A stretch of 64,000 bases of DNA from an uncultured Candidatus Actinomarina sp. (lineage in GTDB: Bacteria; Actinomycetota; Acidimicrobiia; Actinomarinales; Actinomarinaceae): contig CACAND010000002.1 of the NCBI GenBank assembly GCA_902533795.1, positions 1-64,000 of the forward strand, in the 5' to 3' direction. Position 1 is the first letter of the stretch; the number at the start of each line of letters is the position of its first letter. The position numbers and the translations under genes were made by a program. Below are positions 1-64,000 of the stretch, one piece after another. The notes beneath the pieces are model-generated. The model saw nothing but the letters and a program-made list of their open reading frames with translations, was not told the DNA's origin and searched no databases.

Positions 1-275
1 TAGGAGATTTAGATTTAAATAAGTCAACAAAAGAAGATAAAACCAAAAATATCGAAGTAAAATTTCACATTTATTCTGAAAAATCTATAAGTAAATTAAA
101 TAAAGATAAAATCAAGATGAGCAATGAAATTTATATTTATATATTCAGAGATTATTACGTAGCAATGGAATTTTTTCTAGAAAATTTTAAAGATGTTGAG
201 ATTCTTTCACCTGAAAAGCTTAAAAATGAGTTTGATGAAAAAATTAATAAATTAAGAATCATGGTGAGTAAATGA
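1..275 (+). CDS. pafC: PafC-like WYL-domain transcriptional regulator, C-terminal fragment
   Basis: An open frame enters from the left edge (codons begin at base 3) and ends at TGA 273-275, giving about 90 residues. The fragment is charged and looks like the C-terminal (WCX) part of a WYL regulator: a beta-rich stretch, an aromatic FRDYY patch, then a final helix carrying LSPEKLKNEF. Identification rests mainly on context: in Actinomycetota pafB-pafC lies directly before tatA-tatC-helY, and exactly that order follows. PafBC is known as a DNA-damage-responsive activator in mycobacteria; that role here is inference. The stop overlaps the next start (ATGA). Confidence 0.6.
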   Translation, partial: GDLDLNKSTKEDKTKNIEVKFHIYSEKSISKLNKDKIKMSNEIYIYIFRDYYVAMEFFLENFKDVEILSPEKLKNEFDEKINKLRIMVSK

Positions 276-448
276 GCCTAACTGAATTAGTACTCATACT
301 GTTTATTTCACTAGGAATTTTAGATAAAAAAAAATTGAAGAAATACTATGATGCTTTTTCTGATTTTAACAAAGGACCTTCGAGAAGAATAATTGGAGAT
401 TCTAGTTTGAATGAAACTTGGAAATGGATCGGTGAAGAAGAGGAATGA
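272..448 (+). CDS. tatA: Minimal TatA/TatB-like twin-arginine translocase subunit
   Basis: A 58-residue ORF begins MSLTELVLILFISLGILD and continues with a Lys-rich amphipathic stretch (KKKLKKYYDAF). The topology fits TatA: a very short N-terminal membrane helix (about residues 4-16), a turn, an amphipathic helix and a charged tail. It lies between pafC and tatC with 4-base overlaps at both ends, the standard actinobacterial position. The usual Phe-Gly hinge is not obvious; a Leu-Gly pair occupies that place, so the protein is divergent. Family assignment is from context plus topology rather than strong motifs. Confidence 0.6.
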   Translation: MSLTELVLILFISLGILDKKKLKKYYDAFSDFNKGPSRRIIGDSSLNETWKWIGEEEE

Positions 449-1143
449 AAAAACCCTTTTTTGAACATTTAAAAGAACTAAACCTAAGAATCGTTTTTTC
501 TTTTTCATTAATTGTTGTTCTTTCAATTTTTATTTATGCAAAATATTCATTTTTTATAGAAGTTTTGAATGAGCCACTCATAAATGCAGGATATGATAAA
601 TCGAATATATTTGCTCTTACAATTTATGAAGGCTTTCAAGTTAAGATAACTAATGTTTTTTTAATTTCGCTGATTTTATTACTTCCATTAACAATTTTTA
701 ATTTAAGTTTCTTTTTTAAACCGGCAGTAATTGATTTATCTTGGCTTTCTTTTGTTCTTTACAATTTGTTTTTTACAATTTTTTATTATCTTGGTGTTTA
801 TGCAGCCTTAAATCTGAGCTCATACGGGATTGAATTTTTACTTTCATTTAATGAAAATGAAGTAATTCTTAGATCTCAAAATTACTATCAATTCATTATC
901 CGTCTTACTTTTCTGTTTGCTATTACATTTCAGCTTCCATTAATTACATTATTTCTTTTAAATAAAAATTTATTAAATATTAATTTTTTAACAACTAACA
1001 GACCTGAGTTGTTTATATTCATTTTAATATTATCAGCTATAGTTACTCCAACAGGTGATCCCGTAACATTATTTGCATTCACCATACCTTTATATTTACT
1101 AATTGAAATTGTTATATTCATACATAAAAAAACATCAAAGTGA
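445..1143 (+). CDS. tatC: Sec-independent protein translocase TatC
   Basis: This is the multi-spanning core of the twin-arginine translocase, which binds RR signal peptides. The protein has 232 residues and about six hydrophobic segments. The N-terminal cytoplasmic motif reads FFEHLKEL (family pattern HLxELRxR), and the final segments carry SAIVTPTGDPVT followed by a Pro-containing helix and Glu, matching the conserved TP-DP-P-YE region. The start ATG overlaps the tatA stop and the end overlaps the helY GTG, so the genes are translationally coupled. The assignment is firm. Confidence 0.93.
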   Translation: MKKPFFEHLKELNLRIVFSFSLIVVLSIFIYAKYSFFIEVLNEPLINAGYDKSNIFALTIYEGFQVKITNVFLISLILLLPLTIFNLSFFFKPAVIDLSWLSFVLYNLFFTIFYYLGVYAALNLSSYGIEFLLSFNENEVILRSQNYYQFIIRLTFLFAITFQLPLITLFLLNKNLLNINFLTTNRPELFIFILILSAIVTPTGDPVTLFAFTIPLYLLIEIVIFIHKKTSK

Positions 1144-3005
1144 GTTATAAATTAGATTCTTTTCAAATAGATGCAATCGAATCTTTGTATGAAAACTTAA
1201 ATGTACTTGTTACTGCACCTACTGGCGCTGGTAAAACAATAATTGCTGAACGAGGAATAGAAGAGTATTTAGACAAGGGAAATAGAGTAATTTACACAAC
1301 ACCAATAAAAGCTTTATCAAACCAAAAATACCATGACTTCATGAGTTCAGGATTTGACACAGGTCTTTTAACAGGTGACCGAAATGAGAATCCAGATGCA
1401 GGCCTAATAATAGCAACTACAGAGATTTTAAGAAATATGATATTTACTAATGATGAGAGAATAAATGATATTGGTTTAGTTGTACTTGATGAAGTTCATT
1501 ACTTAGCGGACAAGGAACGTGGATCTACTTGGGAAGAAATTATTATTCACTTACCAAAAGATATAAAATTATTATGCCTATCTGCAACTATTGGAAATGA
1601 AAACGAATTTTTAAACTGGATTGTATCTCAAAGAGGTCCTACAGATTTAATTCAATCTAAGATTCGCCCAGTTCCTTTAGAAATATCTTTGATCACAGCG
1701 TCTAAAGATGATGAACAAATATTAGCTATTAAAAGTACAGAGGATAAAAGAAATAAACCTATTTTTAAACTGGATAAAAAATTTAAAAGATTTAGGAAGC
1801 CATCTTTGTCTGATCAAATTTCATATATTATGAATAAAAAAGCAACGCCGTGTATTTTATTTTATTTTTCACGTGAAAAAGTTGAAAATAAAGCAAGGTA
1901 TGCTGCAAATTTAAATTTTAAAATTAAAAAGAATGTTCAGTTAAGACATTTGTTTGAAGATATTTTTGACGACATTACTAATGAAGAATATCAACTTTTG
2001 AATTTAGATGAACTTTATTGGATGTGGTCACGAGGGGTTGCTTACCATCATGCTGGTTTGGCTCCAATTGTTAAAGAATTTGTTGAGTTTTTATTTATAA
2101 ATAGACACATAGATATTCTTTTTGCAACAGAGACACTTTCCCTAGGAATTAATATGCCGGCTAAATCTATTATTATTGATTCATCATTTAAATATGACGG
2201 ATTAAAAACTAGATTGATTTCAAAATCTGAATTCTTACAACTTACAGGTAGAGCTGGTAGAAGAGGAATTGATTCCAAGGGATATGCGTATATAAATTAT
2301 GATAAAAGAGTTGACAACAGTTGGTACAACGACTTGTTTGATCTGAAACCAAATAATCTAAAATCCTCTTATTCAAATTCATATGGATCGGTACTTAATT
2401 TGAATAATAAATATGGTGAAAAAAAAGGTATTGAAATGATTAAAAAAAGTTTTTATTCATATCAAAATAAATTAAACGACAAAGCTCTTGAAACTAACTA
2501 TAAAGCAAAATTAAAAGTTTTAAATGAAATGAATTATTTTACTGATTTAAAAAAGAATAAATTATTAACTGAAACTCATAGAGATAATTTGATATTAGGA
2601 ATTGAAATGTTGAATGAAAATAATGATATTGAATTTTGTCTTATGTTTCTTGCTTCTGGTATATCAACATCAAAATATGAAATATCAGTTCATGACAAAT
2701 ATAATGATTTGCTAACTAAATATCTAATCTCACAAGAAAAAGTAAATAAACTTGAAGCATTTAGTGGAGTTAAAAATAAAATCAATTTGGACATTACTTG
2801 GTTTAGTATTTTTTTAGAATTTTATAATTCTGACAATATCGAATACACATTAAGTAAATTTAATGTAACACTAGGTGATTTTATTAAAGCTTGCCGAGAA
2901 GCATCTGAAATATCACAAAAAGTCTATTCAATTTATGAGATTGAAAACTTTGATAAAATAGCAAAAAAATTAAAACATAATATTATTCAGAAAACTATGA
3001 TATGA
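1140..3005 (+). CDS. helY: Ski2-like DEVH-box helicase HelY, short form
   Basis: Superfamily 2 helicase of 621 residues with a GTG start inside the tatC stop. Visible motifs: Walker A APTGAGKT (26-33), DEVH (117-120), SAT (148-150), and motif VI QLTGRAGRRG at about 368-378. The gene follows tatC as in mycobacteria. The helicase core is complete, but actinobacterial HelY is usually about 900 residues; here the region after motif VI is much shorter. Its last 60 residues still resemble the DSHCT-type end (GDFIKACREA). It is probably an RNA-processing helicase; its substrates are unknown. Confidence 0.88.
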   Translation: MSYKLDSFQIDAIESLYENLNVLVTAPTGAGKTIIAERGIEEYLDKGNRVIYTTPIKALSNQKYHDFMSSGFDTGLLTGDRNENPDAGLIIATTEILRNMIFTNDERINDIGLVVLDEVHYLADKERGSTWEEIIIHLPKDIKLLCLSATIGNENEFLNWIVSQRGPTDLIQSKIRPVPLEISLITASKDDEQILAIKSTEDKRNKPIFKLDKKFKRFRKPSLSDQISYIMNKKATPCILFYFSREKVENKARYAANLNFKIKKNVQLRHLFEDIFDDITNEEYQLLNLDELYWMWSRGVAYHHAGLAPIVKEFVEFLFINRHIDILFATETLSLGINMPAKSIIIDSSFKYDGLKTRLISKSEFLQLTGRAGRRGIDSKGYAYINYDKRVDNSWYNDLFDLKPNNLKSSYSNSYGSVLNLNNKYGEKKGIEMIKKSFYSYQNKLNDKALETNYKAKLKVLNEMNYFTDLKKNKLLTETHRDNLILGIEMLNENNDIEFCLMFLASGISTSKYEISVHDKYNDLLTKYLISQEKVNKLEAFSGVKNKINLDITWFSIFLEFYNSDNIEYTLSKFNVTLGDFIKACREASEISQKVYSIYEIENFDKIAKKLKHNIIQKTMI

Positions 3006-3874
3006 AAAAATACGTTGTAATTCATAATAAAAATTCAAGAGGTAAGAAGTTAACCCAAGTTGAAATTGAAAAATTATTTTCTAGCCATAATTTAAGTGCA
3101 GTTGTTTATCAAACATCTAAAGCATCTAAAGTAGAAGAAATAATTTTAAATCACAAAAACGATAGTGTTATCTTCTGTGCAATAGGAGGTGATGGCACGC
3201 TTAGTAATTTAATCGATAACTTACTAAAAAATAATGTAAGTAATCCTGAGGTTGCTTGTCTACCTTCTGGTAGTGGATCTGATTTCATGAGAACATTTGC
3301 TTTTCCAAAAAATATCAATGAGGGTATTAAAAGGCTTAAAAATGATCAAAATTATAAAATTGATGTTGCACACATAAGCTCTTCTAACAAAAGTAGATAT
3401 TTTGTAAATGTCTTAAATTATGGTTTTTTGGCAGACACAGTACATACAAGTGAAAGTCTTCCGAGAATGTTTAAACGATTTAGATATCCTATTAGTTTTT
3501 GGTTAAAACTCTTACCTGCAAAAAGTATGTTATTTCAAATTGAAAATGATAGATTCAACTTCAATAATTTGGCTTTTAATATATCAATCTGTAATGGTCA
3601 ATTTTTTGGCGGTGGTTGGAATATTTCACCAAAATCAAGCCTCCAAGATGGATTATTAAATATTCAAATATTTAAAGTTACCAAGCTAAAAGCTATGAAA
3701 TTATTTTTTCTTGCTAAAAAAGGTCTTCACTTAACAGAACCAGACGTAATTTTAAAAAAATCAAATAAATTAACATTATTAACCCCAAATACAATTGAAG
3801 TTGATGGAGATTACTTTGACCAGGGACCAGCTGAGATAAATGTTAAAAAAGAAGCTATATTATTAAAAATTTAG
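3002..3874 (+). CDS. Diacylglycerol/lipid kinase family protein
   Basis: A 290-residue protein of the DAGK catalytic (YegS/LCB5) family, which transfers the gamma-phosphate of ATP to lipid alcohols. The nucleotide-binding GGDGT is at residues 62-66 and the following loop PSGSGSDFMRT at 88-98. A second beta-rich domain carries ISICNGQFFGGGW, typical of the family. ATG overlaps the helY stop, so it is the last gene of the pafC-tatA-tatC-helY run. The substrate (diacylglycerol, phosphatidylinositol or another lipid) cannot be read from the sequence. Confidence 0.88.
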   Translation: MKKYVVIHNKNSRGKKLTQVEIEKLFSSHNLSAVVYQTSKASKVEEIILNHKNDSVIFCAIGGDGTLSNLIDNLLKNNVSNPEVACLPSGSGSDFMRTFAFPKNINEGIKRLKNDQNYKIDVAHISSSNKSRYFVNVLNYGFLADTVHTSESLPRMFKRFRYPISFWLKLLPAKSMLFQIENDRFNFNNLAFNISICNGQFFGGGWNISPKSSLQDGLLNIQIFKVTKLKAMKLFFLAKKGLHLTEPDVILKKSNKLTLLTPNTIEVDGDYFDQGPAEINVKKEAILLKI

Positions 3875-3904
3875 TATTATTCTTACAGAAATTTAAGGAG
3901 AAAC

Positions 3905-4261
3905 ATGGCGGATAAAGATATTGAAGAGATAGAAGAGCCTACCATGGAAGACCTTGAAGAAGATTCTGAAGAAAACGAATCTCCCCCAGAAGAGGAAGAA
4001 AAAGAAGAAGTTGAAACAGAATCACTTGAAGCCCGTGTTGAGACCGAAAAAAAATCAGTAGATGATAATGATGAAGCTGAAGGCTCATTTATGTCAGTTG
4101 ATGCTGCAGAAAAAAGGAATGTAAAAAGTTCTGATTTGAAATTAGATGAAACAGCAGAAGATATACAAGCTGATGAATTTACATGTTCTATATGTTTTTT
4201 GGTTTTGAAAAGAACTCAGCTTGAAAAACCTAGAGCTAAGGTGTGTTCGGACTGTGCATGA
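3905..4261 (+). CDS. DUF4193 family acidic protein with C-terminal CxxC pairs
   Basis: A 118-residue protein preceded by a clear ribosome-binding site (AAGGAG, 5 bases before ATG). The first 60 residues are almost entirely Glu/Asp. The C-terminus has two CxxC pairs, Cys94/Cys97 and Cys114/Cys117, around the family signature DEFTCSICFLV, so a zinc-ribbon-like metal site is likely. DUF4193 is an Actinomycetota-restricted family of unknown function. In some relatives it lies near dut. Here it is followed by an overlapping acetyltransferase. Confidence 0.9.
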   Translation: MADKDIEEIEEPTMEDLEEDSEENESPPEEEEKEEVETESLEARVETEKKSVDDNDEAEGSFMSVDAAEKRNVKSSDLKLDETAEDIQADEFTCSICFLVLKRTQLEKPRAKVCSDCA

Positions 4262-4718
4262 ATCAAAATTTGAAGATTTTGGCTTAACCTTTGAAATATT
4301 AGAGAAAGATAAACCACCACCAGTCCTCCAAAAAAAATTTGACAACGAAATAGGCAAGATTGATCCTGTACTTTTTCGCTACTATCAAAATATTGTAAAA
4401 AATCATGATTCAAAACATTATGTTTTAACTTATAAAGCTTCAGACAATATTAACGATGTAGGATATGCAAGAATCGTTATCGATGAGTTTTATTGGAACT
4501 TATATGAAATATTCATTGAATATGATTTTAGAGAACTTGGCCTAGGGACCCAACTCTTCGAATTTATAAATAATCAATCTAAATCGTCCAAATCAGAGAT
4601 TAGAACTTATGCATTACCAAGTGATAGACAAGCGAAAAATTTCTATGAAAGTAATTTAATAACCGCAAAACTTTTAGTTATGGAAAGAAAACGTGAACAC
4701 AATCGCTACAGACCTTGA
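4254..4718 (+). CDS. GNAT family N-acetyltransferase
   Basis: About 154 residues. The acetyl-CoA loop RELGLGTQLF fits the GNAT motif A pattern (R/Q-x-x-G-x-G/A), preceded by a beta strand (YEIFIEYDF) and followed by a conserved-looking NFYE near the end. The start is uncertain: GTG 4254 overlaps the DUF4193 stop by 8 bases and has AAGG upstream, while TTG 4221 would overlap by 41. I chose 4254. The acceptor substrate is unknown. The downstream phosphatase overlaps its last 26 bases. Confidence 0.75.
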   Translation: MHESKFEDFGLTFEILEKDKPPPVLQKKFDNEIGKIDPVLFRYYQNIVKNHDSKHYVLTYKASDNINDVGYARIVIDEFYWNLYEIFIEYDFRELGLGTQLFEFINNQSKSSKSEIRTYALPSDRQAKNFYESNLITAKLLVMERKREHNRYRP

Positions 4719-5454
4719 TGGGACTATTTATTTAAATAATGAAATTATCCCTGGCGTAATTGAATCATTACTTGATCTTGATAAATATAATTTAAAAATA
4801 ATATTTATAACCAATAACAGTTCGCAAGCTCCTATGGAAATTTGTAACAAGTTAGAGAAACTATTGTTAATAGATATTGATTTAGATCAAATAGTCACGC
4901 CTTTAGTTATTTTAAAACAGTATTTAGAAAACAAAAACATGATGATTTATGTTCATGGATCTGATAATTTATCAAACTTCGTAAATAGTATTGCTAATGT
5001 AACAACAAATATTGATGAATCACAAATGGTCTTAATAGGTAGAAAAGAGAAATATACACAGCTAGAAGTTAATAATATTATGAGTGCTTATCAAAATGGA
5101 AGTAATATCTACGCTTTAAATAAAGACTTAACCTTTCCAATTAATGAATTTGAGTTTGAAGAGGGAAATGGTGCAATTGTAAAAGAGATAGAAAAAATAC
5201 TTAATATTGAGATTCAATCATTTGGTAAGCCTGATAAATTTTATTCTAATTTCCTGCTTAGAAATTTTGAAAATATAGCCTATGTAATTGGCGATAGGGT
5301 AGATACAGATATACTTTTAGCTAAAGAAATAAATGCTAAATCTTATCTTGTTAACTCTTCAATTCAAAATTATCTAAGTGATGAAATCGCAGATTTTAAG
5401 TTTGATAAATTTTCAGATTGTATATCTTCTATAATTAAAAACCTTCAGAATTAA
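4693..5454 (+). CDS. NagD-type HAD-superfamily IIA phosphatase
   Basis: A 253-residue HAD hydrolase. Motif I is DLDGT (residues 7-11, nucleophile Asp7), motif II FITNNSS at about 43-48, and motif IV GDRVDTDILLA at about 198. The large cap between motifs II and III places it in subfamily IIA (NagD, 4-nitrophenylphosphatase, phosphoglycolate phosphatase-like). In mycobacteria a related HAD gene also lies shortly upstream of nadK (ppnK), which supports vertical inheritance. The GTG start lies inside the GNAT gene. Its 3' end overlaps the convergent rhomboid gene by 42 bases. The physiological substrate is not predictable. Confidence 0.87.
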   Translation: MNTIATDLDGTIYLNNEIIPGVIESLLDLDKYNLKIIFITNNSSQAPMEICNKLEKLLLIDIDLDQIVTPLVILKQYLENKNMMIYVHGSDNLSNFVNSIANVTTNIDESQMVLIGRKEKYTQLEVNNIMSAYQNGSNIYALNKDLTFPINEFEFEEGNGAIVKEIEKILNIEIQSFGKPDKFYSNFLLRNFENIAYVIGDRVDTDILLAKEINAKSYLVNSSIQNYLSDEIADFKFDKFSDCISSIIKNLQN

Positions 5455-6120
5455 ATATCCAACAATAAAACCTCCAATATGAGCTTCCCATGAAATATTT
5501 GTGTTTTGTAGTGCTATCAATATTTGTGAAATAAACCAAAAAATCATGAAAAATTTTGCTTTTATAGTTGTTGGAAATAAAAATCCAAATGGGACAAGTA
5601 CAAGTAATTGAGCATTTGGAAATAAATATAGATATGCACCCATTAATGCAGATACTATCCCTGATGCTCCAACTATAGGATTAATATCAAACGCATTCAG
5701 TATGATGTGCGAAAACATGCTTGCTAAACCAGTAAAAATTAAAAAGATTATAAATCTAATTTTTCCTAATTTATCTTCAATGTTATTTCCAAAAATCCAG
5801 AAACTCCATAGATTGCCTAATATGTGAACAAAATTTGCATGAAACATGTTTGAAAACAATAAACTTAAAAGTATATTTTTATTTTCAAATACAATATTGG
5901 AACTTTTTAATGTACATTCATTGTTGTAATACTGATCTAAAGATAGGGGTTGATTGTTAAAGACTTCACATGGAATTGCAGCAAATTCATAGAAAAAATT
6001 AAAAAGTTCATTGGGGTTTCTTGGTTGTATTAGAACGTATACCAATATTGAAAGAAATATAAAAATTCTTGAGATAACCGGATTATTTTTCGGGGGATTT
6101 ATATCTGATATTGGTATCAC
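5413..6120 (-). CDS. Rhomboid family intramembrane serine protease
   Basis: A 235-residue membrane protein with about six helices. The catalytic serine is in GASGIVSALMG (Ser153) and the partner histidine in WEAHIGGFIVGY (His214). The family motif HANFVHILGNLWSFWIFG (94-111) carries the conserved His/Asn of the oxyanion region. The N-terminus (MIPISDINPP) is like many bacterial rhomboids. A non-helical insert at about 45-75 has two cysteines (51, 69) and is probably external. The start is GTG 6120, with AGGAG six bases upstream. The last 42 bases overlap the opposite HAD gene. Confidence 0.92.
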   Translation of the reverse strand: MIPISDINPPKNNPVISRIFIFLSILVYVLIQPRNPNELFNFFYEFAAIPCEVFNNQPLSLDQYYNNECTLKSSNIVFENKNILLSLLFSNMFHANFVHILGNLWSFWIFGNNIEDKLGKIRFIIFLIFTGLASMFSHIILNAFDINPIVGASGIVSALMGAYLYLFPNAQLLVLVPFGFLFPTTIKAKFFMIFWFISQILIALQNTNISWEAHIGGFIVGYLILKVFNYRRYTI

Positions 6121-6148
6121 TTTGTACTCCTAACAAGATACGTATAAT
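6121..6148 (+). promoter_or_regulatory. Promoter of nadK, probably leaderless
   Basis: TTTGTA (6121-6126), a 16-base spacer and a perfect TATAAT (6143-6148). The GTG start of nadK is at 6157, 8 bases after the -10 box. Transcription would begin at or next to the start codon, and no ribosome-binding site fits between. The site lies in a 36-base divergent gap shared with the rhomboid gene. Confidence 0.6.
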
Positions 6149-6156
6149 ATATCCTA

Positions 6157-6957
6157 GTGAAGAATTTATTAATAATTTCATCAAAAAAGTATCTATCAAA
6201 AAAAATATCAAAAGATATATTTAAAATCTTGGATAAAAATGAATTTAATTATGCAACTCATGAAATTGATTCACTGGAAGATGAAAAATACAGAAGTAAT
6301 AAAATTGATTTGGTTATAAGCATAGGTGGAGATGGCACTGCATTAAAAGCTATGAGAATTGCATGGCAATTAAATAGTCCCTTAATAAATATTGGACCTG
6401 GCAGACTGGGATATTTAGTTAGTTCTCCAGATAATTTTCAATCCATACTTAATGATTGGAATGGTAGCAATTATGAATTTGTTGAAAGAAAAGCAATTAT
6501 TCAAAATGAAGATCAAAATTTCCCTTCATTTAATGAAGTAGTCATAATAAAAAATTCTCCAACTAGGATACTTGATTTGGAAATCGAAACATATCAACAA
6601 AAGGTTAAACTAAGAGGCGATGGAATCATTTTATCAACCTCGCTTGGCTCAACAGCATATAATTATTCTGCAGGTGGTCCTATTATTCAAAATGATATTG
6701 ATGTAATCTCGATAACTCCAATATCACCTTTTTCCAAATTTCCAAGATCAATTGTAGTAAATAAAGATTCTCTTATAAATATATCTATTAACAAAAATCA
6801 AAATTATGCAATACAATTTGATGGTGTTGCAGAGATACAAGAAAAAAATACTGAAAATACTAAATATTCTTATAATTTATCTAATAAATCAGTAAAAATT
6901 TTAGGCACTGATAACAATCCAAAACTTGATTTATTTCTTAATCAAATTTTAAGATAG
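6157..6957 (+). CDS. nadK: NAD kinase
   Basis: ATP-dependent phosphorylation of NAD to NADP. 266 residues. GGDGT is at residues 57-61, followed by PLINIGPGRLGYLV, then FNEVVI and the signature DGIILSTSLGSTAYNYSAGGP. All the classic NAD-kinase motifs are intact. The conserved actinobacterial order (HAD phosphatase, nadK, pyrG) supports the call, although tlyA and recN, which sit nearby in mycobacteria, are missing. The GTG start immediately follows a consensus -10 box. Confidence 0.95.
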   Translation: MKNLLIISSKKYLSKKISKDIFKILDKNEFNYATHEIDSLEDEKYRSNKIDLVISIGGDGTALKAMRIAWQLNSPLINIGPGRLGYLVSSPDNFQSILNDWNGSNYEFVERKAIIQNEDQNFPSFNEVVIIKNSPTRILDLEIETYQQKVKLRGDGIILSTSLGSTAYNYSAGGPIIQNDIDVISITPISPFSKFPRSIVVNKDSLINISINKNQNYAIQFDGVAEIQEKNTENTKYSYNLSNKSVKILGTDNNPKLDLFLNQILR

Positions 6958-6961
6958 TACT

Positions 6962-6988
6962 TTGATTTAATTCTTTACCTGTTAAAGT
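6962..6988 (+). promoter_or_regulatory. Candidate leaderless promoter of pyrG
   Basis: TTGATT (6962-6967) and TAAAGT (6983-6988) are 15 bases apart, and the GTG of pyrG follows 6 bases later. The first part closely resembles the promoter candidate before the MerR gene at 24335 (TTGATTTAAT shared). There is no Shine-Dalgarno sequence. Confidence 0.4.
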
Positions 6989-6994
6989 TTCAAT

Positions 6995-8623
6995 GTGACC
7001 AAATACATTTTTGTAACTGGTGGTGTAGTCTCTGGTCTTGGAAAAGGGATTACATCTGCATCTCTTGGAAACCTACTAAAATCTCGTGGATTATCTGTAA
7101 TTAATCAAAAACTAGATCCATATATAAATGTAGATCCAGATACAATGAATCCATTTCAACATGGGGAAGTATTTGTAACAGAAGATGGAGCTACAACTGA
7201 TCTAGATTTAGGTCATTATGAGAGATTTACAGGTGTTAATTTAAGAAAAGACTCTAATGTCACTACAGGGAGTATTTACAGAAAAGTTATTGAGAGTGAA
7301 AGAAAAGGTGACTATTTAGGTGCAACAGTTCAAGTAATTCCTCATATTACAGATGAAATCAAAAGAAGAATTAAGGGGATTTCAAATGATATAGATGTAC
7401 AAATTACCGAAATCGGTGGAACTGTTGGTGATATTGAAATCCTTCCATTTTTAGAAGCCGCACGTCAAATTCGAAAAGAATTAGGAAGTGAAAATGTCAT
7501 GTTTATACATGTTACTTTGGTTCCATTTATTGGACCAAGTACAGAGTTGAAAACTAAACCAACGCAACATTCAGTAACTTTACTAAGGGCAGCGGGAATT
7601 TCTCCAGATTTGATAGTTCTACGATCTGATAGAGAATTAAATGAAGAAATAAAAAGTAAAGTTTCATTATTTTGTGATGTATCTTTATCGAATGTTATCA
7701 ATGCTCCTGATTTGGATGATATTTATGAAGTCCCATTAAGAATGTTTGACGAAGGATTAGATAATGCTGTGAATGATCGTTTAAAACTTAATTCAAACTC
7801 CCAAGACTTATCCCAATGGAAAACAATGGTTGATTTAAAACAGAATGCTATAAACACGGTAAAAATTGCAATACTTGGTAAATATTTTGGATTACCTGAC
7901 AGTTACCTCTCGGTTGTTGAATCGTTAAAGCATTCTTGTTTACAAAACAATGTGAAACTAGATCTTCACTGGATAGATGCAGATAATTTTGAATTAGATT
8001 CACTTGCTGACATGGATGGTGTAATAGTTCCGGGAGGTTTTGGATATAGAGGTATAGAAGGAAAAATATCAGCAATACAGTACATCAGAGAAAACAAGAT
8101 TCCTTTTCTAGGAATTTGTTTAGGGTTACAATGTGCAGTAATAGAATTTGCAAGAAATGTTTGTGGAATATCTGATGCAAATTCTTCGGAATTTTCTCAA
8201 AATACGAAGAATTATGTAATTGATCTATTACCAAACCAAGATCTAGATAAAGATGATGTGGGAGCTTCGATGAGACTAGGAACTTATCCTTGTAAAATCA
8301 ATCCAGATACCATTGCATCGAAAATATATAGTGACGAAGTAATTTATGAGAGACATCGTCATCGCTATGAAGTAAATAATAAATATCGAGATAAATTGAT
8401 TAAAAATGGTTTGATTATTGGTGGGGTTTCACCAGATAATAATTTAGTTGAAATGATTGAAATAAAAGATCATCCTTATTTTGTTGCTTCACAATTTCAC
8501 CCGGAATTTAAATCTAGACCGTGGGAACCTGCACCATTATTCAATGATTTTATTGCTTCATCTATAAAAACTAAATCATCGGAATCTAATAATATTGTCT
8601 CAGAAACAGTCAAAAAAAAGTAA
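6995..8623 (+). CDS. pyrG: CTP synthase
   Basis: Converts UTP to CTP using ATP and glutamine-derived ammonia. At 542 residues it is of normal length. The N-terminal synthetase domain opens with the P-loop VTGGVVSGLGKG, followed by KLDPYINVDPDTMNPFQHGE. The C-terminal class I glutaminase has GICLGLQ (catalytic Cys at about 374) and FHPEF (His at about 501). The start is GTG 6995; the ATG two bases earlier runs straight into TGA. The end overlaps xerD by 29 bases. Confidence 0.97.
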   Translation: MTKYIFVTGGVVSGLGKGITSASLGNLLKSRGLSVINQKLDPYINVDPDTMNPFQHGEVFVTEDGATTDLDLGHYERFTGVNLRKDSNVTTGSIYRKVIESERKGDYLGATVQVIPHITDEIKRRIKGISNDIDVQITEIGGTVGDIEILPFLEAARQIRKELGSENVMFIHVTLVPFIGPSTELKTKPTQHSVTLLRAAGISPDLIVLRSDRELNEEIKSKVSLFCDVSLSNVINAPDLDDIYEVPLRMFDEGLDNAVNDRLKLNSNSQDLSQWKTMVDLKQNAINTVKIAILGKYFGLPDSYLSVVESLKHSCLQNNVKLDLHWIDADNFELDSLADMDGVIVPGGFGYRGIEGKISAIQYIRENKIPFLGICLGLQCAVIEFARNVCGISDANSSEFSQNTKNYVIDLLPNQDLDKDDVGASMRLGTYPCKINPDTIASKIYSDEVIYERHRHRYEVNNKYRDKLIKNGLIIGGVSPDNNLVEMIEIKDHPYFVASQFHPEFKSRPWEPAPLFNDFIASSIKTKSSESNNIVSETVKKK

Positions 8624-9479
8624 ATCTGCTTTAGTTCAAGACTTTTGTAACTACCTACAATTTAACAAAGGTTTGTCAGACAATACTATAAAAGCTTATA
8701 AGTCAGATATTCTTAAATTTTTACAATTTCTTGAAGGAGATGAAATAAGTAATGAATCTTTAAAAAAGTATGTAACTTTACTTTCCAATGAAAATCAATC
8801 TGAAAATTCAAAAGTTAGAAAAATATCATCAATCAATCAGTATGTTCAATGGTCGAATTCAGTTAATTTATCAAAACAAATAAATATTGAAAAAATATCA
8901 TTAAAAACTGGTTCCTATCTTCCTGAGACGCTTGCAGTATCTGATATTATAAAAATGATAGATTCGTACGACTTTGATAATTTTTTAAATGCTAGAAATA
9001 AAGCCATTATCGATTTTATGTACTCTACAGCTTGTAGAGTTTCTGAATTAACGGATGTCAAAATTTCAGATATTGATTTTGATGATAATTTTGTAAAATT
9101 ACAAGGAAAAGGATCAAAACAAAGAATTGTACCTATCGGTAGTGAATTAAATAAAACATTGCAATCTTATTTAAAAATAAGAAAAGAATTCGAGAATAAT
9201 GAATCTTATTTATTTATATCTAAAAATAAAAAGAAACTAGATAGATCTGCTGTATTTAGACTAATTAAAAAAACTGCATTAATATCAGGTATAAATTCAT
9301 CAGTACATCCTCATACCCTTAGACACAGTGCTGCAACACATATGTTGGAAGCAGGATGTGATTTAAGAACCCTTCAAGAATTTTTGGGACATACATCTGT
9401 TTCTACAACGAAGATTTATACTAAATTAACAAAAGAATTTTTAGTTGAAATTTTTAAAGAAAGTCATCCAAGAGCATGA
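8595..9479 (+). CDS. xerD: Site-specific tyrosine recombinase XerD
   Basis: A 294-residue XerC/D recombinase that resolves chromosome dimers at dif. The N-terminal SAM-like core-binding domain begins DFCNYLQFNKGLSDNTIKAY. The catalytic set is visible: Arg in ACRVSELT (about 145), HTLRH (about 239), the LGH motif in QEFLGHTSVSTT, and Tyr in KIYTK (about 275). It is named XerD by position between pyrG and scpA, as in mycobacteria. The best start is TTG 8595, inside pyrG. No ATG or GTG is available before the conserved domain. Confidence 0.9.
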   Translation: MSQKQSKKSKSALVQDFCNYLQFNKGLSDNTIKAYKSDILKFLQFLEGDEISNESLKKYVTLLSNENQSENSKVRKISSINQYVQWSNSVNLSKQINIEKISLKTGSYLPETLAVSDIIKMIDSYDFDNFLNARNKAIIDFMYSTACRVSELTDVKISDIDFDDNFVKLQGKGSKQRIVPIGSELNKTLQSYLKIRKEFENNESYLFISKNKKKLDRSAVFRLIKKTALISGINSSVHPHTLRHSAATHMLEAGCDLRTLQEFLGHTSVSTTKIYTKLTKEFLVEIFKESHPRA

Positions 9480-9949
9480 AAACATATTTGAAAATTAAAA
9501 GAGCATTACGATTTCTATTTTACAAACATATTTCTGTTGAAGATCAGTTAAAAGTTAAAGAACAATTTAATAATGACGATTTAACTAGACTTTTTTGGCA
9601 ATTATCGATGCAGGACAGACATCACTCTATTGAAGTGCTTGAAAGAACTATTAATAAAACCCTTGATGATGAAATACTTTCTCTTAAAGAACTAGAGTCT
9701 CTTAATGATTTATATACCCTATGTTTGTTGCATGACATTGGAAAATCAGCAGGAAATTTTTCATGGTTATTTAGAATTTTTTCCGAATTAAATATTGTAA
9801 ATAATCAAAAGTCAAAAATTTATCTCAATCATGAAAGAATTGGATTAGAGCAAATGAAAAAACTCTCCATTGACGATAAAGTTTTGAAATATTATGAAAA
9901 AGAATTATTAGAGAATAAACATTTTGTATTGGATAAGACTGATTATTAA
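9476..9949 (+). CDS. HD-domain protein of unknown substrate
   Basis: 157 residues. An HD metal-dependent phosphohydrolase-like core is visible: QDRHHSIEVL (about 46-55), LLHDIGKSAG (about 82-92) and a later NHERIG. An FLFYKH segment at the N-terminus resembles a group of uncharacterised actinobacterial HD proteins that begin with a short membrane-proximal helix. It sits between xerD and scpA with 4- and 1-base overlaps, where mycobacteria carry other genes including a ParA. It is probably a phosphatase or nucleotidase, but no substrate can be proposed. Confidence 0.7.
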   Translation: MKTYLKIKRALRFLFYKHISVEDQLKVKEQFNNDDLTRLFWQLSMQDRHHSIEVLERTINKTLDDEILSLKELESLNDLYTLCLLHDIGKSAGNFSWLFRIFSELNIVNNQKSKIYLNHERIGLEQMKKLSIDDKVLKYYEKELLENKHFVLDKTDY

Positions 9950-10659
9950 TGCAACTTGAAGAGTTAATATCTAATCTTAAAACATTATTAATCGATTTTT
10001 CCGATGATAATAATACAAAACAAAATACTAATTTAACAAATCTATTTAATTCACTTAATTTAGATCATGTTAGAAAAGATATTGATAGTTTCTCTGAAAT
10101 AGTACTTCTTGTTGCGTCACTCTTTGAACTAAAAGCAAAAAGTTTAATTCCTCAAAATGAAAATGTTGATTGGCTTGATGAAATTCAGCTTATAAAAGAT
10201 AAAGATTTAGCATTTGCAAGACTTTTACAATTTAAAGCTTTTTCAGAGGTGGGTATTGCGTTGGCTTCAAGAATTAGAGAAAATGAAACATCAATTAGTG
10301 CTTTCAAATATTATCAAACTTTAAACCTATATAAAAAACCTGATATTGAAGTAACGATTGATATTAATAATTTCAACGGTACTGCCGAAGAAGTATTTCA
10401 AAGATATAAGTCTATAAAAGGATTTGATCATATAGAATATGACTTACCGGATATCGACCAGGCAATTAATGACTTATTATCAAAAGTTGATAAAAAGCTA
10501 AACACTTCATTTGAAGAATTGGTTTCAGAAGTTGATTCTTCAGAAAAAGCTGTCGCAGTGTTTTTAGCATTATTAGAAGCAATAAGATGGGGATTTGTAA
10601 AAGCAGAACAATTAAATAATAATGATTTAATTAAAATTGAGAAAAACTATGAACAATAA
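9949..10659 (+). CDS. scpA: Segregation and condensation protein ScpA
   Basis: Kleisin subunit that bridges SMC ATPase heads. 236 residues. The N-terminal half has the kleisin pattern, with VLLVASLFELKAKSLIPQ near residues 45-65. The C-terminal winged helix ends with VAVFLALLEAIRWGFVKAEQ, typical of ScpA (FLALLEL...). The TAATG junction with the HD gene and the overlap with scpB mark an operon. The partner scpB follows directly. Confidence 0.92.
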   Translation: MQLEELISNLKTLLIDFSDDNNTKQNTNLTNLFNSLNLDHVRKDIDSFSEIVLLVASLFELKAKSLIPQNENVDWLDEIQLIKDKDLAFARLLQFKAFSEVGIALASRIRENETSISAFKYYQTLNLYKKPDIEVTIDINNFNGTAEEVFQRYKSIKGFDHIEYDLPDIDQAINDLLSKVDKKLNTSFEELVSEVDSSEKAVAVFLALLEAIRWGFVKAEQLNNNDLIKIEKNYEQ

Positions 10660-11176
10660 AAAAATTATTTCAGCCACGTTATTGGTAAGTGACGGTCCAG
10701 TTGAAAATGAATATTTTTATGAATTATTACAAATTCAACAGAAAGATTTAATAAATCTATTTGAAGAAATCAATAATGATCTTGAAAATTTAGAATTTGG
10801 ATTTTATATACGGTTTGATTTAATAAAATCTGATTTAGTTACCGTAAATGATATTCCAAAATTTCTTGATTCTGTAAAACCACCTTCTATTTTGAAGGGT
10901 TTATCAACACCGGCATTAGAAACTTTAGCAATAATTGCTTATGAACAACCAGTTACTAAATTAAAAGTTTCTGAAATAAGGGGAGTGGAGTCAGAATCAT
11001 CTATTAAAACTCTTGAGTCTCGAGGGTTAGTACATAAATCGGGAGAACTTGATGTACCAGGAAACCCAATTTTATATACAACGACAGATATATTTTTAGA
11101 AAAAACAGGATTTCAAAGTATTGATGAACTTCCTAGTATTGGTGAATATTTTTCGTCACCTGCAGAAGAAGAATAA
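10649..11176 (+). CDS. scpB: Segregation and condensation protein ScpB
   Basis: Winged-helix partner of ScpA in the SMC-ScpAB condensin. 175 residues from ATG 10649, which has GAG seven bases upstream. A TTG at 10637 is also possible but has no better signal. Family signature: LETLAIIAYEQPVTKLKVSEIRG, then SSIKTLESRGLV and a GNPILYTTT strand. It overlaps the end of scpA by 11 bases and abuts the pseudouridine synthase gene. Confidence 0.93.
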   Translation: MNNKKIISATLLVSDGPVENEYFYELLQIQQKDLINLFEEINNDLENLEFGFYIRFDLIKSDLVTVNDIPKFLDSVKPPSILKGLSTPALETLAIIAYEQPVTKLKVSEIRGVESESSIKTLESRGLVHKSGELDVPGNPILYTTTDIFLEKTGFQSIDELPSIGEYFSSPAEEE

Positions 11177-11824
11177 TTGAGAATAAATAAATTTTTAGCT
11201 CTTCATTTAAGTACCTCTAGACGAAAAGCCGATGAATTAATACGTTTAAACAAAGTAGAAATAAATGGAAAGCTTGCAAAACTAGGAGATGAAGTATTTA
11301 CTAATGATAAAGTTTCATATGATTCAAAAATAATAGAATCATCAATAACATTTAAATACTATAAGTTCTACAAGCCAAAAGGCTATATTTGTTCTCACAA
11401 AGCCCAGAGTAATTCAAAAATTATATATGAAATAATTCTGGATAAGTCACTTAAGTTCAATGGGAGACTCGATAAGAATTCGGAAGGATTAATGCTTCTT
11501 AGTAATGACGGCGATTGGCTTAACAGTACAATTCACCCCTCTAAAGGATTGATAAAAAAATATATTGTAAGTGTTAGTAACCCGATCAACCTTCAAAAAT
11601 TTAATAAAACTGTTGTTGATAAAGGAGAATATCTAAGAATTTTAGATATTCAAAAACTCAAAAGGTTAACATATAAAGTTTCTTTAAAAACTGGTAAAAA
11701 TAGAGAGATTAGAAGAATTTTCGATTCAAATAATATAAAGATTATGACTTTAAAACGAGTTTCTATTGGTGACTACAAACTAGGAAATTTAAAAATAGGT
11801 GAATTAAGAGAAATTAATTCATGA
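11177..11824 (+). CDS. rluB: RluB-like 23S rRNA pseudouridine synthase
   Basis: 215 residues with a TTG start directly after the scpB stop. An N-terminal S4 RNA-binding domain (RINKFLALHLSTSRRKAD) is followed by the RsuA/RluB/E/F catalytic motif GRLDKNSEGLMLLSNDG; the Asp of GRLD (about residue 99) is the nucleophile. The C-terminal GKNREIRR motif is also present. The scpA-scpB-rluB-cmk-der order is the classic Gram-positive arrangement. The target uridine (2605 region) is inferred from the family. It is slightly shorter than usual. Confidence 0.9.
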   Translation: MRINKFLALHLSTSRRKADELIRLNKVEINGKLAKLGDEVFTNDKVSYDSKIIESSITFKYYKFYKPKGYICSHKAQSNSKIIYEIILDKSLKFNGRLDKNSEGLMLLSNDGDWLNSTIHPSKGLIKKYIVSVSNPINLQKFNKTVVDKGEYLRILDIQKLKRLTYKVSLKTGKNREIRRIFDSNNIKIMTLKRVSIGDYKLGNLKIGELREINS

Positions 11825-11844
11825 AAAAAATATAGTATTAGATT

Positions 11845-12459
11845 ATGGAAAAGTTCATTCTTACAATTGATGGTCCATCAGGAGTGGGTAAAACATCAAT
11901 TGGCAAACATTTAGCTGATATTCTCAAGTGTAATTTTTTTTCAAGTGGAAATGTTTATAGATCTCTAGCTATGTTTATAAATAAAAATATTGATGAGGAT
12001 TATGGAAAATATGATATCGAGATATTAGATGGTATTTGTTATGTAAATAGAGAAACATATAGTTCTGAAGACTTGTATTCAAATGAAGTTACAATAACTA
12101 GTTCTAAAATTGCCAAGGAAGAGAAGATTAGAAATTATGTTAAAGAAAGTTTATTAAAATATTATCAATCTTTAGATAAATCTTTAGTTATCGAAGGAAG
12201 AGATATGGGCAGTGTCGTATTTCAAAATGCAAAATATAAGATATATTTAGATGCTGATTTGATAACTAGAGGTAAAAGAAGAGAGGATCAGTCAAAAATG
12301 AATGAGACTGTATCTGATTTAAAAAAACGAGATTTAGAAGATTCAAATAGATTGATTTCTCCATTAAAAGTTCCCGATGGAGCTTTAATAATAAACAATA
12401 CAGATTTAACTCTTCAAGAAACAATTAATTTGATTATAGAGAAGCTAAGGCTTCAGTAG
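11845..12459 (+). CDS. cmk: Cytidylate kinase
   Basis: Phosphorylates CMP/dCMP. 204 residues. The P-loop GPSGVGKT is at residues 10-17, the NMP-binding motif IEGRDMGSVVF in the middle, and a lid-like region RGKRREDQ follows DADL. Starts at ATG 11845; TATAGT lies 8 bases upstream of the start, so a leaderless transcript is possible here. Its last 26 bases overlap the convergent ispH gene. In mycobacteria cmk is directly followed by der; here ispH is inserted on the opposite strand. Confidence 0.94.
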   Translation: MEKFILTIDGPSGVGKTSIGKHLADILKCNFFSSGNVYRSLAMFINKNIDEDYGKYDIEILDGICYVNRETYSSEDLYSNEVTITSSKIAKEEKIRNYVKESLLKYYQSLDKSLVIEGRDMGSVVFQNAKYKIYLDADLITRGKRREDQSKMNETVSDLKKRDLEDSNRLISPLKVPDGALIINNTDLTLQETINLIIEKLRLQ

Positions 12460-13465
12460 CTGACCAACTCTTATCTTTCGAGACACTATTTTTAGCTTCT
12501 ATCTTATTACTAGGAAACATAGATACAAGCAATCTTGAAAGAGATGAAATATTTGCTCTTAGCTCTTTTGGAAGTGGAAAGTATTCATCCTCATCTGTGT
12601 CTATATAATACTCAAAGTTTTTAGGTTTTAAAAAATTGGATATCTCATTTACAATATGTTCAGGAGCGGATGCGCCGGCAGTAATGGCTACATCTTTATT
12701 TTCTAAATTTATATCTTCTAAATCATTTAAAGTCTCTATTCTGTAGGCTTCTTTTCCTAAGTTTTTTATTGTTGTCACTAATGCTTTTGTATTACTTGAA
12801 GTGCTTGACCCTACAACAAGTACAACATCGACATTACTTGAAATGTTAATTAAAGCTTTTTGACGATTTGTAGTTGCGTAACAAAGATCGCTTTTTCTTG
12901 GAAGATCTAAATTATCAAAGTCTTCTTTTACTTTATTTAATATTGGCTCCCATTCAGACATGGCTAGAGTAGTTTGAGCAAGTAATGCAACTTCTTTATC
13001 CTGAAAATTAATATTTTTAATGTCATCAACAGACTCGACTAAATGCATATGTTCAGGTGCTACTCCCAATGCTCCAATTGCTTCATCATGATTTTTATGG
13101 CCTACATATATTATCTGTTTTCCACTTTCACTAAATTTCTTAGCTTCATGATGAACTTTAGTTACTAATGGACACACAGAATTGACACTTGTTAATGATA
13201 TATTTTTAAATTCTTTTTCAATATCTGGTGCAGTACCATGAGCAGATAACATAACGATTGAATCTTTAGGTAATTCATCAGTATCTTCAATAAATATTAC
13301 ATTTTTTTTCTTGAACTTCTCTACGATCCAGTCATTGTGTACAATTTCGTGATAACAATACACAGGTTCGTCGTATATTTTTAGCATCCAGGTCAAGGCT
13401 TTTATTGCCATTTCTACGCCAGCACAAAACCCTCTTGGAGTTACAACATAGAGCTTATTTACCAT
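12434..13465 (-). CDS. ispH: 4-hydroxy-3-methylbut-2-enyl diphosphate reductase
   Basis: Last enzyme of the MEP isoprenoid pathway, an iron-sulfur protein producing IPP and DMAPP. 343 residues. The three cluster cysteines are Cys14 (PRGFCAG), Cys98 (SVCPLV) and Cys195 (DLCYATTNRQ). The substrate-binding segments HEIVHN and LSAHGTAP are also present. It sits between cmk and der on the opposite strand; its start codon overlaps the -35 box proposed for der. The assignment is firm. Confidence 0.96.
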   Translation of the reverse strand: MVNKLYVVTPRGFCAGVEMAIKALTWMLKIYDEPVYCYHEIVHNDWIVEKFKKKNVIFIEDTDELPKDSIVMLSAHGTAPDIEKEFKNISLTSVNSVCPLVTKVHHEAKKFSESGKQIIYVGHKNHDEAIGALGVAPEHMHLVESVDDIKNINFQDKEVALLAQTTLAMSEWEPILNKVKEDFDNLDLPRKSDLCYATTNRQKALINISSNVDVVLVVGSSTSSNTKALVTTIKNLGKEAYRIETLNDLEDINLENKDVAITAGASAPEHIVNEISNFLKPKNFEYYIDTDEDEYFPLPKELRANISSLSRLLVSMFPSNKIEAKNSVSKDKSWSATEALASL

Positions 13466-13485
13466 AAAATAAGATTAGCTATATT
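13458..13485 (+). promoter_or_regulatory. Leaderless promoter of der in a 26-base divergent gap
   Basis: TTTACC (13458-13463), a 16-base spacer, TATATT (13480-13485), then 6 bases to ATG 13492. The geometry matches other leaderless candidates in this window. On the other strand TAATCT lies 6 bases before the ispH ATG, so the gap may serve both genes. Confidence 0.5.
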
Positions 13486-13491
13486 TAAAAT

Positions 13492-14793
13492 ATGAATGAA
13501 AACAAAAATAATGAAGTAATTCTGATTGGCTTACCTAACTCAGGTAAGTCAACACTTATTAACACATTGTCTAAAAATAAAACCTCAATAGTTGGTTCAA
13601 AGCCAAATACTACAAGAGACAAAGTTAGTAAAAAAATTAATGTTGACGAAAATGAAATTATTATATCAGATCTACCAGGACTGGACGATAACCCAGATTT
13701 GTTAAATAATGAATTTCAGTCAAAAGTAAAAGAATTTTTAATAGAAGCAGATAAAATTTTATTTGTAATAGATATAGATTCAAAAAATTTTGAAGGCCTT
13801 GATAAAATTAACCAACTAATGCAAGAAATTAATGTAGAGGATAAAATTTTAACTGTATTTAATAAATGTGAAAATTTTAATAATTATGAATTAGATAAAA
13901 GATTATTTAAGTATATTTATGATAAAGAATTTTATGTTTCTGGGTATCACAAAATTGGAACGGATGAATTGCTTGAACATCTTATTAAATACTCAGGAAC
14001 TAAACGACATCATGATAACGAATTAAAATTATCAATTTCAATCATTGGAAAACCAAATTCAGGAAAGTCAACATTATTTAATTCATTATTAAAAAAAGAT
14101 AGATCAATAGTTTCAGACATTCCTGGAACTACAAGAGATTCATTAATGGAACAAGTTATATTTGATGATAAAATCTTCAATGTTATTGATACTGCAGGAG
14201 TACCTAGAAAAAAACAAAAAGAACAAATCGATAGATACGCTTCTAACCTTTCTATATATTCTTTAGAAACATCCTTGATTGCTTTTGTTGTAGTTGATTC
14301 AACTCAGGGTATAAATTTTGAAGATATGAGATTGATCAATGAATCAATAAGCAACTATTGCACACCTATTCTGATAATGAATAAGTGGGATTTATTAAAT
14401 GAAGATGAAAAATTGAACATAAACTCCACATTAAATTCGCATTTAAAAAAATTTAACTGGATAAAAGTAATTAGGATTTCAGCATTAACCAAGAAAGGAT
14501 TAGATAGATTTTCCAACACAATAAACGAAATTTACTCCCAATTAGATTCGAGAATAGATACTTCAGATTTAAATTTATTCTTCAGAGAACTTTGGGTTTC
14601 TAGTCCTCCACATCCATTTAGAGGTAGAAGAGCTAAATTGAAATATGTAACTCAGTACGACACAAATCCACCTTCTTTTTCATTCAATTTAAGTTCAAGA
14701 ATTCCTAAAAATTATGAGGCTTTTATTGAAAATAAGATAAGAAAAGAATTTAATTTTTCTAACGTATCAATGTTGCTCAAGTTTAAGAATTAA
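13492..14793 (+). CDS. der: Ribosome biogenesis GTPase Der (EngA)
   Basis: Double-GTPase factor for 50S subunit maturation. 433 residues. There are two G domains with P-loops GLPNSGKST (13-21) and GKPNSGKST (about 186-194), each followed by a DxPG or DTAG switch and an NKC or NKWD specificity motif. A C-terminal KH-like domain carries PPHPFRGRRAKLKYVTQ. The length is typical. A short AT-rich region with terminator-like hairpins separates it from the transporter operon. Confidence 0.96.
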   Translation: MNENKNNEVILIGLPNSGKSTLINTLSKNKTSIVGSKPNTTRDKVSKKINVDENEIIISDLPGLDDNPDLLNNEFQSKVKEFLIEADKILFVIDIDSKNFEGLDKINQLMQEINVEDKILTVFNKCENFNNYELDKRLFKYIYDKEFYVSGYHKIGTDELLEHLIKYSGTKRHHDNELKLSISIIGKPNSGKSTLFNSLLKKDRSIVSDIPGTTRDSLMEQVIFDDKIFNVIDTAGVPRKKQKEQIDRYASNLSIYSLETSLIAFVVVDSTQGINFEDMRLINESISNYCTPILIMNKWDLLNEDEKLNINSTLNSHLKKFNWIKVIRISALTKKGLDRFSNTINEIYSQLDSRIDTSDLNLFFRELWVSSPPHPFRGRRAKLKYVTQYDTNPPSFSFNLSSRIPKNYEAFIENKIRKEFNFSNVSMLLKFKN

Positions 14794-14794
14794 T

Positions 14795-14884
14795 ATGGAA
14801 AACTTTGGATTTAAGTTTGGCGTTTTTTTATTCGGATTTTATTTAATAATTAGAATTTACCAATTTATTATTGGCTTTTTTTAA
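14795..14884 (+). CDS. Possible 29-residue hydrophobic peptide
   Basis: An ATG one base after the der stop opens a 29-codon frame rich in Phe, Ile and Gly (MENFGFKFGVFLFGFYLI...). It would form one membrane helix. There is no clear ribosome-binding site, but der could supply coupling. The end of the frame overlaps a hairpin followed by seven T residues, so it may simply be AT-rich trailer sequence. Reported as weak. Confidence 0.2.
   Translation: MENFGFKFGVFLFGFYLIIRIYQFIIGFF
14860..14882 (+). terminator. Weak intrinsic terminator after der
   Basis: Stem CCAAT (14860-14864) and ATTGG (14870-14874) with a TTATT loop, followed by C and a run of seven T. The stem is only five base pairs, so efficiency may be low. 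Confidence 0.4.
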
Positions 14885-14935
14885 CAATTTAATAAGAAAT
14901 TATCAATGAAAAGTATAAATAAATCTATTTATATG

Positions 14936-14963
14936 TTGAATACGTGAATTTAATATCTACTAT
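14936..14963 (+). promoter_or_regulatory. Candidate promoter of the peptide-transporter operon
   Basis: TTGAAT (14936-14941), a 16-base spacer and TACTAT (14958-14963). Transcription would start at about 14970, exactly at the base of the strong hairpin at 14971-14991. The 14884-14935 stretch holds no gene that I can see. Confidence 0.4.
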
Positions 14964-14970
14964 GTACTTT

Positions 14971-14996
14971 ATCCACTTTTTTTAAGTGGATTTTTT
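14971..14996 (+). terminator. Strong hairpin with T tract in front of the binding-protein gene
   Basis: Perfect 8-base stem ATCCACTT (14971-14978) and AAGTGGAT (14984-14991), loop TTTTT, then a further T run to 14996. It has the form of an intrinsic terminator. It may end read-through from der, act as an attenuator, or cap the 5' end of the transporter mRNA if transcription begins at about 14970. A ribosome-binding site (AAGGAG) follows 10 bases later. Confidence 0.6.
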
Positions 14997-15016
14997 GTAT
15001 ACAAAAAGGAGAAATA

Positions 15017-17005
15017 TTGAGTAATTATAAAGGCTCAGCAAGATGGAAATTTGTTGTGCTTTTCTCAATTTTTGCATTGGTTGTCGTTGCCTGTGGTGAC
15101 GCCGCTGAAGAAGTAGAAGTAGAAGAAGAAGCAACTGAAACTACTGAAGCTCCAGCAACAACTGCTGCAGAAGTTGTAGAAGAGTCCAGTGCCCCTGAGG
15201 GTACTTTCAAATTAGGTATCTTTTCTGACCCACAAGGCTTCAATATTTGGGATGCTTTAGATGTACAACAAGACTTTTGGACTTATGCAACATTAAGCCC
15301 TCAGTCAGTTACTTTATTCGGTACAAACTATCCAACCTATACGTTGGTTACTTCACTAGCAAGCGAGCTAGTGGAGACATCAACTGATAATGGCGATGGA
15401 ACATTCAGTTATACTGTTCCGTTGACACAAGGTTGGGAGTGGAGTGACGGCGAAGCTATAGATGCTAACGATATGGTATTTACATATGAAACAGTTAGAG
15501 ATTTAGGTATGTTAGGTGCATGGACATATAACTACCCATTAGCTACTGAAGGTGAAGATGGTACAGTTTCAGAAGGTCTTACAAACATCGAAGCAATTGA
15601 TGACTATACAGTTAAAATCACTTTTAACTTTGATCCAGGATTGTCAATATGGCAATATGGTGTTGGTACAGCGTCAATTGTTGCAGAGCATTATTGGTCA
15701 CAATTTACAGCTGATAGAGAAACACTCTTGGCAGCCCCAGGAGATGTAGCACCTACAGCTGGACCATGGGAATATGGGACACTTGAAAGTGGAGCATTTT
15801 ACACATGGGAATATGATTCAGACACAATGTGGTTTGGTGGAGACACAACTGTTTATGCAAACGGTGGTGTTTCATATAACCTAGATAATGGTGTAGCACC
15901 AGTCATATCATATGAGTTTGGAGACTTAAGTGGAGATACAATTTCTTGGACTGACGGACCATTCGTTGGTACAGTTGAATTTTCACTTTATGGTGATCAA
16001 GATGCTGCTTACATAGCATTTCAAGCTGGAGAAGTAGATTTTGTTATTAACCCACTTGGATTAAAGAGAAACGCTGTGGAATCTCTGATTTCTGCTGGAG
16101 ATGTCGAAGTTATCACTAACCAATCAAATGGTTATAGATATATGGCATTTAACACTAGAGAAGGAGCATTCCCAACAAGTAACAAAGAATTTAGACAAGC
16201 AGTATCTTGTATTGTTGATAAACAATTTGTTATTGATAGCGTTCTTGCAGGAGCAGTCCTAAATATGGACGGACAAATGCCACCTGCATTAACTTCATGG
16301 GTAGCACCAGTTACTGGTGTATTAGCAGAATGTGATGGCTTATCCGCCGAAGAACGATGGAATAAATCAATCGGAATTCTTCAAGATGGTGGATGGTCAG
16401 CCGATAGTTGGGGAGAACACCCAGGAGGAGCTGAAAGAGCAGTTGCACCTACAGGACTTAAGGGTCCAAACGGTGAGACAATGCCTTCAGATATGTTGCT
16501 TTATGCACCAGGTCCTGGTTACGATCCAATTAGATCAACATTTTCATTATTTGCAGCCGATTGGATGCAACAATTAGGTGTTGATGTTATTGCAAGACCA
16601 ACTGGGTTTAGTGTCATTGTTGACATTATTCTTGGTGAAGAAACTTGCGATGATTGGTACTTCTATATGTTAGGTTGGGGATTAACTCCATATCCTGATC
16701 ATATAGTTGACTTTTTCCAATCTGACGGTGACGCATGTGCAGGAGGTATTAATACACCTGGTTATAGTAACCCTGAGTATGATGCTTTAGCTGCAGAATT
16801 TAATGCTGCAAAAACCGTTAGTGAAGCACAAGTTATTGCTAATCAGATGGAAGCAATTCTTTTCGATGACCTTCCATATTTAGTCCTCTTTACACCGCCA
16901 TTAATTGAGGCTTACAGATCAAATATAGAATTTCCATTTACTGAAGTTCTAGGTGCTCTGTCAAACCTTACAGGATTACCTGGCAGCGTTAAAGTTAACG
17001 ACTAA
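15017..17005 (+). CDS. Family-5 ABC transporter substrate-binding lipoprotein
   Basis: A 662-residue secreted lipoprotein. The start is TTG 15017, with AAGGAG five bases upstream. The signal peptide (KFVVLFSIFALVVV) ends in the lipobox VVAC with Cys26. Next comes a 30-residue Glu/Thr/Ala linker (EATETTEAPATTAA) typical of actinobacterial lipoproteins. The mature domain has the SBP_bac_5 (DppA/OppA) pattern, such as GWEWSDGEAIDANDMVFTYE, a hinge region with ANQMEAILFDDLPYLVLF, and an internal pair of Cys. The ligand is a peptide or another compound of similar size and is not predictable. The G+C content appears higher than in neighbours, which suggests high expression. Confidence 0.92.
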   Translation: MSNYKGSARWKFVVLFSIFALVVVACGDAAEEVEVEEEATETTEAPATTAAEVVEESSAPEGTFKLGIFSDPQGFNIWDALDVQQDFWTYATLSPQSVTLFGTNYPTYTLVTSLASELVETSTDNGDGTFSYTVPLTQGWEWSDGEAIDANDMVFTYETVRDLGMLGAWTYNYPLATEGEDGTVSEGLTNIEAIDDYTVKITFNFDPGLSIWQYGVGTASIVAEHYWSQFTADRETLLAAPGDVAPTAGPWEYGTLESGAFYTWEYDSDTMWFGGDTTVYANGGVSYNLDNGVAPVISYEFGDLSGDTISWTDGPFVGTVEFSLYGDQDAAYIAFQAGEVDFVINPLGLKRNAVESLISAGDVEVITNQSNGYRYMAFNTREGAFPTSNKEFRQAVSCIVDKQFVIDSVLAGAVLNMDGQMPPALTSWVAPVTGVLAECDGLSAEERWNKSIGILQDGGWSADSWGEHPGGAERAVAPTGLKGPNGETMPSDMLLYAPGPGYDPIRSTFSLFAADWMQQLGVDVIARPTGFSVIVDIILGEETCDDWYFYMLGWGLTPYPDHIVDFFQSDGDACAGGINTPGYSNPEYDALAAEFNAAKTVSEAQVIANQMEAILFDDLPYLVLFTPPLIEAYRSNIEFPFTEVLGALSNLTGLPGSVKVND

Positions 17006-17021
17006 AAACTATTATTTATTT

Positions 17022-17049
17022 GAAAAGTGGGTAGAAATACCCACTTTTC
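17022..17049 (+). terminator. 12-bp hairpin with GAAA loop between binding protein and permease
   Basis: GAAAAGTGGGTA (17022-17033), loop GAAA, TACCCACTTTTC (17038-17049): a perfect 12-base-pair stem with a GNRA tetraloop, followed by AT-rich sequence with a T run at about 17058. Its position is typical for partial termination or 3'-end protection, which would leave more binding-protein mRNA than permease mRNA. Confidence 0.65.
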
Positions 17050-17092
17050 ATTTAATATTTTTACTTAATAGCCATTAAAATCTAAGGGGAAT

Positions 17093-18265
17093 ATGTTAAT
17101 TTACACTGTAAAAAGATTTTTTGAAATGGTTATTGTCTTCTTTCTTTTTCTCGTGATTTCGTATTTATTATTTAATGCAATACCTGGTAATGCTTTTTCA
17201 AGCTTACTTTTGAATCCTTTATTACCACCTGAAGCCTATCAAAAAACTATTGAAGCGTTTGGACTTGATAAACCTCTTTATGAACGTGTTCAACTATATA
17301 TAATTAATTTTTTTAAGGGTGATTTTGGTTATTCCTACACTTATTATCCACGTACACCTATAGATCTAATTGCCGAAAGATTACCACGTACTTTAATGTT
17401 ATTTTCAATTGTCAATGTAATTGCTTTTTATACAGGCTTTCTAGTTGGAAAAATTCTTGCCTGGAGAAGGGGTTCTAAATCTGAAACATGGATAACTATA
17501 GGTTCGGTTTTTTCATACACAGTTTTTTATCCTTGGTTTGCATTAATGATGCTCTGGTTCTTTGGTTATAAAATGGATTGGTTTCCACTGGGTAAATTCT
17601 TAGTTCCTGAAAAATGGTACGATTCACCATATACAAGTGACGAGATCTTCTATACACTTATTCTATTTGTTACTGTTTCTTCATTTTTATTATTTCTTGT
17701 CTTTATATTTACTAGAAATATTGAATCGCTACAGAATCGAAGAAATGTAAGATTCTTAGGATTGTTGTCATTGTTTGCGCTTGCTGCAATGTACTGGAGC
17801 AACGGTGAAGCCGCTTTAAAACGTTTTTATGCAGCTGATATTGCTTTTCACATGATATTACCAACTTTTACTGTCACATTAGTAGCTTTTGCTGGAACTG
17901 CTCTTTTGACTCGTACTACAATGATGGAAGTTTTAAAAGATGATTATATTCTAACTGCAAGAGCAAAAGGTCTTAGCCAAAAAAGAATAAGAGATAGACA
18001 CGCAGCTAGAACGGCTTTATTACCAGTTGTAACTTCCTTTATTTTTACAATTATTACAATAATCGATGGATCAGTACTCACAGAATCAATCTTTTCATGG
18101 CCTGGTATGGGACAGCTTATTCTTGAAGCTGTTGTTCAAGAAGATATACCTCTTGCAATGGCTTCTTTTTCATTTATTGGGATTTTAGCTTTAATTGCTC
18201 ACTTTATTGCTGATATCTCTTATGCATTCTTGGATCCAAGAATAAGAATTAAAGCTGAGAATTAA
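17093..18265 (+). CDS. ABC transporter permease (DppB/OppB type)
   Basis: 390 residues, preceded by AAGGGG. The N-terminus YTVKRFFEMVIVFF and the region GNAFSSLL...LGLDKPLYERVQLYIINFFKGDFGYSYTY follow the DppB pattern. The ATPase-coupling loop is DYILTARAKGLSQKRIRDRH, and the end is MASFSFIGILALIAHFIADISYAFLDPRIR. Compared with ordinary DppB (about 310-340 residues) there is an extra hydrophobic pair at about residues 185-240, after the FPLGKFLVPEKWY loop. It forms the transmembrane pore with the next gene product. Confidence 0.9.
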   Translation: MLIYTVKRFFEMVIVFFLFLVISYLLFNAIPGNAFSSLLLNPLLPPEAYQKTIEAFGLDKPLYERVQLYIINFFKGDFGYSYTYYPRTPIDLIAERLPRTLMLFSIVNVIAFYTGFLVGKILAWRRGSKSETWITIGSVFSYTVFYPWFALMMLWFFGYKMDWFPLGKFLVPEKWYDSPYTSDEIFYTLILFVTVSSFLLFLVFIFTRNIESLQNRRNVRFLGLLSLFALAAMYWSNGEAALKRFYAADIAFHMILPTFTVTLVAFAGTALLTRTTMMEVLKDDYILTARAKGLSQKRIRDRHAARTALLPVVTSFIFTIITIIDGSVLTESIFSWPGMGQLILEAVVQEDIPLAMASFSFIGILALIAHFIADISYAFLDPRIRIKAEN

Positions 18266-18266
18266 T

Positions 18267-19331
18267 ATGGAGAATCAAAATATCGAAAGAGACATAAAAG
18301 CAACATTGAAAAAAAACTGGAGGCTTTTCAGACAAAGTCGTTTAGGCATTACCGGCTTGGTAATTGTAATTTTCTTTGGATTTCTAGCTATTTTACAACC
18401 AATTTTGTTTCTTACAAACGTTTGGGATGAAGCTACATATCATCCAGTTGTTGGTTACGACGCTGAACAAGTTACAAGAACAGTAGTTGAATGTCCTGAT
18501 GAATACCCCACAAGAGAATATGAAACTAAAGAAGATTGCCCTAGGGTAGATGAAGTTAACATTAGGTACCTAAAAGCATTTAATATTCAAGTAGAAGTTG
18601 GAGATTTATATGAATCTAATGTTCAGCCTGCGCCACCTTCATCGAGGCATTTGCTTGGTACAGATTCACTTGGGAGGGATATTTTTTCACAAATTATGGA
18701 AGGAAGTCAAGTTGCATTTTTATTAGGGCTCATTAGTGCAATTATCGGTGTTGGTATTTCAACTTTACTTGGTACTGCTGCTGCTTTTTATGGTGGTAAA
18801 TTAGACACATATTTGATGAGACAGTCTGATTTAGTTTTGATGCTACCTTCTTTACCATTTTTATTTATTATTTCAGCATTTGCTGAATTAAAAGTATGGC
18901 ACTTAGCAATCGTATTAGGTACGCTTGGTGGTCTTGGAGGTTCTGTAATAACAATTAAGTCTCAAGCTCTACAAGTAAAAGTTAAACCTTTTGTTGACTC
19001 AGCTAGAATCACCGGTGGGAGTAAAAGAAGAATAATGTTTTCACATATTCTTCCAAACGTTGCTCCTCTTGCTTTACTTTATATGGTATTTAGTGTCACT
19101 GGTGCAATTGCATCTGAAAGTGTTTTATCTTTCCTTGGTCTTCTTAACATAGATATGAGTTGGGGCATAATGATTTATTTGGCACAAACTGAGGGATTTA
19201 TTTTTACAGGACTTAAATATTGGTGGCTTATATTACCAGCGGGATTAGCGGTAACTTTATTAGCTGGTGGATTCTACTTAGTAGGTAGGGGATTAGACGA
19301 TGTATTTAATCCTAGATTGAGAAGAAGATAA
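18267..19331 (+). CDS. ABC transporter permease (DppC/OppC type)
   Basis: 354 residues, one base after the previous stop. The N-terminal cytoplasmic helix RLFRQSRLGITGLVIV is characteristic of OppC. The conserved HLLGTDSLGRDIFSQ lies at residues 128-142, about 50-60 positions later than usual, because of an extra external segment (about 50-125) with two cysteines (76 and 91) that could form a disulfide. The coupling loop is FVDSARITGGSKRRIMFSHILPN. It pairs with the DppB-type permease. Confidence 0.9.
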   Translation: MENQNIERDIKATLKKNWRLFRQSRLGITGLVIVIFFGFLAILQPILFLTNVWDEATYHPVVGYDAEQVTRTVVECPDEYPTREYETKEDCPRVDEVNIRYLKAFNIQVEVGDLYESNVQPAPPSSRHLLGTDSLGRDIFSQIMEGSQVAFLLGLISAIIGVGISTLLGTAAAFYGGKLDTYLMRQSDLVLMLPSLPFLFIISAFAELKVWHLAIVLGTLGGLGGSVITIKSQALQVKVKPFVDSARITGGSKRRIMFSHILPNVAPLALLYMVFSVTGAIASESVLSFLGLLNIDMSWGIMIYLAQTEGFIFTGLKYWWLILPAGLAVTLLAGGFYLVGRGLDDVFNPRLRRR

Positions 19332-19333
19332 AT

Positions 19334-20308
19334 ATGTCTCAAAAGCTATTAGAAGTAACAAATTTATCAATGCATTATGACACACTTGATGGAAATGTCG
19401 ATGCAGTTAAAAATGTATCATTTACCGTCAATAGTGGAGAATCATTCGGACTAGTAGGAGAATCAGGATGTGGTAAAACTTCTGTGGCTATGACATTACT
19501 TCAACTCCAACCGGATAATTCAGTCATTACTGAAGGAAGCATAAAGCTTGAAGGAAAAGAGCTGATAGGACTATCAGAAAACGATCTTAGAAAAGTTAGA
19601 TGGGACAGTATAAGTATCGTGTTTCAAGGTGCTATGAATGCTTGGAATCCAGTAATAAAAATCGGTGAACAAATACGAGAGGCTATGCGTGAGCATTATC
19701 CTCAAAACTCAAAACAAGAAAATATAAACAAGATTAATGAATTATTCAAAATGGTTGGCTTAGATGAATCAATATCTGAAAGATTCCCACATGAACTTTC
19801 TGGAGGTATGAAACAAAGAGCTGTTATAGCACTTGCCTTATCTTGTGATCCAAAGATTATCATTGCAGATGAACCAACTACAGCATTAGACGTTGTTATT
19901 CAAGATCAAATTTTAAATGAAATTAAAAAAGTACAAAATTTATTAGGACTAAGTTTAATTTATATTTCTCATGATATTGCAGTAATTGCTGAAATGACGG
20001 ATAAGATTGCTGTAATGTATGCAGGCTCAATTGTTGAGATCGGCCCAACACAATCTGTTTTTGAATCACCTAAACATTCTTACACAAGAGCACTTCTAGA
20101 TTCTACACCATCAATACGCGGGGAGAAAAAAAAACTACGATCACTTGATGGTGAGCCCCCAAGTTTAATAAATGAAATTCAAGGTTGTTCTTTTTCCCCT
20201 CGATGTCCTTCACCATCCTCTGGTTGTAAAAACCAATCTGTTGAAATGGGTCTGATACAAATAGGTGAGGAACATTTTGTTGATAAATGTTGTTCGGAGT
20301 GTGTTTAA
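19334..20308 (+). CDS. ABC transporter ATP-binding protein (DppD/OppD type)
   Basis: 324 residues. Walker A GESGCGKT, signature LSGGMKQR, Walker B IIIADEPTTALD and the switch histidine in SHDIAV are all present. The C-terminus has the oligopeptide-transporter extension with four or more cysteines (GCSFSPRCP...GCKN...CCSEC), characteristic of OppD/DppD and in several members a metal- or cluster-binding element. It abuts the second ATPase gene with no gap. Confidence 0.93.
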   Translation: MSQKLLEVTNLSMHYDTLDGNVDAVKNVSFTVNSGESFGLVGESGCGKTSVAMTLLQLQPDNSVITEGSIKLEGKELIGLSENDLRKVRWDSISIVFQGAMNAWNPVIKIGEQIREAMREHYPQNSKQENINKINELFKMVGLDESISERFPHELSGGMKQRAVIALALSCDPKIIIADEPTTALDVVIQDQILNEIKKVQNLLGLSLIYISHDIAVIAEMTDKIAVMYAGSIVEIGPTQSVFESPKHSYTRALLDSTPSIRGEKKKLRSLDGEPPSLINEIQGCSFSPRCPSPSSGCKNQSVEMGLIQIGEEHFVDKCCSECV

Positions 20309-21268
20309 ATGGGTAAAAATATTTTAGAAGTTAGAAATTTAGTCAAACATTTTGAAGTTTCAAAAAGTGTATTTTCTAGAAATAAAAAAATAGTAAAAGC
20401 TGTTGACGGTATAAGTTTTGATATAAAAGCTGGTGAAACACTTGGTTTAGTAGGACAGAGTGGTTGTGGTAAGACTACAACTGCTAGGTCATTGTGTTTA
20501 CTTGATCCAAAAACCTCAGGAACTGTAAATTTCAACAATCCAGAAACATCCAAAATGGAATCAATTGATGAAATTGATGATGATGGAATTCGTGTGTTCA
20601 GAAGAAATATGCAAATGATATTTCAAGATCCCTACGAATCCCTAAATCCTAGATGGACCATTAAAGATATAATCAAAGAACCACTTGATATTCACAATAT
20701 TGGATCATTAGCAGAAAGAGAAGATGCAATTGTTGAAATTTTAAGGACTGTTGGTTTGACGCCACCAGAGAATTATCTCAAAAGGTATCCTCATGAAATA
20801 TCAGGTGGTCAAAGACAAAGAGTATCAATTGCCCGCACACTCGTTATGAAACCAAAATTTGTAATATGTGATGAGCCTACGTCCATGTTAGATGTATCTA
20901 TTCGTATTTCAATTATGGATTTAATGCTAAATCTTGCAAAAGAATTAGATGTATCTTATTTATACATAACGCATGATTTGGCCGTTGCGCGCTACATGTG
21001 TAATAGAATCGCTGTGATGTTTAATGGAAAAATTGTTGAGATTGCTGAAACAGAAGAATTATTACAAAATCCAATTCATCCGTACACAAAAAGATTAATA
21101 TCATCAATTCCAATTCCAGATCCATCATATAAAAGAGAACGGTATGAAATTAACTTTGATGAACTAGATAAAATTATTTCTAATAATACTGATGAACAAA
21201 TGGTTGATGTTGGAAATGAGCATTTAGTCGCAACCCATGATACGAAAGGTTTCTTTATTGAAACTTAA
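20309..21268 (+). CDS. ABC transporter ATP-binding protein (DppF/OppF type)
   Basis: 319 residues. Walker A GQSGCGKT, Q-loop MIFQDPYESLNPRWT (characteristic of OppF), signature ISGGQRQR and Walker B FVICDEPTSMLD. The D-loop/H-switch THDLAVARYMCNRIAVMFNGKIVE is also intact. Unlike the preceding ATPase it lacks the Cys-rich C-terminal extension and ends in an acidic tail. It completes a full five-gene importer (binding protein, two permeases, two ATPases). Confidence 0.93.
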   Translation: MGKNILEVRNLVKHFEVSKSVFSRNKKIVKAVDGISFDIKAGETLGLVGQSGCGKTTTARSLCLLDPKTSGTVNFNNPETSKMESIDEIDDDGIRVFRRNMQMIFQDPYESLNPRWTIKDIIKEPLDIHNIGSLAEREDAIVEILRTVGLTPPENYLKRYPHEISGGQRQRVSIARTLVMKPKFVICDEPTSMLDVSIRISIMDLMLNLAKELDVSYLYITHDLAVARYMCNRIAVMFNGKIVEIAETEELLQNPIHPYTKRLISSIPIPDPSYKRERYEINFDELDKIISNNTDEQMVDVGNEHLVATHDTKGFFIET

Positions 21269-21785
21269 AGATTTTCTTTTATTGCCAAATCTTATTACAA
21301 TTTCAAGACTCATTGTTTCAATATACTTATTTTTATATTATTCAATATCTGATTTCTCGACTGCTGTGTTGGTGACTCTAATTGCATTAATTGGGATCTC
21401 AGATTCAATAGATGGTATTGTTGCTAGGAAGCTTAATCAGGTAAGTAAACTAGGTACAATCTTAGATCCTGTTTGCGATAGAACAGTTTTTATATTACTT
21501 TTATTTTGGTTATCAGATATATTTCCCAATTGGTTTTTTTATGGAGTTATATTACGAGAATTTTTAGTTTTACTCGGCTCAATCTACGTACTTTTAAATA
21601 CAAAAACATTAACAGTTTCTAATTATGGAAAATTTGGGACTGTATTAATATTTTTTTCAATTTGTTTTTTTGTTATAAATAATGCAAATGAATCAATATT
21701 CTTTATGTTTTTTGGTGCTATTTCATTAATTTTTTACTACTTTGTTGCATTAGAATATCTCTATAGAATTATTAAAGATGAATAA
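21237..21785 (+). CDS. CDP-alcohol phosphatidyltransferase
   Basis: A 182-residue membrane enzyme of phospholipid synthesis. The family motif DG-x2-AR-x8-G-x3-D-x3-D is visible, starting at DSIDGIVAR and ending GTILDPVCD. Four to five hydrophobic segments follow the LLPNLITISRLIVS start region. It is probably PgsA-like (phosphatidylglycerophosphate synthase); mycobacteria have pgsA2 just upstream of the garA-MerR cluster, as here. The ATG at 21237 overlaps the ATPase gene by 32 bases; TTG 21258 is an alternative. Confidence 0.85.
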   Translation: MIRKVSLLKLKDFLLLPNLITISRLIVSIYLFLYYSISDFSTAVLVTLIALIGISDSIDGIVARKLNQVSKLGTILDPVCDRTVFILLLFWLSDIFPNWFFYGVILREFLVLLGSIYVLLNTKTLTVSNYGKFGTVLIFFSICFFVINNANESIFFMFFGAISLIFYYFVALEYLYRIIKDE

Positions 21786-22128
21786 CGATACTATACCATT
21801 TGAAGATTCACTTTTTATTAATCAAGAGGCAAAATATATACTTTCACTCTTAAACGATGATGTAAAGTCTTCGTCGTGGCTTCTTACAAATGGCATTCAT
21901 AAAATAGGAAGATTAGAAAACAAAGAAATAATATTGGATGATGTTACTGTATCCAGAAACCATGGGTATATAAGTGTAGATGACGAAGAAATAATAATTG
22001 TTGATGAAGGGTCAACAAATGGAATATTTATAAATGGTGAACTTAAATCTGAAAGCAACTTGCAATCTGGTTTTAGAATACAAATCGGAAAATTTAATTT
22101 AATAGTTACAAAGGTTGAAAAGAAATGA
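21778..22128 (+). CDS. FHA-domain protein (GarA-like position)
   Basis: A 116-residue protein, mostly one forkhead-associated phosphothreonine-binding domain. Motifs: GR (44-45), SRNH (59-62) and STNG (79-82) followed by a second NG. By position (before MerR and DUF151) it corresponds to GarA, which regulates 2-oxoglutarate metabolism in Mycobacterium. GarA has an N-terminal threonine pair phosphorylated by PknB/PknG; the N-terminus here has only one Thr (residue 5) and no ETT-like motif. Regulation by phosphorylation is therefore doubtful. Confidence 0.85.
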   Translation: MNNDTIPFEDSLFINQEAKYILSLLNDDVKSSSWLLTNGIHKIGRLENKEIILDDVTVSRNHGYISVDDEEIIIVDEGSTNGIFINGELKSESNLQSGFRIQIGKFNLIVTKVEKK

Positions 22129-22700
22129 ATATTGGAGACGCATCTAAATTAATAAAAAAAGATTTTCCGTCAATATCAATATCTCGTATAAGATTTTTGG
22201 AAAAAGAAGGTTTAATAAAACCTAGAAGATCAAAAGGTGGAACTAGAAGCTTTACAGACAAAGATATACTTAAAATCAAAAAAATTTTAGATCTTCAAGA
22301 AAACCAATATTACACACTTAAAGCAATTAAAAATAATCCAAAACTTCTTTTAGGAAAAAGTGAAAAATCAAAGATTATTATTGATCAATACTCTAAACAT
22401 GATGCATTAAAAAAATCTGGATTAAAAGAAGAAGACTTTGATGAATTAATTGATTATAAGTATGAGTTTAAAAAAGACGTTTATACCCATAATGATGTTG
22501 AAAGATTTTCTGCATTAGCTTACTTATTTTCAATGGGCCTTGGTGTGAAAAATTTGTCAGTACTCAAGTCAATGTCTGACAGGGGAGTAGGATTCTTTGA
22601 AACTTTTTTTAAATTTTCTGACAATGATCCCGATGAAATAAAATTATCTGTAGAAAAATTTTCAGAGATAATTGGGAGTTATATATTAGAAGACTTATAG
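22125..22700 (+). CDS. MerR-family transcriptional regulator (FHA-linked)
   Basis: 191 residues with an ATGA overlap. The N-terminal winged helix-turn-helix is MerR-like: IGDASKLIKK, SRIRFLEKEGLIKPRRSKGGTRSFTDKD. The C-terminal half contains a second HTH-like or effector region (VERFSALAYLFSMGLGVKNLSVLKSM) instead of a metal-binding loop. The position corresponds to mycobacterial Rv1828, the MerR next to garA. No metal-binding cysteines are present. Target genes are unknown. Confidence 0.85.
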   Translation: MNIGDASKLIKKDFPSISISRIRFLEKEGLIKPRRSKGGTRSFTDKDILKIKKILDLQENQYYTLKAIKNNPKLLLGKSEKSKIIIDQYSKHDALKKSGLKEEDFDELIDYKYEFKKDVYTHNDVERFSALAYLFSMGLGVKNLSVLKSMSDRGVGFFETFFKFSDNDPDEIKLSVEKFSEIIGSYILEDL

Positions 22701-23767
22701 CATTTACTGTAATAATAACTGTTGTAATTAATTCCAATGCCTTCAGTGAAGAAATTGAAGAAGGACTTTTAACTACTGATTATTACTTATCATACGATTT
22801 AGTTAATGAAGAAATAATGTTTACTAGTAATGCCGATGAGCGTATTTCACCTGCATCTTTAACAAAATTAATGACCGCGTTATTGATAGTAGATTCATAT
22901 AATTTAGGAGAATTAATTGAAATAAATTTCCCTGAGGAATATGTTTATGAAGGAAAAGTAGCATATTTGGAATCAGGACAACAAATGACAGTTGAAAGTT
23001 TGTTGGAATTTATACTTATTTACTCTGCTAATGATGCTTGTATTGCTGCAGCAATGATTGTAAGTGGGGATTTTGATAAATTTATTAATCTCATGAATAA
23101 TAAAGCAGTTAAGTTGGGTATGAATAATACAAACTTCAATAATCCAGATGGACTAGATGCTGATAATCATTTTACTTCACTTAACGACCTGTTGATTCTA
23201 TCAAAAGAAGTCCTAAAAAATATTGAGTTATTAACTATAATTATGAAACCAAGTTTCATATCAGACATAGAAGGTAATGATAAAGTTTATTTAAATACTA
23301 ATAAATTAATTGAAAAAAATTATTTGGGCCTTAAAACGGGGTGGACGAATGAAGCAGGACTTACTTTTATAGGAGTTAATCAATCAAATAATAGAGATAT
23401 ATTGACTATCGTAAACAAATCAACTGTAAACGAGAACAAAGATAATCATTTTTCGGATACTGAAATACTTTATACAGTATCAATTGATACATTTAAAAAT
23501 AATATTTTATTAGAGACTAATGAAGATGTATACATAATCCGTAATGGTATTACAACAGCAACTATTAAAAATGATGAATCATGGATTGTATTTGGTAATA
23601 GATATACAGAAAATAAAATATCACTAGATGCTGTTGATGTAAACAAAATTGAATTAAAAGTAAATGAAAGTTCATACGATATAAAAATTCCTAAATCTAT
23701 CAATAAAAAAATTTGGAAATTTGATTTTACAAAATTTTTATTTTTTAATGCAAATCAAAATACGTAA
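22685..23767 (+). CDS. dacA: D-alanyl-D-alanine carboxypeptidase (S11), probable AUU start
   Basis: Penicillin-binding peptidase S11, which trims the terminal D-Ala from peptidoglycan pentapeptides. The catalytic motifs are SLTK (Ser58-Lys61), SAN (YSANDAC) and KTG (LKTGWTNEAG). The first in-frame ATG (22817) would cut off the secretion signal. The frame is open further upstream to 22637 and encodes a typical signal peptide: RRLIAFTVIITVVI then NSNAFS. The only plausible start before it is ATT 22685, with GGGAG six bases upstream. That gives 360 residues and a 16-base overlap with the MerR gene. No C-terminal PBP5-like membrane anchor is evident. Confidence 0.85.
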   Translation: MRRLIAFTVIITVVINSNAFSEEIEEGLLTTDYYLSYDLVNEEIMFTSNADERISPASLTKLMTALLIVDSYNLGELIEINFPEEYVYEGKVAYLESGQQMTVESLLEFILIYSANDACIAAAMIVSGDFDKFINLMNNKAVKLGMNNTNFNNPDGLDADNHFTSLNDLLILSKEVLKNIELLTIIMKPSFISDIEGNDKVYLNTNKLIEKNYLGLKTGWTNEAGLTFIGVNQSNNRDILTIVNKSTVNENKDNHFSDTEILYTVSIDTFKNNILLETNEDVYIIRNGITTATIKNDESWIVFGNRYTENKISLDAVDVNKIELKVNESSYDIKIPKSINKKIWKFDFTKFLFFNANQNT

Positions 23768-23782
23768 TAATTCAATATATTT

Positions 23783-23810
23783 TTTAACAAATTTTTGAAT
23801 ATTCTATTCT
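23783..23810 (+). promoter_or_regulatory. Candidate leaderless promoter of the DUF151 gene
   Basis: TTTAAC (23783-23788), a 16-base spacer, TATTCT (23805-23810), then 6 bases to GTG 23817. No Shine-Dalgarno sequence lies before the start. Confidence 0.45.
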
Positions 23811-23816
23811 TATATT

Positions 23817-24296
23817 GTGAACAAAAATATCATAGTTGAAGTTAATAGCATAAGATTAGAAGAGAATACCGAAACACCCATTATGTTATTATTAGATCCA
23901 TCTTCGCAAAAAGTATTGCCTATTTGGATTGGCACCATTGAAGCTGTTTCAATAGCGTATGCGCAAGAAGGTATCAAGCACCCAAGGCCTCAAACACATG
24001 ATTTGATCATAGATATTATAGAATCATTAAATGGAACAATAGATGAAGTTGTAATATCTGACCTAAAAGATAATACATATTTTGCTGAAATTGTCATACT
24101 AGGTGATCATGGAAAAGTATCATTATCGTCTAGACCCAGTGATGCTATTGCTTTAGCTCTTAGGACAGATACAACAATATCAGTTAATGGTGATTTATTT
24201 TTGAACAATTCTATTGATTTAATACATGATAAAACCAATGAAATTGAGGAATTTAAGTCCTTTTTGGAAAATATAGAACCAGAGGATTTTGTTTAA
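23817..24296 (+). CDS. DUF151 bifunctional nuclease family protein
   Basis: A 159-residue protein. Signature regions: LLLDPSSQKVLPIWIGTIEAVSI near the N-terminus, and VSLSSRPSDAIALALRT in the middle (the SRPSDAIALA motif defines the family). A plant relative was described as a bifunctional nuclease; the bacterial role is not settled. The gene lies between two MerR genes, matching the mycobacterial Rv1827-Rv1830 order, with the carboxypeptidase gene inserted. GTG start, probably leaderless. Confidence 0.92.
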   Translation: MNKNIIVEVNSIRLEENTETPIMLLLDPSSQKVLPIWIGTIEAVSIAYAQEGIKHPRPQTHDLIIDIIESLNGTIDEVVISDLKDNTYFAEIVILGDHGKVSLSSRPSDAIALALRTDTTISVNGDLFLNNSIDLIHDKTNEIEEFKSFLENIEPEDFV

Positions 24297-24300
24297 AACC

Positions 24301-24328
24301 TTGATTTAATCTTTTATCATAGTAGATT
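24301..24328 (+). promoter_or_regulatory. Leaderless promoter of the second MerR gene
   Basis: TTGATT (24301-24306), a 16-base spacer, TAGATT (24323-24328), then 6 bases to ATG 24335. The spacing is identical to the der promoter, and the -35 region is nearly identical to the pyrG candidate. Confidence 0.5.
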
Positions 24329-24334
24329 TACCTT

Positions 24335-24778
24335 ATGCAACAGGGTTACACAGGTCCAGAAGTTTGTAATATTACTGGAATATCTTATAGGCAATTAGAT
24401 CACTGGACATCAACAAAACTAGTTGATGCATCTATTAGAAATATAAAAGGATCTGGTTACCATAGGATTTATTCATTTCAAGATATTATCAAAATAAAAC
24501 TAGTTAATAAATTGAGAGAAGCCGGGGTTAGTTTACAAAAGATAAGGCTAGCTTTAAAAAATATTAAACAAATTCTTGGTAAGAATATAAATTTATCAGA
24601 TGTATCTTTATTTTCTGATGGAAAATCAATATATGTCATAACCAATAACAATGAGATGTTAGATTTAATAAAACAAGGGCAAGCAGTTTTTGGTATATCA
24701 CTAGGGCCAATTCACACAGAAACGGAAGCAGAAATTCATTCTCTATATCCAGAGAAAATATCTGCTAAAAATGCATGA
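24335..24778 (+). CDS. MerR-family transcriptional regulator
   Basis: 147 residues. The N-terminal winged helix reads GYTGPEVCNITGISYRQLDHW, then HRIYSFQDIIKIKLVNKLREAGVSLQKIR, the classic MerR arrangement. The C-terminal part (DGKSIYVITNNNEMLDLIKQGQAVFGI) resembles mycobacterial Rv1830, which lies in the same place after DUF151. In mycobacteria that regulator influences cell-division genes; function here is inference. The end overlaps the next gene (ATGA). Confidence 0.88.
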   Translation: MQQGYTGPEVCNITGISYRQLDHWTSTKLVDASIRNIKGSGYHRIYSFQDIIKIKLVNKLREAGVSLQKIRLALKNIKQILGKNINLSDVSLFSDGKSIYVITNNNEMLDLIKQGQAVFGISLGPIHTETEAEIHSLYPEKISAKNA

Positions 24779-25107
24779 TATTTGCTCATCCATCAGAAAA
24801 ATTATTTTCAGATCATTTGGATTTATTTGATATAGAGTGGATTTATGAACCAGTAAGTTTTCCATTGGAGTGGGGTAGTGGATCAATTAAAAAAATGTTT
24901 ACTCCAGATTTTTATTTACCTTCCTTAGATTTATTTGTTGAAATTACAACTATGAATAAAAATTTAATTACAAGAAAAAGAAAAAAATTAAAGTTAGCAA
25001 CAAAACTTTATCCTGAAATAAATTTTAAATTGTTAAATGAACAAGATTTTTATAATATTCTTAGTAAAAATGAATCAGAAATCATTCAAAAAGCTGTAGC
25101 TAGCTGA
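24775..25107 (+). CDS. Small PD-(D/E)XK-like protein of unknown function
   Basis: 110 residues, coupled to the MerR gene. The pattern FTPDFYLP-x6-FVEITTMN, followed by basic RKRKKLKL and YPEINFKLL, looks like the core of a restriction-endonuclease-like fold: PD, then E-x-T where Lys is usual, then a strand. Similar small proteins occur widely in Actinomycetota without known function. The missing Lys of the D/E-x-K triad leaves catalysis doubtful. The 3' end overlaps the convergent adenosine deaminase gene by 33 bases. Confidence 0.6.
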   Translation: MIFAHPSEKLFSDHLDLFDIEWIYEPVSFPLEWGSGSIKKMFTPDFYLPSLDLFVEITTMNKNLITRKRKKLKLATKLYPEINFKLLNEQDFYNILSKNESEIIQKAVAS

Positions 25108-26025
25108 ATTTTCTAAAATTCTATCTATATTATTTATTCCTAAATTTTTAGCTATGTCTATTTCTTTTTTCATACTTGTATTACTCATTAATCTATTGTC
25201 AGTATTAATGCTTACATTAAATTCAAGATCAATTAAATCTTTTATTGGATGATTATTATATTCTTCATACATATTTGTATGAATATTTGATGTTATGCAT
25301 ATCTCTAATGGAACTTGTTTATTTCTTACATATTCTGCAGTTTTTCCTAACTTTTTACTAGTTGTGTCAATATCTTCAATTATTCTAACCCCATGGCCAA
25401 TACGTTTAGCTCCGTTATCAAGTGCATCTTGAATAGAATTAACTCCGTCACCTTCACCAGCATGAATTGTTAGGTTTATTCCATTATTTTTTAATTTATT
25501 AAATACATCTGCAAATAGTGAAGGTAAGAAATTATATTCTGGTCCAGCAATATCAAAACCAATTATCTGCTCCTTAAAATCAATAGCTATTTCACTAACT
25601 TGTGACACATTTTCTTTATCATTCCTCATTCCACATAGAATCAGGCCTGATTTAATTCCATACAAATTTTCAGCTTGTTTAAAGCCAGAGTTAATTGCAT
25701 GTATGACGTCTTTAATTTGTAAGTTGTCATTGACAGAATATAGGGGAGCATATCTACTTTCATAAAGCGTAATTCCACAAAAATGCATATCCTCAGCTGC
25801 TTCAAAAGCAATTCTTTCTAGATTGTCATAGTTAGACATTAATGCTGTAGTATGTACAAAAGCTTCTAGATATTCCTCCAGGGATGTTGAAGATTCTCGA
25901 TTAAAAAAACTTTCTATATCTTCAATTTCAATTAACGGTTTGTAACTATCTTTGATTGCTAATTCTTTAGCCGTTTTAGCCCTTAATCCGCCATCTAGAT
26001 GATCATGTAATACAGCCTTATTCAT
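25075..26025 (-). CDS. add: Adenosine deaminase
   Basis: Deaminates adenosine/deoxyadenosine to inosine in purine salvage. 316 residues. The zinc and catalytic set is visible: HDHLDGG (His7, His9), ITIHAGEGDG at about 190 (His and catalytic Glu), GHGVR at about 213, and SINTDNRLMS near 272-281 for the Asp ligand. The NTDNRLMS form is common in bacterial Add. It is the last gene of a minus-strand group (GGT, SURF1, hydrolase, Add), 44 bases after the hydrolase. A perfect TATAAT lies upstream on the minus strand, at about 26041-26046. Confidence 0.93.
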   Translation of the reverse strand: MNKAVLHDHLDGGLRAKTAKELAIKDSYKPLIEIEDIESFFNRESSTSLEEYLEAFVHTTALMSNYDNLERIAFEAAEDMHFCGITLYESRYAPLYSVNDNLQIKDVIHAINSGFKQAENLYGIKSGLILCGMRNDKENVSQVSEIAIDFKEQIIGFDIAGPEYNFLPSLFADVFNKLKNNGINLTIHAGEGDGVNSIQDALDNGAKRIGHGVRIIEDIDTTSKKLGKTAEYVRNKQVPLEICITSNIHTNMYEEYNNHPIKDLIDLEFNVSINTDNRLMSNTSMKKEIDIAKNLGINNIDRILENSASYSFLNDF

Positions 26026-26069
26026 TACGCAACATAATATATATTATAGGACAAAGAATGTTGCAATGT

Positions 26070-26963
26070 TTATGCATATATTTCCTTCAAGACACTCTCC
26101 TTATGGGTTATTGGCAGCCAATGTCCTGCCCCTGTTATTTCTGTTATTGTAACATTTGTACCAGACTGACTAAGTCTTTCAAACATTTTCTCATTCAACT
26201 TTACAGCATCATCAATTTCTCCAAAAATAAAACTTACAGGAGTTTTTACTAGCTTTCTCCATTCAGCGGATAGTTTAAAATTTAGATCAATATTCGCATA
26301 CCATGATAAAGGTTGATCAATTGACAACCCTTTAAAATGTTTTATAAGCTTATCAATATCACTATCTTCAAATATTGACTGATTACCTTGGTATTTAATA
26401 AAGACATTTTCTAGTGAAAGATCAGGGTTAATTCTATTTTGATTATTTAATCTATATGAAGATCTAAAGAAAGACTCTAGATTATTATCAATAATTAGAG
26501 ATGATTTATTTACATCTTGAAATGATGATATATAGTGGGGCTTCCCATCATAATTTAATTCAGAATAAACATTTGATGTTGGAAACTCTGTACCTCCACA
26601 AATTGAAATTAGTTTATCAATCGTAATATTTTCTCGTGAGACAATTGCCCATGCAACTATAGAACCCCAGTCATGACCAACCAGTGTTAGATTCTGATCA
26701 AGTTTAAGTGTTTTAACTAGATCTTCAATATCTTTAGATAACTCTGTAATATTGAACATACTTATTTCTGAATTATCTAATCTTGATAATGGGTAACCTC
26801 TTTGTTCTACGATCGTAACTCTGTATCCATTGTTAACTAAATCATTTTTAATTTTTTCCCACATAAACAAATTTGAAGGAAACCCATGAAGAAGTAAGAT
26901 GTCCCTCCCCTCACCGACCGTTTCGTAAGATAACGTAACATTATTAATATTTATTTTTTCCAT
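26070..26963 (-). CDS. Alpha/beta hydrolase, epoxide-hydrolase or dehalogenase-like
   Basis: 297 residues. HGFP oxyanion motif at 26-29, nucleophile elbow VGHDWGS with Asp98, and catalytic His in GAGHWLP near 283. Asp as nucleophile together with the HGFP and HDWG motifs points to the epoxide hydrolase/haloalkane dehalogenase branch rather than esterases. A lid domain with many aromatic residues lies in the middle. The start overlaps the SURF1 gene end by 13 bases. The substrate is unknown. Confidence 0.87.
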   Translation of the reverse strand: MEKININNVTLSYETVGEGRDILLLHGFPSNLFMWEKIKNDLVNNGYRVTIVEQRGYPLSRLDNSEISMFNITELSKDIEDLVKTLKLDQNLTLVGHDWGSIVAWAIVSRENITIDKLISICGGTEFPTSNVYSELNYDGKPHYISSFQDVNKSSLIIDNNLESFFRSSYRLNNQNRINPDLSLENVFIKYQGNQSIFEDSDIDKLIKHFKGLSIDQPLSWYANIDLNFKLSAEWRKLVKTPVSFIFGEIDDAVKLNEKMFERLSQSGTNVTITEITGAGHWLPITHKESVLKEIYA

Positions 26964-27652
26964 TTAATTAAATTATTTCTTCTCAACACAACAATACTTA
27001 AACAAATAGCAAAAAATGCCCATTGGAATGCATAACTTAAATGCGGAGCATCATAAGGTTCTTCTAAATTTATACACTCTACCCCACTACCGCATGAATC
27101 TATTAACACAATATATTTATTAGGAAGCATTACGTTCGTTTCACTTTCTATGAAGTCCTTATCAATCCTAAATAAGTATTCTGAATCAGGTATATCATCT
27201 TGCCCAACTCCTTGAACATCATAATCTAATAACCTACCTTTAAAATTTAAAGTTTGATACATAAATAAGGAATCAGCATTTTTATCTAATGGTACCCATC
27301 CGTTATTAACCAAAAAAAACTGGTTTAAGTTTGTTTTGTATAAGCTTATAAGGTGATAACCATTTTCTCCGTTGTGAACACGAGATCGTAAATACCATGT
27401 GCGTAATAAGCTAATATTTTCTAGATTATCTTTTAACTCAATCTTCGTGAATTCTTCAAAATTATTATTAATGTCATTCAACTCGGAAACACTAATTTTG
27501 TTTACATTGTCCTTTGATTCAATAGACTCCATAATGGACTTATCTTCTTGGTATCGAGTGAGTTGCCAATAGGACAATGAAAGAAAGATTAGCACAACAA
27601 TAATCCCAATGTAAAACAAGTTTTTATGAGGGAGGTTATTTAATTTTTCCAA
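26951..27652 (-). CDS. SURF1 family cytochrome oxidase assembly protein
   Basis: 233 residues with two membrane helices, one at each end (about 13-30 and 205-222), as in SURF1/Shy1. The first helix is followed by LSYWQLTRYQEDKSIM (family pattern G/S-x-W-Q-x-x-R-x-x-x-K). The last is preceded by the hallmark HLSYAFQWAFFA. These proteins assist assembly, including heme a insertion, of aa3-type oxidase, so the host likely respires oxygen. TTG start within the GGT gene end; no ATG is available upstream of the first helix. Confidence 0.87.
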   Translation of the reverse strand: MEKLNNLPHKNLFYIGIIVVLIFLSLSYWQLTRYQEDKSIMESIESKDNVNKISVSELNDINNNFEEFTKIELKDNLENISLLRTWYLRSRVHNGENGYHLISLYKTNLNQFFLVNNGWVPLDKNADSLFMYQTLNFKGRLLDYDVQGVGQDDIPDSEYLFRIDKDFIESETNVMLPNKYIVLIDSCGSGVECINLEEPYDAPHLSYAFQWAFFAICLSIVVLRRNNLIKWKK

Positions 27653-29079
27653 GAAGTATTTCCCCGTCTCTTATCTCCGAAGCTAAATATTTCGTTGGTA
27701 TTTCCAGTTACGCAAACACCCCCAAAATACATATCAAATGGTTCTGTAACTGTTGTATCCTTATTTATATTTTTATAGCCTGGCTCTGCCCGTACTCCTC
27801 CATCAGAATTTACGTGAAATCTTGGTTTATTTATAGCTTCCTGCCAATTATCACCATCAGTAAAGTTTTTTAAAACTTGAGCTATTGCAGAACTGATTCT
27901 GTCTGCTCCAGGTGAACCAATAGTACAAATGCCATCATTTGTTTCAATAATTAATGGGCTCATGTTTGAAATTAACCTATCTCCCCTGGTATCGCCAAGA
28001 AATCCCTGCGGATTGAGTTCAACCTCACCCAAAGAGTTATTAAAGTACATACCTGTATTTTTACATAATACTCCAGAGCCATACCCACTAGAAAAAGTAA
28101 TTGAAAAATGAAAATTTTTTTCATCTGATGTATTTACTTGAATTGTTGATGATGATTGAGATATTTTTGAAATTTCGTTATTTATTACATTTCGTCTTTC
28201 TCCAAAAAATTCATATTTGTTTTGTCTCTCCAAATACACATTTTTAAGAGCTTGTTCTAAATCATCAGACTCAATAGTAAGTCCATTCAGGTATTTAAGT
28301 ACCATTAAACCTCCTATAGATGGACCTGCATGACCAGTTAAATTTAAATTTTTATATTGATAATTAAACTTACTTTCCTCAATTAACTGATAATTAACAA
28401 AGTCATCAGCAGTTGCATGTCCACCTTCTATTTCCAGTGTTTGAATAATTGATTTTGATATATCACCAATGTAGAAATCATTGAATCCCTCAATAGACAT
28501 ATGGTTAAGTGTGTCTGATAATTTATCTAGTTTTACGATACCGTTTTCTAAGTCTTCATAAACGTTGTTTAAGGTTGATTTCGAATATTCATGCCACATA
28601 AACATGGGTTTAAGAGAGTGAATAAAATAATCTTTTGTCGGTTGGGTTAATTTAAAACCTTCTTTAGAAATTTTTATTGGATACTCTAATAGTTTATCAA
28701 GAGGAAGTGAAGCATATCTTTCATACACTACATCTAGTATTTTATAAATTCCTGGAACAGCAAAGGTATTTCCACCCTTACAAGTCTCTACGTGACCTCC
28801 ATAAGTCATTGAAATTCTATGTTCTTCATGATCGTTTCCATTAAATGATTTTGGTGCCACGAAATAGCCATCTACCGTATGAGTTGTATTTCTTTCACCA
28901 TCATAAAAAGTTAGTAATCCTGACGCTGTCGGAGAAACTACTCCAAGATCAGTTACCATTGAAGTGATAACACTCGTAATCAGTATATCTGCAGCATTGG
29001 GATTTAAATCTTTAATAGATTCAGCTGCTTTTGAACTGTATTCCGCTGTACTTGCTAATGAAACATTCACTGTAAACAT
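27640..29079 (-). CDS. Gamma-glutamyltransferase family protein
   Basis: An Ntn-hydrolase of 479 residues, shorter than usual (about 520-580) and without an obvious signal peptide, so probably cytoplasmic. The N-terminal part has NAADILITSVITSMVTDLGVVSPTASG, which matches the GGT large-subunit start (AxDAAVAT...VVEPxxSG). The autoprocessing Thr is likely in the SSTIQVNT region, where family members have TTHxSV; the His is replaced. Downstream motifs are SGYGSGV, GD-x-N-like DRLISNMSPLII and IGSPGADRISSAIAQVL. It may act on gamma-glutamyl or acyl-amide substrates. Confidence 0.85.
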   Translation of the reverse strand: MFTVNVSLASTAEYSSKAAESIKDLNPNAADILITSVITSMVTDLGVVSPTASGLLTFYDGERNTTHTVDGYFVAPKSFNGNDHEEHRISMTYGGHVETCKGGNTFAVPGIYKILDVVYERYASLPLDKLLEYPIKISKEGFKLTQPTKDYFIHSLKPMFMWHEYSKSTLNNVYEDLENGIVKLDKLSDTLNHMSIEGFNDFYIGDISKSIIQTLEIEGGHATADDFVNYQLIEESKFNYQYKNLNLTGHAGPSIGGLMVLKYLNGLTIESDDLEQALKNVYLERQNKYEFFGERRNVINNEISKISQSSSTIQVNTSDEKNFHFSITFSSGYGSGVLCKNTGMYFNNSLGEVELNPQGFLGDTRGDRLISNMSPLIIETNDGICTIGSPGADRISSAIAQVLKNFTDGDNWQEAINKPRFHVNSDGGVRAEPGYKNINKDTTVTEPFDMYFGGVCVTGNTNEIFSFGDKRRGNTSWKN

Positions 29080-29114
29080 TGTAGTTTATAACTTTTGTAT
29101 GCAAAAATGTATAT

Positions 29115-30032
29115 ATGAACACAGACGTAACAAAATTTGATAATAAGATATATCAAATTGACGTTCATATGGAGGATAAACCTCAAAGAATGTCATGTTA
29201 TTACATAGATACATCAGACCCAATTCTTATTGAGGTAGGTCCTTCAAATTCATTTCCATATTTGATTTCAGCATTAGAGTCGCTTGGAATACAAGATATA
29301 AAAAGAACAGCAATTACACATTTACATTTAGACCATGTAGGTGGCATTGGACATTTAAACGAAAAATATAAAGAAAATTTTGTATACGTACATGAGTTAG
29401 GTTTGAAACATTTACCAAATCCAGAAAGATTATGGAGAGCAGTCAGCGATGTTTACACAGAAGAATGGCTCCAAAAAAATTGGGGTGAGATAAAACCTGT
29501 TCCTTTAAATAAAATTAAATCACTTAATGATGGAGCCGATATAAAGCTTGAGACAAATAGGAACCTTAAAGCTTTGTATAGTCCTGGACATGCCAAGCAC
29601 CATTACACTTTTTATGATGAATACTCTGGGACATTATTTATGGGAGACACACTTGGACTAATATATCCACATGGAGATTTTGTTCAACCAAATCTTCCTC
29701 CCCCTGATTTTAATAAGGATATTTTATTTCAAACTTTAGACAGTTTTGAAAATTTAGAAATAAATAAGTTAGCCATTGCTCACTTTGGAATACATGAAAA
29801 TCCTTATGAACTTATCAATGACGCAAAGGAAAATATTGAAAGTTGGCTTTTATTTATTAGTAATGTTGAAAATTTAAGTAATGATGAAGCTAGCAATGAG
29901 TTAGTAAATTGGCTGAGAAGAAATTATGAATCACTTGGCATTGATAGTGAAACAATAAATAATTACATTGGAAATGGTAATTTTGAAATGCAAGTTATTG
30001 GTATTAGAAACTATCTTAAGAAGGTTGATTAA
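29115..30032 (+). CDS. Metallo-beta-lactamase-fold hydrolase
   Basis: 305 residues. The metal-binding motif is THLHLDHVGG (about residues 73-82), followed by a conserved His in SPGHAKHH, an Asp in FMGDTLG and a C-terminal His in IAHFGIHEN. This places it in the glyoxalase II-like/MBL superfamily. A C-terminal helical extension (about 235-305) is present. It is divergent from the gamma-glutamyltransferase gene with a 35-base gap, and its end overlaps a convergent membrane-protein gene by 17 bases. The substrate is unknown. Confidence 0.88.
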   Translation: MNTDVTKFDNKIYQIDVHMEDKPQRMSCYYIDTSDPILIEVGPSNSFPYLISALESLGIQDIKRTAITHLHLDHVGGIGHLNEKYKENFVYVHELGLKHLPNPERLWRAVSDVYTEEWLQKNWGEIKPVPLNKIKSLNDGADIKLETNRNLKALYSPGHAKHHYTFYDEYSGTLFMGDTLGLIYPHGDFVQPNLPPPDFNKDILFQTLDSFENLEINKLAIAHFGIHENPYELINDAKENIESWLLFISNVENLSNDEASNELVNWLRRNYESLGIDSETINNYIGNGNFEMQVIGIRNYLKKVD

Positions 30033-30447
30033 TTTTATTCCGTAAGAAAAAGAAAAATGGAGCAATTATAAATTCGGGCAAGATACCAACGTAAAAATAA
30101 ATATCCACCACTACTCCTCCTCTTGCAAATATCGATATAATTCTTGCAATCAGAACTGTTGTCCACATTAACACGAGAAAGTCTAGGTACTTAACCTTTT
30201 TAGTACTTAAATATCCTATACATGTGACAGCACATATAAGGTAAAGTGATAAAGGATAAGTCAATAAATTCAATTTTCCATTTCCTCCCGTGTCAATTAA
30301 GGCTAATAAATCAAGATAAGATTCATCGAAAAAAAGAAGAAACCTACTATTGGGTATGAAGACAGAATAAAAAACTGTAAGTCCCATAACAATCAATAAA
30401 CCGAATATAAAAAGATCAAGAATTTTATTAAGGGTTAAAGATTTCAT
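30016..30447 (-). CDS. Small four-helix membrane protein
   Basis: 143 residues with four hydrophobic helices (about 10-30, 58-80, 86-108, 113-136). The region ARIISIFARGG followed by PEFIIAPFFFF near the C-terminus is reminiscent of DUF4345-type small membrane proteins, but the match is weak and I do not assign a function. The start lies 16 bases beyond the rRNA terminator hairpin. It could be expressed by read-through from the rRNA operon or from its own promoter. Confidence 0.65.
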   Translation of the reverse strand: MKSLTLNKILDLFIFGLLIVMGLTVFYSVFIPNSRFLLFFDESYLDLLALIDTGGNGKLNLLTYPLSLYLICAVTCIGYLSTKKVKYLDFLVLMWTTVLIARIISIFARGGVVVDIYFYVGILPEFIIAPFFFFLRNKINQPS

Positions 30448-30464
30448 TTCAAATATTATAAATG

Positions 30465-30490
30465 AAAAACCCCTAGTTTCCTAGGGGCTC
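30465..30490 (-). terminator. Intrinsic terminator of the rRNA operon
   Basis: In minus-strand sense: CCCCTAG, loop GAAA, CTAGGGG, then TTTTT. The stem spans 30470-30476 and 30481-30487, and the T run corresponds to A residues 30465-30469. It lies directly after the 5S gene. Confidence 0.9.
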
Positions 30491-30501
30491 TTCAATAAAT
30501 A

Positions 30502-30617
<116 letters not shown>

Positions 30618-30638
30618 TACTCAACTTCTTAAAAATTC

Positions 30639-30650
30639 TATAGCAAGCGC
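30639..30650 (-). repeat. 3' arm of the pre-23S RNase III processing stem
   Basis: TATAGCAAGCGC here is the exact reverse complement of 33744-33755 on the other side of the 23S gene. A second, inner pair (GTATTC/GAATAC) continues the stem next to the mature ends. Confidence 0.75.
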
Positions 30651-30666
30651 GCTTACGCCGTATTCA

Positions 30667-33723
<3,057 letters not shown>

Positions 33724-33743
33724 TATATGAATACTTTGCAATT

Positions 33744-33755
33744 GCGCTTGCTATA
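33744..33755 (-). repeat. 5' arm of the pre-23S RNase III processing stem
   Basis: GCGCTTGCTATA, the exact 12-base partner of 30639-30650. It lies in the 16S-23S spacer, 20 bases before the mature 23S 5' end. Confidence 0.75.
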
Positions 33756-33775
33756 CAATTTTCAAAAAGCCAAAT
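33756..33775 (-). promoter_or_regulatory. boxA-like antitermination motif in the 16S-23S spacer
   Basis: Minus-strand TTTGGCTTTTTGAAAATTG resembles the bacterial rRNA boxA (GTTCTTTGAAAACT type). A nearly identical copy lies in the 16S leader at 35550-35568. The 148-base spacer holds no tRNA gene. Confidence 0.5.
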
Positions 33776-33788
33776 GACTTTTTCACAG

Positions 33789-33801
33789 CTGAGTAATGTA
33801 T
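33789..33801 (-). repeat. 3' arm of the pre-16S RNase III processing stem
   Basis: CTGAGTAATGTAT is the exact 13-base reverse complement of 35540-35552 in the 16S leader; the two flank the whole 16S gene. Confidence 0.75.
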
Positions 33802-33871
33802 CAGTCTTGTAGACAACCGATGTTTAACCTTAGAACAATAAATTCTAGGAACTTAAAGTTCTATGCTCCTT

Positions 33872-35402
<1,531 letters not shown>

Positions 35403-35438
35403 ATCTTTGAATAATTTAAATCTGACCAAAGAATCAAC

Positions 35439-35493
35439 ATGGGTTTTACCCATTTCAACTTAAAAAAGTTGAATCAACTTAGTAAAAAGTTGA
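35439..35493 (-). repeat. Three tandem hairpins in the 16S leader
   Basis: Three perfect inverted repeats lie end to end: ATGGGT-TTT-ACCCAT (35439-35453), TTCAACTT-AAAA-AAGTTGAA (35454-35473) and TCAACTT-AGTAAA-AAGTTGA (35474-35493). The last two share almost the same stem arms, so they could also pair crosswise. They lie within the loop closed by the pre-16S processing stem. Confidence 0.7.
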
Positions 35494-35539
35494 CAAAAAA
35501 AGAGTGCTAGAAAAATTAATTTCTGCACTACCGGCGTTC

Positions 35540-35552
35540 ATACATTACTCAG
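35540..35552 (-). repeat. 5' arm of the pre-16S RNase III processing stem
   Basis: ATACATTACTCAG (plus strand) is the exact partner of 33789-33801. Weaker pairing appears to extend outward on both sides (CTTTTT on both). Confidence 0.75.
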
Positions 35553-35568
35553 TTGTCAAAAAGCCAAA
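35550..35568 (-). promoter_or_regulatory. boxA-like motif in the rRNA leader
   Basis: Minus-strand TTTTGGCTTTTTGACAACTG, the second copy of the boxA-like element found in the spacer at 33756-33775. It overlaps the outer end of the pre-16S stem. Confidence 0.5.
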
Positions 35569-35576
35569 ATCTTGTA

Positions 35577-35604
35577 CTTATAAGAATAACAGTAATTGGT
35601 TTAA
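35577..35604 (-). promoter_or_regulatory. Candidate rRNA operon promoter
   Basis: On the minus strand, TTAAAC (35599-35604), a 16-base spacer and TATAAG (35577-35582), just after the tyrS stop. The start would be at about 35570, immediately before the boxA-like motif. It is not a strong consensus; promoters within tyrS or read-through from the upstream operon are possible. The region 35403-35610 otherwise holds only leader elements. Confidence 0.35.
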
Positions 35605-35610
35605 TGTGTA

Positions 35611-36789
35611 TTATTTCTTATTTATTCTAAGAAATTTTCTTTTTCCAACTTGCATCACATTATTAATTAAAATTTCAGAGTTTACATCAATTGAATCAAT
35701 TTTTTTATCACCAATCTTAACACTCCCTGCTTCAATTAACCTTCTGGCTTCAGAATTAGATTTAGATAATTTATTTTCTGTTAAAAAATTGGGTAAATGT
35801 ACTTCTATATTGTGTTCAACAGAAATTTCTGGCATATCATCTGGAATATTTTTATTAATTGTTAAGTTTTCAAAACTTTTTTCAGCATCATCAGCAGTTT
35901 TACTATCAAAAAGTTCGGAAATTACTAATTTTCCAAGAATTTTTTTAAATTCAAACGGATTTTTAGAATTGTTTGTTACATCTAATTTAAAAGATTCAAT
36001 TTCAGAAATATCCAAATCAGTAAGCATTATGAAGTACTCCCACATAATTTTGTCAGGTATACTCATAATTTTTCCAAATATATTATTTGGTGTATCAGTA
36101 ATTGAAATGTAATTATTTAAAGACTGAGACATTTTTTTGTTTCCATCTGTTCCAACTAGTAATGGAAATGTCATTGCAATTTGTGGATTCATGTCGTATG
36201 ATTTTTGTATTTCTCTTCCCAACATAAGATTCCAGAGCTGATCATTACCACCAATTTCAATATCAGCTTCAACAGCTACAGAATCATAACCTTGATATAG
36301 CGGATAGAAAAACTCTAAGAGAGATATTGGGCTGTTGTCTTTAAATCTATTTGAGAAATCATCTCGCTCCATCATTTGAGCTAATGTAGTTTTTGATGCT
36401 AATTCCATCATGTCTTGAATTGATAATTTTGACAACCAATCTTTGTTAGATACAATTTCTAAATTATCATCGTTAAGAATATTTTTAATAATAGGAAGCA
36501 CCCCTTTTGAGTTATCGTTAATTTCTGTTTCACCAATAACTTTTCTTGTTTCAGATTTACCAGAAGGATCACCAACTTGTGCTGTAAACTCTCCAAGTAT
36601 TAATACTGCAGTGTGTCCGTTATCCTGAAATTTTTTTAACATCCTTAAAATTGCATACCAACCTAGGGTTACATCGGGAGCTGTTGGATCAACACCCAAC
36701 TTTACTCTTAATTTCTTATTTGATTGAAGAAGATCCTTAAAGTCATTCTGAGGATTAATATTTGTTGCTCTATCTTCTAAATATTTCAT
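35611..36789 (-). CDS. tyrS: Tyrosyl-tRNA synthetase
   Basis: Class I synthetase, about 392 residues from the ATG at 36789, which forms a TAATG junction with mpg; an ATG at 36813 would add eight residues. The KMSKS motif is KKMSQS, and a C-terminal S4 RNA-binding domain is present (LPNFLTENKLSKSNSEARRLIEAGSVKIG). In the N-terminal region LGVDPTAPDVTLGWYAIL the HIGH signature is replaced by TLGW, so both histidines are absent. The QVGDPSGKSETR and YPLYQGYDSVAVEADIEIGGNDQLWN segments confirm TyrRS. Confidence 0.92.
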   Translation of the reverse strand: MKYLEDRATNINPQNDFKDLLQSNKKLRVKLGVDPTAPDVTLGWYAILRMLKKFQDNGHTAVLILGEFTAQVGDPSGKSETRKVIGETEINDNSKGVLPIIKNILNDDNLEIVSNKDWLSKLSIQDMMELASKTTLAQMMERDDFSNRFKDNSPISLLEFFYPLYQGYDSVAVEADIEIGGNDQLWNLMLGREIQKSYDMNPQIAMTFPLLVGTDGNKKMSQSLNNYISITDTPNNIFGKIMSIPDKIMWEYFIMLTDLDISEIESFKLDVTNNSKNPFEFKKILGKLVISELFDSKTADDAEKSFENLTINKNIPDDMPEISVEHNIEVHLPNFLTENKLSKSNSEARRLIEAGSVKIGDKKIDSIDVNSEILINNVMQVGKRKFLRINKK

Positions 36790-37364
36790 TATATGACCAG
36801 TGTAAATCTCCATAAGTGTTTATCACGTGGTTTGGAATTTTTTCTTTGCTTTGCTATTGCTCTCTCGACAGGATGTATACGTGGTGATAAAGATACTGTC
36901 CCATCTAAAAGATTTTCACCATCTTGCTTAACATCTATACCAAGAGCCTTTGTTATATTTCCAGGTCCATATAAATTATCATTTTTCATTTTTTGTTTTC
37001 TTCTTGTCTCGGCATAATTTTTACCAAGAATAATCTTTCCAGATCTAATCAATACACCCTGACAAGAACCAGGTTTAGATGTCAAAAAAAAGAGACTGTT
37101 ATTTGACCCGTATGTTTTTAAAACCATTATGTGGGGTGGCCCTAGAGGTAAAGATACTGGTATTTTTCTATTTAATTGATTTGCTAGAGACATCTTATCT
37201 CCATTGGCTGTACCAAATGCTTCTGTTTCTGTAATCATTATTTCAGTAAATTTATTTTTATATTTTGTTGATATTCTCATACCTAAGATATCAACTGCAG
37301 CTTTTTGGGAGTTTTGTGAGAGTATTTGAAAAACCCTGTTGTTTAGACCAAGATTATCAATCAT
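36789..37364 (-). CDS. mpg: 3-methyladenine DNA glycosylase (AAG/Mpg family)
   Basis: Base-excision repair enzyme removing alkylated purines. 191 residues from ATG 37364 (GTG 37373 would add three). The family core is visible: ITETEAFG (catalytic Glu region), the substrate-pocket segment KPGSCQGVLIRS, and the signature YGPGNITKALGI. It overlaps the pheT end by 8 bases and is followed by tyrS. Mycobacteria also have mpg directly before tyrS, which supports the call. Confidence 0.92.
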   Translation of the reverse strand: MIDNLGLNNRVFQILSQNSQKAAVDILGMRISTKYKNKFTEIMITETEAFGTANGDKMSLANQLNRKIPVSLPLGPPHIMVLKTYGSNNSLFFLTSKPGSCQGVLIRSGKIILGKNYAETRRKQKMKNDNLYGPGNITKALGIDVKQDGENLLDGTVSLSPRIHPVERAIAKQRKNSKPRDKHLWRFTLVI

Positions 37365-39723
37365 TATTACCACTGTTGAGAGTGATTTTGAATTTTGCCT
37401 CTAATGAGTCAGAGATTTTCATCAATATTTGCCTTGTTTCGTTATCGTCATAAGTTTTTTCATAGCTTCTAGTAACTATTCTAATTCCTAAATTTCTTGA
37501 ATTCTCATGTTGGAAATCATCAAATATTTCTATTTCATTTTCATTTTTACTTAGTAATTTATTGATTTCGTCGACGATTAAATGAGCAGAAAATTCAACT
37601 GGAACTGAGAATGATAAATCGAATTTAATATAGGGATATTGAGAAAGAGGTTTGTAGTTGATTTGTTTTAATTCATTTAAATTGAGTTTATTTACATATA
37701 TTTCTCCTAGAAAAACTTCATTCTCTATCTCAAAATTATTTTGTAACTCAGTAGACAATTGACCAAAATGCCCAATAATTTCATTTTTTTTAAATATAGA
37801 AAAAGAATAATTTTGATGAAATCCTGGTTTTATTATTGGCTCTAATTGTGTATCGTTTATTAATTGATTTATCAAACTTTTTACGTAATATATATCAATA
37901 TTTTGATCACTTTTTCTGATATCTTGAGTTGTTAGATTAGCTGATGTTATAAACCCAAGTACAACGTTTTGATTCGGAACATCATTAAATGTGTTATCCA
38001 CAGAAGAATTAAAAACTGTATTTATTTCGAAATAGCTGTTTAATATGTTGTTTTGCTGAAGATTAAATATATAAGTATCTAAAAGATTTGACATTAAATT
38101 AGATCGTAAGTAATTGTTAGATTTATCAATTGCATTAAAGACCGTTACATATTTTTTTTCTGGATTAAATACAGTATTCATTTCTTTATTAACAAAACTT
38201 AGAGTTTGTATTTCTTGAAAGTTATTTGAAATAAGTATTTTGGAAAGATATTCTTTTACTTTCCAAAAATTACCCTTTTCATTTTTATATAGTCCTTGTG
38301 GAAGATTTGAAGAAAAATTATTAAATCCATAATGTTTTGCAAATTCTTCAATTAGATCCACTGGTCTGTCTAAATCATATCTCCATGATGGTGCGGTAAA
38401 CTCAATGTTATCGTTTTTTATTTCCACATCGATCATTAAATTTTTAAGAGTTTTTTTAATAAATGAATCTTTAAGTTCAATCCCAAGTAATTTTTTAATT
38501 TCATTTTTTTTAAGATTAATTTTTTCATTTTTAATGTTATTTTTAGTATCAATACTTAATTCGGAATATTTTATGTCTTGACTATCTTTTAATATCATGA
38601 GAAATTGTTCTAATCCGTATTTTTGAATGTTAAAATCTATTCCTCTTTCAAACCTAATTGAGGCATCTGAAATAAGTCCTAATTTTCTTGAAGTTTTCAT
38701 TATTGAAACCTTATCAAAGTAAGCACTTTCAATTAGTAAATTAACTGTACTGTCAGTAACTTCAGTTTCAAGTCCCCCCATTACTCCAGCTAGAGCAATC
38801 GGTTTATCTCCATCAGTTATAACTAGATCATCATTTGTAAGTTTTCTTTTTTGTGAATCAAGAGTTGTAACTATTTCATTGTTTTTAGCTTTTCTAACAG
38901 ATACCGTATTAAAAAGTTTATCCCTATCAAATGCATGTAGAGGTTGTCCTACGTCGTACAAAATGTAATTTGTAATATCTACAACATTATTAATTATTCT
39001 TGTTCCGACATTTGATAATCGGTATCTAATTAAAAATGATGAATCTGTTACTTTAAAATTTTCTATTTCAACTGAACCATATGAATTACATTCCTTAATT
39101 TTTCCACTGTTAGTGTTTAAAATGTTTGTTATCGATGGATTAAGTTTCGATTTTTTAATGTTTATTTTTTTATCAAAGTAATTGGACAGTTCTCTTGCAA
39201 TTCCCAAATATGACATACAATCACCTCTGTTTGGTGTTATGCCTATATCCCACAAATAATCTGAACTTGCATATATAGATGAGAAATCAGTACCTGGCAG
39301 AATGTTATCGTCTAATATCAGTATGCCTTCATGATCATCCCATAAATTAAGCTCAGAGGCTGAACAAATCATACCGTTAGATTCAACTCCTCGAATATCT
39401 CTTTTATCAATTTTAAAACCATCTTTAATTTCGGAATTAGGAAGGGCTACTGGTACTACAGCACCAACATCAAAGTTCCATGCCCCACATACGATCTCAT
39501 AAGTTTTACTACCAACATCAGTTTTTGTTACTCTCACTTTGTCTGCATTAGGATGAGGGTATATTTCAAGAACTTTTCCTACGACTATATTTGAATAATT
39601 CGGTTTTAAATCAGATTGTTCTTCAATTTCAAATCCTAAACTTTCTAGTCCTTCAGAAATGTCTTCATTTGATATTTCAGATATATCTATCCAATCATTT
39701 AGCCAAGATTTCAAAACTTTCAT
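37357..39723 (-). CDS. pheT: Phenylalanyl-tRNA synthetase beta subunit
   Basis: 788 residues, normal length. Domains in order: an N-terminal tRNA-binding/EMAP-like OB fold (VVGKVLEIYPHPNADKVRVT, about 46-65), the B3/4 editing domain, the B5 domain (IKKLLGIELKDSFIKKTLKNL), the catalytic-like core, and the C-terminal ferredoxin-fold anticodon-binding domain (YPYIKFDLSFSVP...SLEAKFKITLNSG). It follows pheS with a TAATG-like junction; the subunits form an alpha2beta2 enzyme. Confidence 0.96.
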   Translation of the reverse strand: MKVLKSWLNDWIDISEISNEDISEGLESLGFEIEEQSDLKPNYSNIVVGKVLEIYPHPNADKVRVTKTDVGSKTYEIVCGAWNFDVGAVVPVALPNSEIKDGFKIDKRDIRGVESNGMICSASELNLWDDHEGILILDDNILPGTDFSSIYASSDYLWDIGITPNRGDCMSYLGIARELSNYFDKKINIKKSKLNPSITNILNTNSGKIKECNSYGSVEIENFKVTDSSFLIRYRLSNVGTRIINNVVDITNYILYDVGQPLHAFDRDKLFNTVSVRKAKNNEIVTTLDSQKRKLTNDDLVITDGDKPIALAGVMGGLETEVTDSTVNLLIESAYFDKVSIMKTSRKLGLISDASIRFERGIDFNIQKYGLEQFLMILKDSQDIKYSELSIDTKNNIKNEKINLKKNEIKKLLGIELKDSFIKKTLKNLMIDVEIKNDNIEFTAPSWRYDLDRPVDLIEEFAKHYGFNNFSSNLPQGLYKNEKGNFWKVKEYLSKILISNNFQEIQTLSFVNKEMNTVFNPEKKYVTVFNAIDKSNNYLRSNLMSNLLDTYIFNLQQNNILNSYFEINTVFNSSVDNTFNDVPNQNVVLGFITSANLTTQDIRKSDQNIDIYYVKSLINQLINDTQLEPIIKPGFHQNYSFSIFKKNEIIGHFGQLSTELQNNFEIENEVFLGEIYVNKLNLNELKQINYKPLSQYPYIKFDLSFSVPVEFSAHLIVDEINKLLSKNENEIEIFDDFQHENSRNLGIRIVTRSYEKTYDDNETRQILMKISDSLEAKFKITLNSGNND

Positions 39724-40715
39724 TAGAACTGCCTTAGAAATCTCAGATCATTTTCATAGAAATTTTTGATGTGGTCAATTTTATAACGAATCATAGCTAA
39801 TCGCTCTACACCAACACCAAACGCAAAACCTTGAGAATTTTTATCGTATCCTACATGTTGAAACACATTAGGATCGACCATACCACAACCCAATATCTCA
39901 AGCCATTCACCATCTTTCCAACTTACTAAAACCTCAGCTGATGGTTCAGTAAATGGAAAAAAATGTGGAATAAATTTAGTTTTAATTCCTTTACCAAAAA
40001 ATTCTTGAACAAAATATTCTAATGTCCCTTTTAAATCTGAAAATGTTAGATTTTCATCTACGGCCAAACCTTCGATTTGATGGAAAACTGGTGAGTGAGT
40101 TGCATCTAATTGATCGGATCTATAAACACGACCAGGAGCAACTATATAAACCGGTGGTTTATTATTTTGCATGTGCCTTACTTGTACCGTACTTGTTTGA
40201 GTTCTGAGAAGTTGCTCTAAATTTTTATCTAAATAAAGTGTGTCTGATTCATAGCGAGCCGGGTGCCAATCAGGTGTATTTAAAGCATCAAAATTATGCC
40301 AAGAAGTTTCTGCTTCTGGGCCTGTTGCTACGGTATAACCAATTGCAGAGAATATATCCACAACTTCATTCATAACGCTTGTTAATACGTGTTCTCTGCT
40401 TCCTAAATCTTTGTACCAATTGATTGTTATATCTTTATTGTCGTTTAATTCCTTCTCTTTAAAAAATTTAGATTGAAAACTTAATCTTTCTTGATTTAAT
40501 CTTTCAGAAATTTGGGTTGATAGCTCTTGAAGGACTTTTCCATATTTCTTTCTAGAGATTTCACTCATAGATGATAATTTCTTTCGTTCTTCTGAAATTA
40601 ACGAATTTTTACCTAAGTATTCTTTTTCTAAGTCATTGAATTCATCAATCGAAGTAACTTGTTCAACACTTAATAAAAAAGATGCAAATATCTTTTCTGT
40701 ATTAACCTCAGGCAT
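39723..40715 (-). CDS. pheS: Phenylalanyl-tRNA synthetase alpha subunit
   Basis: Class II catalytic subunit, 330 residues. An N-terminal coiled-coil arm (about 1-85) precedes motif 2-like VYRSDQLDATHSPVFHQIEGLAVD and motif 3 GFAFGVGVERLAMIRY. The phenylalanine pocket segment FTEPSAEVLVSW is present. The start overlaps the end of rplT by 8 bases, so ribosomal protein and synthetase expression are coupled. Confidence 0.96.
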   Translation of the reverse strand: MPEVNTEKIFASFLLSVEQVTSIDEFNDLEKEYLGKNSLISEERKKLSSMSEISRKKYGKVLQELSTQISERLNQERLSFQSKFFKEKELNDNKDITINWYKDLGSREHVLTSVMNEVVDIFSAIGYTVATGPEAETSWHNFDALNTPDWHPARYESDTLYLDKNLEQLLRTQTSTVQVRHMQNNKPPVYIVAPGRVYRSDQLDATHSPVFHQIEGLAVDENLTFSDLKGTLEYFVQEFFGKGIKTKFIPHFFPFTEPSAEVLVSWKDGEWLEILGCGMVDPNVFQHVGYDKNSQGFAFGVGVERLAMIRYKIDHIKNFYENDLRFLRQF

Positions 40716-41067
40716 TTATATTTTTTTTGGCTAAATCAACAAGCTTTTTAAAACCATCAGGATCATTTATTGCTAAATCTGCGAGTATTTTACGATCAAC
40801 TTTTACTTCTGCGTTAGTTAGTCCGTTAATAAATTTAGAATATGGAAGTCCATGCTCTCTTGAAGCAGCATTTATTCTTGAGATCCATATTTTTCTGTAT
40901 GTTGCTTTCTTGTCTTTTCTATGTGCGAAAGCATCATTACCAGCATGCATAACTTGCTCTTTTGCAGTTCTTAACCTTTTACTGCGAGCACCTGTATAAC
41001 CTTTAGCTTGCTTAAGAACTTTTTTTCTTGATTTTCTGCTACTAACAGATCTTCTAACTCTTACCAT
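40708..41067 (-). CDS. rplT: 50S ribosomal protein L20
   Basis: 119 residues. Basic N-terminal extension RVRRSVSSRKSRKKVLKQAKGYTGARSK and conserved RKIWISRINAASREHGLPYSKFINGL. It binds 23S rRNA early in assembly. In some Firmicutes L20 represses its own infC-rpmI-rplT operon; whether that applies here is open, but a leader hairpin precedes infC. It follows rpmI with no gap. Confidence 0.97.
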   Translation of the reverse strand: MVRVRRSVSSRKSRKKVLKQAKGYTGARSKRLRTAKEQVMHAGNDAFAHRKDKKATYRKIWISRINAASREHGLPYSKFINGLTNAEVKVDRKILADLAINDPDGFKKLVDLAKKNINA

Positions 41068-41256
41068 TTAACTCAACAACTTTCTGATTTTCTTTGAATC
41101 ACCCTTTGAGGATTCTACATCACGTTTTAGCCTAGACCAGGAGTTACTTCCTTTAGCTAGTTTATAGTGTGATCTGTGGGCACGTCTTCTCATAAACTTT
41201 CCAGTTCCACTGACTCTAATTCTTTTTTTCATACCTTTATGTGTTTTGTGTTTCAT
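41068..41256 (-). CDS. rpmI: 50S ribosomal protein L35
   Basis: 62 residues, typical length. N-terminal KHKTHKGMKKRIRVSGTGKFMRRRAHRSH matches the L35 signature (K-T-x-x-x-x-K-R-x-x-x-T-G-x-G-K). It lies between infC (4-base overlap) and rplT. Confidence 0.96.
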   Translation of the reverse strand: MKHKTHKGMKKRIRVSGTGKFMRRRAHRSHYKLAKGSNSWSRLKRDVESSKGDSKKIRKLLS

Positions 41257-41768
41257 TTTCTACCTCCATTTGGTGCTAAAACCATTGTAAGTGAGCGACC
41301 GTCTGGTTTTGACGTAGATTCAACCATCGATAGATCCTCAAGCTCATCTCTCAAATTATCAAGAATTTTTTGCCCTAATTCAGGATACTCCGCTTCTCTA
41401 CCTCTAAATCTCATTGTGAACTTCACTTTATCTCCATCTTCTAAAAACTTTTTTGACTGATTCAACTTAATTCTGTAGTCATTGGTATCAATTTTGGGTT
41501 TTAGCTGTATTTCCTTTACGTTAATTTTTACTTGTTTCTTCCTTGATTCCCTTGCTTTTTGCTTAAGTTCAAATTTATATTTTCCATAATCCATAAGCCT
41601 TGCAACAGGAGGTTTACTTTCCGGAGAGACCTCTACTAAGTCAAGATCAAGCTCTTCAGCGAGAATCAAAGCTTTCTTCAATTCTAATTCTCCAACTTGT
41701 ACTCCATCAGGTGCAATGACGAGTAACTTTTTAGATCTGATCTCTTCGTTTACATTTAATTCTGCTAT
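41253..41768 (-). CDS. infC: Translation initiation factor IF-3, probable AUA start
   Basis: 171 residues from ATA 41768. IF-3 begins just before NVNEEIRSKKLLVI, and the conserved region EVSPESKPPVARLMDYGKYKFE plus a C-terminal MRFRGREAEYPELGQKIL domain are present. The ATA has AAAGGA ending six bases upstream. The alternatives are GTG 41798, which lies inside a terminator-like hairpin, and TTG 41783, which has no ribosome-binding site. Non-AUG AUU/AUC/AUA starts are a known, autoregulatory feature of infC. IF-3 keeps 30S subunits free and proofreads initiation codons. Confidence 0.93.
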   Translation of the reverse strand: MAELNVNEEIRSKKLLVIAPDGVQVGELELKKALILAEELDLDLVEVSPESKPPVARLMDYGKYKFELKQKARESRKKQVKINVKEIQLKPKIDTNDYRIKLNQSKKFLEDGDKVKFTMRFRGREAEYPELGQKILDNLRDELEDLSMVESTSKPDGRSLTMVLAPNGGRK

Positions 41769-41784
41769 TTGTTTTCCTTTCAAT

Positions 41785-41809
41785 AAAAAAAACAGCACGA
41801 AGCTGTTTT
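41785..41809 (-). terminator. Terminator-like hairpin in the infC leader
   Basis: Minus strand: AAAACAGC, loop TTCGT, GCTGTTTT, then further T to give a run of eight T in all. It has the full form of an intrinsic terminator, but lies about 17 bases before the infC start and downstream of a good promoter, so an attenuation role is likely. Confidence 0.7.
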
Positions 41810-41859
41810 ACAAACCTAACTATTTTTCACAGTAGGTGGAACATTGTTCGCTTGATTTC

Positions 41860-41887
41860 ATTATATAACTAAATTTTTATTATGTAA
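41860..41887 (-). promoter_or_regulatory. Promoter of infC-rpmI-rplT
   Basis: Minus-strand TTACAT (41882-41887), a 16-base spacer and a perfect TATAAT (41860-41865). The start would be at about 41853, giving a leader of about 85 bases that holds a GAACAATGTTC palindrome, a possible ACCTA/TAGGT stem and the terminator-like hairpin. The -35 box lies in the end of ribH. Confidence 0.6.
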
Positions 41888-42278
41888 GAAAAAGATTATT
41901 TATGGCGTATGCAGATTCGGATCCTTTGTTTTTATTATCCGAAGATCTATTTTTTGCTTGTTCAAGAGTTTGAACGTTAAGTACACAATTTGATATATAG
42001 ACATCTCTAGTAATAGTCATTGATAAAAGTGCATTAGCAATACTTGAAGATAAATAATCATAATGATCTGTTTCACCTTTCACAATAACTCCTATTGCAA
42101 CAAATTTATCATATTCGCCAATCAGAGAGTTTATTTTATGGATTAACTCCCAACTACCTTCTACCTTAAACGTATCACACTGAAAGCTATCATCAATAGA
42201 CTTCTTGAAACCATTGACCAGAGACGAACTTATATCCTGATAATAATCAGAATAAACTATTGCAACTTTATTCTTCAT
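41880..42278 (-). CDS. ribH: 6,7-dimethyl-8-ribityllumazine synthase
   Basis: Penultimate step of riboflavin synthesis. 132 residues from ATG 42278, which overlaps the ribAB end by 11 bases; the upstream in-frame GTG or ATG would add an unrelated basic stretch. Conserved: AIGVIVKGETDHYDY (catalytic His, phosphate loop GETxH) and NCVLNVQTLEQAKNRS, corresponding to NGVLT...QAxxR. It is short for RibH (about 150). Confidence 0.9.
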   Translation of the reverse strand: MKNKVAIVYSDYYQDISSSLVNGFKKSIDDSFQCDTFKVEGSWELIHKINSLIGEYDKFVAIGVIVKGETDHYDYLSSSIANALLSMTITRDVYISNCVLNVQTLEQAKNRSSDNKNKGSESAYAINNLFLT

Positions 42279-43470
42279 TAAAATTATGACCCATTTTATT
42301 TTCTTTAGTGTCAAGGTATGATGAATTTTCATTCGTTATTTTGCCCTTCAATGGTGTTCTCTTTACAATATTTAAACCAAATCCTTCAAGGCCTGCTCTT
42401 TTGCTAGGATTGTTCGTTAATAGATTCATATTCGTAATTCCTAAGTCTCTGAGGATAAGTGCACCTGTTCCGTAGTCTCTTTGGTCCATTTCAAAACCTA
42501 ATTTCAAATTAGCTTCAACTGTATCAGCACCTTCATCTTGAAGTGAGTAAGCCTTTATTTTGTTACCAAGACCTATACCTCTTCCTTCGTGACCTCTCAT
42601 ATACAAAATAACTCCAGAACCATTTTTAACTATTGTTTCCATTGCATTATTTAATTGATATCCACAGTCACATTTATTCGAGCTAAAAACATCACCTGTA
42701 AGACACTCAGAGTGAACTCTTACCATAGATGAATCACCCTGTAGATAATCTTTATAGGTAAGAGCAATATGCTCTGTATTGTCATTATTATCTTTATATA
42801 CATGTGCGGTAAATTCGCCAAAATCTGTAGGCACTTTTGCGCTAGACACCAAACTTACTGGGTTGGACAATTTCAAGCGATACTCTATTAAATCTTTTAT
42901 AGTTCCAATAGCAACGTTGTGCTTTGCTGAAAATTCAATAAGGTCATCAATTCTTGCCATAGATCCATCATCGTTAATAATTTCACAAATTACAGCTACA
43001 GGATAATGATCTGCAACTAAACATAAATCAACTGCAGCTTCTGTGTGTCCAGCACGTCTTAAAACTCCGCCGTCCATAGCTTGCAAGGGAAAAACGTGCC
43101 CCGGAACTTTAAAATCTTCTCTAGTTGCACTTGGATCACTCAATCCTTTAATAGTTTTAAATCTATCATCAGCTGAAATACCTGTTGAAACACCATCACC
43201 CATAAGATCCACAGATGTTGTAAATTGTGTATCTTCTTCATTATCAATACCCTGCATTAATGATAATTTTAATTTTTTAGCAACATCTTTAGCAATAGGC
43301 GCGCATACAAGTCCTTTTGCATAAGTAATCATGAAATTTATATGTTCAGGTGTTAGATAGTGAGAAGACACAATTAAGTCACCTTCGTTTTCTCTATCCT
43401 CATCATCAACGAGGATTACCATTTCACCTTTTTTAAATTTTTCGATAATAATTTCTATGTCACTTATCAT
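42268..43470 (-). CDS. ribBA: Bifunctional DHBP synthase / GTP cyclohydrolase II
   Basis: 400 residues. The N-terminal RibB domain has VDDEDRENEGDLI (metal-binding and catalytic acids) and later PGHVFPLQA...GHTEAAVDL. The C-terminal RibA domain has the zinc ligands CLTGDVFSSNKCDCG, then MRGHEGRGIGL and LLTNNPSKR. The fusion supplies both precursors of riboflavin (dihydroxybutanone phosphate and the pyrimidine). It lies between ribE and ribH with overlapping ends. Confidence 0.96.
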   Translation of the reverse strand: MISDIEIIIEKFKKGEMVILVDDEDRENEGDLIVSSHYLTPEHINFMITYAKGLVCAPIAKDVAKKLKLSLMQGIDNEEDTQFTTSVDLMGDGVSTGISADDRFKTIKGLSDPSATREDFKVPGHVFPLQAMDGGVLRRAGHTEAAVDLCLVADHYPVAVICEIINDDGSMARIDDLIEFSAKHNVAIGTIKDLIEYRLKLSNPVSLVSSAKVPTDFGEFTAHVYKDNNDNTEHIALTYKDYLQGDSSMVRVHSECLTGDVFSSNKCDCGYQLNNAMETIVKNGSGVILYMRGHEGRGIGLGNKIKAYSLQDEGADTVEANLKLGFEMDQRDYGTGALILRDLGITNMNLLTNNPSKRAGLEGFGLNIVKRTPLKGKITNENSSYLDTKENKMGHNFNEE

Positions 43471-44038
43471 TAATCATTTTCTCCATATATTTAGCAAGTA
43501 TGTCATATTCAATGTTAACTAATGAGCCATTTTTTAGGTATTGTAAATTTGTTCTTTGATAAGTTTCACTTATAACTGCAACACTAAATGATTCTTCGGT
43601 CGGATCAACAACTGTTAAAGATATACCGTTTATTGTAATTGAACCCTTATCAACAATATATTTAGAATCGATAATTTTGAAATAGTAAGTCCATAGATTA
43701 TTTTCATTTTCTTCAATGTTTATTACTTCTGAAGTTGTGTCAACATGTCCTTGAACAATATGACCACTTAAGAATGTTGACATGGTTGCAGGTAATTCTA
43801 GATTAATTTTTGAACCAGTTTTATATCCTTTAGCAATTGTTCTATCAAATGTTTCATCTGATACTTGAAAATTCAATAAATCATCTTCGTAGTCACGTAA
43901 AGTTAGACACGTTCCATCAATCCCAATACTTGTTCCAGAATCAAGATTTTGGTATGAGTTATTATCAGTACTGATTTGAATAACATCATCATTTAAAGTC
44001 TCAATATTCCCAATTGAATTAATAATTCCAGTAAACAT
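43460..44038 (-). CDS. ribE: Riboflavin synthase alpha chain
   Basis: 192 residues from ATG 44038 (TGATG junction with ribD). N-terminal MFTGIINSIG is diagnostic. There are two lumazine-binding repeats, each with a GTSIGIDGTCLT- or KGSITINGISLTV-like segment, and FLSGHIVQGHVD between them. It converts two lumazines to riboflavin plus a pyrimidine. No FMN riboswitch was recognised upstream of the rib genes. Confidence 0.95.
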   Translation of the reverse strand: MFTGIINSIGNIETLNDDVIQISTDNNSYQNLDSGTSIGIDGTCLTLRDYEDDLLNFQVSDETFDRTIAKGYKTGSKINLELPATMSTFLSGHIVQGHVDTTSEVINIEENENNLWTYYFKIIDSKYIVDKGSITINGISLTVVDPTEESFSVAVISETYQRTNLQYLKNGSLVNIEYDILAKYMEKMINDK

Positions 44039-45021
44039 CACTTAATAGTATAAGTAGATAATGAATTATCTTTAACCTGATATTGGTCAATGAGAATATA
44101 ATCTTTTTTCAAACTATTTTGAATTCTTGTATCTAATTTCAAACCATTTACTAAATTAGAATCAGATTTAAACATATAAAACTTATCTATTTGTTGTTGT
44201 TCAAAAAAGTATGAAAGAACCTTATTACCGCCTTCAATAAGCCCTGTCTTTAAGTTATTTCTTAATACAAAGTCATTAAATGGACCTTCTTCATTTTCAA
44301 CGTAGAATAAAAAATTACTATTATTTTTCTTATAGGTCATTAAATCTTTTGTATTATTTCCCCAAATAACGATTGGTGTCGGACTTGAAAATTTATCATC
44401 AAGGCGTACATTAAGTTGAGGAGCATCTTTTATTAATGTATTCTTTCCAATAATTATACAATCTACGGTTGACCTAATATAGTGGGATATTTCACGAGAT
44501 TGTTGATTACTAATGTATCTGTTGTTTTCTTTATAAATAATGTTGTCATTTGAGATTGCTACTTTACCAATAAAAAAAGGTTTTGCATCAGAGTATTTAT
44601 ATCCAGGATTTAGAAATTCATTAACACCTTCTTCAACTATTACTTCTATATCATTTTGTCTTAAAAGATCTATACCTTTTCCGTCTGTTCTTTTATCTTT
44701 ATCAATATCTCCTACAACTACCGATTTGATACCAGTTTGTATAACAGTTGATGCGCAGGAAGGTGACGTATCATCATGAAAGCAAGGTTCTAGAGTTACG
44801 TATAACGTATCATCAGCTGATACTTCTGAATTCTTAAATAGACTGTATTCTGCATGGTCGTATCCCTTATTTTGATGTGCCGCAACTTTTTTAATTTTAT
44901 TATTTTTATCAACAAGTACAGCTCCCACTCTCGGGTTTGGTGTTGGATTGTAACGCAATGCAACTTTTATAGCTTCAATCATATATTCAGAGAAGTGTAA
45001 AAATTTAAGACTATTTTGCAA
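44038..45021 (-). CDS. ribD: Bifunctional pyrimidine deaminase/reductase RibD
   Basis: 327 residues. The N-terminal deaminase has zinc ligands in DHAEYSL and EPCFHDDTSPSC; the substrate loop is NPTPNPRVGAVLVD. The C-terminal reductase has GKVAISND, STVDCIIIGKNTLIKDAPQLNVR and LIEGGNKVLSYFF. It catalyses the second and third steps of riboflavin synthesis. TTG 45021 is the only start that includes the first helix; ATG 44982 would remove 13 residues. Confidence 0.94.
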   Translation of the reverse strand: MQNSLKFLHFSEYMIEAIKVALRYNPTPNPRVGAVLVDKNNKIKKVAAHQNKGYDHAEYSLFKNSEVSADDTLYVTLEPCFHDDTSPSCASTVIQTGIKSVVVGDIDKDKRTDGKGIDLLRQNDIEVIVEEGVNEFLNPGYKYSDAKPFFIGKVAISNDNIIYKENNRYISNQQSREISHYIRSTVDCIIIGKNTLIKDAPQLNVRLDDKFSSPTPIVIWGNNTKDLMTYKKNNSNFLFYVENEEGPFNDFVLRNNLKTGLIEGGNKVLSYFFEQQQIDKFYMFKSDSNLVNGLKLDTRIQNSLKKDYILIDQYQVKDNSLSTYTIK

Positions 45022-45601
45022 ATATAGCTCCCCCCTGAACAGCTATGTCAACATCAAGATTTCTTAAAGATTCTAATTCTTCTTTTTTTACTCCCCCATC
45101 AACAATTAACAAGTTGGAGTAATTAGGATTAAGATCTTTAAATTCTTGTACCCTGTCAATTAAATTTACTGCCTTACTCTGATTTGAGAAACCGGGATTA
45201 ACTGTCAATAATAAGACACTATAAGCTTCATTAATATAAGAAGACAAAGTTTTCATATCTGTAGTAGGAAGTATTCCTACACCAACATATGTAAATTGGT
45301 TCACTAGTGATTTAAAGATTTCTGGTGTTGTAGTTTCACAATGTACAGTGACAATATCAGAACCATATTCAAAAGCTTTTTGTGTAAACAGCTCGTTATT
45401 ATTGAGCATTAAATGGGTGTCAATCACGTAATCTGTATTATTTTTAATGTATTCAATAATTGCAACAGGAAGAGATATATTATTTGTAAAGTTTCCATCA
45501 GTTATATCAATATGTAATTGATCAAAATTATCACTGTATTTATCTAGTTCATTTAGAAGATTATAAATGTTAGATGCTTGAATACTTGCTGAAATCTTCA
45601 T
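45011..45601 (-). CDS. rpe: Ribulose-phosphate 3-epimerase
   Basis: TIM-barrel enzyme of the pentose phosphate pathway. 196 residues, a little shorter than usual (about 220). Recognisable: SASIQASNIYNLLNEL (usually PSILSADF), LHIDITDGNF (usually HVDVMDGHF), DTHLML, LLTVNPGFSNQ and IVDGGVKKE. The first motif is more divergent than usual, but the metal and phosphate sites are present. It lies between fmt and ribD, as in mycobacteria (rpe before ribG); ribulose 5-phosphate also feeds RibB. Confidence 0.9.
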   Translation of the reverse strand: MKISASIQASNIYNLLNELDKYSDNFDQLHIDITDGNFTNNISLPVAIIEYIKNNTDYVIDTHLMLNNNELFTQKAFEYGSDIVTVHCETTTPEIFKSLVNQFTYVGVGILPTTDMKTLSSYINEAYSVLLLTVNPGFSNQSKAVNLIDRVQEFKDLNPNYSNLLIVDGGVKKEELESLRNLDVDIAVQGGAIFAK

Positions 45602-46410
45602 TGACGTCCACGTATGTAATCATTAGCCGCCATTTTATTTTTCCCTTCAGGCGTAATTTCATCTAAATATAAATATCCATCTTTCAATTCATATTTAAAA
45701 TCTGAATTATCTTCAGTATATTTATGAATTTTAATTATTTTTGAATCATATTGAATATATGCAGGCCCTAGAATATCGAATGCTTTAATTTTATTTTTAG
45801 CTTGATTTAAAGTATCTTCTTTTGAAATCATGTAGTCAGTTTTAACAAATTTACTGGTTACAGAAACTTTGCCTTCTTGAATTTGCAAGGGTGATTTAAA
45901 GTCTACAGATTTAAAGTTTCTTATAAAATCCTCAAGTAACGCTTCATAAACATTTGATGAATAATTATCAATTACTTCTACGTCATTTTGATAAAGAATT
46001 GGTCCTTCATCAATTTCCTGAACAATTTTAAATATTGTATAACCAAATAATGTATTCCCATTTAATATTGCAGTTTCTACCGGTGACGGGCCTCGAAGTT
46101 CTGGAAGCTTGCTTAAGTGTATATTAAATATAGCTGGATTGTTATTTATAAATTCATCTTTAAAAATTTCACCAAAACTTACACATACTCCATAATCCAT
46201 ATCTGAATATATTTCTGATTCGTCAAAGTACTTAAAAATAATATTGTTTTTATGACAAAAATTCTCTACTGGATTCTTTTTTAGTTTATTTCCACGTCCA
46301 CTTTTTTTTGGTTTTGTTGTCACCACTGCTAATTGTTTAATTTCTTTTGAAAGAAAATCTAAAAATGGAACGCTTCTCTTATCACTCCCAAAAAAATATT
46401 TATAAGTCAT
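45598..46410 (-). CDS. fmt: Methionyl-tRNA formyltransferase
   Basis: Formylates initiator Met-tRNA. 270 residues, shorter than the usual 305-315; the N-terminal Rossmann core and a compact C-terminal domain remain. Motifs: FNIHLSKLPELRGPSPVETAI (SLLPRYRGAAP-like, with the formyl-site Asn-x-His) and TIFKIVQEIDEGPILYQ (Asp catalytic region). It is directly followed by rpe and overlaps def, so formylation and deformylation are encoded together. Confidence 0.92.
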   Translation of the reverse strand: MTYKYFFGSDKRSVPFLDFLSKEIKQLAVVTTKPKKSGRGNKLKKNPVENFCHKNNIIFKYFDESEIYSDMDYGVCVSFGEIFKDEFINNNPAIFNIHLSKLPELRGPSPVETAILNGNTLFGYTIFKIVQEIDEGPILYQNDVEVIDNYSSNVYEALLEDFIRNFKSVDFKSPLQIQEGKVSVTSKFVKTDYMISKEDTLNQAKNKIKAFDILGPAYIQYDSKIIKIHKYTEDNSDFKYELKDGYLYLDEITPEGKNKMAANDYIRGRQ

Positions 46411-46894
46411 CGCCTGGAAAACCGTTCACTGTAATTTTTTTAATTGCTTCTTTTCTTTCTTTTCTATTTAAAGACGAAAGTAATAATTTTCCTTTTAAAT
46501 GATCAAATTCATGTTGTAATACCCTACCAGTTAATTCATCACCTTCATAAGTGATTGCTTCACCCTGAAGGTTTTGACAATATATTTTCGCAAATTCAGG
46601 GCGTTCGATTTCCCAGTAATAACCAGGAAGAGATAAACATCCTTCTAAAAACACAGCATTTCCTTCTACTTCAATTTTACTCGGATTAATTGCTGTTTTA
46701 GGTCCATCACCCGCATCGAATACAAAAATTTTTTTATTGATTCCAATTTGAGGTGCAGCTAAACCAACTCCAGGTGCTTCATACATTATTTTTATCATTT
46801 TCTTGGATAAAATTTCTAACTCATTATTAAATACGGTTATTTCTGAAGACTTTGTTCTTAATGATGGATGTCCAAATGTTACTATTTCTTCCAT
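46400..46894 (-). CDS. def: Peptide deformylase
   Basis: Metalloenzyme removing the N-formyl group from nascent proteins. 164 residues. All three motifs are intact: GVGLAAPQIG (motif 1), EGCLSLPG (motif 2, metal Cys) and LQHEFDHLKG (motif 3, HExxH). The start ATG abuts or overlaps the end of priA, and the end overlaps fmt by 11 bases. Confidence 0.96.
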   Translation of the reverse strand: MEEIVTFGHPSLRTKSSEITVFNNELEILSKKMIKIMYEAPGVGLAAPQIGINKKIFVFDAGDGPKTAINPSKIEVEGNAVFLEGCLSLPGYYWEIERPEFAKIYCQNLQGEAITYEGDELTGRVLQHEFDHLKGKLLLSSLNRKERKEAIKKITVNGFPGDDL

Positions 46895-48249
46895 TAGATT
46901 GAGGTTACTTTCCTTGGTTCATATGTCTGAAGCTTTCTGAAGCTTGTAATAATTTCATTGTAATTAATATTATTTCTTAAATTAATGTTGATTTCGTATT
47001 CAAAAACATCCTCTTTAACTCTTGGACCTAATACTAAATTGCTGTTTTCAATAGAGATTTTGGTATCAGAAAATAATTTATAAACTTTATGATGCAAATT
47101 TGGCCCCCATTTTTTTCGTTCTTTTAACTCTTCTATTGTTAACTTTGTAATATTTTTAGCTTCAAGTGCCGTATTTAGATCTATATTTTGAGTTGACAAT
47201 ATAATTAATTTCTTTTTTTTAAAATTAACTTCATTTATTTTTTTAATTAAATAGATAAGCCTTTCGGAATTTAGATTATTTTTATAGACAATTCTTGGGT
47301 TTATTAATACGCTTATGTCGTAATCTTCTTGTTTATTTTTGATTATGTTAAATTCGTTTAAATAATCCTCTGATGATTGATCATGCGTCAGTATATTTGT
47401 TGAAAGTTCATATTTTGTTTTTAATAATTCGATGCATTCAGTTATCCCATTCCCGTGATAGATATCTACATTTGCTAGATCAGGTTTTATATAATGATTT
47501 GCTTTATTAAAAATGTTCAAAGAAGGATATTCATTATAAAAATAATATCTACCACCAAAATAATGTTGTTTGAGAGAAGCTACCTCGACAATATTCATGG
47601 AATTTAGTTTTGGTAAATTAAATCCTATATCATTTGTATCAAAAAAATGATAAGTTGTATTTTTTGATGGAACTATTTTTAAGTAATTATTTGATAAGAG
47701 AATTGTATTTTTGAATTTGCTTTGATTTTCGATAACGTTAGCAATTTCTTCATTACCACCTGTTTTTTGATATAAATCAATTTGAATGTTATTTATGATC
47801 ATATTGTCATAAAGAGTTTTGGCTGATTTTAGTGACGGTGTAAATATTATATTCCGTTCATTATTTTCAAGATTTGAGTAAATTTCATTATTGTTATAAA
47901 TTAAATTTTCTGATATGTCTATTTCACTATCTAATTTGAAATTATTATCTTGATAAAGATTAAATAGCATCATACCTATGTTTAGATAATTTGCGGAAGC
48001 AATGTGTTTTAAAAATAACAATTGTGAACTGTTTAGTTGGCTTGTTATTTTTTCAACGGGTTTGATAATCTTTATACTTGGTGATTCATTATGAATGTTT
48101 ACCACTATTGCATTTTTGGTATTGTTTCTAAACTTAACTCTAACAATCGAACCTATCTTAATTTTGTGTCTTAAGCTTTTAGGAATTGAATATGTAAATT
48201 TACTAAATTTATATGTATTGTTCGACAAAATCTCAACATCTGCAAACAC
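46894..48249 (-). CDS. priA: Reduced PriA-like primosomal protein, probably not a helicase
   Basis: 451 residues against 650-730 for ordinary PriA. The N-terminal 3'-DNA-binding domain is recognisable (YSIPKSLRHKIKIGSIVRVKF). The middle follows the PriA layout without active-site motifs: no Walker A GKT, the DEAH position reads HFFDTND, and the C-terminal zinc cysteines are gone (only one Cys in the protein). Actinobacterial PriA is often annotated as a probable non-helicase, and this copy is further reduced. Position between coaBC and def-fmt supports orthology. GTG start. Confidence 0.75.
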   Translation of the reverse strand: MFADVEILSNNTYKFSKFTYSIPKSLRHKIKIGSIVRVKFRNNTKNAIVVNIHNESPSIKIIKPVEKITSQLNSSQLLFLKHIASANYLNIGMMLFNLYQDNNFKLDSEIDISENLIYNNNEIYSNLENNERNIIFTPSLKSAKTLYDNMIINNIQIDLYQKTGGNEEIANVIENQSKFKNTILLSNNYLKIVPSKNTTYHFFDTNDIGFNLPKLNSMNIVEVASLKQHYFGGRYYFYNEYPSLNIFNKANHYIKPDLANVDIYHGNGITECIELLKTKYELSTNILTHDQSSEDYLNEFNIIKNKQEDYDISVLINPRIVYKNNLNSERLIYLIKKINEVNFKKKKLIILSTQNIDLNTALEAKNITKLTIEELKERKKWGPNLHHKVYKLFSDTKISIENSNLVLGPRVKEDVFEYEININLRNNINYNEIITSFRKLQTYEPRKVTSI

Positions 48250-48250
48250 T

Positions 48251-49363
48251 TTAATGTATTGTATTCTGAATTATTTTTTGGGCAATGATATGTTTATTTT
48301 CATTTTCTGATTCATAAATCAATTCAGATTTATTTATTATTATTACTTTATTCATATCAGAACCAAAGTAATTATCACTTAAATTATTTATGACAAGGTA
48401 ATCAGAATTTTTACTTTTAATTTTTTCAAATTTTAAATCATTATTTGTTTGTGCAGAAAAACTTATCACATTTACATCTTTATTCTTTAATTTATATTCT
48501 TTTACTATATCAATATTGGGAGACAGATTAATAGTCGCGTCTCCTTTTGATCGATCAATTTTTCCTTTAGTTTTCTTAACAACAAAATCAGAAACAGCAG
48601 CAACCATAAAAAGGTGTTTTAGGTTATTTGACTCCTTCTCCATTGCTTTTAATAAGTCATTAGAAGTTTCAAAATTAATATTTCTTACCCCTGCGACAGG
48701 TTCTATATTTTTTGAGTGAATGTAAACAACTTCATAACCTTGACTCATTAGTTCTATCGCTATCGCTCTCCCCTGTTTTCCAGATGATTTATTTGTTATC
48801 ACCCTTACGTCATCTATATATTCTGAAGTTGGTCCTGAAGTAATAATTACTTTTTCCTTTTTTGAATATAAAATATCAAAAAGTTCATCTGGTTCAACTA
48901 GTCTTCCCACTCCTTGATCGCCTATATCAAGATTTCCAAATCTAGGCCCACAAAATGTAACTTTCTCACTTAAATTTAAAATATTTTCTTGAATTTTTTT
49001 ATCCATAAACATTTCTTCATGCATTGCGGGTGCAATGTATATATCCTTGTCATACATCAATAATGTTGATAAGAGAAGATCATCAGCTAATCCATTAGCA
49101 AATTTACTTATAAAATTGGCAGTTGCAGGGTAAATAATCACTTTATCTGCCCACCTTGCATATTCTATGTGTGGAGAACCTTCCAATTGGTCCCATGATG
49201 AATATATTGTATTATCTTTTTGAAAATCTTGAGATAAGTACTTAAGACCCTCATTAGTTGAAAATATTTCAACATTGTGTTTTTTGTTTAGAAGCTGAAA
49301 AAGTGCCTCAGATTTAGAAGATGCGATACTACCAGTTATACCAAGTAGTATATTATCGCTCAT
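48251..49363 (-). CDS. coaBC: Bifunctional phosphopantothenoylcysteine decarboxylase/synthetase
   Basis: Two consecutive steps of coenzyme A synthesis. 370 residues. The N-terminal FMN-dependent decarboxylase has LLGITGSIASSK, the His-containing SPHIEYARWAD, ATANFISKFANGLADDLL and APAMHEEMF (PAMN-like substrate clamp with His). The C-terminal synthetase has SGPTSEYIDDVRVITNKSSGKQG. Gene order rpoZ-coaBC-priA agrees with other Actinomycetota, but metK, often between, is absent here. Confidence 0.94.
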   Translation of the reverse strand: MSDNILLGITGSIASSKSEALFQLLNKKHNVEIFSTNEGLKYLSQDFQKDNTIYSSWDQLEGSPHIEYARWADKVIIYPATANFISKFANGLADDLLLSTLLMYDKDIYIAPAMHEEMFMDKKIQENILNLSEKVTFCGPRFGNLDIGDQGVGRLVEPDELFDILYSKKEKVIITSGPTSEYIDDVRVITNKSSGKQGRAIAIELMSQGYEVVYIHSKNIEPVAGVRNINFETSNDLLKAMEKESNNLKHLFMVAAVSDFVVKKTKGKIDRSKGDATINLSPNIDIVKEYKLKNKDVNVISFSAQTNNDLKFEKIKSKNSDYLVINNLSDNYFGSDMNKVIIINKSELIYESENENKHIIAQKIIQNTIH

Positions 49364-49367
49364 TGAT

Positions 49368-49595
49368 TTATTCTTTTTCGCTAACCTCTACTTTTCCAGA
49401 TGCAATTTCTTCAAATGCAACGGTAAGTGGTTTACGACTCAAACTTTGTACTTGTGGAGGTGTATAAGCACCTATACCTTCACCAAGTTGATTAAAATAT
49501 GAGTTTATGTCTTTAGCGCGTCTTGCTGAAGTAATAACTAAAGCAAATCTTCCAGGTGAGTTCTTTAATAATTCTTCAATAGGCGGTTTTATCAT
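49368..49595 (-). CDS. rpoZ: RNA polymerase omega subunit
   Basis: 75 residues, close in pattern to actinobacterial omega: MIKPPIEELLKNSPGRFALVITSARRAKDI, then YFNQLGEG and KPLTVAFEEIASGKV. It assists RNA polymerase assembly. It overlaps gmk by 4 bases and is followed by coaBC, the standard mIHF-gmk-rpoZ-coaBC order. Confidence 0.94.
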   Translation of the reverse strand: MIKPPIEELLKNSPGRFALVITSARRAKDINSYFNQLGEGIGAYTPPQVQSLSRKPLTVAFEEIASGKVEVSEKE

Positions 49596-50122
49596 TTTTT
49601 CTCCAGGTCATATAATATATCTAATATTTCTTTAAGAGTAGTGTTTAAATCTATATTTTTAAGGACATAATCAAACTTAGGCATAGATTTTCTCTGTTCG
49701 GAAGCTAATTTCATTCTTTCTTCAATAAATTCATGATTATGACCTCTTTCTGTGAGTCGTTGAATTAAAATTTCATCATCAATATCAATAAATATACCTA
49801 CAAATTCAGAATTACTAGATAAAAGTTTAGTTGCCCCATTAACTTCTAAATCTAATATAGTGAAATCACTTTTTGTGATTTCATTTTTAGAAGTACCGTA
49901 AAAAAAGCTTCCATATCTTTCATATTCAATAAATTCTTCATTGGAAACCATTTCTTTAAATGTGTCCTCAGAAATAAAGTAATAATCTTCTTTATCTATT
50001 TCATCATCTCTCATTGGACGGGTTGTGTGCGATATTGAAAAATAAAATTTAATTTTAGATCTTAGTAAATTAATGATTGTTGATTTACCAACGCCCGATG
50101 GACCACTAAATATAACTATCAT
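49592..50122 (-). CDS. gmk: Guanylate kinase
   Basis: Phosphorylates GMP/dGMP. 176 residues. P-loop GPSGVGKST near the N-terminus, GMP-binding SHTTRPMRDDEIDKEDYYF, and LDLEVNGATKL. The lid region is short but recognisable (RLTERGHNHEFIEERMKLA). It overlaps mIHF upstream and rpoZ downstream by 4 bases each. Confidence 0.95.
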   Translation of the reverse strand: MIVIFSGPSGVGKSTIINLLRSKIKFYFSISHTTRPMRDDEIDKEDYYFISEDTFKEMVSNEEFIEYERYGSFFYGTSKNEITKSDFTILDLEVNGATKLLSSNSEFVGIFIDIDDEILIQRLTERGHNHEFIEERMKLASEQRKSMPKFDYVLKNIDLNTTLKEILDILYDLEKK

Positions 50123-50400
50123 TGTTCACTTACGTATTTTACTAATTTTTTTATATCGTCCTCTTTTAAATTTTTAAATTTTGTTTTTTCATCTAAACCT
50201 ATTTCATCAAGGTATCTTGCAGTTTTAACTTTACCTAGCGTTCTGCCAGTAGTTAAATATTTATGTACTCTTATCGACGATAGTTGGTTATCATTTTTTG
50301 CTTTGATTAACTGTTCGTATATATTTTCATTATTTTTCTCAAATTCTTCAATAAATAATGCTCTTTTTTTCTTAACTTCCAAAATGTAATTGTTATTCAT
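50119..50400 (-). CDS. mihF: Integration host factor, actinobacterial type (mIHF)
   Basis: A 93-residue DNA-binding protein unrelated in fold to HU/IHF. After a helical N-terminus (EVKKKRALFIEEFEKN), the helix-two-turns-helix part reads RTLGKVKTARYLDEIGLDE, matching the family GVGKVRAxxIMExLGI pattern, and the C-terminus is FKNLKEDDIKKLV. The mIHF-gmk-rpoZ order is strictly actinobacterial. It probably acts in nucleoid organisation and was originally known from phage integration. Confidence 0.92.
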   Translation of the reverse strand: MNNNYILEVKKKRALFIEEFEKNNENIYEQLIKAKNDNQLSSIRVHKYLTTGRTLGKVKTARYLDEIGLDEKTKFKNLKEDDIKKLVKYVSEQ

Positions 50401-50776
50401 TGTTAATATTTTCTGAAATTGTATTTAAGATACCATTTACAAATTTTGCAGATTGAGAAGATGAGTGCTTATCACATAGCTTTACCCATTCAGAAATTAT
50501 TACTTTTTTTGGAGTTAAATCCATTATTAATTCTGAAATACCTAGAGATAGTATTATGATCTCAACTTTACCGATTCGTTCATAAGTCCAATTTTCTGAA
50601 TATGTTCGTATTGAATTTTCAATCCTTTCTTTGTTATCGTGAGTGTTCTTAAGCAATTGTTGAGCTCTTAATCTTTGGTTGTCACTAAGTTCAGGAAAAT
50701 TTTTGTCAATTTCTTCAATTTCATCGAGATTGGCAGCGAAAACTTTTTCAAATGAATTTATTCTAAAATCGTTCAT
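50393..50776 (-). CDS. nusB: Transcription antitermination factor NusB
   Basis: 127 residues, all-helical. Recognisable: WTYERIGKVEIIILSLGISELIMD (usually R-x-D-x-x-I-L-R-x-A-x-x-E), PKKVIISEWVKLCDKHSSSQSAKFVNGIL (PxxVxIxExVExAKxF-x-S-x-FVNGILD). NusB with NusE (S10) binds boxA RNA during rRNA transcription, which fits the boxA-like motifs in the rRNA operon of this window. It follows efp, as in other Gram-positive genomes. Confidence 0.93.
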   Translation of the reverse strand: MNDFRINSFEKVFAANLDEIEEIDKNFPELSDNQRLRAQQLLKNTHDNKERIENSIRTYSENWTYERIGKVEIIILSLGISELIMDLTPKKVIISEWVKLCDKHSSSQSAKFVNGILNTISENINNE

Positions 50777-51333
50777 GTAACCCTTGTCATGTATGATTTA
50801 TCTTTAGTATCGATTTTTATAATGTCATTTTCAGCTATGAACATTGGAACTACAACTTTTAGTCCAGTTTCACAAGTTACCGTTTTAGTAGATGAAGTAA
50901 CTGTATCCCCTTTAACCGCTGGTTCGGCCTTTGTTACCATTAACTCTACACTTGGTGGAAGTACAACATCTATAGGACTATTTTTATACATTTGAATAGT
51001 GACTTCATTATTAGGCACTAGTAACAATTCAATCTCTTTAAGTTTGTCTTGATCTAAAGATATCTGCTCATATGTTTCATTATTCATAAAAATAAATACA
51101 TCACCTTCGTTGTACAAGTACTGAAATTGTTTTTTGTCAATAAATGCTTGTTCTACATTTTCATCAGCACGAAATGTTTTTTCAATGATTCCTCCATCTT
51201 GCATGTTTTTTAATTTTGTTTTAACAAATGCTTTACCTTTACCTGGCTTTACATGTGCGTATTCCATAATCTGATAGATTACATTGTCAACAATTATGGA
51301 CTGTCCTGGTCTAATATCGTTTGTAGATACCAT
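50773..51333 (-). CDS. efp: Translation elongation factor P
   Basis: 186 residues, three beta domains. N-terminal STNDIRPGQSIIVDNVIYQIMEYAHVKPGKGKAFVKTKLKN: the loop Lys in GKGKAF is the tip that reaches the peptidyl-transferase centre. The C-terminal signature is KTVTCETGLKVVVPMFIAENDIIKIDT. It relieves stalling at proline runs. No modification enzyme (EpmA or similar) is seen nearby. TAATG junction with mltG. Confidence 0.96.
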   Translation of the reverse strand: MVSTNDIRPGQSIIVDNVIYQIMEYAHVKPGKGKAFVKTKLKNMQDGGIIEKTFRADENVEQAFIDKKQFQYLYNEGDVFIFMNNETYEQISLDQDKLKEIELLLVPNNEVTIQMYKNSPIDVVLPPSVELMVTKAEPAVKGDTVTSSTKTVTCETGLKVVVPMFIAENDIIKIDTKDKSYMTRVT

Positions 51334-52406
51334 TAAGGAATAACACCTTCTTCTTTAGCTTTGTTCTTCATATTAATAAAATCTGAATAGTCATTTGTAA
51401 AGGACATTTTTCCGTTTTTATCAGTTAATAAATAATAAATAAAATCAGTTTCAGGAGTTTCAAGAACTGCAATGATTGACCTTTCACCAAAACCTGAAAT
51501 TGGTGTTGGTGGTAATCCTGTGTACTTATATGAGTTGTAAATTGATTCAACTTGTAAATCAACGAGTAAAACTTGTGATTTTCTTTCTTGGAGTGCATAA
51601 AGAACCATTGCGTCAATTTGTAAAAGCATATCATCATAAAGTCGATTTCTAATAACTGATGACACTAGGGGCCTGTCTTCTTGAAGTTTTGATTCTGCTT
51701 CTACAAGGCTTGCTACAGTAAATAATTCATTTGTGTTATTTAACCAGGTAGGCAATTGATATTCATTCAATAAAGTATCAACAACTGACTCTAATTCATT
51801 AACTAGTATTTGGAGAATGTCTTCACCTGAAGCATCTAATGCAATCTGATATGTATTCGGATACAGCAATCCTTCCCAATGTTGCAGGTTTGTAAAATCA
51901 CCAAGATATACATACTTGCTGTTTACCTTTCCAGATATTAGTGAGTTAGCGAGTAAGTCACTGTCATAACCAGTTTGAGACGAAATTGATTCTAAAGTTT
52001 CAGTTATCCACAAACCTTCTGGGATTGTTATTGTATAAGTTTTTAAAGGAGGCCCCTTAAGCAAAATAGATGATATTTCTTCAAATTCTAATTTATTTGA
52101 TATTTCATATTCTCCAGCCCTTAATTTATCCGATAAATTTTCATTTCTTAAATATAATTCAAAAGCAAGTGATGACGAGATTATTCCTTCTGATGATAAT
52201 ATCGATGCTATTTCAGCTGCTGATGACCCCTGAGGAATATTGACAACTGCAATGAATTCTTCGACTTGATTATCACTTGATACAATATTTGCAGTTCTAT
52301 CAATTGAAGTTGCAATATCAGACGCGAAAGTAACAGCAACAACAATAGCAATTATCGTAAAAAATAAAGATATCAACAATCTGTTACGAAAATAATAACT
52401 AATCAT
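51333..52406 (-). CDS. mltG: Endolytic transglycosylase MltG
   Basis: 357 residues with an N-terminal membrane helix (about 9-30) and a periplasmic YceG domain. Family features: IPQGSSAAEIASILSSEGII (LysM-like N-lobe), LRAGEYEI, TIPEGLW, and LFTVASLVEAESKLQEDRPLVSSVIRNRL, with catalytic Glu in VEAE. Then YNSYKYTGLPPTPI. It terminates nascent peptidoglycan glycan strands. Order alaS-ruvX-mltG is standard in Actinomycetota. Confidence 0.93.
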   Translation of the reverse strand: MISYYFRNRLLISLFFTIIAIVVAVTFASDIATSIDRTANIVSSDNQVEEFIAVVNIPQGSSAAEIASILSSEGIISSSLAFELYLRNENLSDKLRAGEYEISNKLEFEEISSILLKGPPLKTYTITIPEGLWITETLESISSQTGYDSDLLANSLISGKVNSKYVYLGDFTNLQHWEGLLYPNTYQIALDASGEDILQILVNELESVVDTLLNEYQLPTWLNNTNELFTVASLVEAESKLQEDRPLVSSVIRNRLYDDMLLQIDAMVLYALQERKSQVLLVDLQVESIYNSYKYTGLPPTPISGFGERSIIAVLETPETDFIYYLLTDKNGKMSFTNDYSDFINMKNKAKEEGVIP

Positions 52407-52776
52407 TTATCAAATAAGAATTGAGTATTTCAACAGCTGCTAGATCGTCAATTCTTTCAGTGTTATCGTTTATTAATTTTGATGTCATTCTTTCATCAAC
52501 TGTTATAACTGGAAGGTCACATATTTTGCTTAGATCTTTTGAGATAAACTTATCTACAACTTTTGTCATCCTAGTTTCATGATTATTTAAACCTATTGGA
52601 TATCCAATTACAATCTCTTCAATTTCGTTATCATTTAATACTTTCTTAATTTCAATCAAAATATCAACTTCTTTACTGTCCAATATCTTTAATGGATATG
52701 GAGTGTTTAATGATTTTTTTTTAATTGCTAAACCTATAAAGCGCTCACCGTAATCAATACCAATTATATTTTTCAC
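52399..52776 (-). CDS. ruvX: Holliday-junction resolvase-like RuvX (YqgF)
   Basis: 125 residues. RNase H-fold start IGIDYGERFIGLA (catalytic Asp), IVIGYPIGLNNHETRMT, and ITVDERMTSKLIND with DDLAAVEILNSYL at the end (second Asp). Linked to 16S rRNA 5'-end maturation in E. coli. GTG start within the alaS stop (GTGA). Confidence 0.93.
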   Translation of the reverse strand: MKNIIGIDYGERFIGLAIKKKSLNTPYPLKILDSKEVDILIEIKKVLNDNEIEEIVIGYPIGLNNHETRMTKVVDKFISKDLSKICDLPVITVDERMTSKLINDNTERIDDLAAVEILNSYLIND

Positions 52777-55307
52777 TTGAGTATTTTATTTAGATTCTCA
52801 TTAACGAACATCAAAGTTTTATCAATTGAATAATCTTTTGGTCCACCTCCAATAGATAAAGTTTCATCTTTTGATGCACCACCTCCATAATTTTGGGATG
52901 TTTCAATTACTAAATTAGAAACATTAAAATCTTTAATAATCTTCTCATTCTTCATCGAAACAATTACATATTTGTTATCTATTTTCGAAATTAAGTAAAC
53001 ATAATCAGCTACCTCATTATTAATAGCTGTAACAGCTATGTTTCTCAAACTATCAACGCTATCAGTTTCAATAGAGCCAATATAGGTTTTAAATTTGTTT
53101 ATTACGTTTAAATTATTAGATATGTTTTCTACAATCTGATTATTTTCAAGTTGTTTATATTTGTTAATTTTTGATTTTAACTCTTCGTATGTATTTAAAA
53201 AAGTTTCTAATTTTGTTGGCACATCATCAATGTTAGTTTTAAGAATGTTACTTACATTTTTATAGGAATTATAAGCATTAGTCATAAAATCATAAGCTTC
53301 ATAACCTGATAACATCTCAACTCTTCTTAAGTTAGAACCTATTGACGATTCGTTTAATAATACAATTAATCCAATTTCATTAGAATTACCGACATGAGTT
53401 CCGCCACATAATTCTTTAGAAAATTCACCTATGTTAACTACTCTTACATCATCATCATATTTATCACCAAAAAAGGCTAAAGCACCTTCTTTTTTGGCTT
53501 CATCAATATTCATTATTTTTGTAGAAACATTTAAATCTTGAAATACATTTTTGTTACTTAATGAAAATATTTCAGTCAATTGTTCTGATGATACTTTCTC
53601 AGAATGGCTAAAGTCGAATCTAAATCTTCCTGGTGAAACATATGAACCAGCTTGTGCGACATGATCTCCAAGAATTTTTCTCAGAGATGAATGAACAATA
53701 TGTGCAGAAGTATGACTTTTTGAGACAGACCTTCTAAATGAATCGTCTACTACTGATTCAACCTTTTCTCCTTTAGAAATGTTTAAACTTTTATTTATTT
53801 TTAAGCCTATTGCACCAGAATTTGTTTGGATTACCTCATCTACTTTGTATTCGTTGTCTTCGTATATAATTTTACCTTGATCAGATATTTGACCTCCAGC
53901 TTCGTAATAGAATGGATTTTTTTCCATAAAAATAGTTGTTGATGATTCCTTTACACTTACCATCAATACATCACTCAGTGTCTTTGTTTCTTCATATCCT
54001 GTAAAAATATTGCAATCAACGTCAAATTTAAAACTTTCAGTAGATTGTTTTTTAAATGAACTAGATTTAGTTTGATGTTCTTCAAATTTTTTCATATATT
54101 TACTATCTTCTAGTGTAATACCATTCTCAAGTGCTATTTCCTTTGTTAACTCATATGGAAATCCAAATGTTTCAAATAAGAAAAAAGCTTTATCTTCATT
54201 AAATGATTTTTTATCTTTAATTAATTTTTGAATTTCAATTGTTCCTTTTTCTAATGTTTTATGGAATAATTTTTCTTCAGTTAAATAAAGTTTTAATATC
54301 TTATCTTTATTCTTTAATAAATCAGGATATTGATCAGTGTAAATATCAATTATCGGATTGATTAAAAACTCTAAGCTTTCAATATTGGTTGTTAAGCCAT
54401 AAAAAGCCCTAATGGCTCTTCTGATTAATCGACGTAAAATATAACCTCTTCCTTCATTTGTAGGTACAACTCCATCAGATAACATAAAAGTAGAAGCCTT
54501 CATATGATCTAATACAATTCTTTCAAATTTAGAATTTTCATTTTTAATTTTTGGTTTCAAAAGTTTATTTATTGGTAAAAATGTATCAATTTCGAAAGGA
54601 GAATTTTTATCCTGTAGGACCATAGCAATTCTTTCAAGACCCATCCCAGTATCAATATTTTTTGCTGGGAGTTCGCCTATTACGTTATATGGTTCATCTT
54701 GTATTGACTCCATAAAGACTAGATTCCAAATCTCTATAAATCTATCTTCACCACCTCCAATTGGTCCACCGTCATCACCATATTTTTTACCTCTATCAAT
54801 AAATATTTCAGAACAGGGACCACAGGGTCCAGGTATATTCATTTGCCAGAAATTATCTTTATCCCCTCTTTGGATTTTTTCCTCAGGAACACCTATAACG
54901 TTTTTCCAAATATTAAATGACTCGTCATCATCTTTATATACCGTAAACCATAAATCTTCTGGATTTATTTTCAAAACTTCCGTAATAAATATATATGCAT
55001 GTTTTATTGCATCTTCTTTAAAATATTCACCAATACTAAAGTTTCCTAACATTTCGAAAAAAGTTAAATGTCTATCTGTATCTCCAATTATGTCTATATC
55101 AACTGTTCTTATGCATTTTTGGGATGATACTAAGTTATTACTTGGCGGTTTTGCATTACCAAGAAAATAATCTTTAAACGGTACCATGCCAGCAGCTGTA
55201 AATAGCAATGTATCATCAATTGGTATTAATGATGCAGACGGCATGACTTTATGATCCGAATTTTTAAAATAGTCTAAAAAGGCGTTTCTTATCTCATTAC
55301 TCTTCAT
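52773..55307 (-). CDS. alaS: Alanyl-tRNA synthetase
   Basis: Class II synthetase, 844 residues. Start ATG 55307, with GAGG six bases upstream; TTG 55319 would add four residues. N-terminal NEIRNAFLDYFKNSDHKVMPSASLIP, motif 2 region RHLTFFEMLGNFSIGEYF, and motif 3-like GMGLERIAMVLQ. The editing domain has SHTSAHIVHSSLR and CGGTHVGN zinc sites; the C-terminal C-Ala/DHHA1 part ends with the GGGASKDE glycine motif. The start lies inside the aspS end. Confidence 0.96.
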   Translation of the reverse strand: MKSNEIRNAFLDYFKNSDHKVMPSASLIPIDDTLLFTAAGMVPFKDYFLGNAKPPSNNLVSSQKCIRTVDIDIIGDTDRHLTFFEMLGNFSIGEYFKEDAIKHAYIFITEVLKINPEDLWFTVYKDDDESFNIWKNVIGVPEEKIQRGDKDNFWQMNIPGPCGPCSEIFIDRGKKYGDDGGPIGGGEDRFIEIWNLVFMESIQDEPYNVIGELPAKNIDTGMGLERIAMVLQDKNSPFEIDTFLPINKLLKPKIKNENSKFERIVLDHMKASTFMLSDGVVPTNEGRGYILRRLIRRAIRAFYGLTTNIESLEFLINPIIDIYTDQYPDLLKNKDKILKLYLTEEKLFHKTLEKGTIEIQKLIKDKKSFNEDKAFFLFETFGFPYELTKEIALENGITLEDSKYMKKFEEHQTKSSSFKKQSTESFKFDVDCNIFTGYEETKTLSDVLMVSVKESSTTIFMEKNPFYYEAGGQISDQGKIIYEDNEYKVDEVIQTNSGAIGLKINKSLNISKGEKVESVVDDSFRRSVSKSHTSAHIVHSSLRKILGDHVAQAGSYVSPGRFRFDFSHSEKVSSEQLTEIFSLSNKNVFQDLNVSTKIMNIDEAKKEGALAFFGDKYDDDVRVVNIGEFSKELCGGTHVGNSNEIGLIVLLNESSIGSNLRRVEMLSGYEAYDFMTNAYNSYKNVSNILKTNIDDVPTKLETFLNTYEELKSKINKYKQLENNQIVENISNNLNVINKFKTYIGSIETDSVDSLRNIAVTAINNEVADYVYLISKIDNKYVIVSMKNEKIIKDFNVSNLVIETSQNYGGGASKDETLSIGGGPKDYSIDKTLMFVNENLNKILK

Positions 55308-56997
55308 TAATTTCCTCAATATATTTTAAATTATATTCAACAAGTTCATTTTCAAAAATAACACTTGGTGCACCAGTTAAAGGATCTAAACCTGATTGAG
55401 TTTTTGGGAAAGGAATTACATCTCTTATTGACTCGGTATTTAACATAACAGCAATAAATCTGTCTATACCTAGTGCTATTCCAGCATGTTGAGGAGTACC
55501 GTAAGATAGAGCTTCTATAAACCATCCAAACCTATTTTTAATATCGCTATCTGACAAACCCCACATTTCGAGTACTTTAGTTTGAATAGATGGATCATTA
55601 ATTCTTTGTGAACCCGAACCTAATTCAGATCCATTAAGGACTAGATCATAATGCAATGCTTTTGAAGATGAAGGATCATTTACAAAACTATCAACATCTT
55701 TTGGTGATGTAAAGGGGTGATGTGATGGCTGTATTTCTCCATCTTCTGTTTCAAAGTAAGGAAAGTCGTAAATCCATAAAAAATTTAATGTATCATCAGG
55801 TTTGAATATTGACCTTCTTAAAATATCAAGAATTGGATATATTTCCTTTGAGCCTGATTGAAAAATTAGCATTCCTTCACCAAGTTTTAAGATATTATTT
55901 TTTTCATCGTCGTTAATAATTTTAGATAAAGGACCACTGACTTCATTATTTTCGATCTTGAACCAACCAAGACCATTGCTACCATTGTCTTTTACTAATT
56001 CATCTAATTCATCTATTTGTGATCTAGATAAAATATCTTCTGTAACAAATCCTTTTACAAATCCATTATTTTCTATTGCGGACTTAATAAATTTAATGTC
56101 AGTATTTTTAAAGATATTTGTAAAGTCATTAATTGTATTTTTTATTCTTAGATCAGGCTTATCTGTACCATATGTATTTATAGCTTCGTCATATGTCATT
56201 TCAATAAAAGGTATTTCAACTTCTAATTCATAAACTTCAGTTAAAAGATTTTTTACAATAGATTCAGTAATTTCCCTTACGATTTCAGGGGATCCATTCG
56301 ATATTTCTAAATCAAGTTGAGTAAACTCTGGCTGTCTATCTTTTCTAGAGTCTTCATCTCTATAACATTTAGCAATTTGATAGTATTTATCAAAACCTGA
56401 AACCATGAATAATTGTTTATACATTTGTGGTGACTGTGGCAATGCGTAAAATGCCCCATTTTGTTTTCGTGAAGGGACAAGAAAATCCTTAGCACCCTCT
56501 GGCGTTGATTTAGTTAATGTTGGGGTGTCAAGTTCAAGGAATCCTAATTCGTTCATTGATTCTCTTATTGATCTAAACGTTTCAGACCGAGTAATAATAT
56601 TTTTCTTCATATCTTCTCGTCTTAGATCAAGATATCGATACTTAAGTCGTATATTTTCATCTGTATCAAGTGAGTCATCTAATTGAAATGGCAAAGTATT
56701 ACTTTTTGAAAGAATGCTAAAATTTTGAACATTTATTTCAAATTCGCCTAATGGTTGTGAATCATTTATCATCTCAGGATCTCTTTTAATAAATAATCCG
56801 TCAATTGATATATAGTATTCTGATTTAAATGTGTCTAAATCAACTTTTTCGGCGTCTAAGACTAATTGAATTCTTGAATCTGTGTCTCTTAATTCTATAA
56901 ATATAAGATTTCCGTGATCACGAACGCTACTTACCCAACCCATTAAGTTGGTAACTTCACTGTTTGTGTCCTTATTTTTTAACTCTGATATGTTCAT
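55297..56997 (-). CDS. aspS: Aspartyl-tRNA synthetase
   Basis: 566 residues, bacterial type. N-terminal OB-fold anticodon domain (LMGWVSSVRDHGNLIFIELRD), motif 1 with FLELDTPTLTKSTPEGA, motif 2 FDKYYQIAKCYRDEDSRKDRQPEFTQLDLE, a GAD insertion domain (about 290-410), and motif 3 HAGIALGIDRFIAVM. Whether it also charges tRNA-Asn cannot be decided here. It overlaps alaS downstream and hisS upstream. Confidence 0.96.
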   Translation of the reverse strand: MNISELKNKDTNSEVTNLMGWVSSVRDHGNLIFIELRDTDSRIQLVLDAEKVDLDTFKSEYYISIDGLFIKRDPEMINDSQPLGEFEINVQNFSILSKSNTLPFQLDDSLDTDENIRLKYRYLDLRREDMKKNIITRSETFRSIRESMNELGFLELDTPTLTKSTPEGAKDFLVPSRKQNGAFYALPQSPQMYKQLFMVSGFDKYYQIAKCYRDEDSRKDRQPEFTQLDLEISNGSPEIVREITESIVKNLLTEVYELEVEIPFIEMTYDEAINTYGTDKPDLRIKNTINDFTNIFKNTDIKFIKSAIENNGFVKGFVTEDILSRSQIDELDELVKDNGSNGLGWFKIENNEVSGPLSKIINDDEKNNILKLGEGMLIFQSGSKEIYPILDILRRSIFKPDDTLNFLWIYDFPYFETEDGEIQPSHHPFTSPKDVDSFVNDPSSSKALHYDLVLNGSELGSGSQRINDPSIQTKVLEMWGLSDSDIKNRFGWFIEALSYGTPQHAGIALGIDRFIAVMLNTESIRDVIPFPKTQSGLDPLTGAPSVIFENELVEYNLKYIEEINEE

Positions 56998-58166
56998 AAT
57001 AATTTTCGTAAGTTACTTATATTAAACTTGATAGATTCGTTATTGTTAATATTCTTAATAGTATTTTCAGAACAATTTACAACATAGTCAACATTGTTTT
57101 TGATAGCTTCTTTGTATTGAGTATTTTCTTTACTGTCTCTAACCGGTAATAAATAATTTATCCCAGCTTTATCTAATTTAGAACTAACAAGATTCAAATC
57201 AGATAAATTTTGAGCTATCAACATAACTCTTGTTTTAGAAGGAATAGATCTAATAGTATTTATTAATCTATCAACTCCAAATGCTACGCCTATCCCTGAT
57301 AATTTTCCTAATCCAAGAATTTCTGAGAGACTGTCATACCTACCACCACCGCCTACAACTGTTCCATTAGCTATAAACTCAAAAGTTAAATCATTGTAAT
57401 AATCCAATCCCCTAACTAGTTTTGGATTTTCAACAAAATCTATACCGTTCGCTTTCAACTCTTTTTTAAATGTTTCATATTGTGATAATGTTTCATTACT
57501 AAGAAAGTCATAAATAACTGGAGCTAAGTCGATGATTTGATTATCAAACGGATCATTCGAATCAAGAATTCTTAAAGTATTTTTTCCAATTTTATCTATG
57601 CTTTCTTTTGATAGTTCTCTTTTATTTTTACTGAAATACTTATCTAGTTCTCTTATATATTTTTCACGTTCTTCTTTAGTTCCAATTGTGTTGAGATTTA
57701 ATTTAGACTTTATGTTTAATAATGACAAAAATCTTATTGAAGATTTCAGTATTTGTAAGTTCGAGTATTCATCAATCGTACCAACTATTTCTGCCCCAGC
57801 CTGTATGAATTCTCTGTATCGATTTTTTTGAGGATTTTCATACCTGAACATTTTTCCAAAATATGAATATTTTTTTGATTCATTCTTAAAAAATTCGTTA
57901 TGAAATCTAACTACGCTAGCCGTTGCTTCTGGTCTTAAAACAAGATCTCTATCACCTTTATCTTTAAATTCATACATTTGTTTTGTAACAATTTCAGAAT
58001 TTTCACCGATAGACTTATTAAATAATTCTTTATATTCAATTGTTGGTAATTCTATTAAATCATATCCATAGGTATTAAAGGACTTACGGAATATATCATA
58101 AATATATAGATACTTTTCAGCCTCTAGCCCGTAAAGGTTTCTTGTACCTTTTACTTGTTCAATCAT
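56994..58166 (-). CDS. hisS: Histidyl-tRNA synthetase
   Basis: 390 residues, slightly short. N-terminal VKGTRNLYGLEAEKYLYI, motif 1 region GYDLIELPTIEYKELF, motif 2 LVLRPEATASVVRFH...YFGKMFRYENPQKNRYREFIQAGAEIVG, histidine pocket LVRGLDYYNDLTFEF, and motif 3 SGIGVAFGVDRLI. The C-terminal anticodon domain is reduced (about 75 residues). Coupled to the MBL gene upstream (8-base overlap) and aspS downstream. Confidence 0.95.
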   Translation of the reverse strand: MIEQVKGTRNLYGLEAEKYLYIYDIFRKSFNTYGYDLIELPTIEYKELFNKSIGENSEIVTKQMYEFKDKGDRDLVLRPEATASVVRFHNEFFKNESKKYSYFGKMFRYENPQKNRYREFIQAGAEIVGTIDEYSNLQILKSSIRFLSLLNIKSKLNLNTIGTKEEREKYIRELDKYFSKNKRELSKESIDKIGKNTLRILDSNDPFDNQIIDLAPVIYDFLSNETLSQYETFKKELKANGIDFVENPKLVRGLDYYNDLTFEFIANGTVVGGGGRYDSLSEILGLGKLSGIGVAFGVDRLINTIRSIPSKTRVMLIAQNLSDLNLVSSKLDKAGINYLLPVRDSKENTQYKEAIKNNVDYVVNCSENTIKNINNNESIKFNISNLRKLL

Positions 58167-58782
58167 TCAAATATTCTCTTACTAACAAATTGTTATTTTT
58201 AATTGATTTTACTGTGTCTTTATCTCCGTGTCCGGGATAGACGAGATAATCATTTGGAAACATTGTAAATACACTATTTAATGAATTGATCATTTCACTG
58301 GTATTTCCAGAATATAAATCAGTCCTTCCTATGCCATCTTTAAAAACAAAATCCCCAGTAAATACAACACCCATATTTGGAAATTCAAAACTCGTACTAC
58401 CCTTAGTGTGCCCAGGATTACTGTGAACTTTTATATCGTTTTTTAAATTATCAACTGAAATTAAATCGCCTTCATACTTTGATGGATTTAAATTAAGACC
58501 TGAAAATCCTTTAAGTTGTTCTTCAGGATTACGTGCTAATTGCTCATCATCCAAATTTATATATATAGATCCGTCAAACGCACTCATTCCTAAAGAATGA
58601 TCAAAGTGACCATGAGTTAAAAGGGCCCCGCCAATAGTGAAATTTTTTGAGTTAATGTAATTTAATACGTCACCTAAATCTGGAGGTAAGTCAATGACAT
58701 AAGAAATACCATCATTTAGATCTGGTGTTAATACATAACAATTTGATGTTGTGAAACTTGTGTAAGTGTAAATATCGTCCAA
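58159..58782 (-). CDS. Metallo-beta-lactamase-fold hydrolase (glyoxalase II-like)
   Basis: 207 residues. Zinc motif LLTHGHFDHSLG, second His in SNPGHTKGSTSF, Asp in FTGDFVFKDGIGRTDL and final His in VYPGHGDKD. The full GloB-like ligand set is present, without the C-terminal HAGH domain. In mycobacteria a similar gene (Rv2581c) also sits between relA and hisS, so the position is conserved. The natural thioester substrate is not known. Confidence 0.9.
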   Translation of the reverse strand: MDDIYTYTSFTTSNCYVLTPDLNDGISYVIDLPPDLGDVLNYINSKNFTIGGALLTHGHFDHSLGMSAFDGSIYINLDDEQLARNPEEQLKGFSGLNLNPSKYEGDLISVDNLKNDIKVHSNPGHTKGSTSFEFPNMGVVFTGDFVFKDGIGRTDLYSGNTSEMINSLNSVFTMFPNDYLVYPGHGDKDTVKSIKNNNLLVREYLND

Positions 58783-58784
58783 TT

Positions 58785-60944
58785 TTAATTACCTGGATTA
58801 ACTCTTTGAACATCAAATACATTTTCAATATTTTTGGCATCGGTAATTATTGAATCGAGTTGTTCATTACCACTTATTTCTACTTGGAATAACAAAGTTA
58901 CAATACGTTTGCTGTTTGTTAGTGATTTAGCTACAAGAATATTCCCACCATTATCAGATATTGCTATAGTTGCATCTCTAAGTAGATAAGGCCTATCTAT
59001 TGCTTCAATTTCTAACCATACGATAGAACCAGATTGTGCATTGAAACCCCAGCTGACATCAATAATTCTCTCACCTCTAGAACTATCGATTTTTATATTT
59101 AAACAATCAGATCTATGAATAGATATACCATTTGAGATCGTTATAAATCCAAGAATATCATCACCGGGTACAGGCACACAACATCTTGCCATACGTACTT
59201 TAATATCATCGTATCCTTCAACAATTACTAATTTATCATCTGTTGTCTGGTATTTATCGGGAGATAGAATATCTTCTTCTTCAGTAATTTCTTCAGGAAA
59301 TACAAATTTACGAATTTTATTACCTACGTTTGTAATTTTTATATTACCGTTACCAAGATTTTGATAAATCGTTTCATAGTTTGGATATTTCAAAATGTTT
59401 AGTAGTTCGTTTAAAATTGTATCTTTGTCTGAGTAGTTAAAAATTTCATCATTTTCTTCTAGCCATGTATTGAGAATTTGTTTTCCTTTTTGTATATCCT
59501 CATCTTTTAGTTGTTTTTGATACCACTGTTTAATTTTAGATCTAGCACGAGAGGTTTTAACAAATGATAACCAATCTCTGCTTGGACCTTTACTATTTTC
59601 ATTGGTTGTTAATACTTCAATCGTATCTCCTGTAGATAAAGTTGTACTTAAATTTACTAGTTTTCCATTAATTTTTGCACCAATAAGTTTCTCACCAACT
59701 TGAGTATGTACAGAAAATGCAAAATCTACAGGTGTTGATCCTTGCGGTAATGTAATCACATCTCCTTTTGGTGTTAAACAAAATACTTCGTCTTCATAAA
59801 GATCTAATTTCATGTGATTTAAAAATTCATTCGGGTCAGGATATTCGGTAGTTAAATCAGATAAATCAGAAGCCCATTTTTGAACATCATTTTGTGGTTT
59901 TTCTTTATATTTCCAATGAGCAGCTACCCCATATTCTGCTCTGTAATGCATATCATGAGTTCTAATTTGTATTTCCATTTTTTGTCCTGTTTCAGTTAAA
60001 ACAGTCGTATGAAGACTTTGATATAAATTAAATTTGGGCATAGAAATAAAATCTTTAAATCTACCTAATACGGGTTGAAAATTAGCATGTATTAGTCCTA
60101 GTATTGTGTAACAATTTTTAACATCATCCGTAAGTATCCTTAAACCTACCAGGTCATTAATTTCATTAAATGATAATCCATTATTTATTATTTTCTTATA
60201 AATTGAATAGTTGTGTTTTGGACGTCCAATAACTTCAGCCGATAAAGAATTGTCTGATAAAAGTTTATCGATTACTTTTACAGATTTTTTAATATTTTTA
60301 TCTCTATTGGGAGCAGATTTCTCAATTAAACTTTCAATTTCTAAGTTTTGATTTTTATGTAAAAGTCCAAAGGAGGTATCTTCTAATATATGTTTTATAT
60401 TTTGTAGCCCGAGTCTATGAGCTAAAGGTGCATACACATAAAGTGTTTCACTTGCTATTCGTTCTTGTTTGTGATCTGCCAAGTATTCTATTGTTTGTAT
60501 ATTATGGAGTCTGTCAGCAAGTTTTAAGATAAGGACTCTTATGTCTTTAGACATCGCAATTACCATTTTTCTGATAGCTTCAGCTTTTGCTTCTTCGTTT
60601 GAGTTGTATTGAATCCTGTCTAGCTTCGTGACTCCATCTACAATATTTGCTACATCAGATCCAAATTCTTTTTTAATGTTTTTATACGTTATATCAGTAT
60701 CTTCAATGAGGTCATGTAAAATAGCAGCAATTATTGTTTCTAAATCCATACTTAAATCTGACAAGTAAAGTGCTACTTGTAATGGATGAGTAATATACGG
60801 TTCTCCAGAAGCTCTCTTCTGGTTCATATGTCCATCGGAAGCAAAATTATATGCTTTTTCTAACAGATCTTTATCGTCAATAAATTTTGAACTTAAGTCG
60901 TTAAATAGCTCATCAGCACTTAAAATATCTGGATTTTTAACCAT
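58785..60944 (-). CDS. relA: Bifunctional (p)ppGpp synthase/hydrolase
   Basis: 719 residues, long RSH protein. The N-terminal HD hydrolase has HPLQVALYL...AAILHDLIEDT (HDxxED intact). The synthetase domain has GRPKHNYSIYKKI and LVGLRILTDDVKNCYTILGLIH. The TGS domain starts VFCLTPKGDVITLPQGSTPVDFAFSVHTQVG. A C-terminal zinc-finger-like RCCVPVPGDDI and an ACT domain follow. Both activities should be possible, as in actinobacterial Rel. apt and ppiB, found nearby in mycobacteria, are absent. Confidence 0.95.
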   Translation of the reverse strand: MVKNPDILSADELFNDLSSKFIDDKDLLEKAYNFASDGHMNQKRASGEPYITHPLQVALYLSDLSMDLETIIAAILHDLIEDTDITYKNIKKEFGSDVANIVDGVTKLDRIQYNSNEEAKAEAIRKMVIAMSKDIRVLILKLADRLHNIQTIEYLADHKQERIASETLYVYAPLAHRLGLQNIKHILEDTSFGLLHKNQNLEIESLIEKSAPNRDKNIKKSVKVIDKLLSDNSLSAEVIGRPKHNYSIYKKIINNGLSFNEINDLVGLRILTDDVKNCYTILGLIHANFQPVLGRFKDFISMPKFNLYQSLHTTVLTETGQKMEIQIRTHDMHYRAEYGVAAHWKYKEKPQNDVQKWASDLSDLTTEYPDPNEFLNHMKLDLYEDEVFCLTPKGDVITLPQGSTPVDFAFSVHTQVGEKLIGAKINGKLVNLSTTLSTGDTIEVLTTNENSKGPSRDWLSFVKTSRARSKIKQWYQKQLKDEDIQKGKQILNTWLEENDEIFNYSDKDTILNELLNILKYPNYETIYQNLGNGNIKITNVGNKIRKFVFPEEITEEEDILSPDKYQTTDDKLVIVEGYDDIKVRMARCCVPVPGDDILGFITISNGISIHRSDCLNIKIDSSRGERIIDVSWGFNAQSGSIVWLEIEAIDRPYLLRDATIAISDNGGNILVAKSLTNSKRIVTLLFQVEISGNEQLDSIITDAKNIENVFDVQRVNPGN

Positions 60945-60965
60945 AATTTAATGGTAGTAAGTTTT

Positions 60966-61871
60966 TTATTTATTAATTATCTTTGATAAAAAGGGAATTG
61001 TTACAAATATAGAACTGTAAGTACCAGAAATAATTCCGATAAATAATGGTAATGCAAAATCAGTTAGCGTACCAGAAAGCCCAATTACATTACCCAAAAA
61101 TAATATAGACGCAATTGGTACTGCTGATGTTATTGATGTGTTGATGCTACGCATAAGAATTTCATTGAACGTTTTATTCAATGTTTTTATAGATAAATCA
61201 GATTCTTTATTCAATCTTTGACTATCTCTTAATTTATCAAACAAAATAACAGTGTCGTAAAGTGAATAACCAAGAATAGTTAATAAGGCAATAACTGTAG
61301 ATGGCGTTATTTCAAAATTTAATAATAGATATATCGAAGTACATATAAATAAGTCATGAAGTAATGCAATAAGTGCGACAATTGAAAATCTAAACTGGAA
61401 TCTTATAGATATCAATAAAACTATAAAAGACAGAAAGATAATCAATGCACGAATACCACTGCTCGTAATTTCTTGACCAAATGTTGGTCCTACTCGTTGA
61501 AATTCTATCTCATTAGCATCAATATCAAATTTATTAGCTAAGTAGTTAAGAAACTGAGTTTCTTGTGCTTGCGTTCCCTCAACGGCTCTAAAAAGAATTG
61601 AGTTTGAATTTTCAAACGTTTGGTATCTTGAAACTTCTAATATTTCGTTTCCTAAAATTTCATCAATATCGGATTTCTCATAATCAGAAGAAAATTGATA
61701 AGTTGTCCCACCGGTAAAATCTACAGAAAAATTTAAATTTAATATTCCAAGTGAAGCACTGACAAAAACAATTAAAAAGAAAACAACCTCAATAATTAAT
61801 ACATTTTGTAATAATTTTCTTTTTTCATAAAAGTTGATAGATGTATTACCTAGGAATAAATTTTTAAACAT
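60966..61871 (-). CDS. secF: Protein translocase subunit SecF
   Basis: 301 residues with six membrane helices. After the first helix comes the periplasmic signature NFSVDFTGGTTYQF, then FQRVGPTFGQEITSSGIRA, and ALLTILGYSLYDTVILFDKLRD in the helix-4 region. Works with SecD and YajC to pull preproteins using the proton gradient. Eight-base overlap with secD. Confidence 0.95.
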   Translation of the reverse strand: MFKNLFLGNTSINFYEKRKLLQNVLIIEVVFFLIVFVSASLGILNLNFSVDFTGGTTYQFSSDYEKSDIDEILGNEILEVSRYQTFENSNSILFRAVEGTQAQETQFLNYLANKFDIDANEIEFQRVGPTFGQEITSSGIRALIIFLSFIVLLISIRFQFRFSIVALIALLHDLFICTSIYLLLNFEITPSTVIALLTILGYSLYDTVILFDKLRDSQRLNKESDLSIKTLNKTFNEILMRSINTSITSAVPIASILFLGNVIGLSGTLTDFALPLFIGIISGTYSSIFVTIPFLSKIINK

Positions 61872-63309
61872 TTGTAATATCCTTATTTTTAATTGGATAC
61901 ATCAATCTTGTATTATTTAATTTAGCGACAATTACTGGTATAGCGTTCCTTGTATATAACCTTGTAAATAATAGATCAAAAATTGTGGCAATACCCAACG
62001 CTAATGCAAAACCTCTAATTGGACCAACAGCAAGTATATAAAGTAAAAATGCAGCAGACAAAGATACAAAATCGGCAGTTAATATTGTTTTCCAGGAATC
62101 GTCAACAGCTTTATTAGCTGCAAATTCAAAAGATCTACCAACTTTTAACTCGTCTTTTAGCTTTTCAAATGTAACAATATATGAATCTGCTGCCAATCCA
62201 ATAGAAACTATAATTCCAGCAATACCGGCCAAAGTTAGAGTAAATCCTTGAAATTCACCAAGTAATGAAATTACTGAATAAAATAATAAGCCAAACATTG
62301 ACAGTCCAAATACAGATGCAACGCCAAGTAACCGATAGTAAAGAACAATAATGATAGATATAATAATTAAACCTATTAAACCTGCTTGTAGTCCTAGATT
62401 CAAAGTATCCTCACCTAAACTAGCTGAAACTTTTTGAATTGATGATCTTTCAAATGAAACTGGTAATGCACCATAACGCAGAATTACAGCTAAATTATTA
62501 GCTGCTTCGCCCGTATCAGTATTGCCCATTGAGATAGCAGCTGTTCCACCAGTAATACCAACATCTGGATTCACGTCTAATGCAATTCCTGGTGCAGATA
62601 CTATTTCTCCGTCAAGGACAATAGCTAATCTTCTTCTTTCTCCAATTTCTCCTGCTAATTTTTTAGTAAGGTTTGTAAATTTGTCCTCTGACTCAGTTTT
62701 AAAATCAAGTGATACTATCCATTCATTTTCTGGATAAACAGCAATAGCATCTTCTATATCGCCACCTGTTAGTTCAGCTGGTCCTAAATGATAAATTACA
62801 GGATATCCTTGGTCTATTGAAAGTAAATAAGAATCAAAATTAGGATTGTCTGATATTGTTATACCTATTTGTTCATCAACTCCAGGTACAGATATTTTAG
62901 TAGGGTTGTCAGGATCATCTTCATTTGGAATATACTGAAATGCTGGTGAGTAACCGGTATCAATAGACGAGTCAAGAACGGGTCTAAAAGTTAATAATCC
63001 AGTTGCACCTAATGCCTCAATAGCTCTTTCTTGATCTGTTACACCAGGAAGTTGAACTAATACGGCACTATTACCACTAATAGAAATTTCAGGTTCTTGC
63101 ACATCTCCAAAAGCCTCAATCCTAGTTCTCATTATCTCAACAGCTTTCTGTAAAACCTCTGGATCAGTTTCATCATCCGCAGTAAGAATTACGGATATGC
63201 CACCTTGCAAGTCAAGACCAAGTTTCGGCGAAAGACTAGTCTGTTGGACATAAATAAATAAACCAATAGCAAGGAATGGTAGAAAAAGTAATTTAAAATA
63301 TCGATTCAT
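61864..63309 (-). CDS. secD: Protein translocase subunit SecD
   Basis: 481 residues. Signature after the first helix: PKLGLDLQGGISVIL, then an extracytoplasmic P1 head (SIDTGYSPAFQY to GERRRLAIVLDGEIVSAPGI), and the membrane part ALAGIAGIIVSIGLAADSYIVTFEKLKDEL. In most SecD the last motif reads GMAVDANVLIFER; here the Asp is kept in AADSYIVTFE. Overlaps yajC upstream by 4 bases. Confidence 0.95.
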   Translation of the reverse strand: MNRYFKLLFLPFLAIGLFIYVQQTSLSPKLGLDLQGGISVILTADDETDPEVLQKAVEIMRTRIEAFGDVQEPEISISGNSAVLVQLPGVTDQERAIEALGATGLLTFRPVLDSSIDTGYSPAFQYIPNEDDPDNPTKISVPGVDEQIGITISDNPNFDSYLLSIDQGYPVIYHLGPAELTGGDIEDAIAVYPENEWIVSLDFKTESEDKFTNLTKKLAGEIGERRRLAIVLDGEIVSAPGIALDVNPDVGITGGTAAISMGNTDTGEAANNLAVILRYGALPVSFERSSIQKVSASLGEDTLNLGLQAGLIGLIIISIIIVLYYRLLGVASVFGLSMFGLLFYSVISLLGEFQGFTLTLAGIAGIIVSIGLAADSYIVTFEKLKDELKVGRSFEFAANKAVDDSWKTILTADFVSLSAAFLLYILAVGPIRGFALALGIATIFDLLFTRLYTRNAIPVIVAKLNNTRLMYPIKNKDITNV

Positions 63310-63557
63310 GAAATATTTTTAATATAAGCTTTTTGAATTTTTATTTCACCCTTTTTAAGAACTAAGGTAACTGTCGTATCTTCTATTGATGTTACTCGAC
63401 CATAAACGCCACCATCAGTCAATACGTCATCCCCAATTTTTAAATCTTCTATGAATGCAGCATGTTTTTTTGCTCTTCTTCTTTGTGGTAAATATAGAAG
63501 AATATAAAAAACTACAAAAACCAGAATTATCGGTAATAAATTAATAAATTCATTCAT
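63306..63557 (-). CDS. yajC: Preprotein translocase subunit YajC
   Basis: 83 residues with one N-terminal membrane helix (about 5-23), then LYLPQRRRAKKH and LKIGDDVLTDGGVYGRVTSIEDTTVTL, the YajC signature. It precedes secD-secF in the classic tgt-yajC-secD-secF order, overlapping the tgt end by 8 bases. Confidence 0.93.
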   Translation of the reverse strand: MNEFINLLPIILVFVVFYILLYLPQRRRAKKHAAFIEDLKIGDDVLTDGGVYGRVTSIEDTTVTLVLKKGEIKIQKAYIKNIS

Positions 63558-64000
63558 TCAAGTATTCCTTTTTAAAACTTTCAAAACTTGAGTTTAATAT
63601 ACTATCCCTAGCTTGTTGAATAATATTTTCAGTTTGAATTATATTATGAACAGTAAGATAAAGCCATGAAGAAGTATTTTCGTTAACAAATAAATGCCTT
63701 AAATATGCTTTAGAAAAACTTTTACAAACATAACAATTACAATCATCATCAATAGGACTTGTGTCTTTTTCATATTTATTATTTTTAATGTTTATATATT
63801 GATTTTTTATAATAAGTTTTCCATGTCTTGCTAAACGTGCAGGCCATACACAGTCAAACATGTCCACACCAGAATCAATTAGATCTATCAATCCAATTGT
63901 GTCACCTAAGCCCATAACATAGCGAGGTTTATCAACAGGAAGTACATTAGATAGAAAATCAACAATAGTTTTCCTTTCCTCTCTTGACTCACCAATAGCT
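63550..64000 (-). CDS. tgt: tRNA-guanine transglycosylase, C-terminal part
   Basis: The frame remains open to the right edge, giving about 150 residues of the C-terminal half; the gene begins outside the window. Visible: AIGESREERKTIVDFL, KPRYVMGLGD, VDMFDCVWPARLARHG, where PTR is PAR, and the zinc-binding CNCYVC plus His of TVHN. Exchanges guanine for a queuosine precursor at tRNA position 34. Position before yajC-secDF is widely conserved. Confidence 0.92.
   Translation of the reverse strand, partial: AIGESREERKTIVDFLSNVLPVDKPRYVMGLGDTIGLIDLIDSGVDMFDCVWPARLARHGKLIIKNQYINIKNNKYEKDTSPIDDDCNCYVCKSFSKAYLRHLFVNENTSSWLYLTVHNIIQTENIIQQARDSILNSSFESFKKEYLNE

Follow-up and report, generated by a model that had tools for sequence, protein, structure and literature searches.

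The leader upstream of infC in an uncultured Candidatus Actinomarina sp. is likely a minimal L20-type ribosomal-protein leader that acts by transcription attenuation. The reading is supported by what was observed, namely conservation, compensatory changes, a fixed geometry, in silico folds and a layout in common with the L20 leaders of Firmicutes and of many other Actinomycetota. From these we infer that L20 is the ligand, that its binding favours termination, and where the transcript begins and ends. The window analysed comprises bases 1–64000 of contig 2 of a 0.98-Mb Candidatus Actinomarina genome.

Within the window, infC (IF-3; 41253..41768; TIGR00168, 203 bits), rpmI (L35; 41068..41256; TIGR00001, 44.9 bits against a cut-off of 51.2), rplT (L20, the presumed ligand gene; 40708..41067; TIGR01032, 146 bits), pheS (39723..40715; TIGR00468), which overlaps rplT, and pheT (37357..39723; TIGR00472), which abuts pheS, form a single run on the minus strand with genes overlapping or abutting, and pheS is probably on the transcript of rplT. 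The leader, as expected of an L20 leader, lies directly 5′ of an operon containing rplT. The genes ribD-ribE-ribBA-ribH (41880-45021, minus strand) come immediately before infC on this strand, and no FMN riboswitch was detected in the window by Rfam at the gathering score. Downstream of pheT lies a complete 16S-23S-5S rRNA operon (30500-35401, minus strand) with a 16S-23S spacer of about 150 nt; the Rfam scan found no tRNA anywhere in the 64-kb window.

The best-scoring promoter-like site of the region, TTACAT-16 nt-TATAAT, was found on the minus strand where the sequence-only reading had placed it, with the −35 hexamer at 41882..41887, weakly conserved across the genus, and the −10 hexamer at 41860..41865. 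TATAAT or TATACT stands 5–7 nt before an AAG (41851..41853, minus strand) in 30/30 genus leaders, and this AAG is invariant in all 30. Since TATAAT ends at 41860, the usual distance between −10 and +1 places the expected +1 at about 41853, the first A of AAG, and the terminated transcript would therefore be about 69 nt long, with its 3′ end expected near 41785. Behind the AAG follow two small hairpins on the minus strand. P1 (GAAC-AAT-GTTC, 41839..41849) is 100% paired in 27 distinct sequences and nearly invariant. P2 (ACC...GGU with a one-nt bulge and an inner stem, 41814..41837), 97% paired, carries two stacked G-C pairs, its ACCTA/TAGGT arms lying at 41837-41833 and 41818-41814. The intrinsic terminator (41789..41809, minus strand) is an 8-bp stem with a TTCGT loop, AAAACAGC-TTCGT-GCTGTTTT, and the run of eight T (41785..41792), invariant in 30 leaders, has four of its T inside the stem, the free tail being four T and then ATT. 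The Shine-Dalgarno sequence AAAGGA (41775..41780) precedes infC, whose ATA start codon (41766..41768) comes 16 nt after the T-run. The coordinates given earlier for a leader of about 85 nt with an intrinsic terminator before ATA 41768 were thus right. The fold of the single leader sequence is not unusual (z −1.25), and terminator-like sites are not in excess (2 found against 1.7 expected); the leader is judged to be more than chance because it is conserved in the genus, not from its single-sequence fold or the terminator counts.

Among the 42 family genomes searched, 34 contain infC, and the leader was present in 34/34 Candidatus Actinomarina genomes having the gene. A covariance model built from the genus leaders (R1), run with strict filters, matched genus leaders in 34 genomes and none in the other class genomes and families searched. 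AAGCGAA, GUUCCACC, CUGUG, AAUAGU, GGU, the terminator and T8 are kept across infC proteins down to 78% identity, with GGU replaced by GUGU or AGU in three genus leaders. The geometry is fixed: from AAG to the last T there are 68–70 nt, and from the end of the T-run to ATA 14–17 nt. In the terminator an A-U pair is replaced by G-C in 6/27 distinct sequences. In the ACC...GGU helix of P2 a U-A pair changes to C-G in 8/27 sequences and an A-U pair to G-U in 5, while the third pair (C-G) is lost in 3/27. P1 carries no covariation evidence of its own because it is almost invariant.

This conservation also bears on a simpler explanation, in which the hairpin does no more than terminate the riboflavin operon ahead of it (ribD-ribE-ribBA-ribH), with infC being transcribed by readthrough or from an unregulated promoter. 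The end of ribH at 41880 does adjoin the infC promoter just upstream of the hairpin, in 30/30 genus loci. However, that promoter stands at a fixed distance, with ribH on one side and the hairpin on the other, which means that transcripts of infC have to pass through the hairpin. Invariance of the leader also reaches well past the terminator itself. In the rest of the class, ribH was found upstream of infC in just 1/30 loci, yet the leader and a covarying terminator persist there. We therefore regard this explanation as very improbable.

The attenuator reading calls for two competing folds, and both were predicted in 30/30 genus leaders. The full-length leader folds as P1, P2 and terminator (OFF state). 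Without the terminator 3′ arm, an alternative fold beats P1 and P2 by 0.9-4.9 kcal/mol in 30/30 (ViennaRNA), so that this fold is favoured when transcription is just past the loop and the terminator is favoured in the full-length RNA. The alternative fold is the predicted antiterminator. Its 5′ strand, placed by ViennaRNA without the terminator 3′ arm and by pair counts, spans 41840..41851 (minus strand) and is composed of GCGAA (41851-41847) and UGUU (41843-41840), or alternatively AAGC (41853-41850); its predicted 3′ strand is the terminator 5′ arm plus loop (41797..41807, minus strand), with AACA at 41807-41804 and UUCGU at 41801-41797. In most sequences GCGAA would pair with UUCGU and UGUU with AACA, and in a few AAGC with GCUU; the registers GCGAA:UUCGU and AAGC:GCUU are indistinguishable from the sequence data. 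Three genus sequences (L014, L018, L027) break part of the antiterminator. Because both of its strands are nearly invariant, the antiterminator of the genus is plausible and unproven by covariation, which was seen in the class only. The two small leader pairings that the sequence-only reading had offered as alternative folds are P1 and P2 themselves, both compatible with the terminator; the predicted competitor instead draws on the 5′ end of the leader and on the terminator loop. The proposal of attenuation itself is well supported by conservation and the predicted antiterminator, and that reading as a whole is partly supported.

When the whole leader is folded by RNAalifold, UUCC pairs with the Shine-Dalgarno region, which would suit a translational mechanism where UUCC/CACC of the leader sequesters the Shine-Dalgarno sequence and L20 or IF3 acts on translation. 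This pairing has four pairs only and P1 must be open for it, and it leaves the conserved terminator with its T8 unexplained; we give such control very little credence.

The same elements were found in other members of the class Acidimicrobiia, supporting attenuation from outside the genus. Their infC leaders share AAG, a hairpin and CACC with a helix ACCCGG…CCGGGU or CCG-A-GGU and an inner arm, often with a strong hairpin nearer the gene, and an alignment of 30 class leaders contains pairs that vary and yet are kept. The 5′ end of the class leaders (GGGAAGUG and variants) is often complementary to their own terminator loop (CGCUUCCC and variants), and the two change jointly, as in GAGAAGC with GCUUCUC and CGGAAG with CUUCCG. 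The mean duplex energy between leader 5′ end and own loop was −7.28 kcal/mol against −5.97 kcal/mol for permuted partners (0/2000 permutations as good), and −11.1 against −9.1 for strong terminators with CUU/UUC loops (again 0/2000); part of this excess can be phylogeny, since the permutation keeps composition and not relatedness. Judging from these complementarities, much of the class would thus use the same leader region as a strand of the antiterminator. In family f8, the infC leader contains AAGUGAAC…GUUCCACC, which closely matches the Actinomarina P1 except that its loop is longer, and this family and the genus have AAGYGAAC...GTTCCACC in common at infC. One further class match to the f8-type pattern lies away from infC and a reversed-pattern control matches similarly rarely, so this argument rests on position.

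The known family nearest to the leader is RF00558, the Bacillus subtilis infC-rpmI-rplT attenuator. At the gathering score, Rfam gave no match to the leader in the window. RF00558 run on the Actinomarina leader scored 17.4 bits against a gathering score of 58.7, over the full model (1-127) and on the right strand, and the match was absent from two other searches over the same bases. Across 38 genus genomes RF00558 returns noise of about 11-30 bits elsewhere, the leader is not among the matches of its own genome, and genome-wide its score is within the noise of AT-rich genomes. Because the score is sub-threshold, fragile and at noise level, the leader is not filed in RF00558; its architecture suggests that it probably works like an L20 leader and is a diverged one. 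A covariance model of the class leaders (R2) found no match at the genus loci with default filters; with filters off its best position in a 401-nt stretch was the genus leader, but at 2.9 bits. R1 gave no convincing related leader in AT-rich class members. Weak Rfam matches to isrK, RyhB and similar families cover the terminator only and were set aside.

RF00558 nevertheless matched at E ≤ 1 in 78/296 Actinomycetota genomes, one above the cut-off (65.6 bits). The ten best of these matches were fetched and all lie directly upstream of infC, as do at least 15 further ones in a comparison by eye; two class leaders (23.6 and 19.6 bits) were found in this way, on the strand of the gene and in the leader region. 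We then described the shared layout as AAG, a hairpin, CACC and GGU with a paired flank, and compared it with dinucleotide shuffles. AAG followed by hairpin 1 and the CACC/GGU helix with its two stacked G-C pairs fits 29/30 genus leaders and 0.3% of shuffles. Before infC the descriptor fits 97% of real against 0.3% of shuffled sequences in the genus, 72% against 6% in the class, 70% against 3% at 30 infC loci of the phylum (the best-scoring infC loci, a non-random sample) and 100% against 3% in the RF00558-positive Actinomycetota. It fits 64% of the Firmicutes loci and 10/13 of Gemmatimonadota, and 0/8 loci in Proteobacteria. In leaders of the class, the phylum and Firmicutes alike, AAG stands ahead of the first hairpin. 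Four Firmicutes loci (L248, L219, L221, L222) were used for comparison, their antiterminators being read by eye.

In the class model search, two 8-9-Mb genomes of the phylum gave matches (AAGUGGAGGCUCCGAUCUCCCACCCGACC) that lie upstream of infC by a few hundred nt, and in an 8.9-Mb genome the match is 216 nt upstream of the gene; a leader of the Acidimicrobiia type may extend to large-genome Actinomycetes. Ten Gemmatimonadota infC leaders contain AAG-hairpin-CCACCC...GGU, several with a recurrent UCUGGCCCUC...GUGCUGCAGGAGUC arm, and by sequence these look like another unrecognised L20-type group. Taken together, we lean towards the view that L20-type attenuators before infC are ancient and widespread in Actinomycetota (and Gemmatimonadota) and have mostly been missed because the Rfam model is geared towards Firmicutes. 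The sensor core would have stayed, with a changing partner for the antiterminator (hairpin-1 loop, leader 5′ end or terminator loop), and Actinomarina would have one of the smallest forms, its sensor starting at mRNA nucleotide 1.

Given this layout, it appears unlikely that the attenuator, conserved and with these two folds, senses something other than L20, such as IF3, L35 or a small molecule. Such a ligand would agree with the position of the leader directly before infC and with the weak formal covariance-model homology of the genus leader to RF00558. Against it, the layout is that of the Firmicutes L20 leaders and of the RF00558-positive Actinomycetota leaders at the same gene, rplT is within the operon, and IF3 of E. 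coli acts via the start codon and not via a leader fold (PMC5472188, PMC10931766).

For the L20-type attenuator we propose the following mechanism. RNA polymerase would start at or beside AAG (about 41853), and before the second half of the terminator emerges the leader 5′ region would pair with the terminator 5′ arm and loop. This antiterminator would open P1, hold P2 inside and let the polymerase into infC-rpmI-rplT(-pheST). When in excess over 23S rRNA, free L20 would bind a sensor that consists of AAG, P1 and, within P2, the CC/GG pairs. Once bound, the 5′ region could not form the antiterminator, the terminator would fold and the RNA would end near 41785. L20 on the sensor is expected to lead to termination because AAG is in or next to the antiterminator strand. 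An AA dimer and two stacked G-C pairs recur in L20 leaders (PMC7247131). By analogy, these would most naturally correspond to the invariant AAG and to the CC/GG pairs of P2, and AAG, as candidate AA dimer, would also be part of the antiterminator strand. Resemblance to 23S H40/H41 comes down to AAG-rich contexts and, in some species, an 8-nt word, AACGATGT, which is insufficient for a claim of mimicry.

The start codon of infC is ATA in 30/30 genus members; in 30 other class members it is ATC (13), ATA (13) or ATT (1), ATA and ATC being the common infC starts in class and phylum, and in Streptomyces it is ATC (PMC5472188). The Actinomarina gene thus has a start of the AUU/AUA/AUC type behind a good Shine-Dalgarno sequence, and the AUA likely makes IF3 repress its own translation, a second and independent layer. 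Autoregulation through a rare start, as first suggested, fits the conserved ATA; since non-AUG starts are standard for infC, it is an ordinary feature. GTG 41798 and TTG 41783, which ORF callers prefer, fall within the terminator or its tail, whereas ATA has the right Shine-Dalgarno spacing. The annotation of infC in the genus is likely wrong because standard ORF callers disallow ATA and start at 41783-41798 (minus strand). An upstream ORF (GTG AAA AAT AGT ...) was also rejected, having no Shine-Dalgarno sequence and a length and frame end that vary between species.

In published work, L20 autoregulation is presented as belonging to Firmicutes, Thermotogales and enteric bacteria. A 2013 survey whose set included Corynebacteriaceae and Mycobacteriaceae reported the L20 motif solely from Firmicutes and Thermotogales (PMC3766115), and a study of M. 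tuberculosis noted an infC 5′ UTR resembling that of infA and likened it to the L20 system by analogy only (PMC3207917). The statement in the sequence-only reading that no equivalent is established in Actinomycetota accordingly agrees with the literature (PMC3766115), but L20-type leaders do stand before infC in many Actinomycetota. Their spread across the phylum is not reported in the published surveys consulted here; an earlier report is possible. If the sensor core is common across Actinomycetota, an old feedback loop would balance L20, L35 and IF3 in a phylum to which both Streptomyces and abundant ocean plankton belong. The Actinomarina leader is a small system (about 69 nt) in which sensor and antiterminator would share the first dozen nucleotides of the mRNA, testable in vitro with two components.

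Among known systems, the deltaproteobacterial L20 r-leader candidate (Eckert and Weinberg 2020, PMC7247131) is a further scaffold for which the AA dimer and two G-C pairs have been proposed; it differs in structure and in its gene, given as rpsT in the table of that paper, and is set apart here by description, not by sequence. The rpmI-rplT autoregulation of E. coli likewise involves L20 and the same gene cluster, with rRNA mimicry proposed for L20 sites (PMC10931766, PMC7247131), but its control is translational, its sites are near rpmI and infC is not included. The AUA start resembles the non-AUG starts through which IF3 regulates itself (AUU in E. coli, AUC in Streptomyces; PMC5472188), a layer separate from the leader. 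In B. subtilis, L20 promotes a terminator before infC of its own operon (PMC10931766, PMC6097659). Unlike that system (RF00558), the Actinomarina leader has about 69 nt from the expected +1 to the terminator end against 127 model positions, lacks the H3-like insert, is predicted to build its antiterminator from the terminator loop together with the 5′ end of the leader, has a score far under the threshold and belongs to another phylum. In common with it are the operon, a leader upstream of infC with a terminator before the infC Shine-Dalgarno sequence, the order of AAG, hairpin 1 and CACC...GGU hairpin, and a hairpin-1 region that would double as antiterminator partner.
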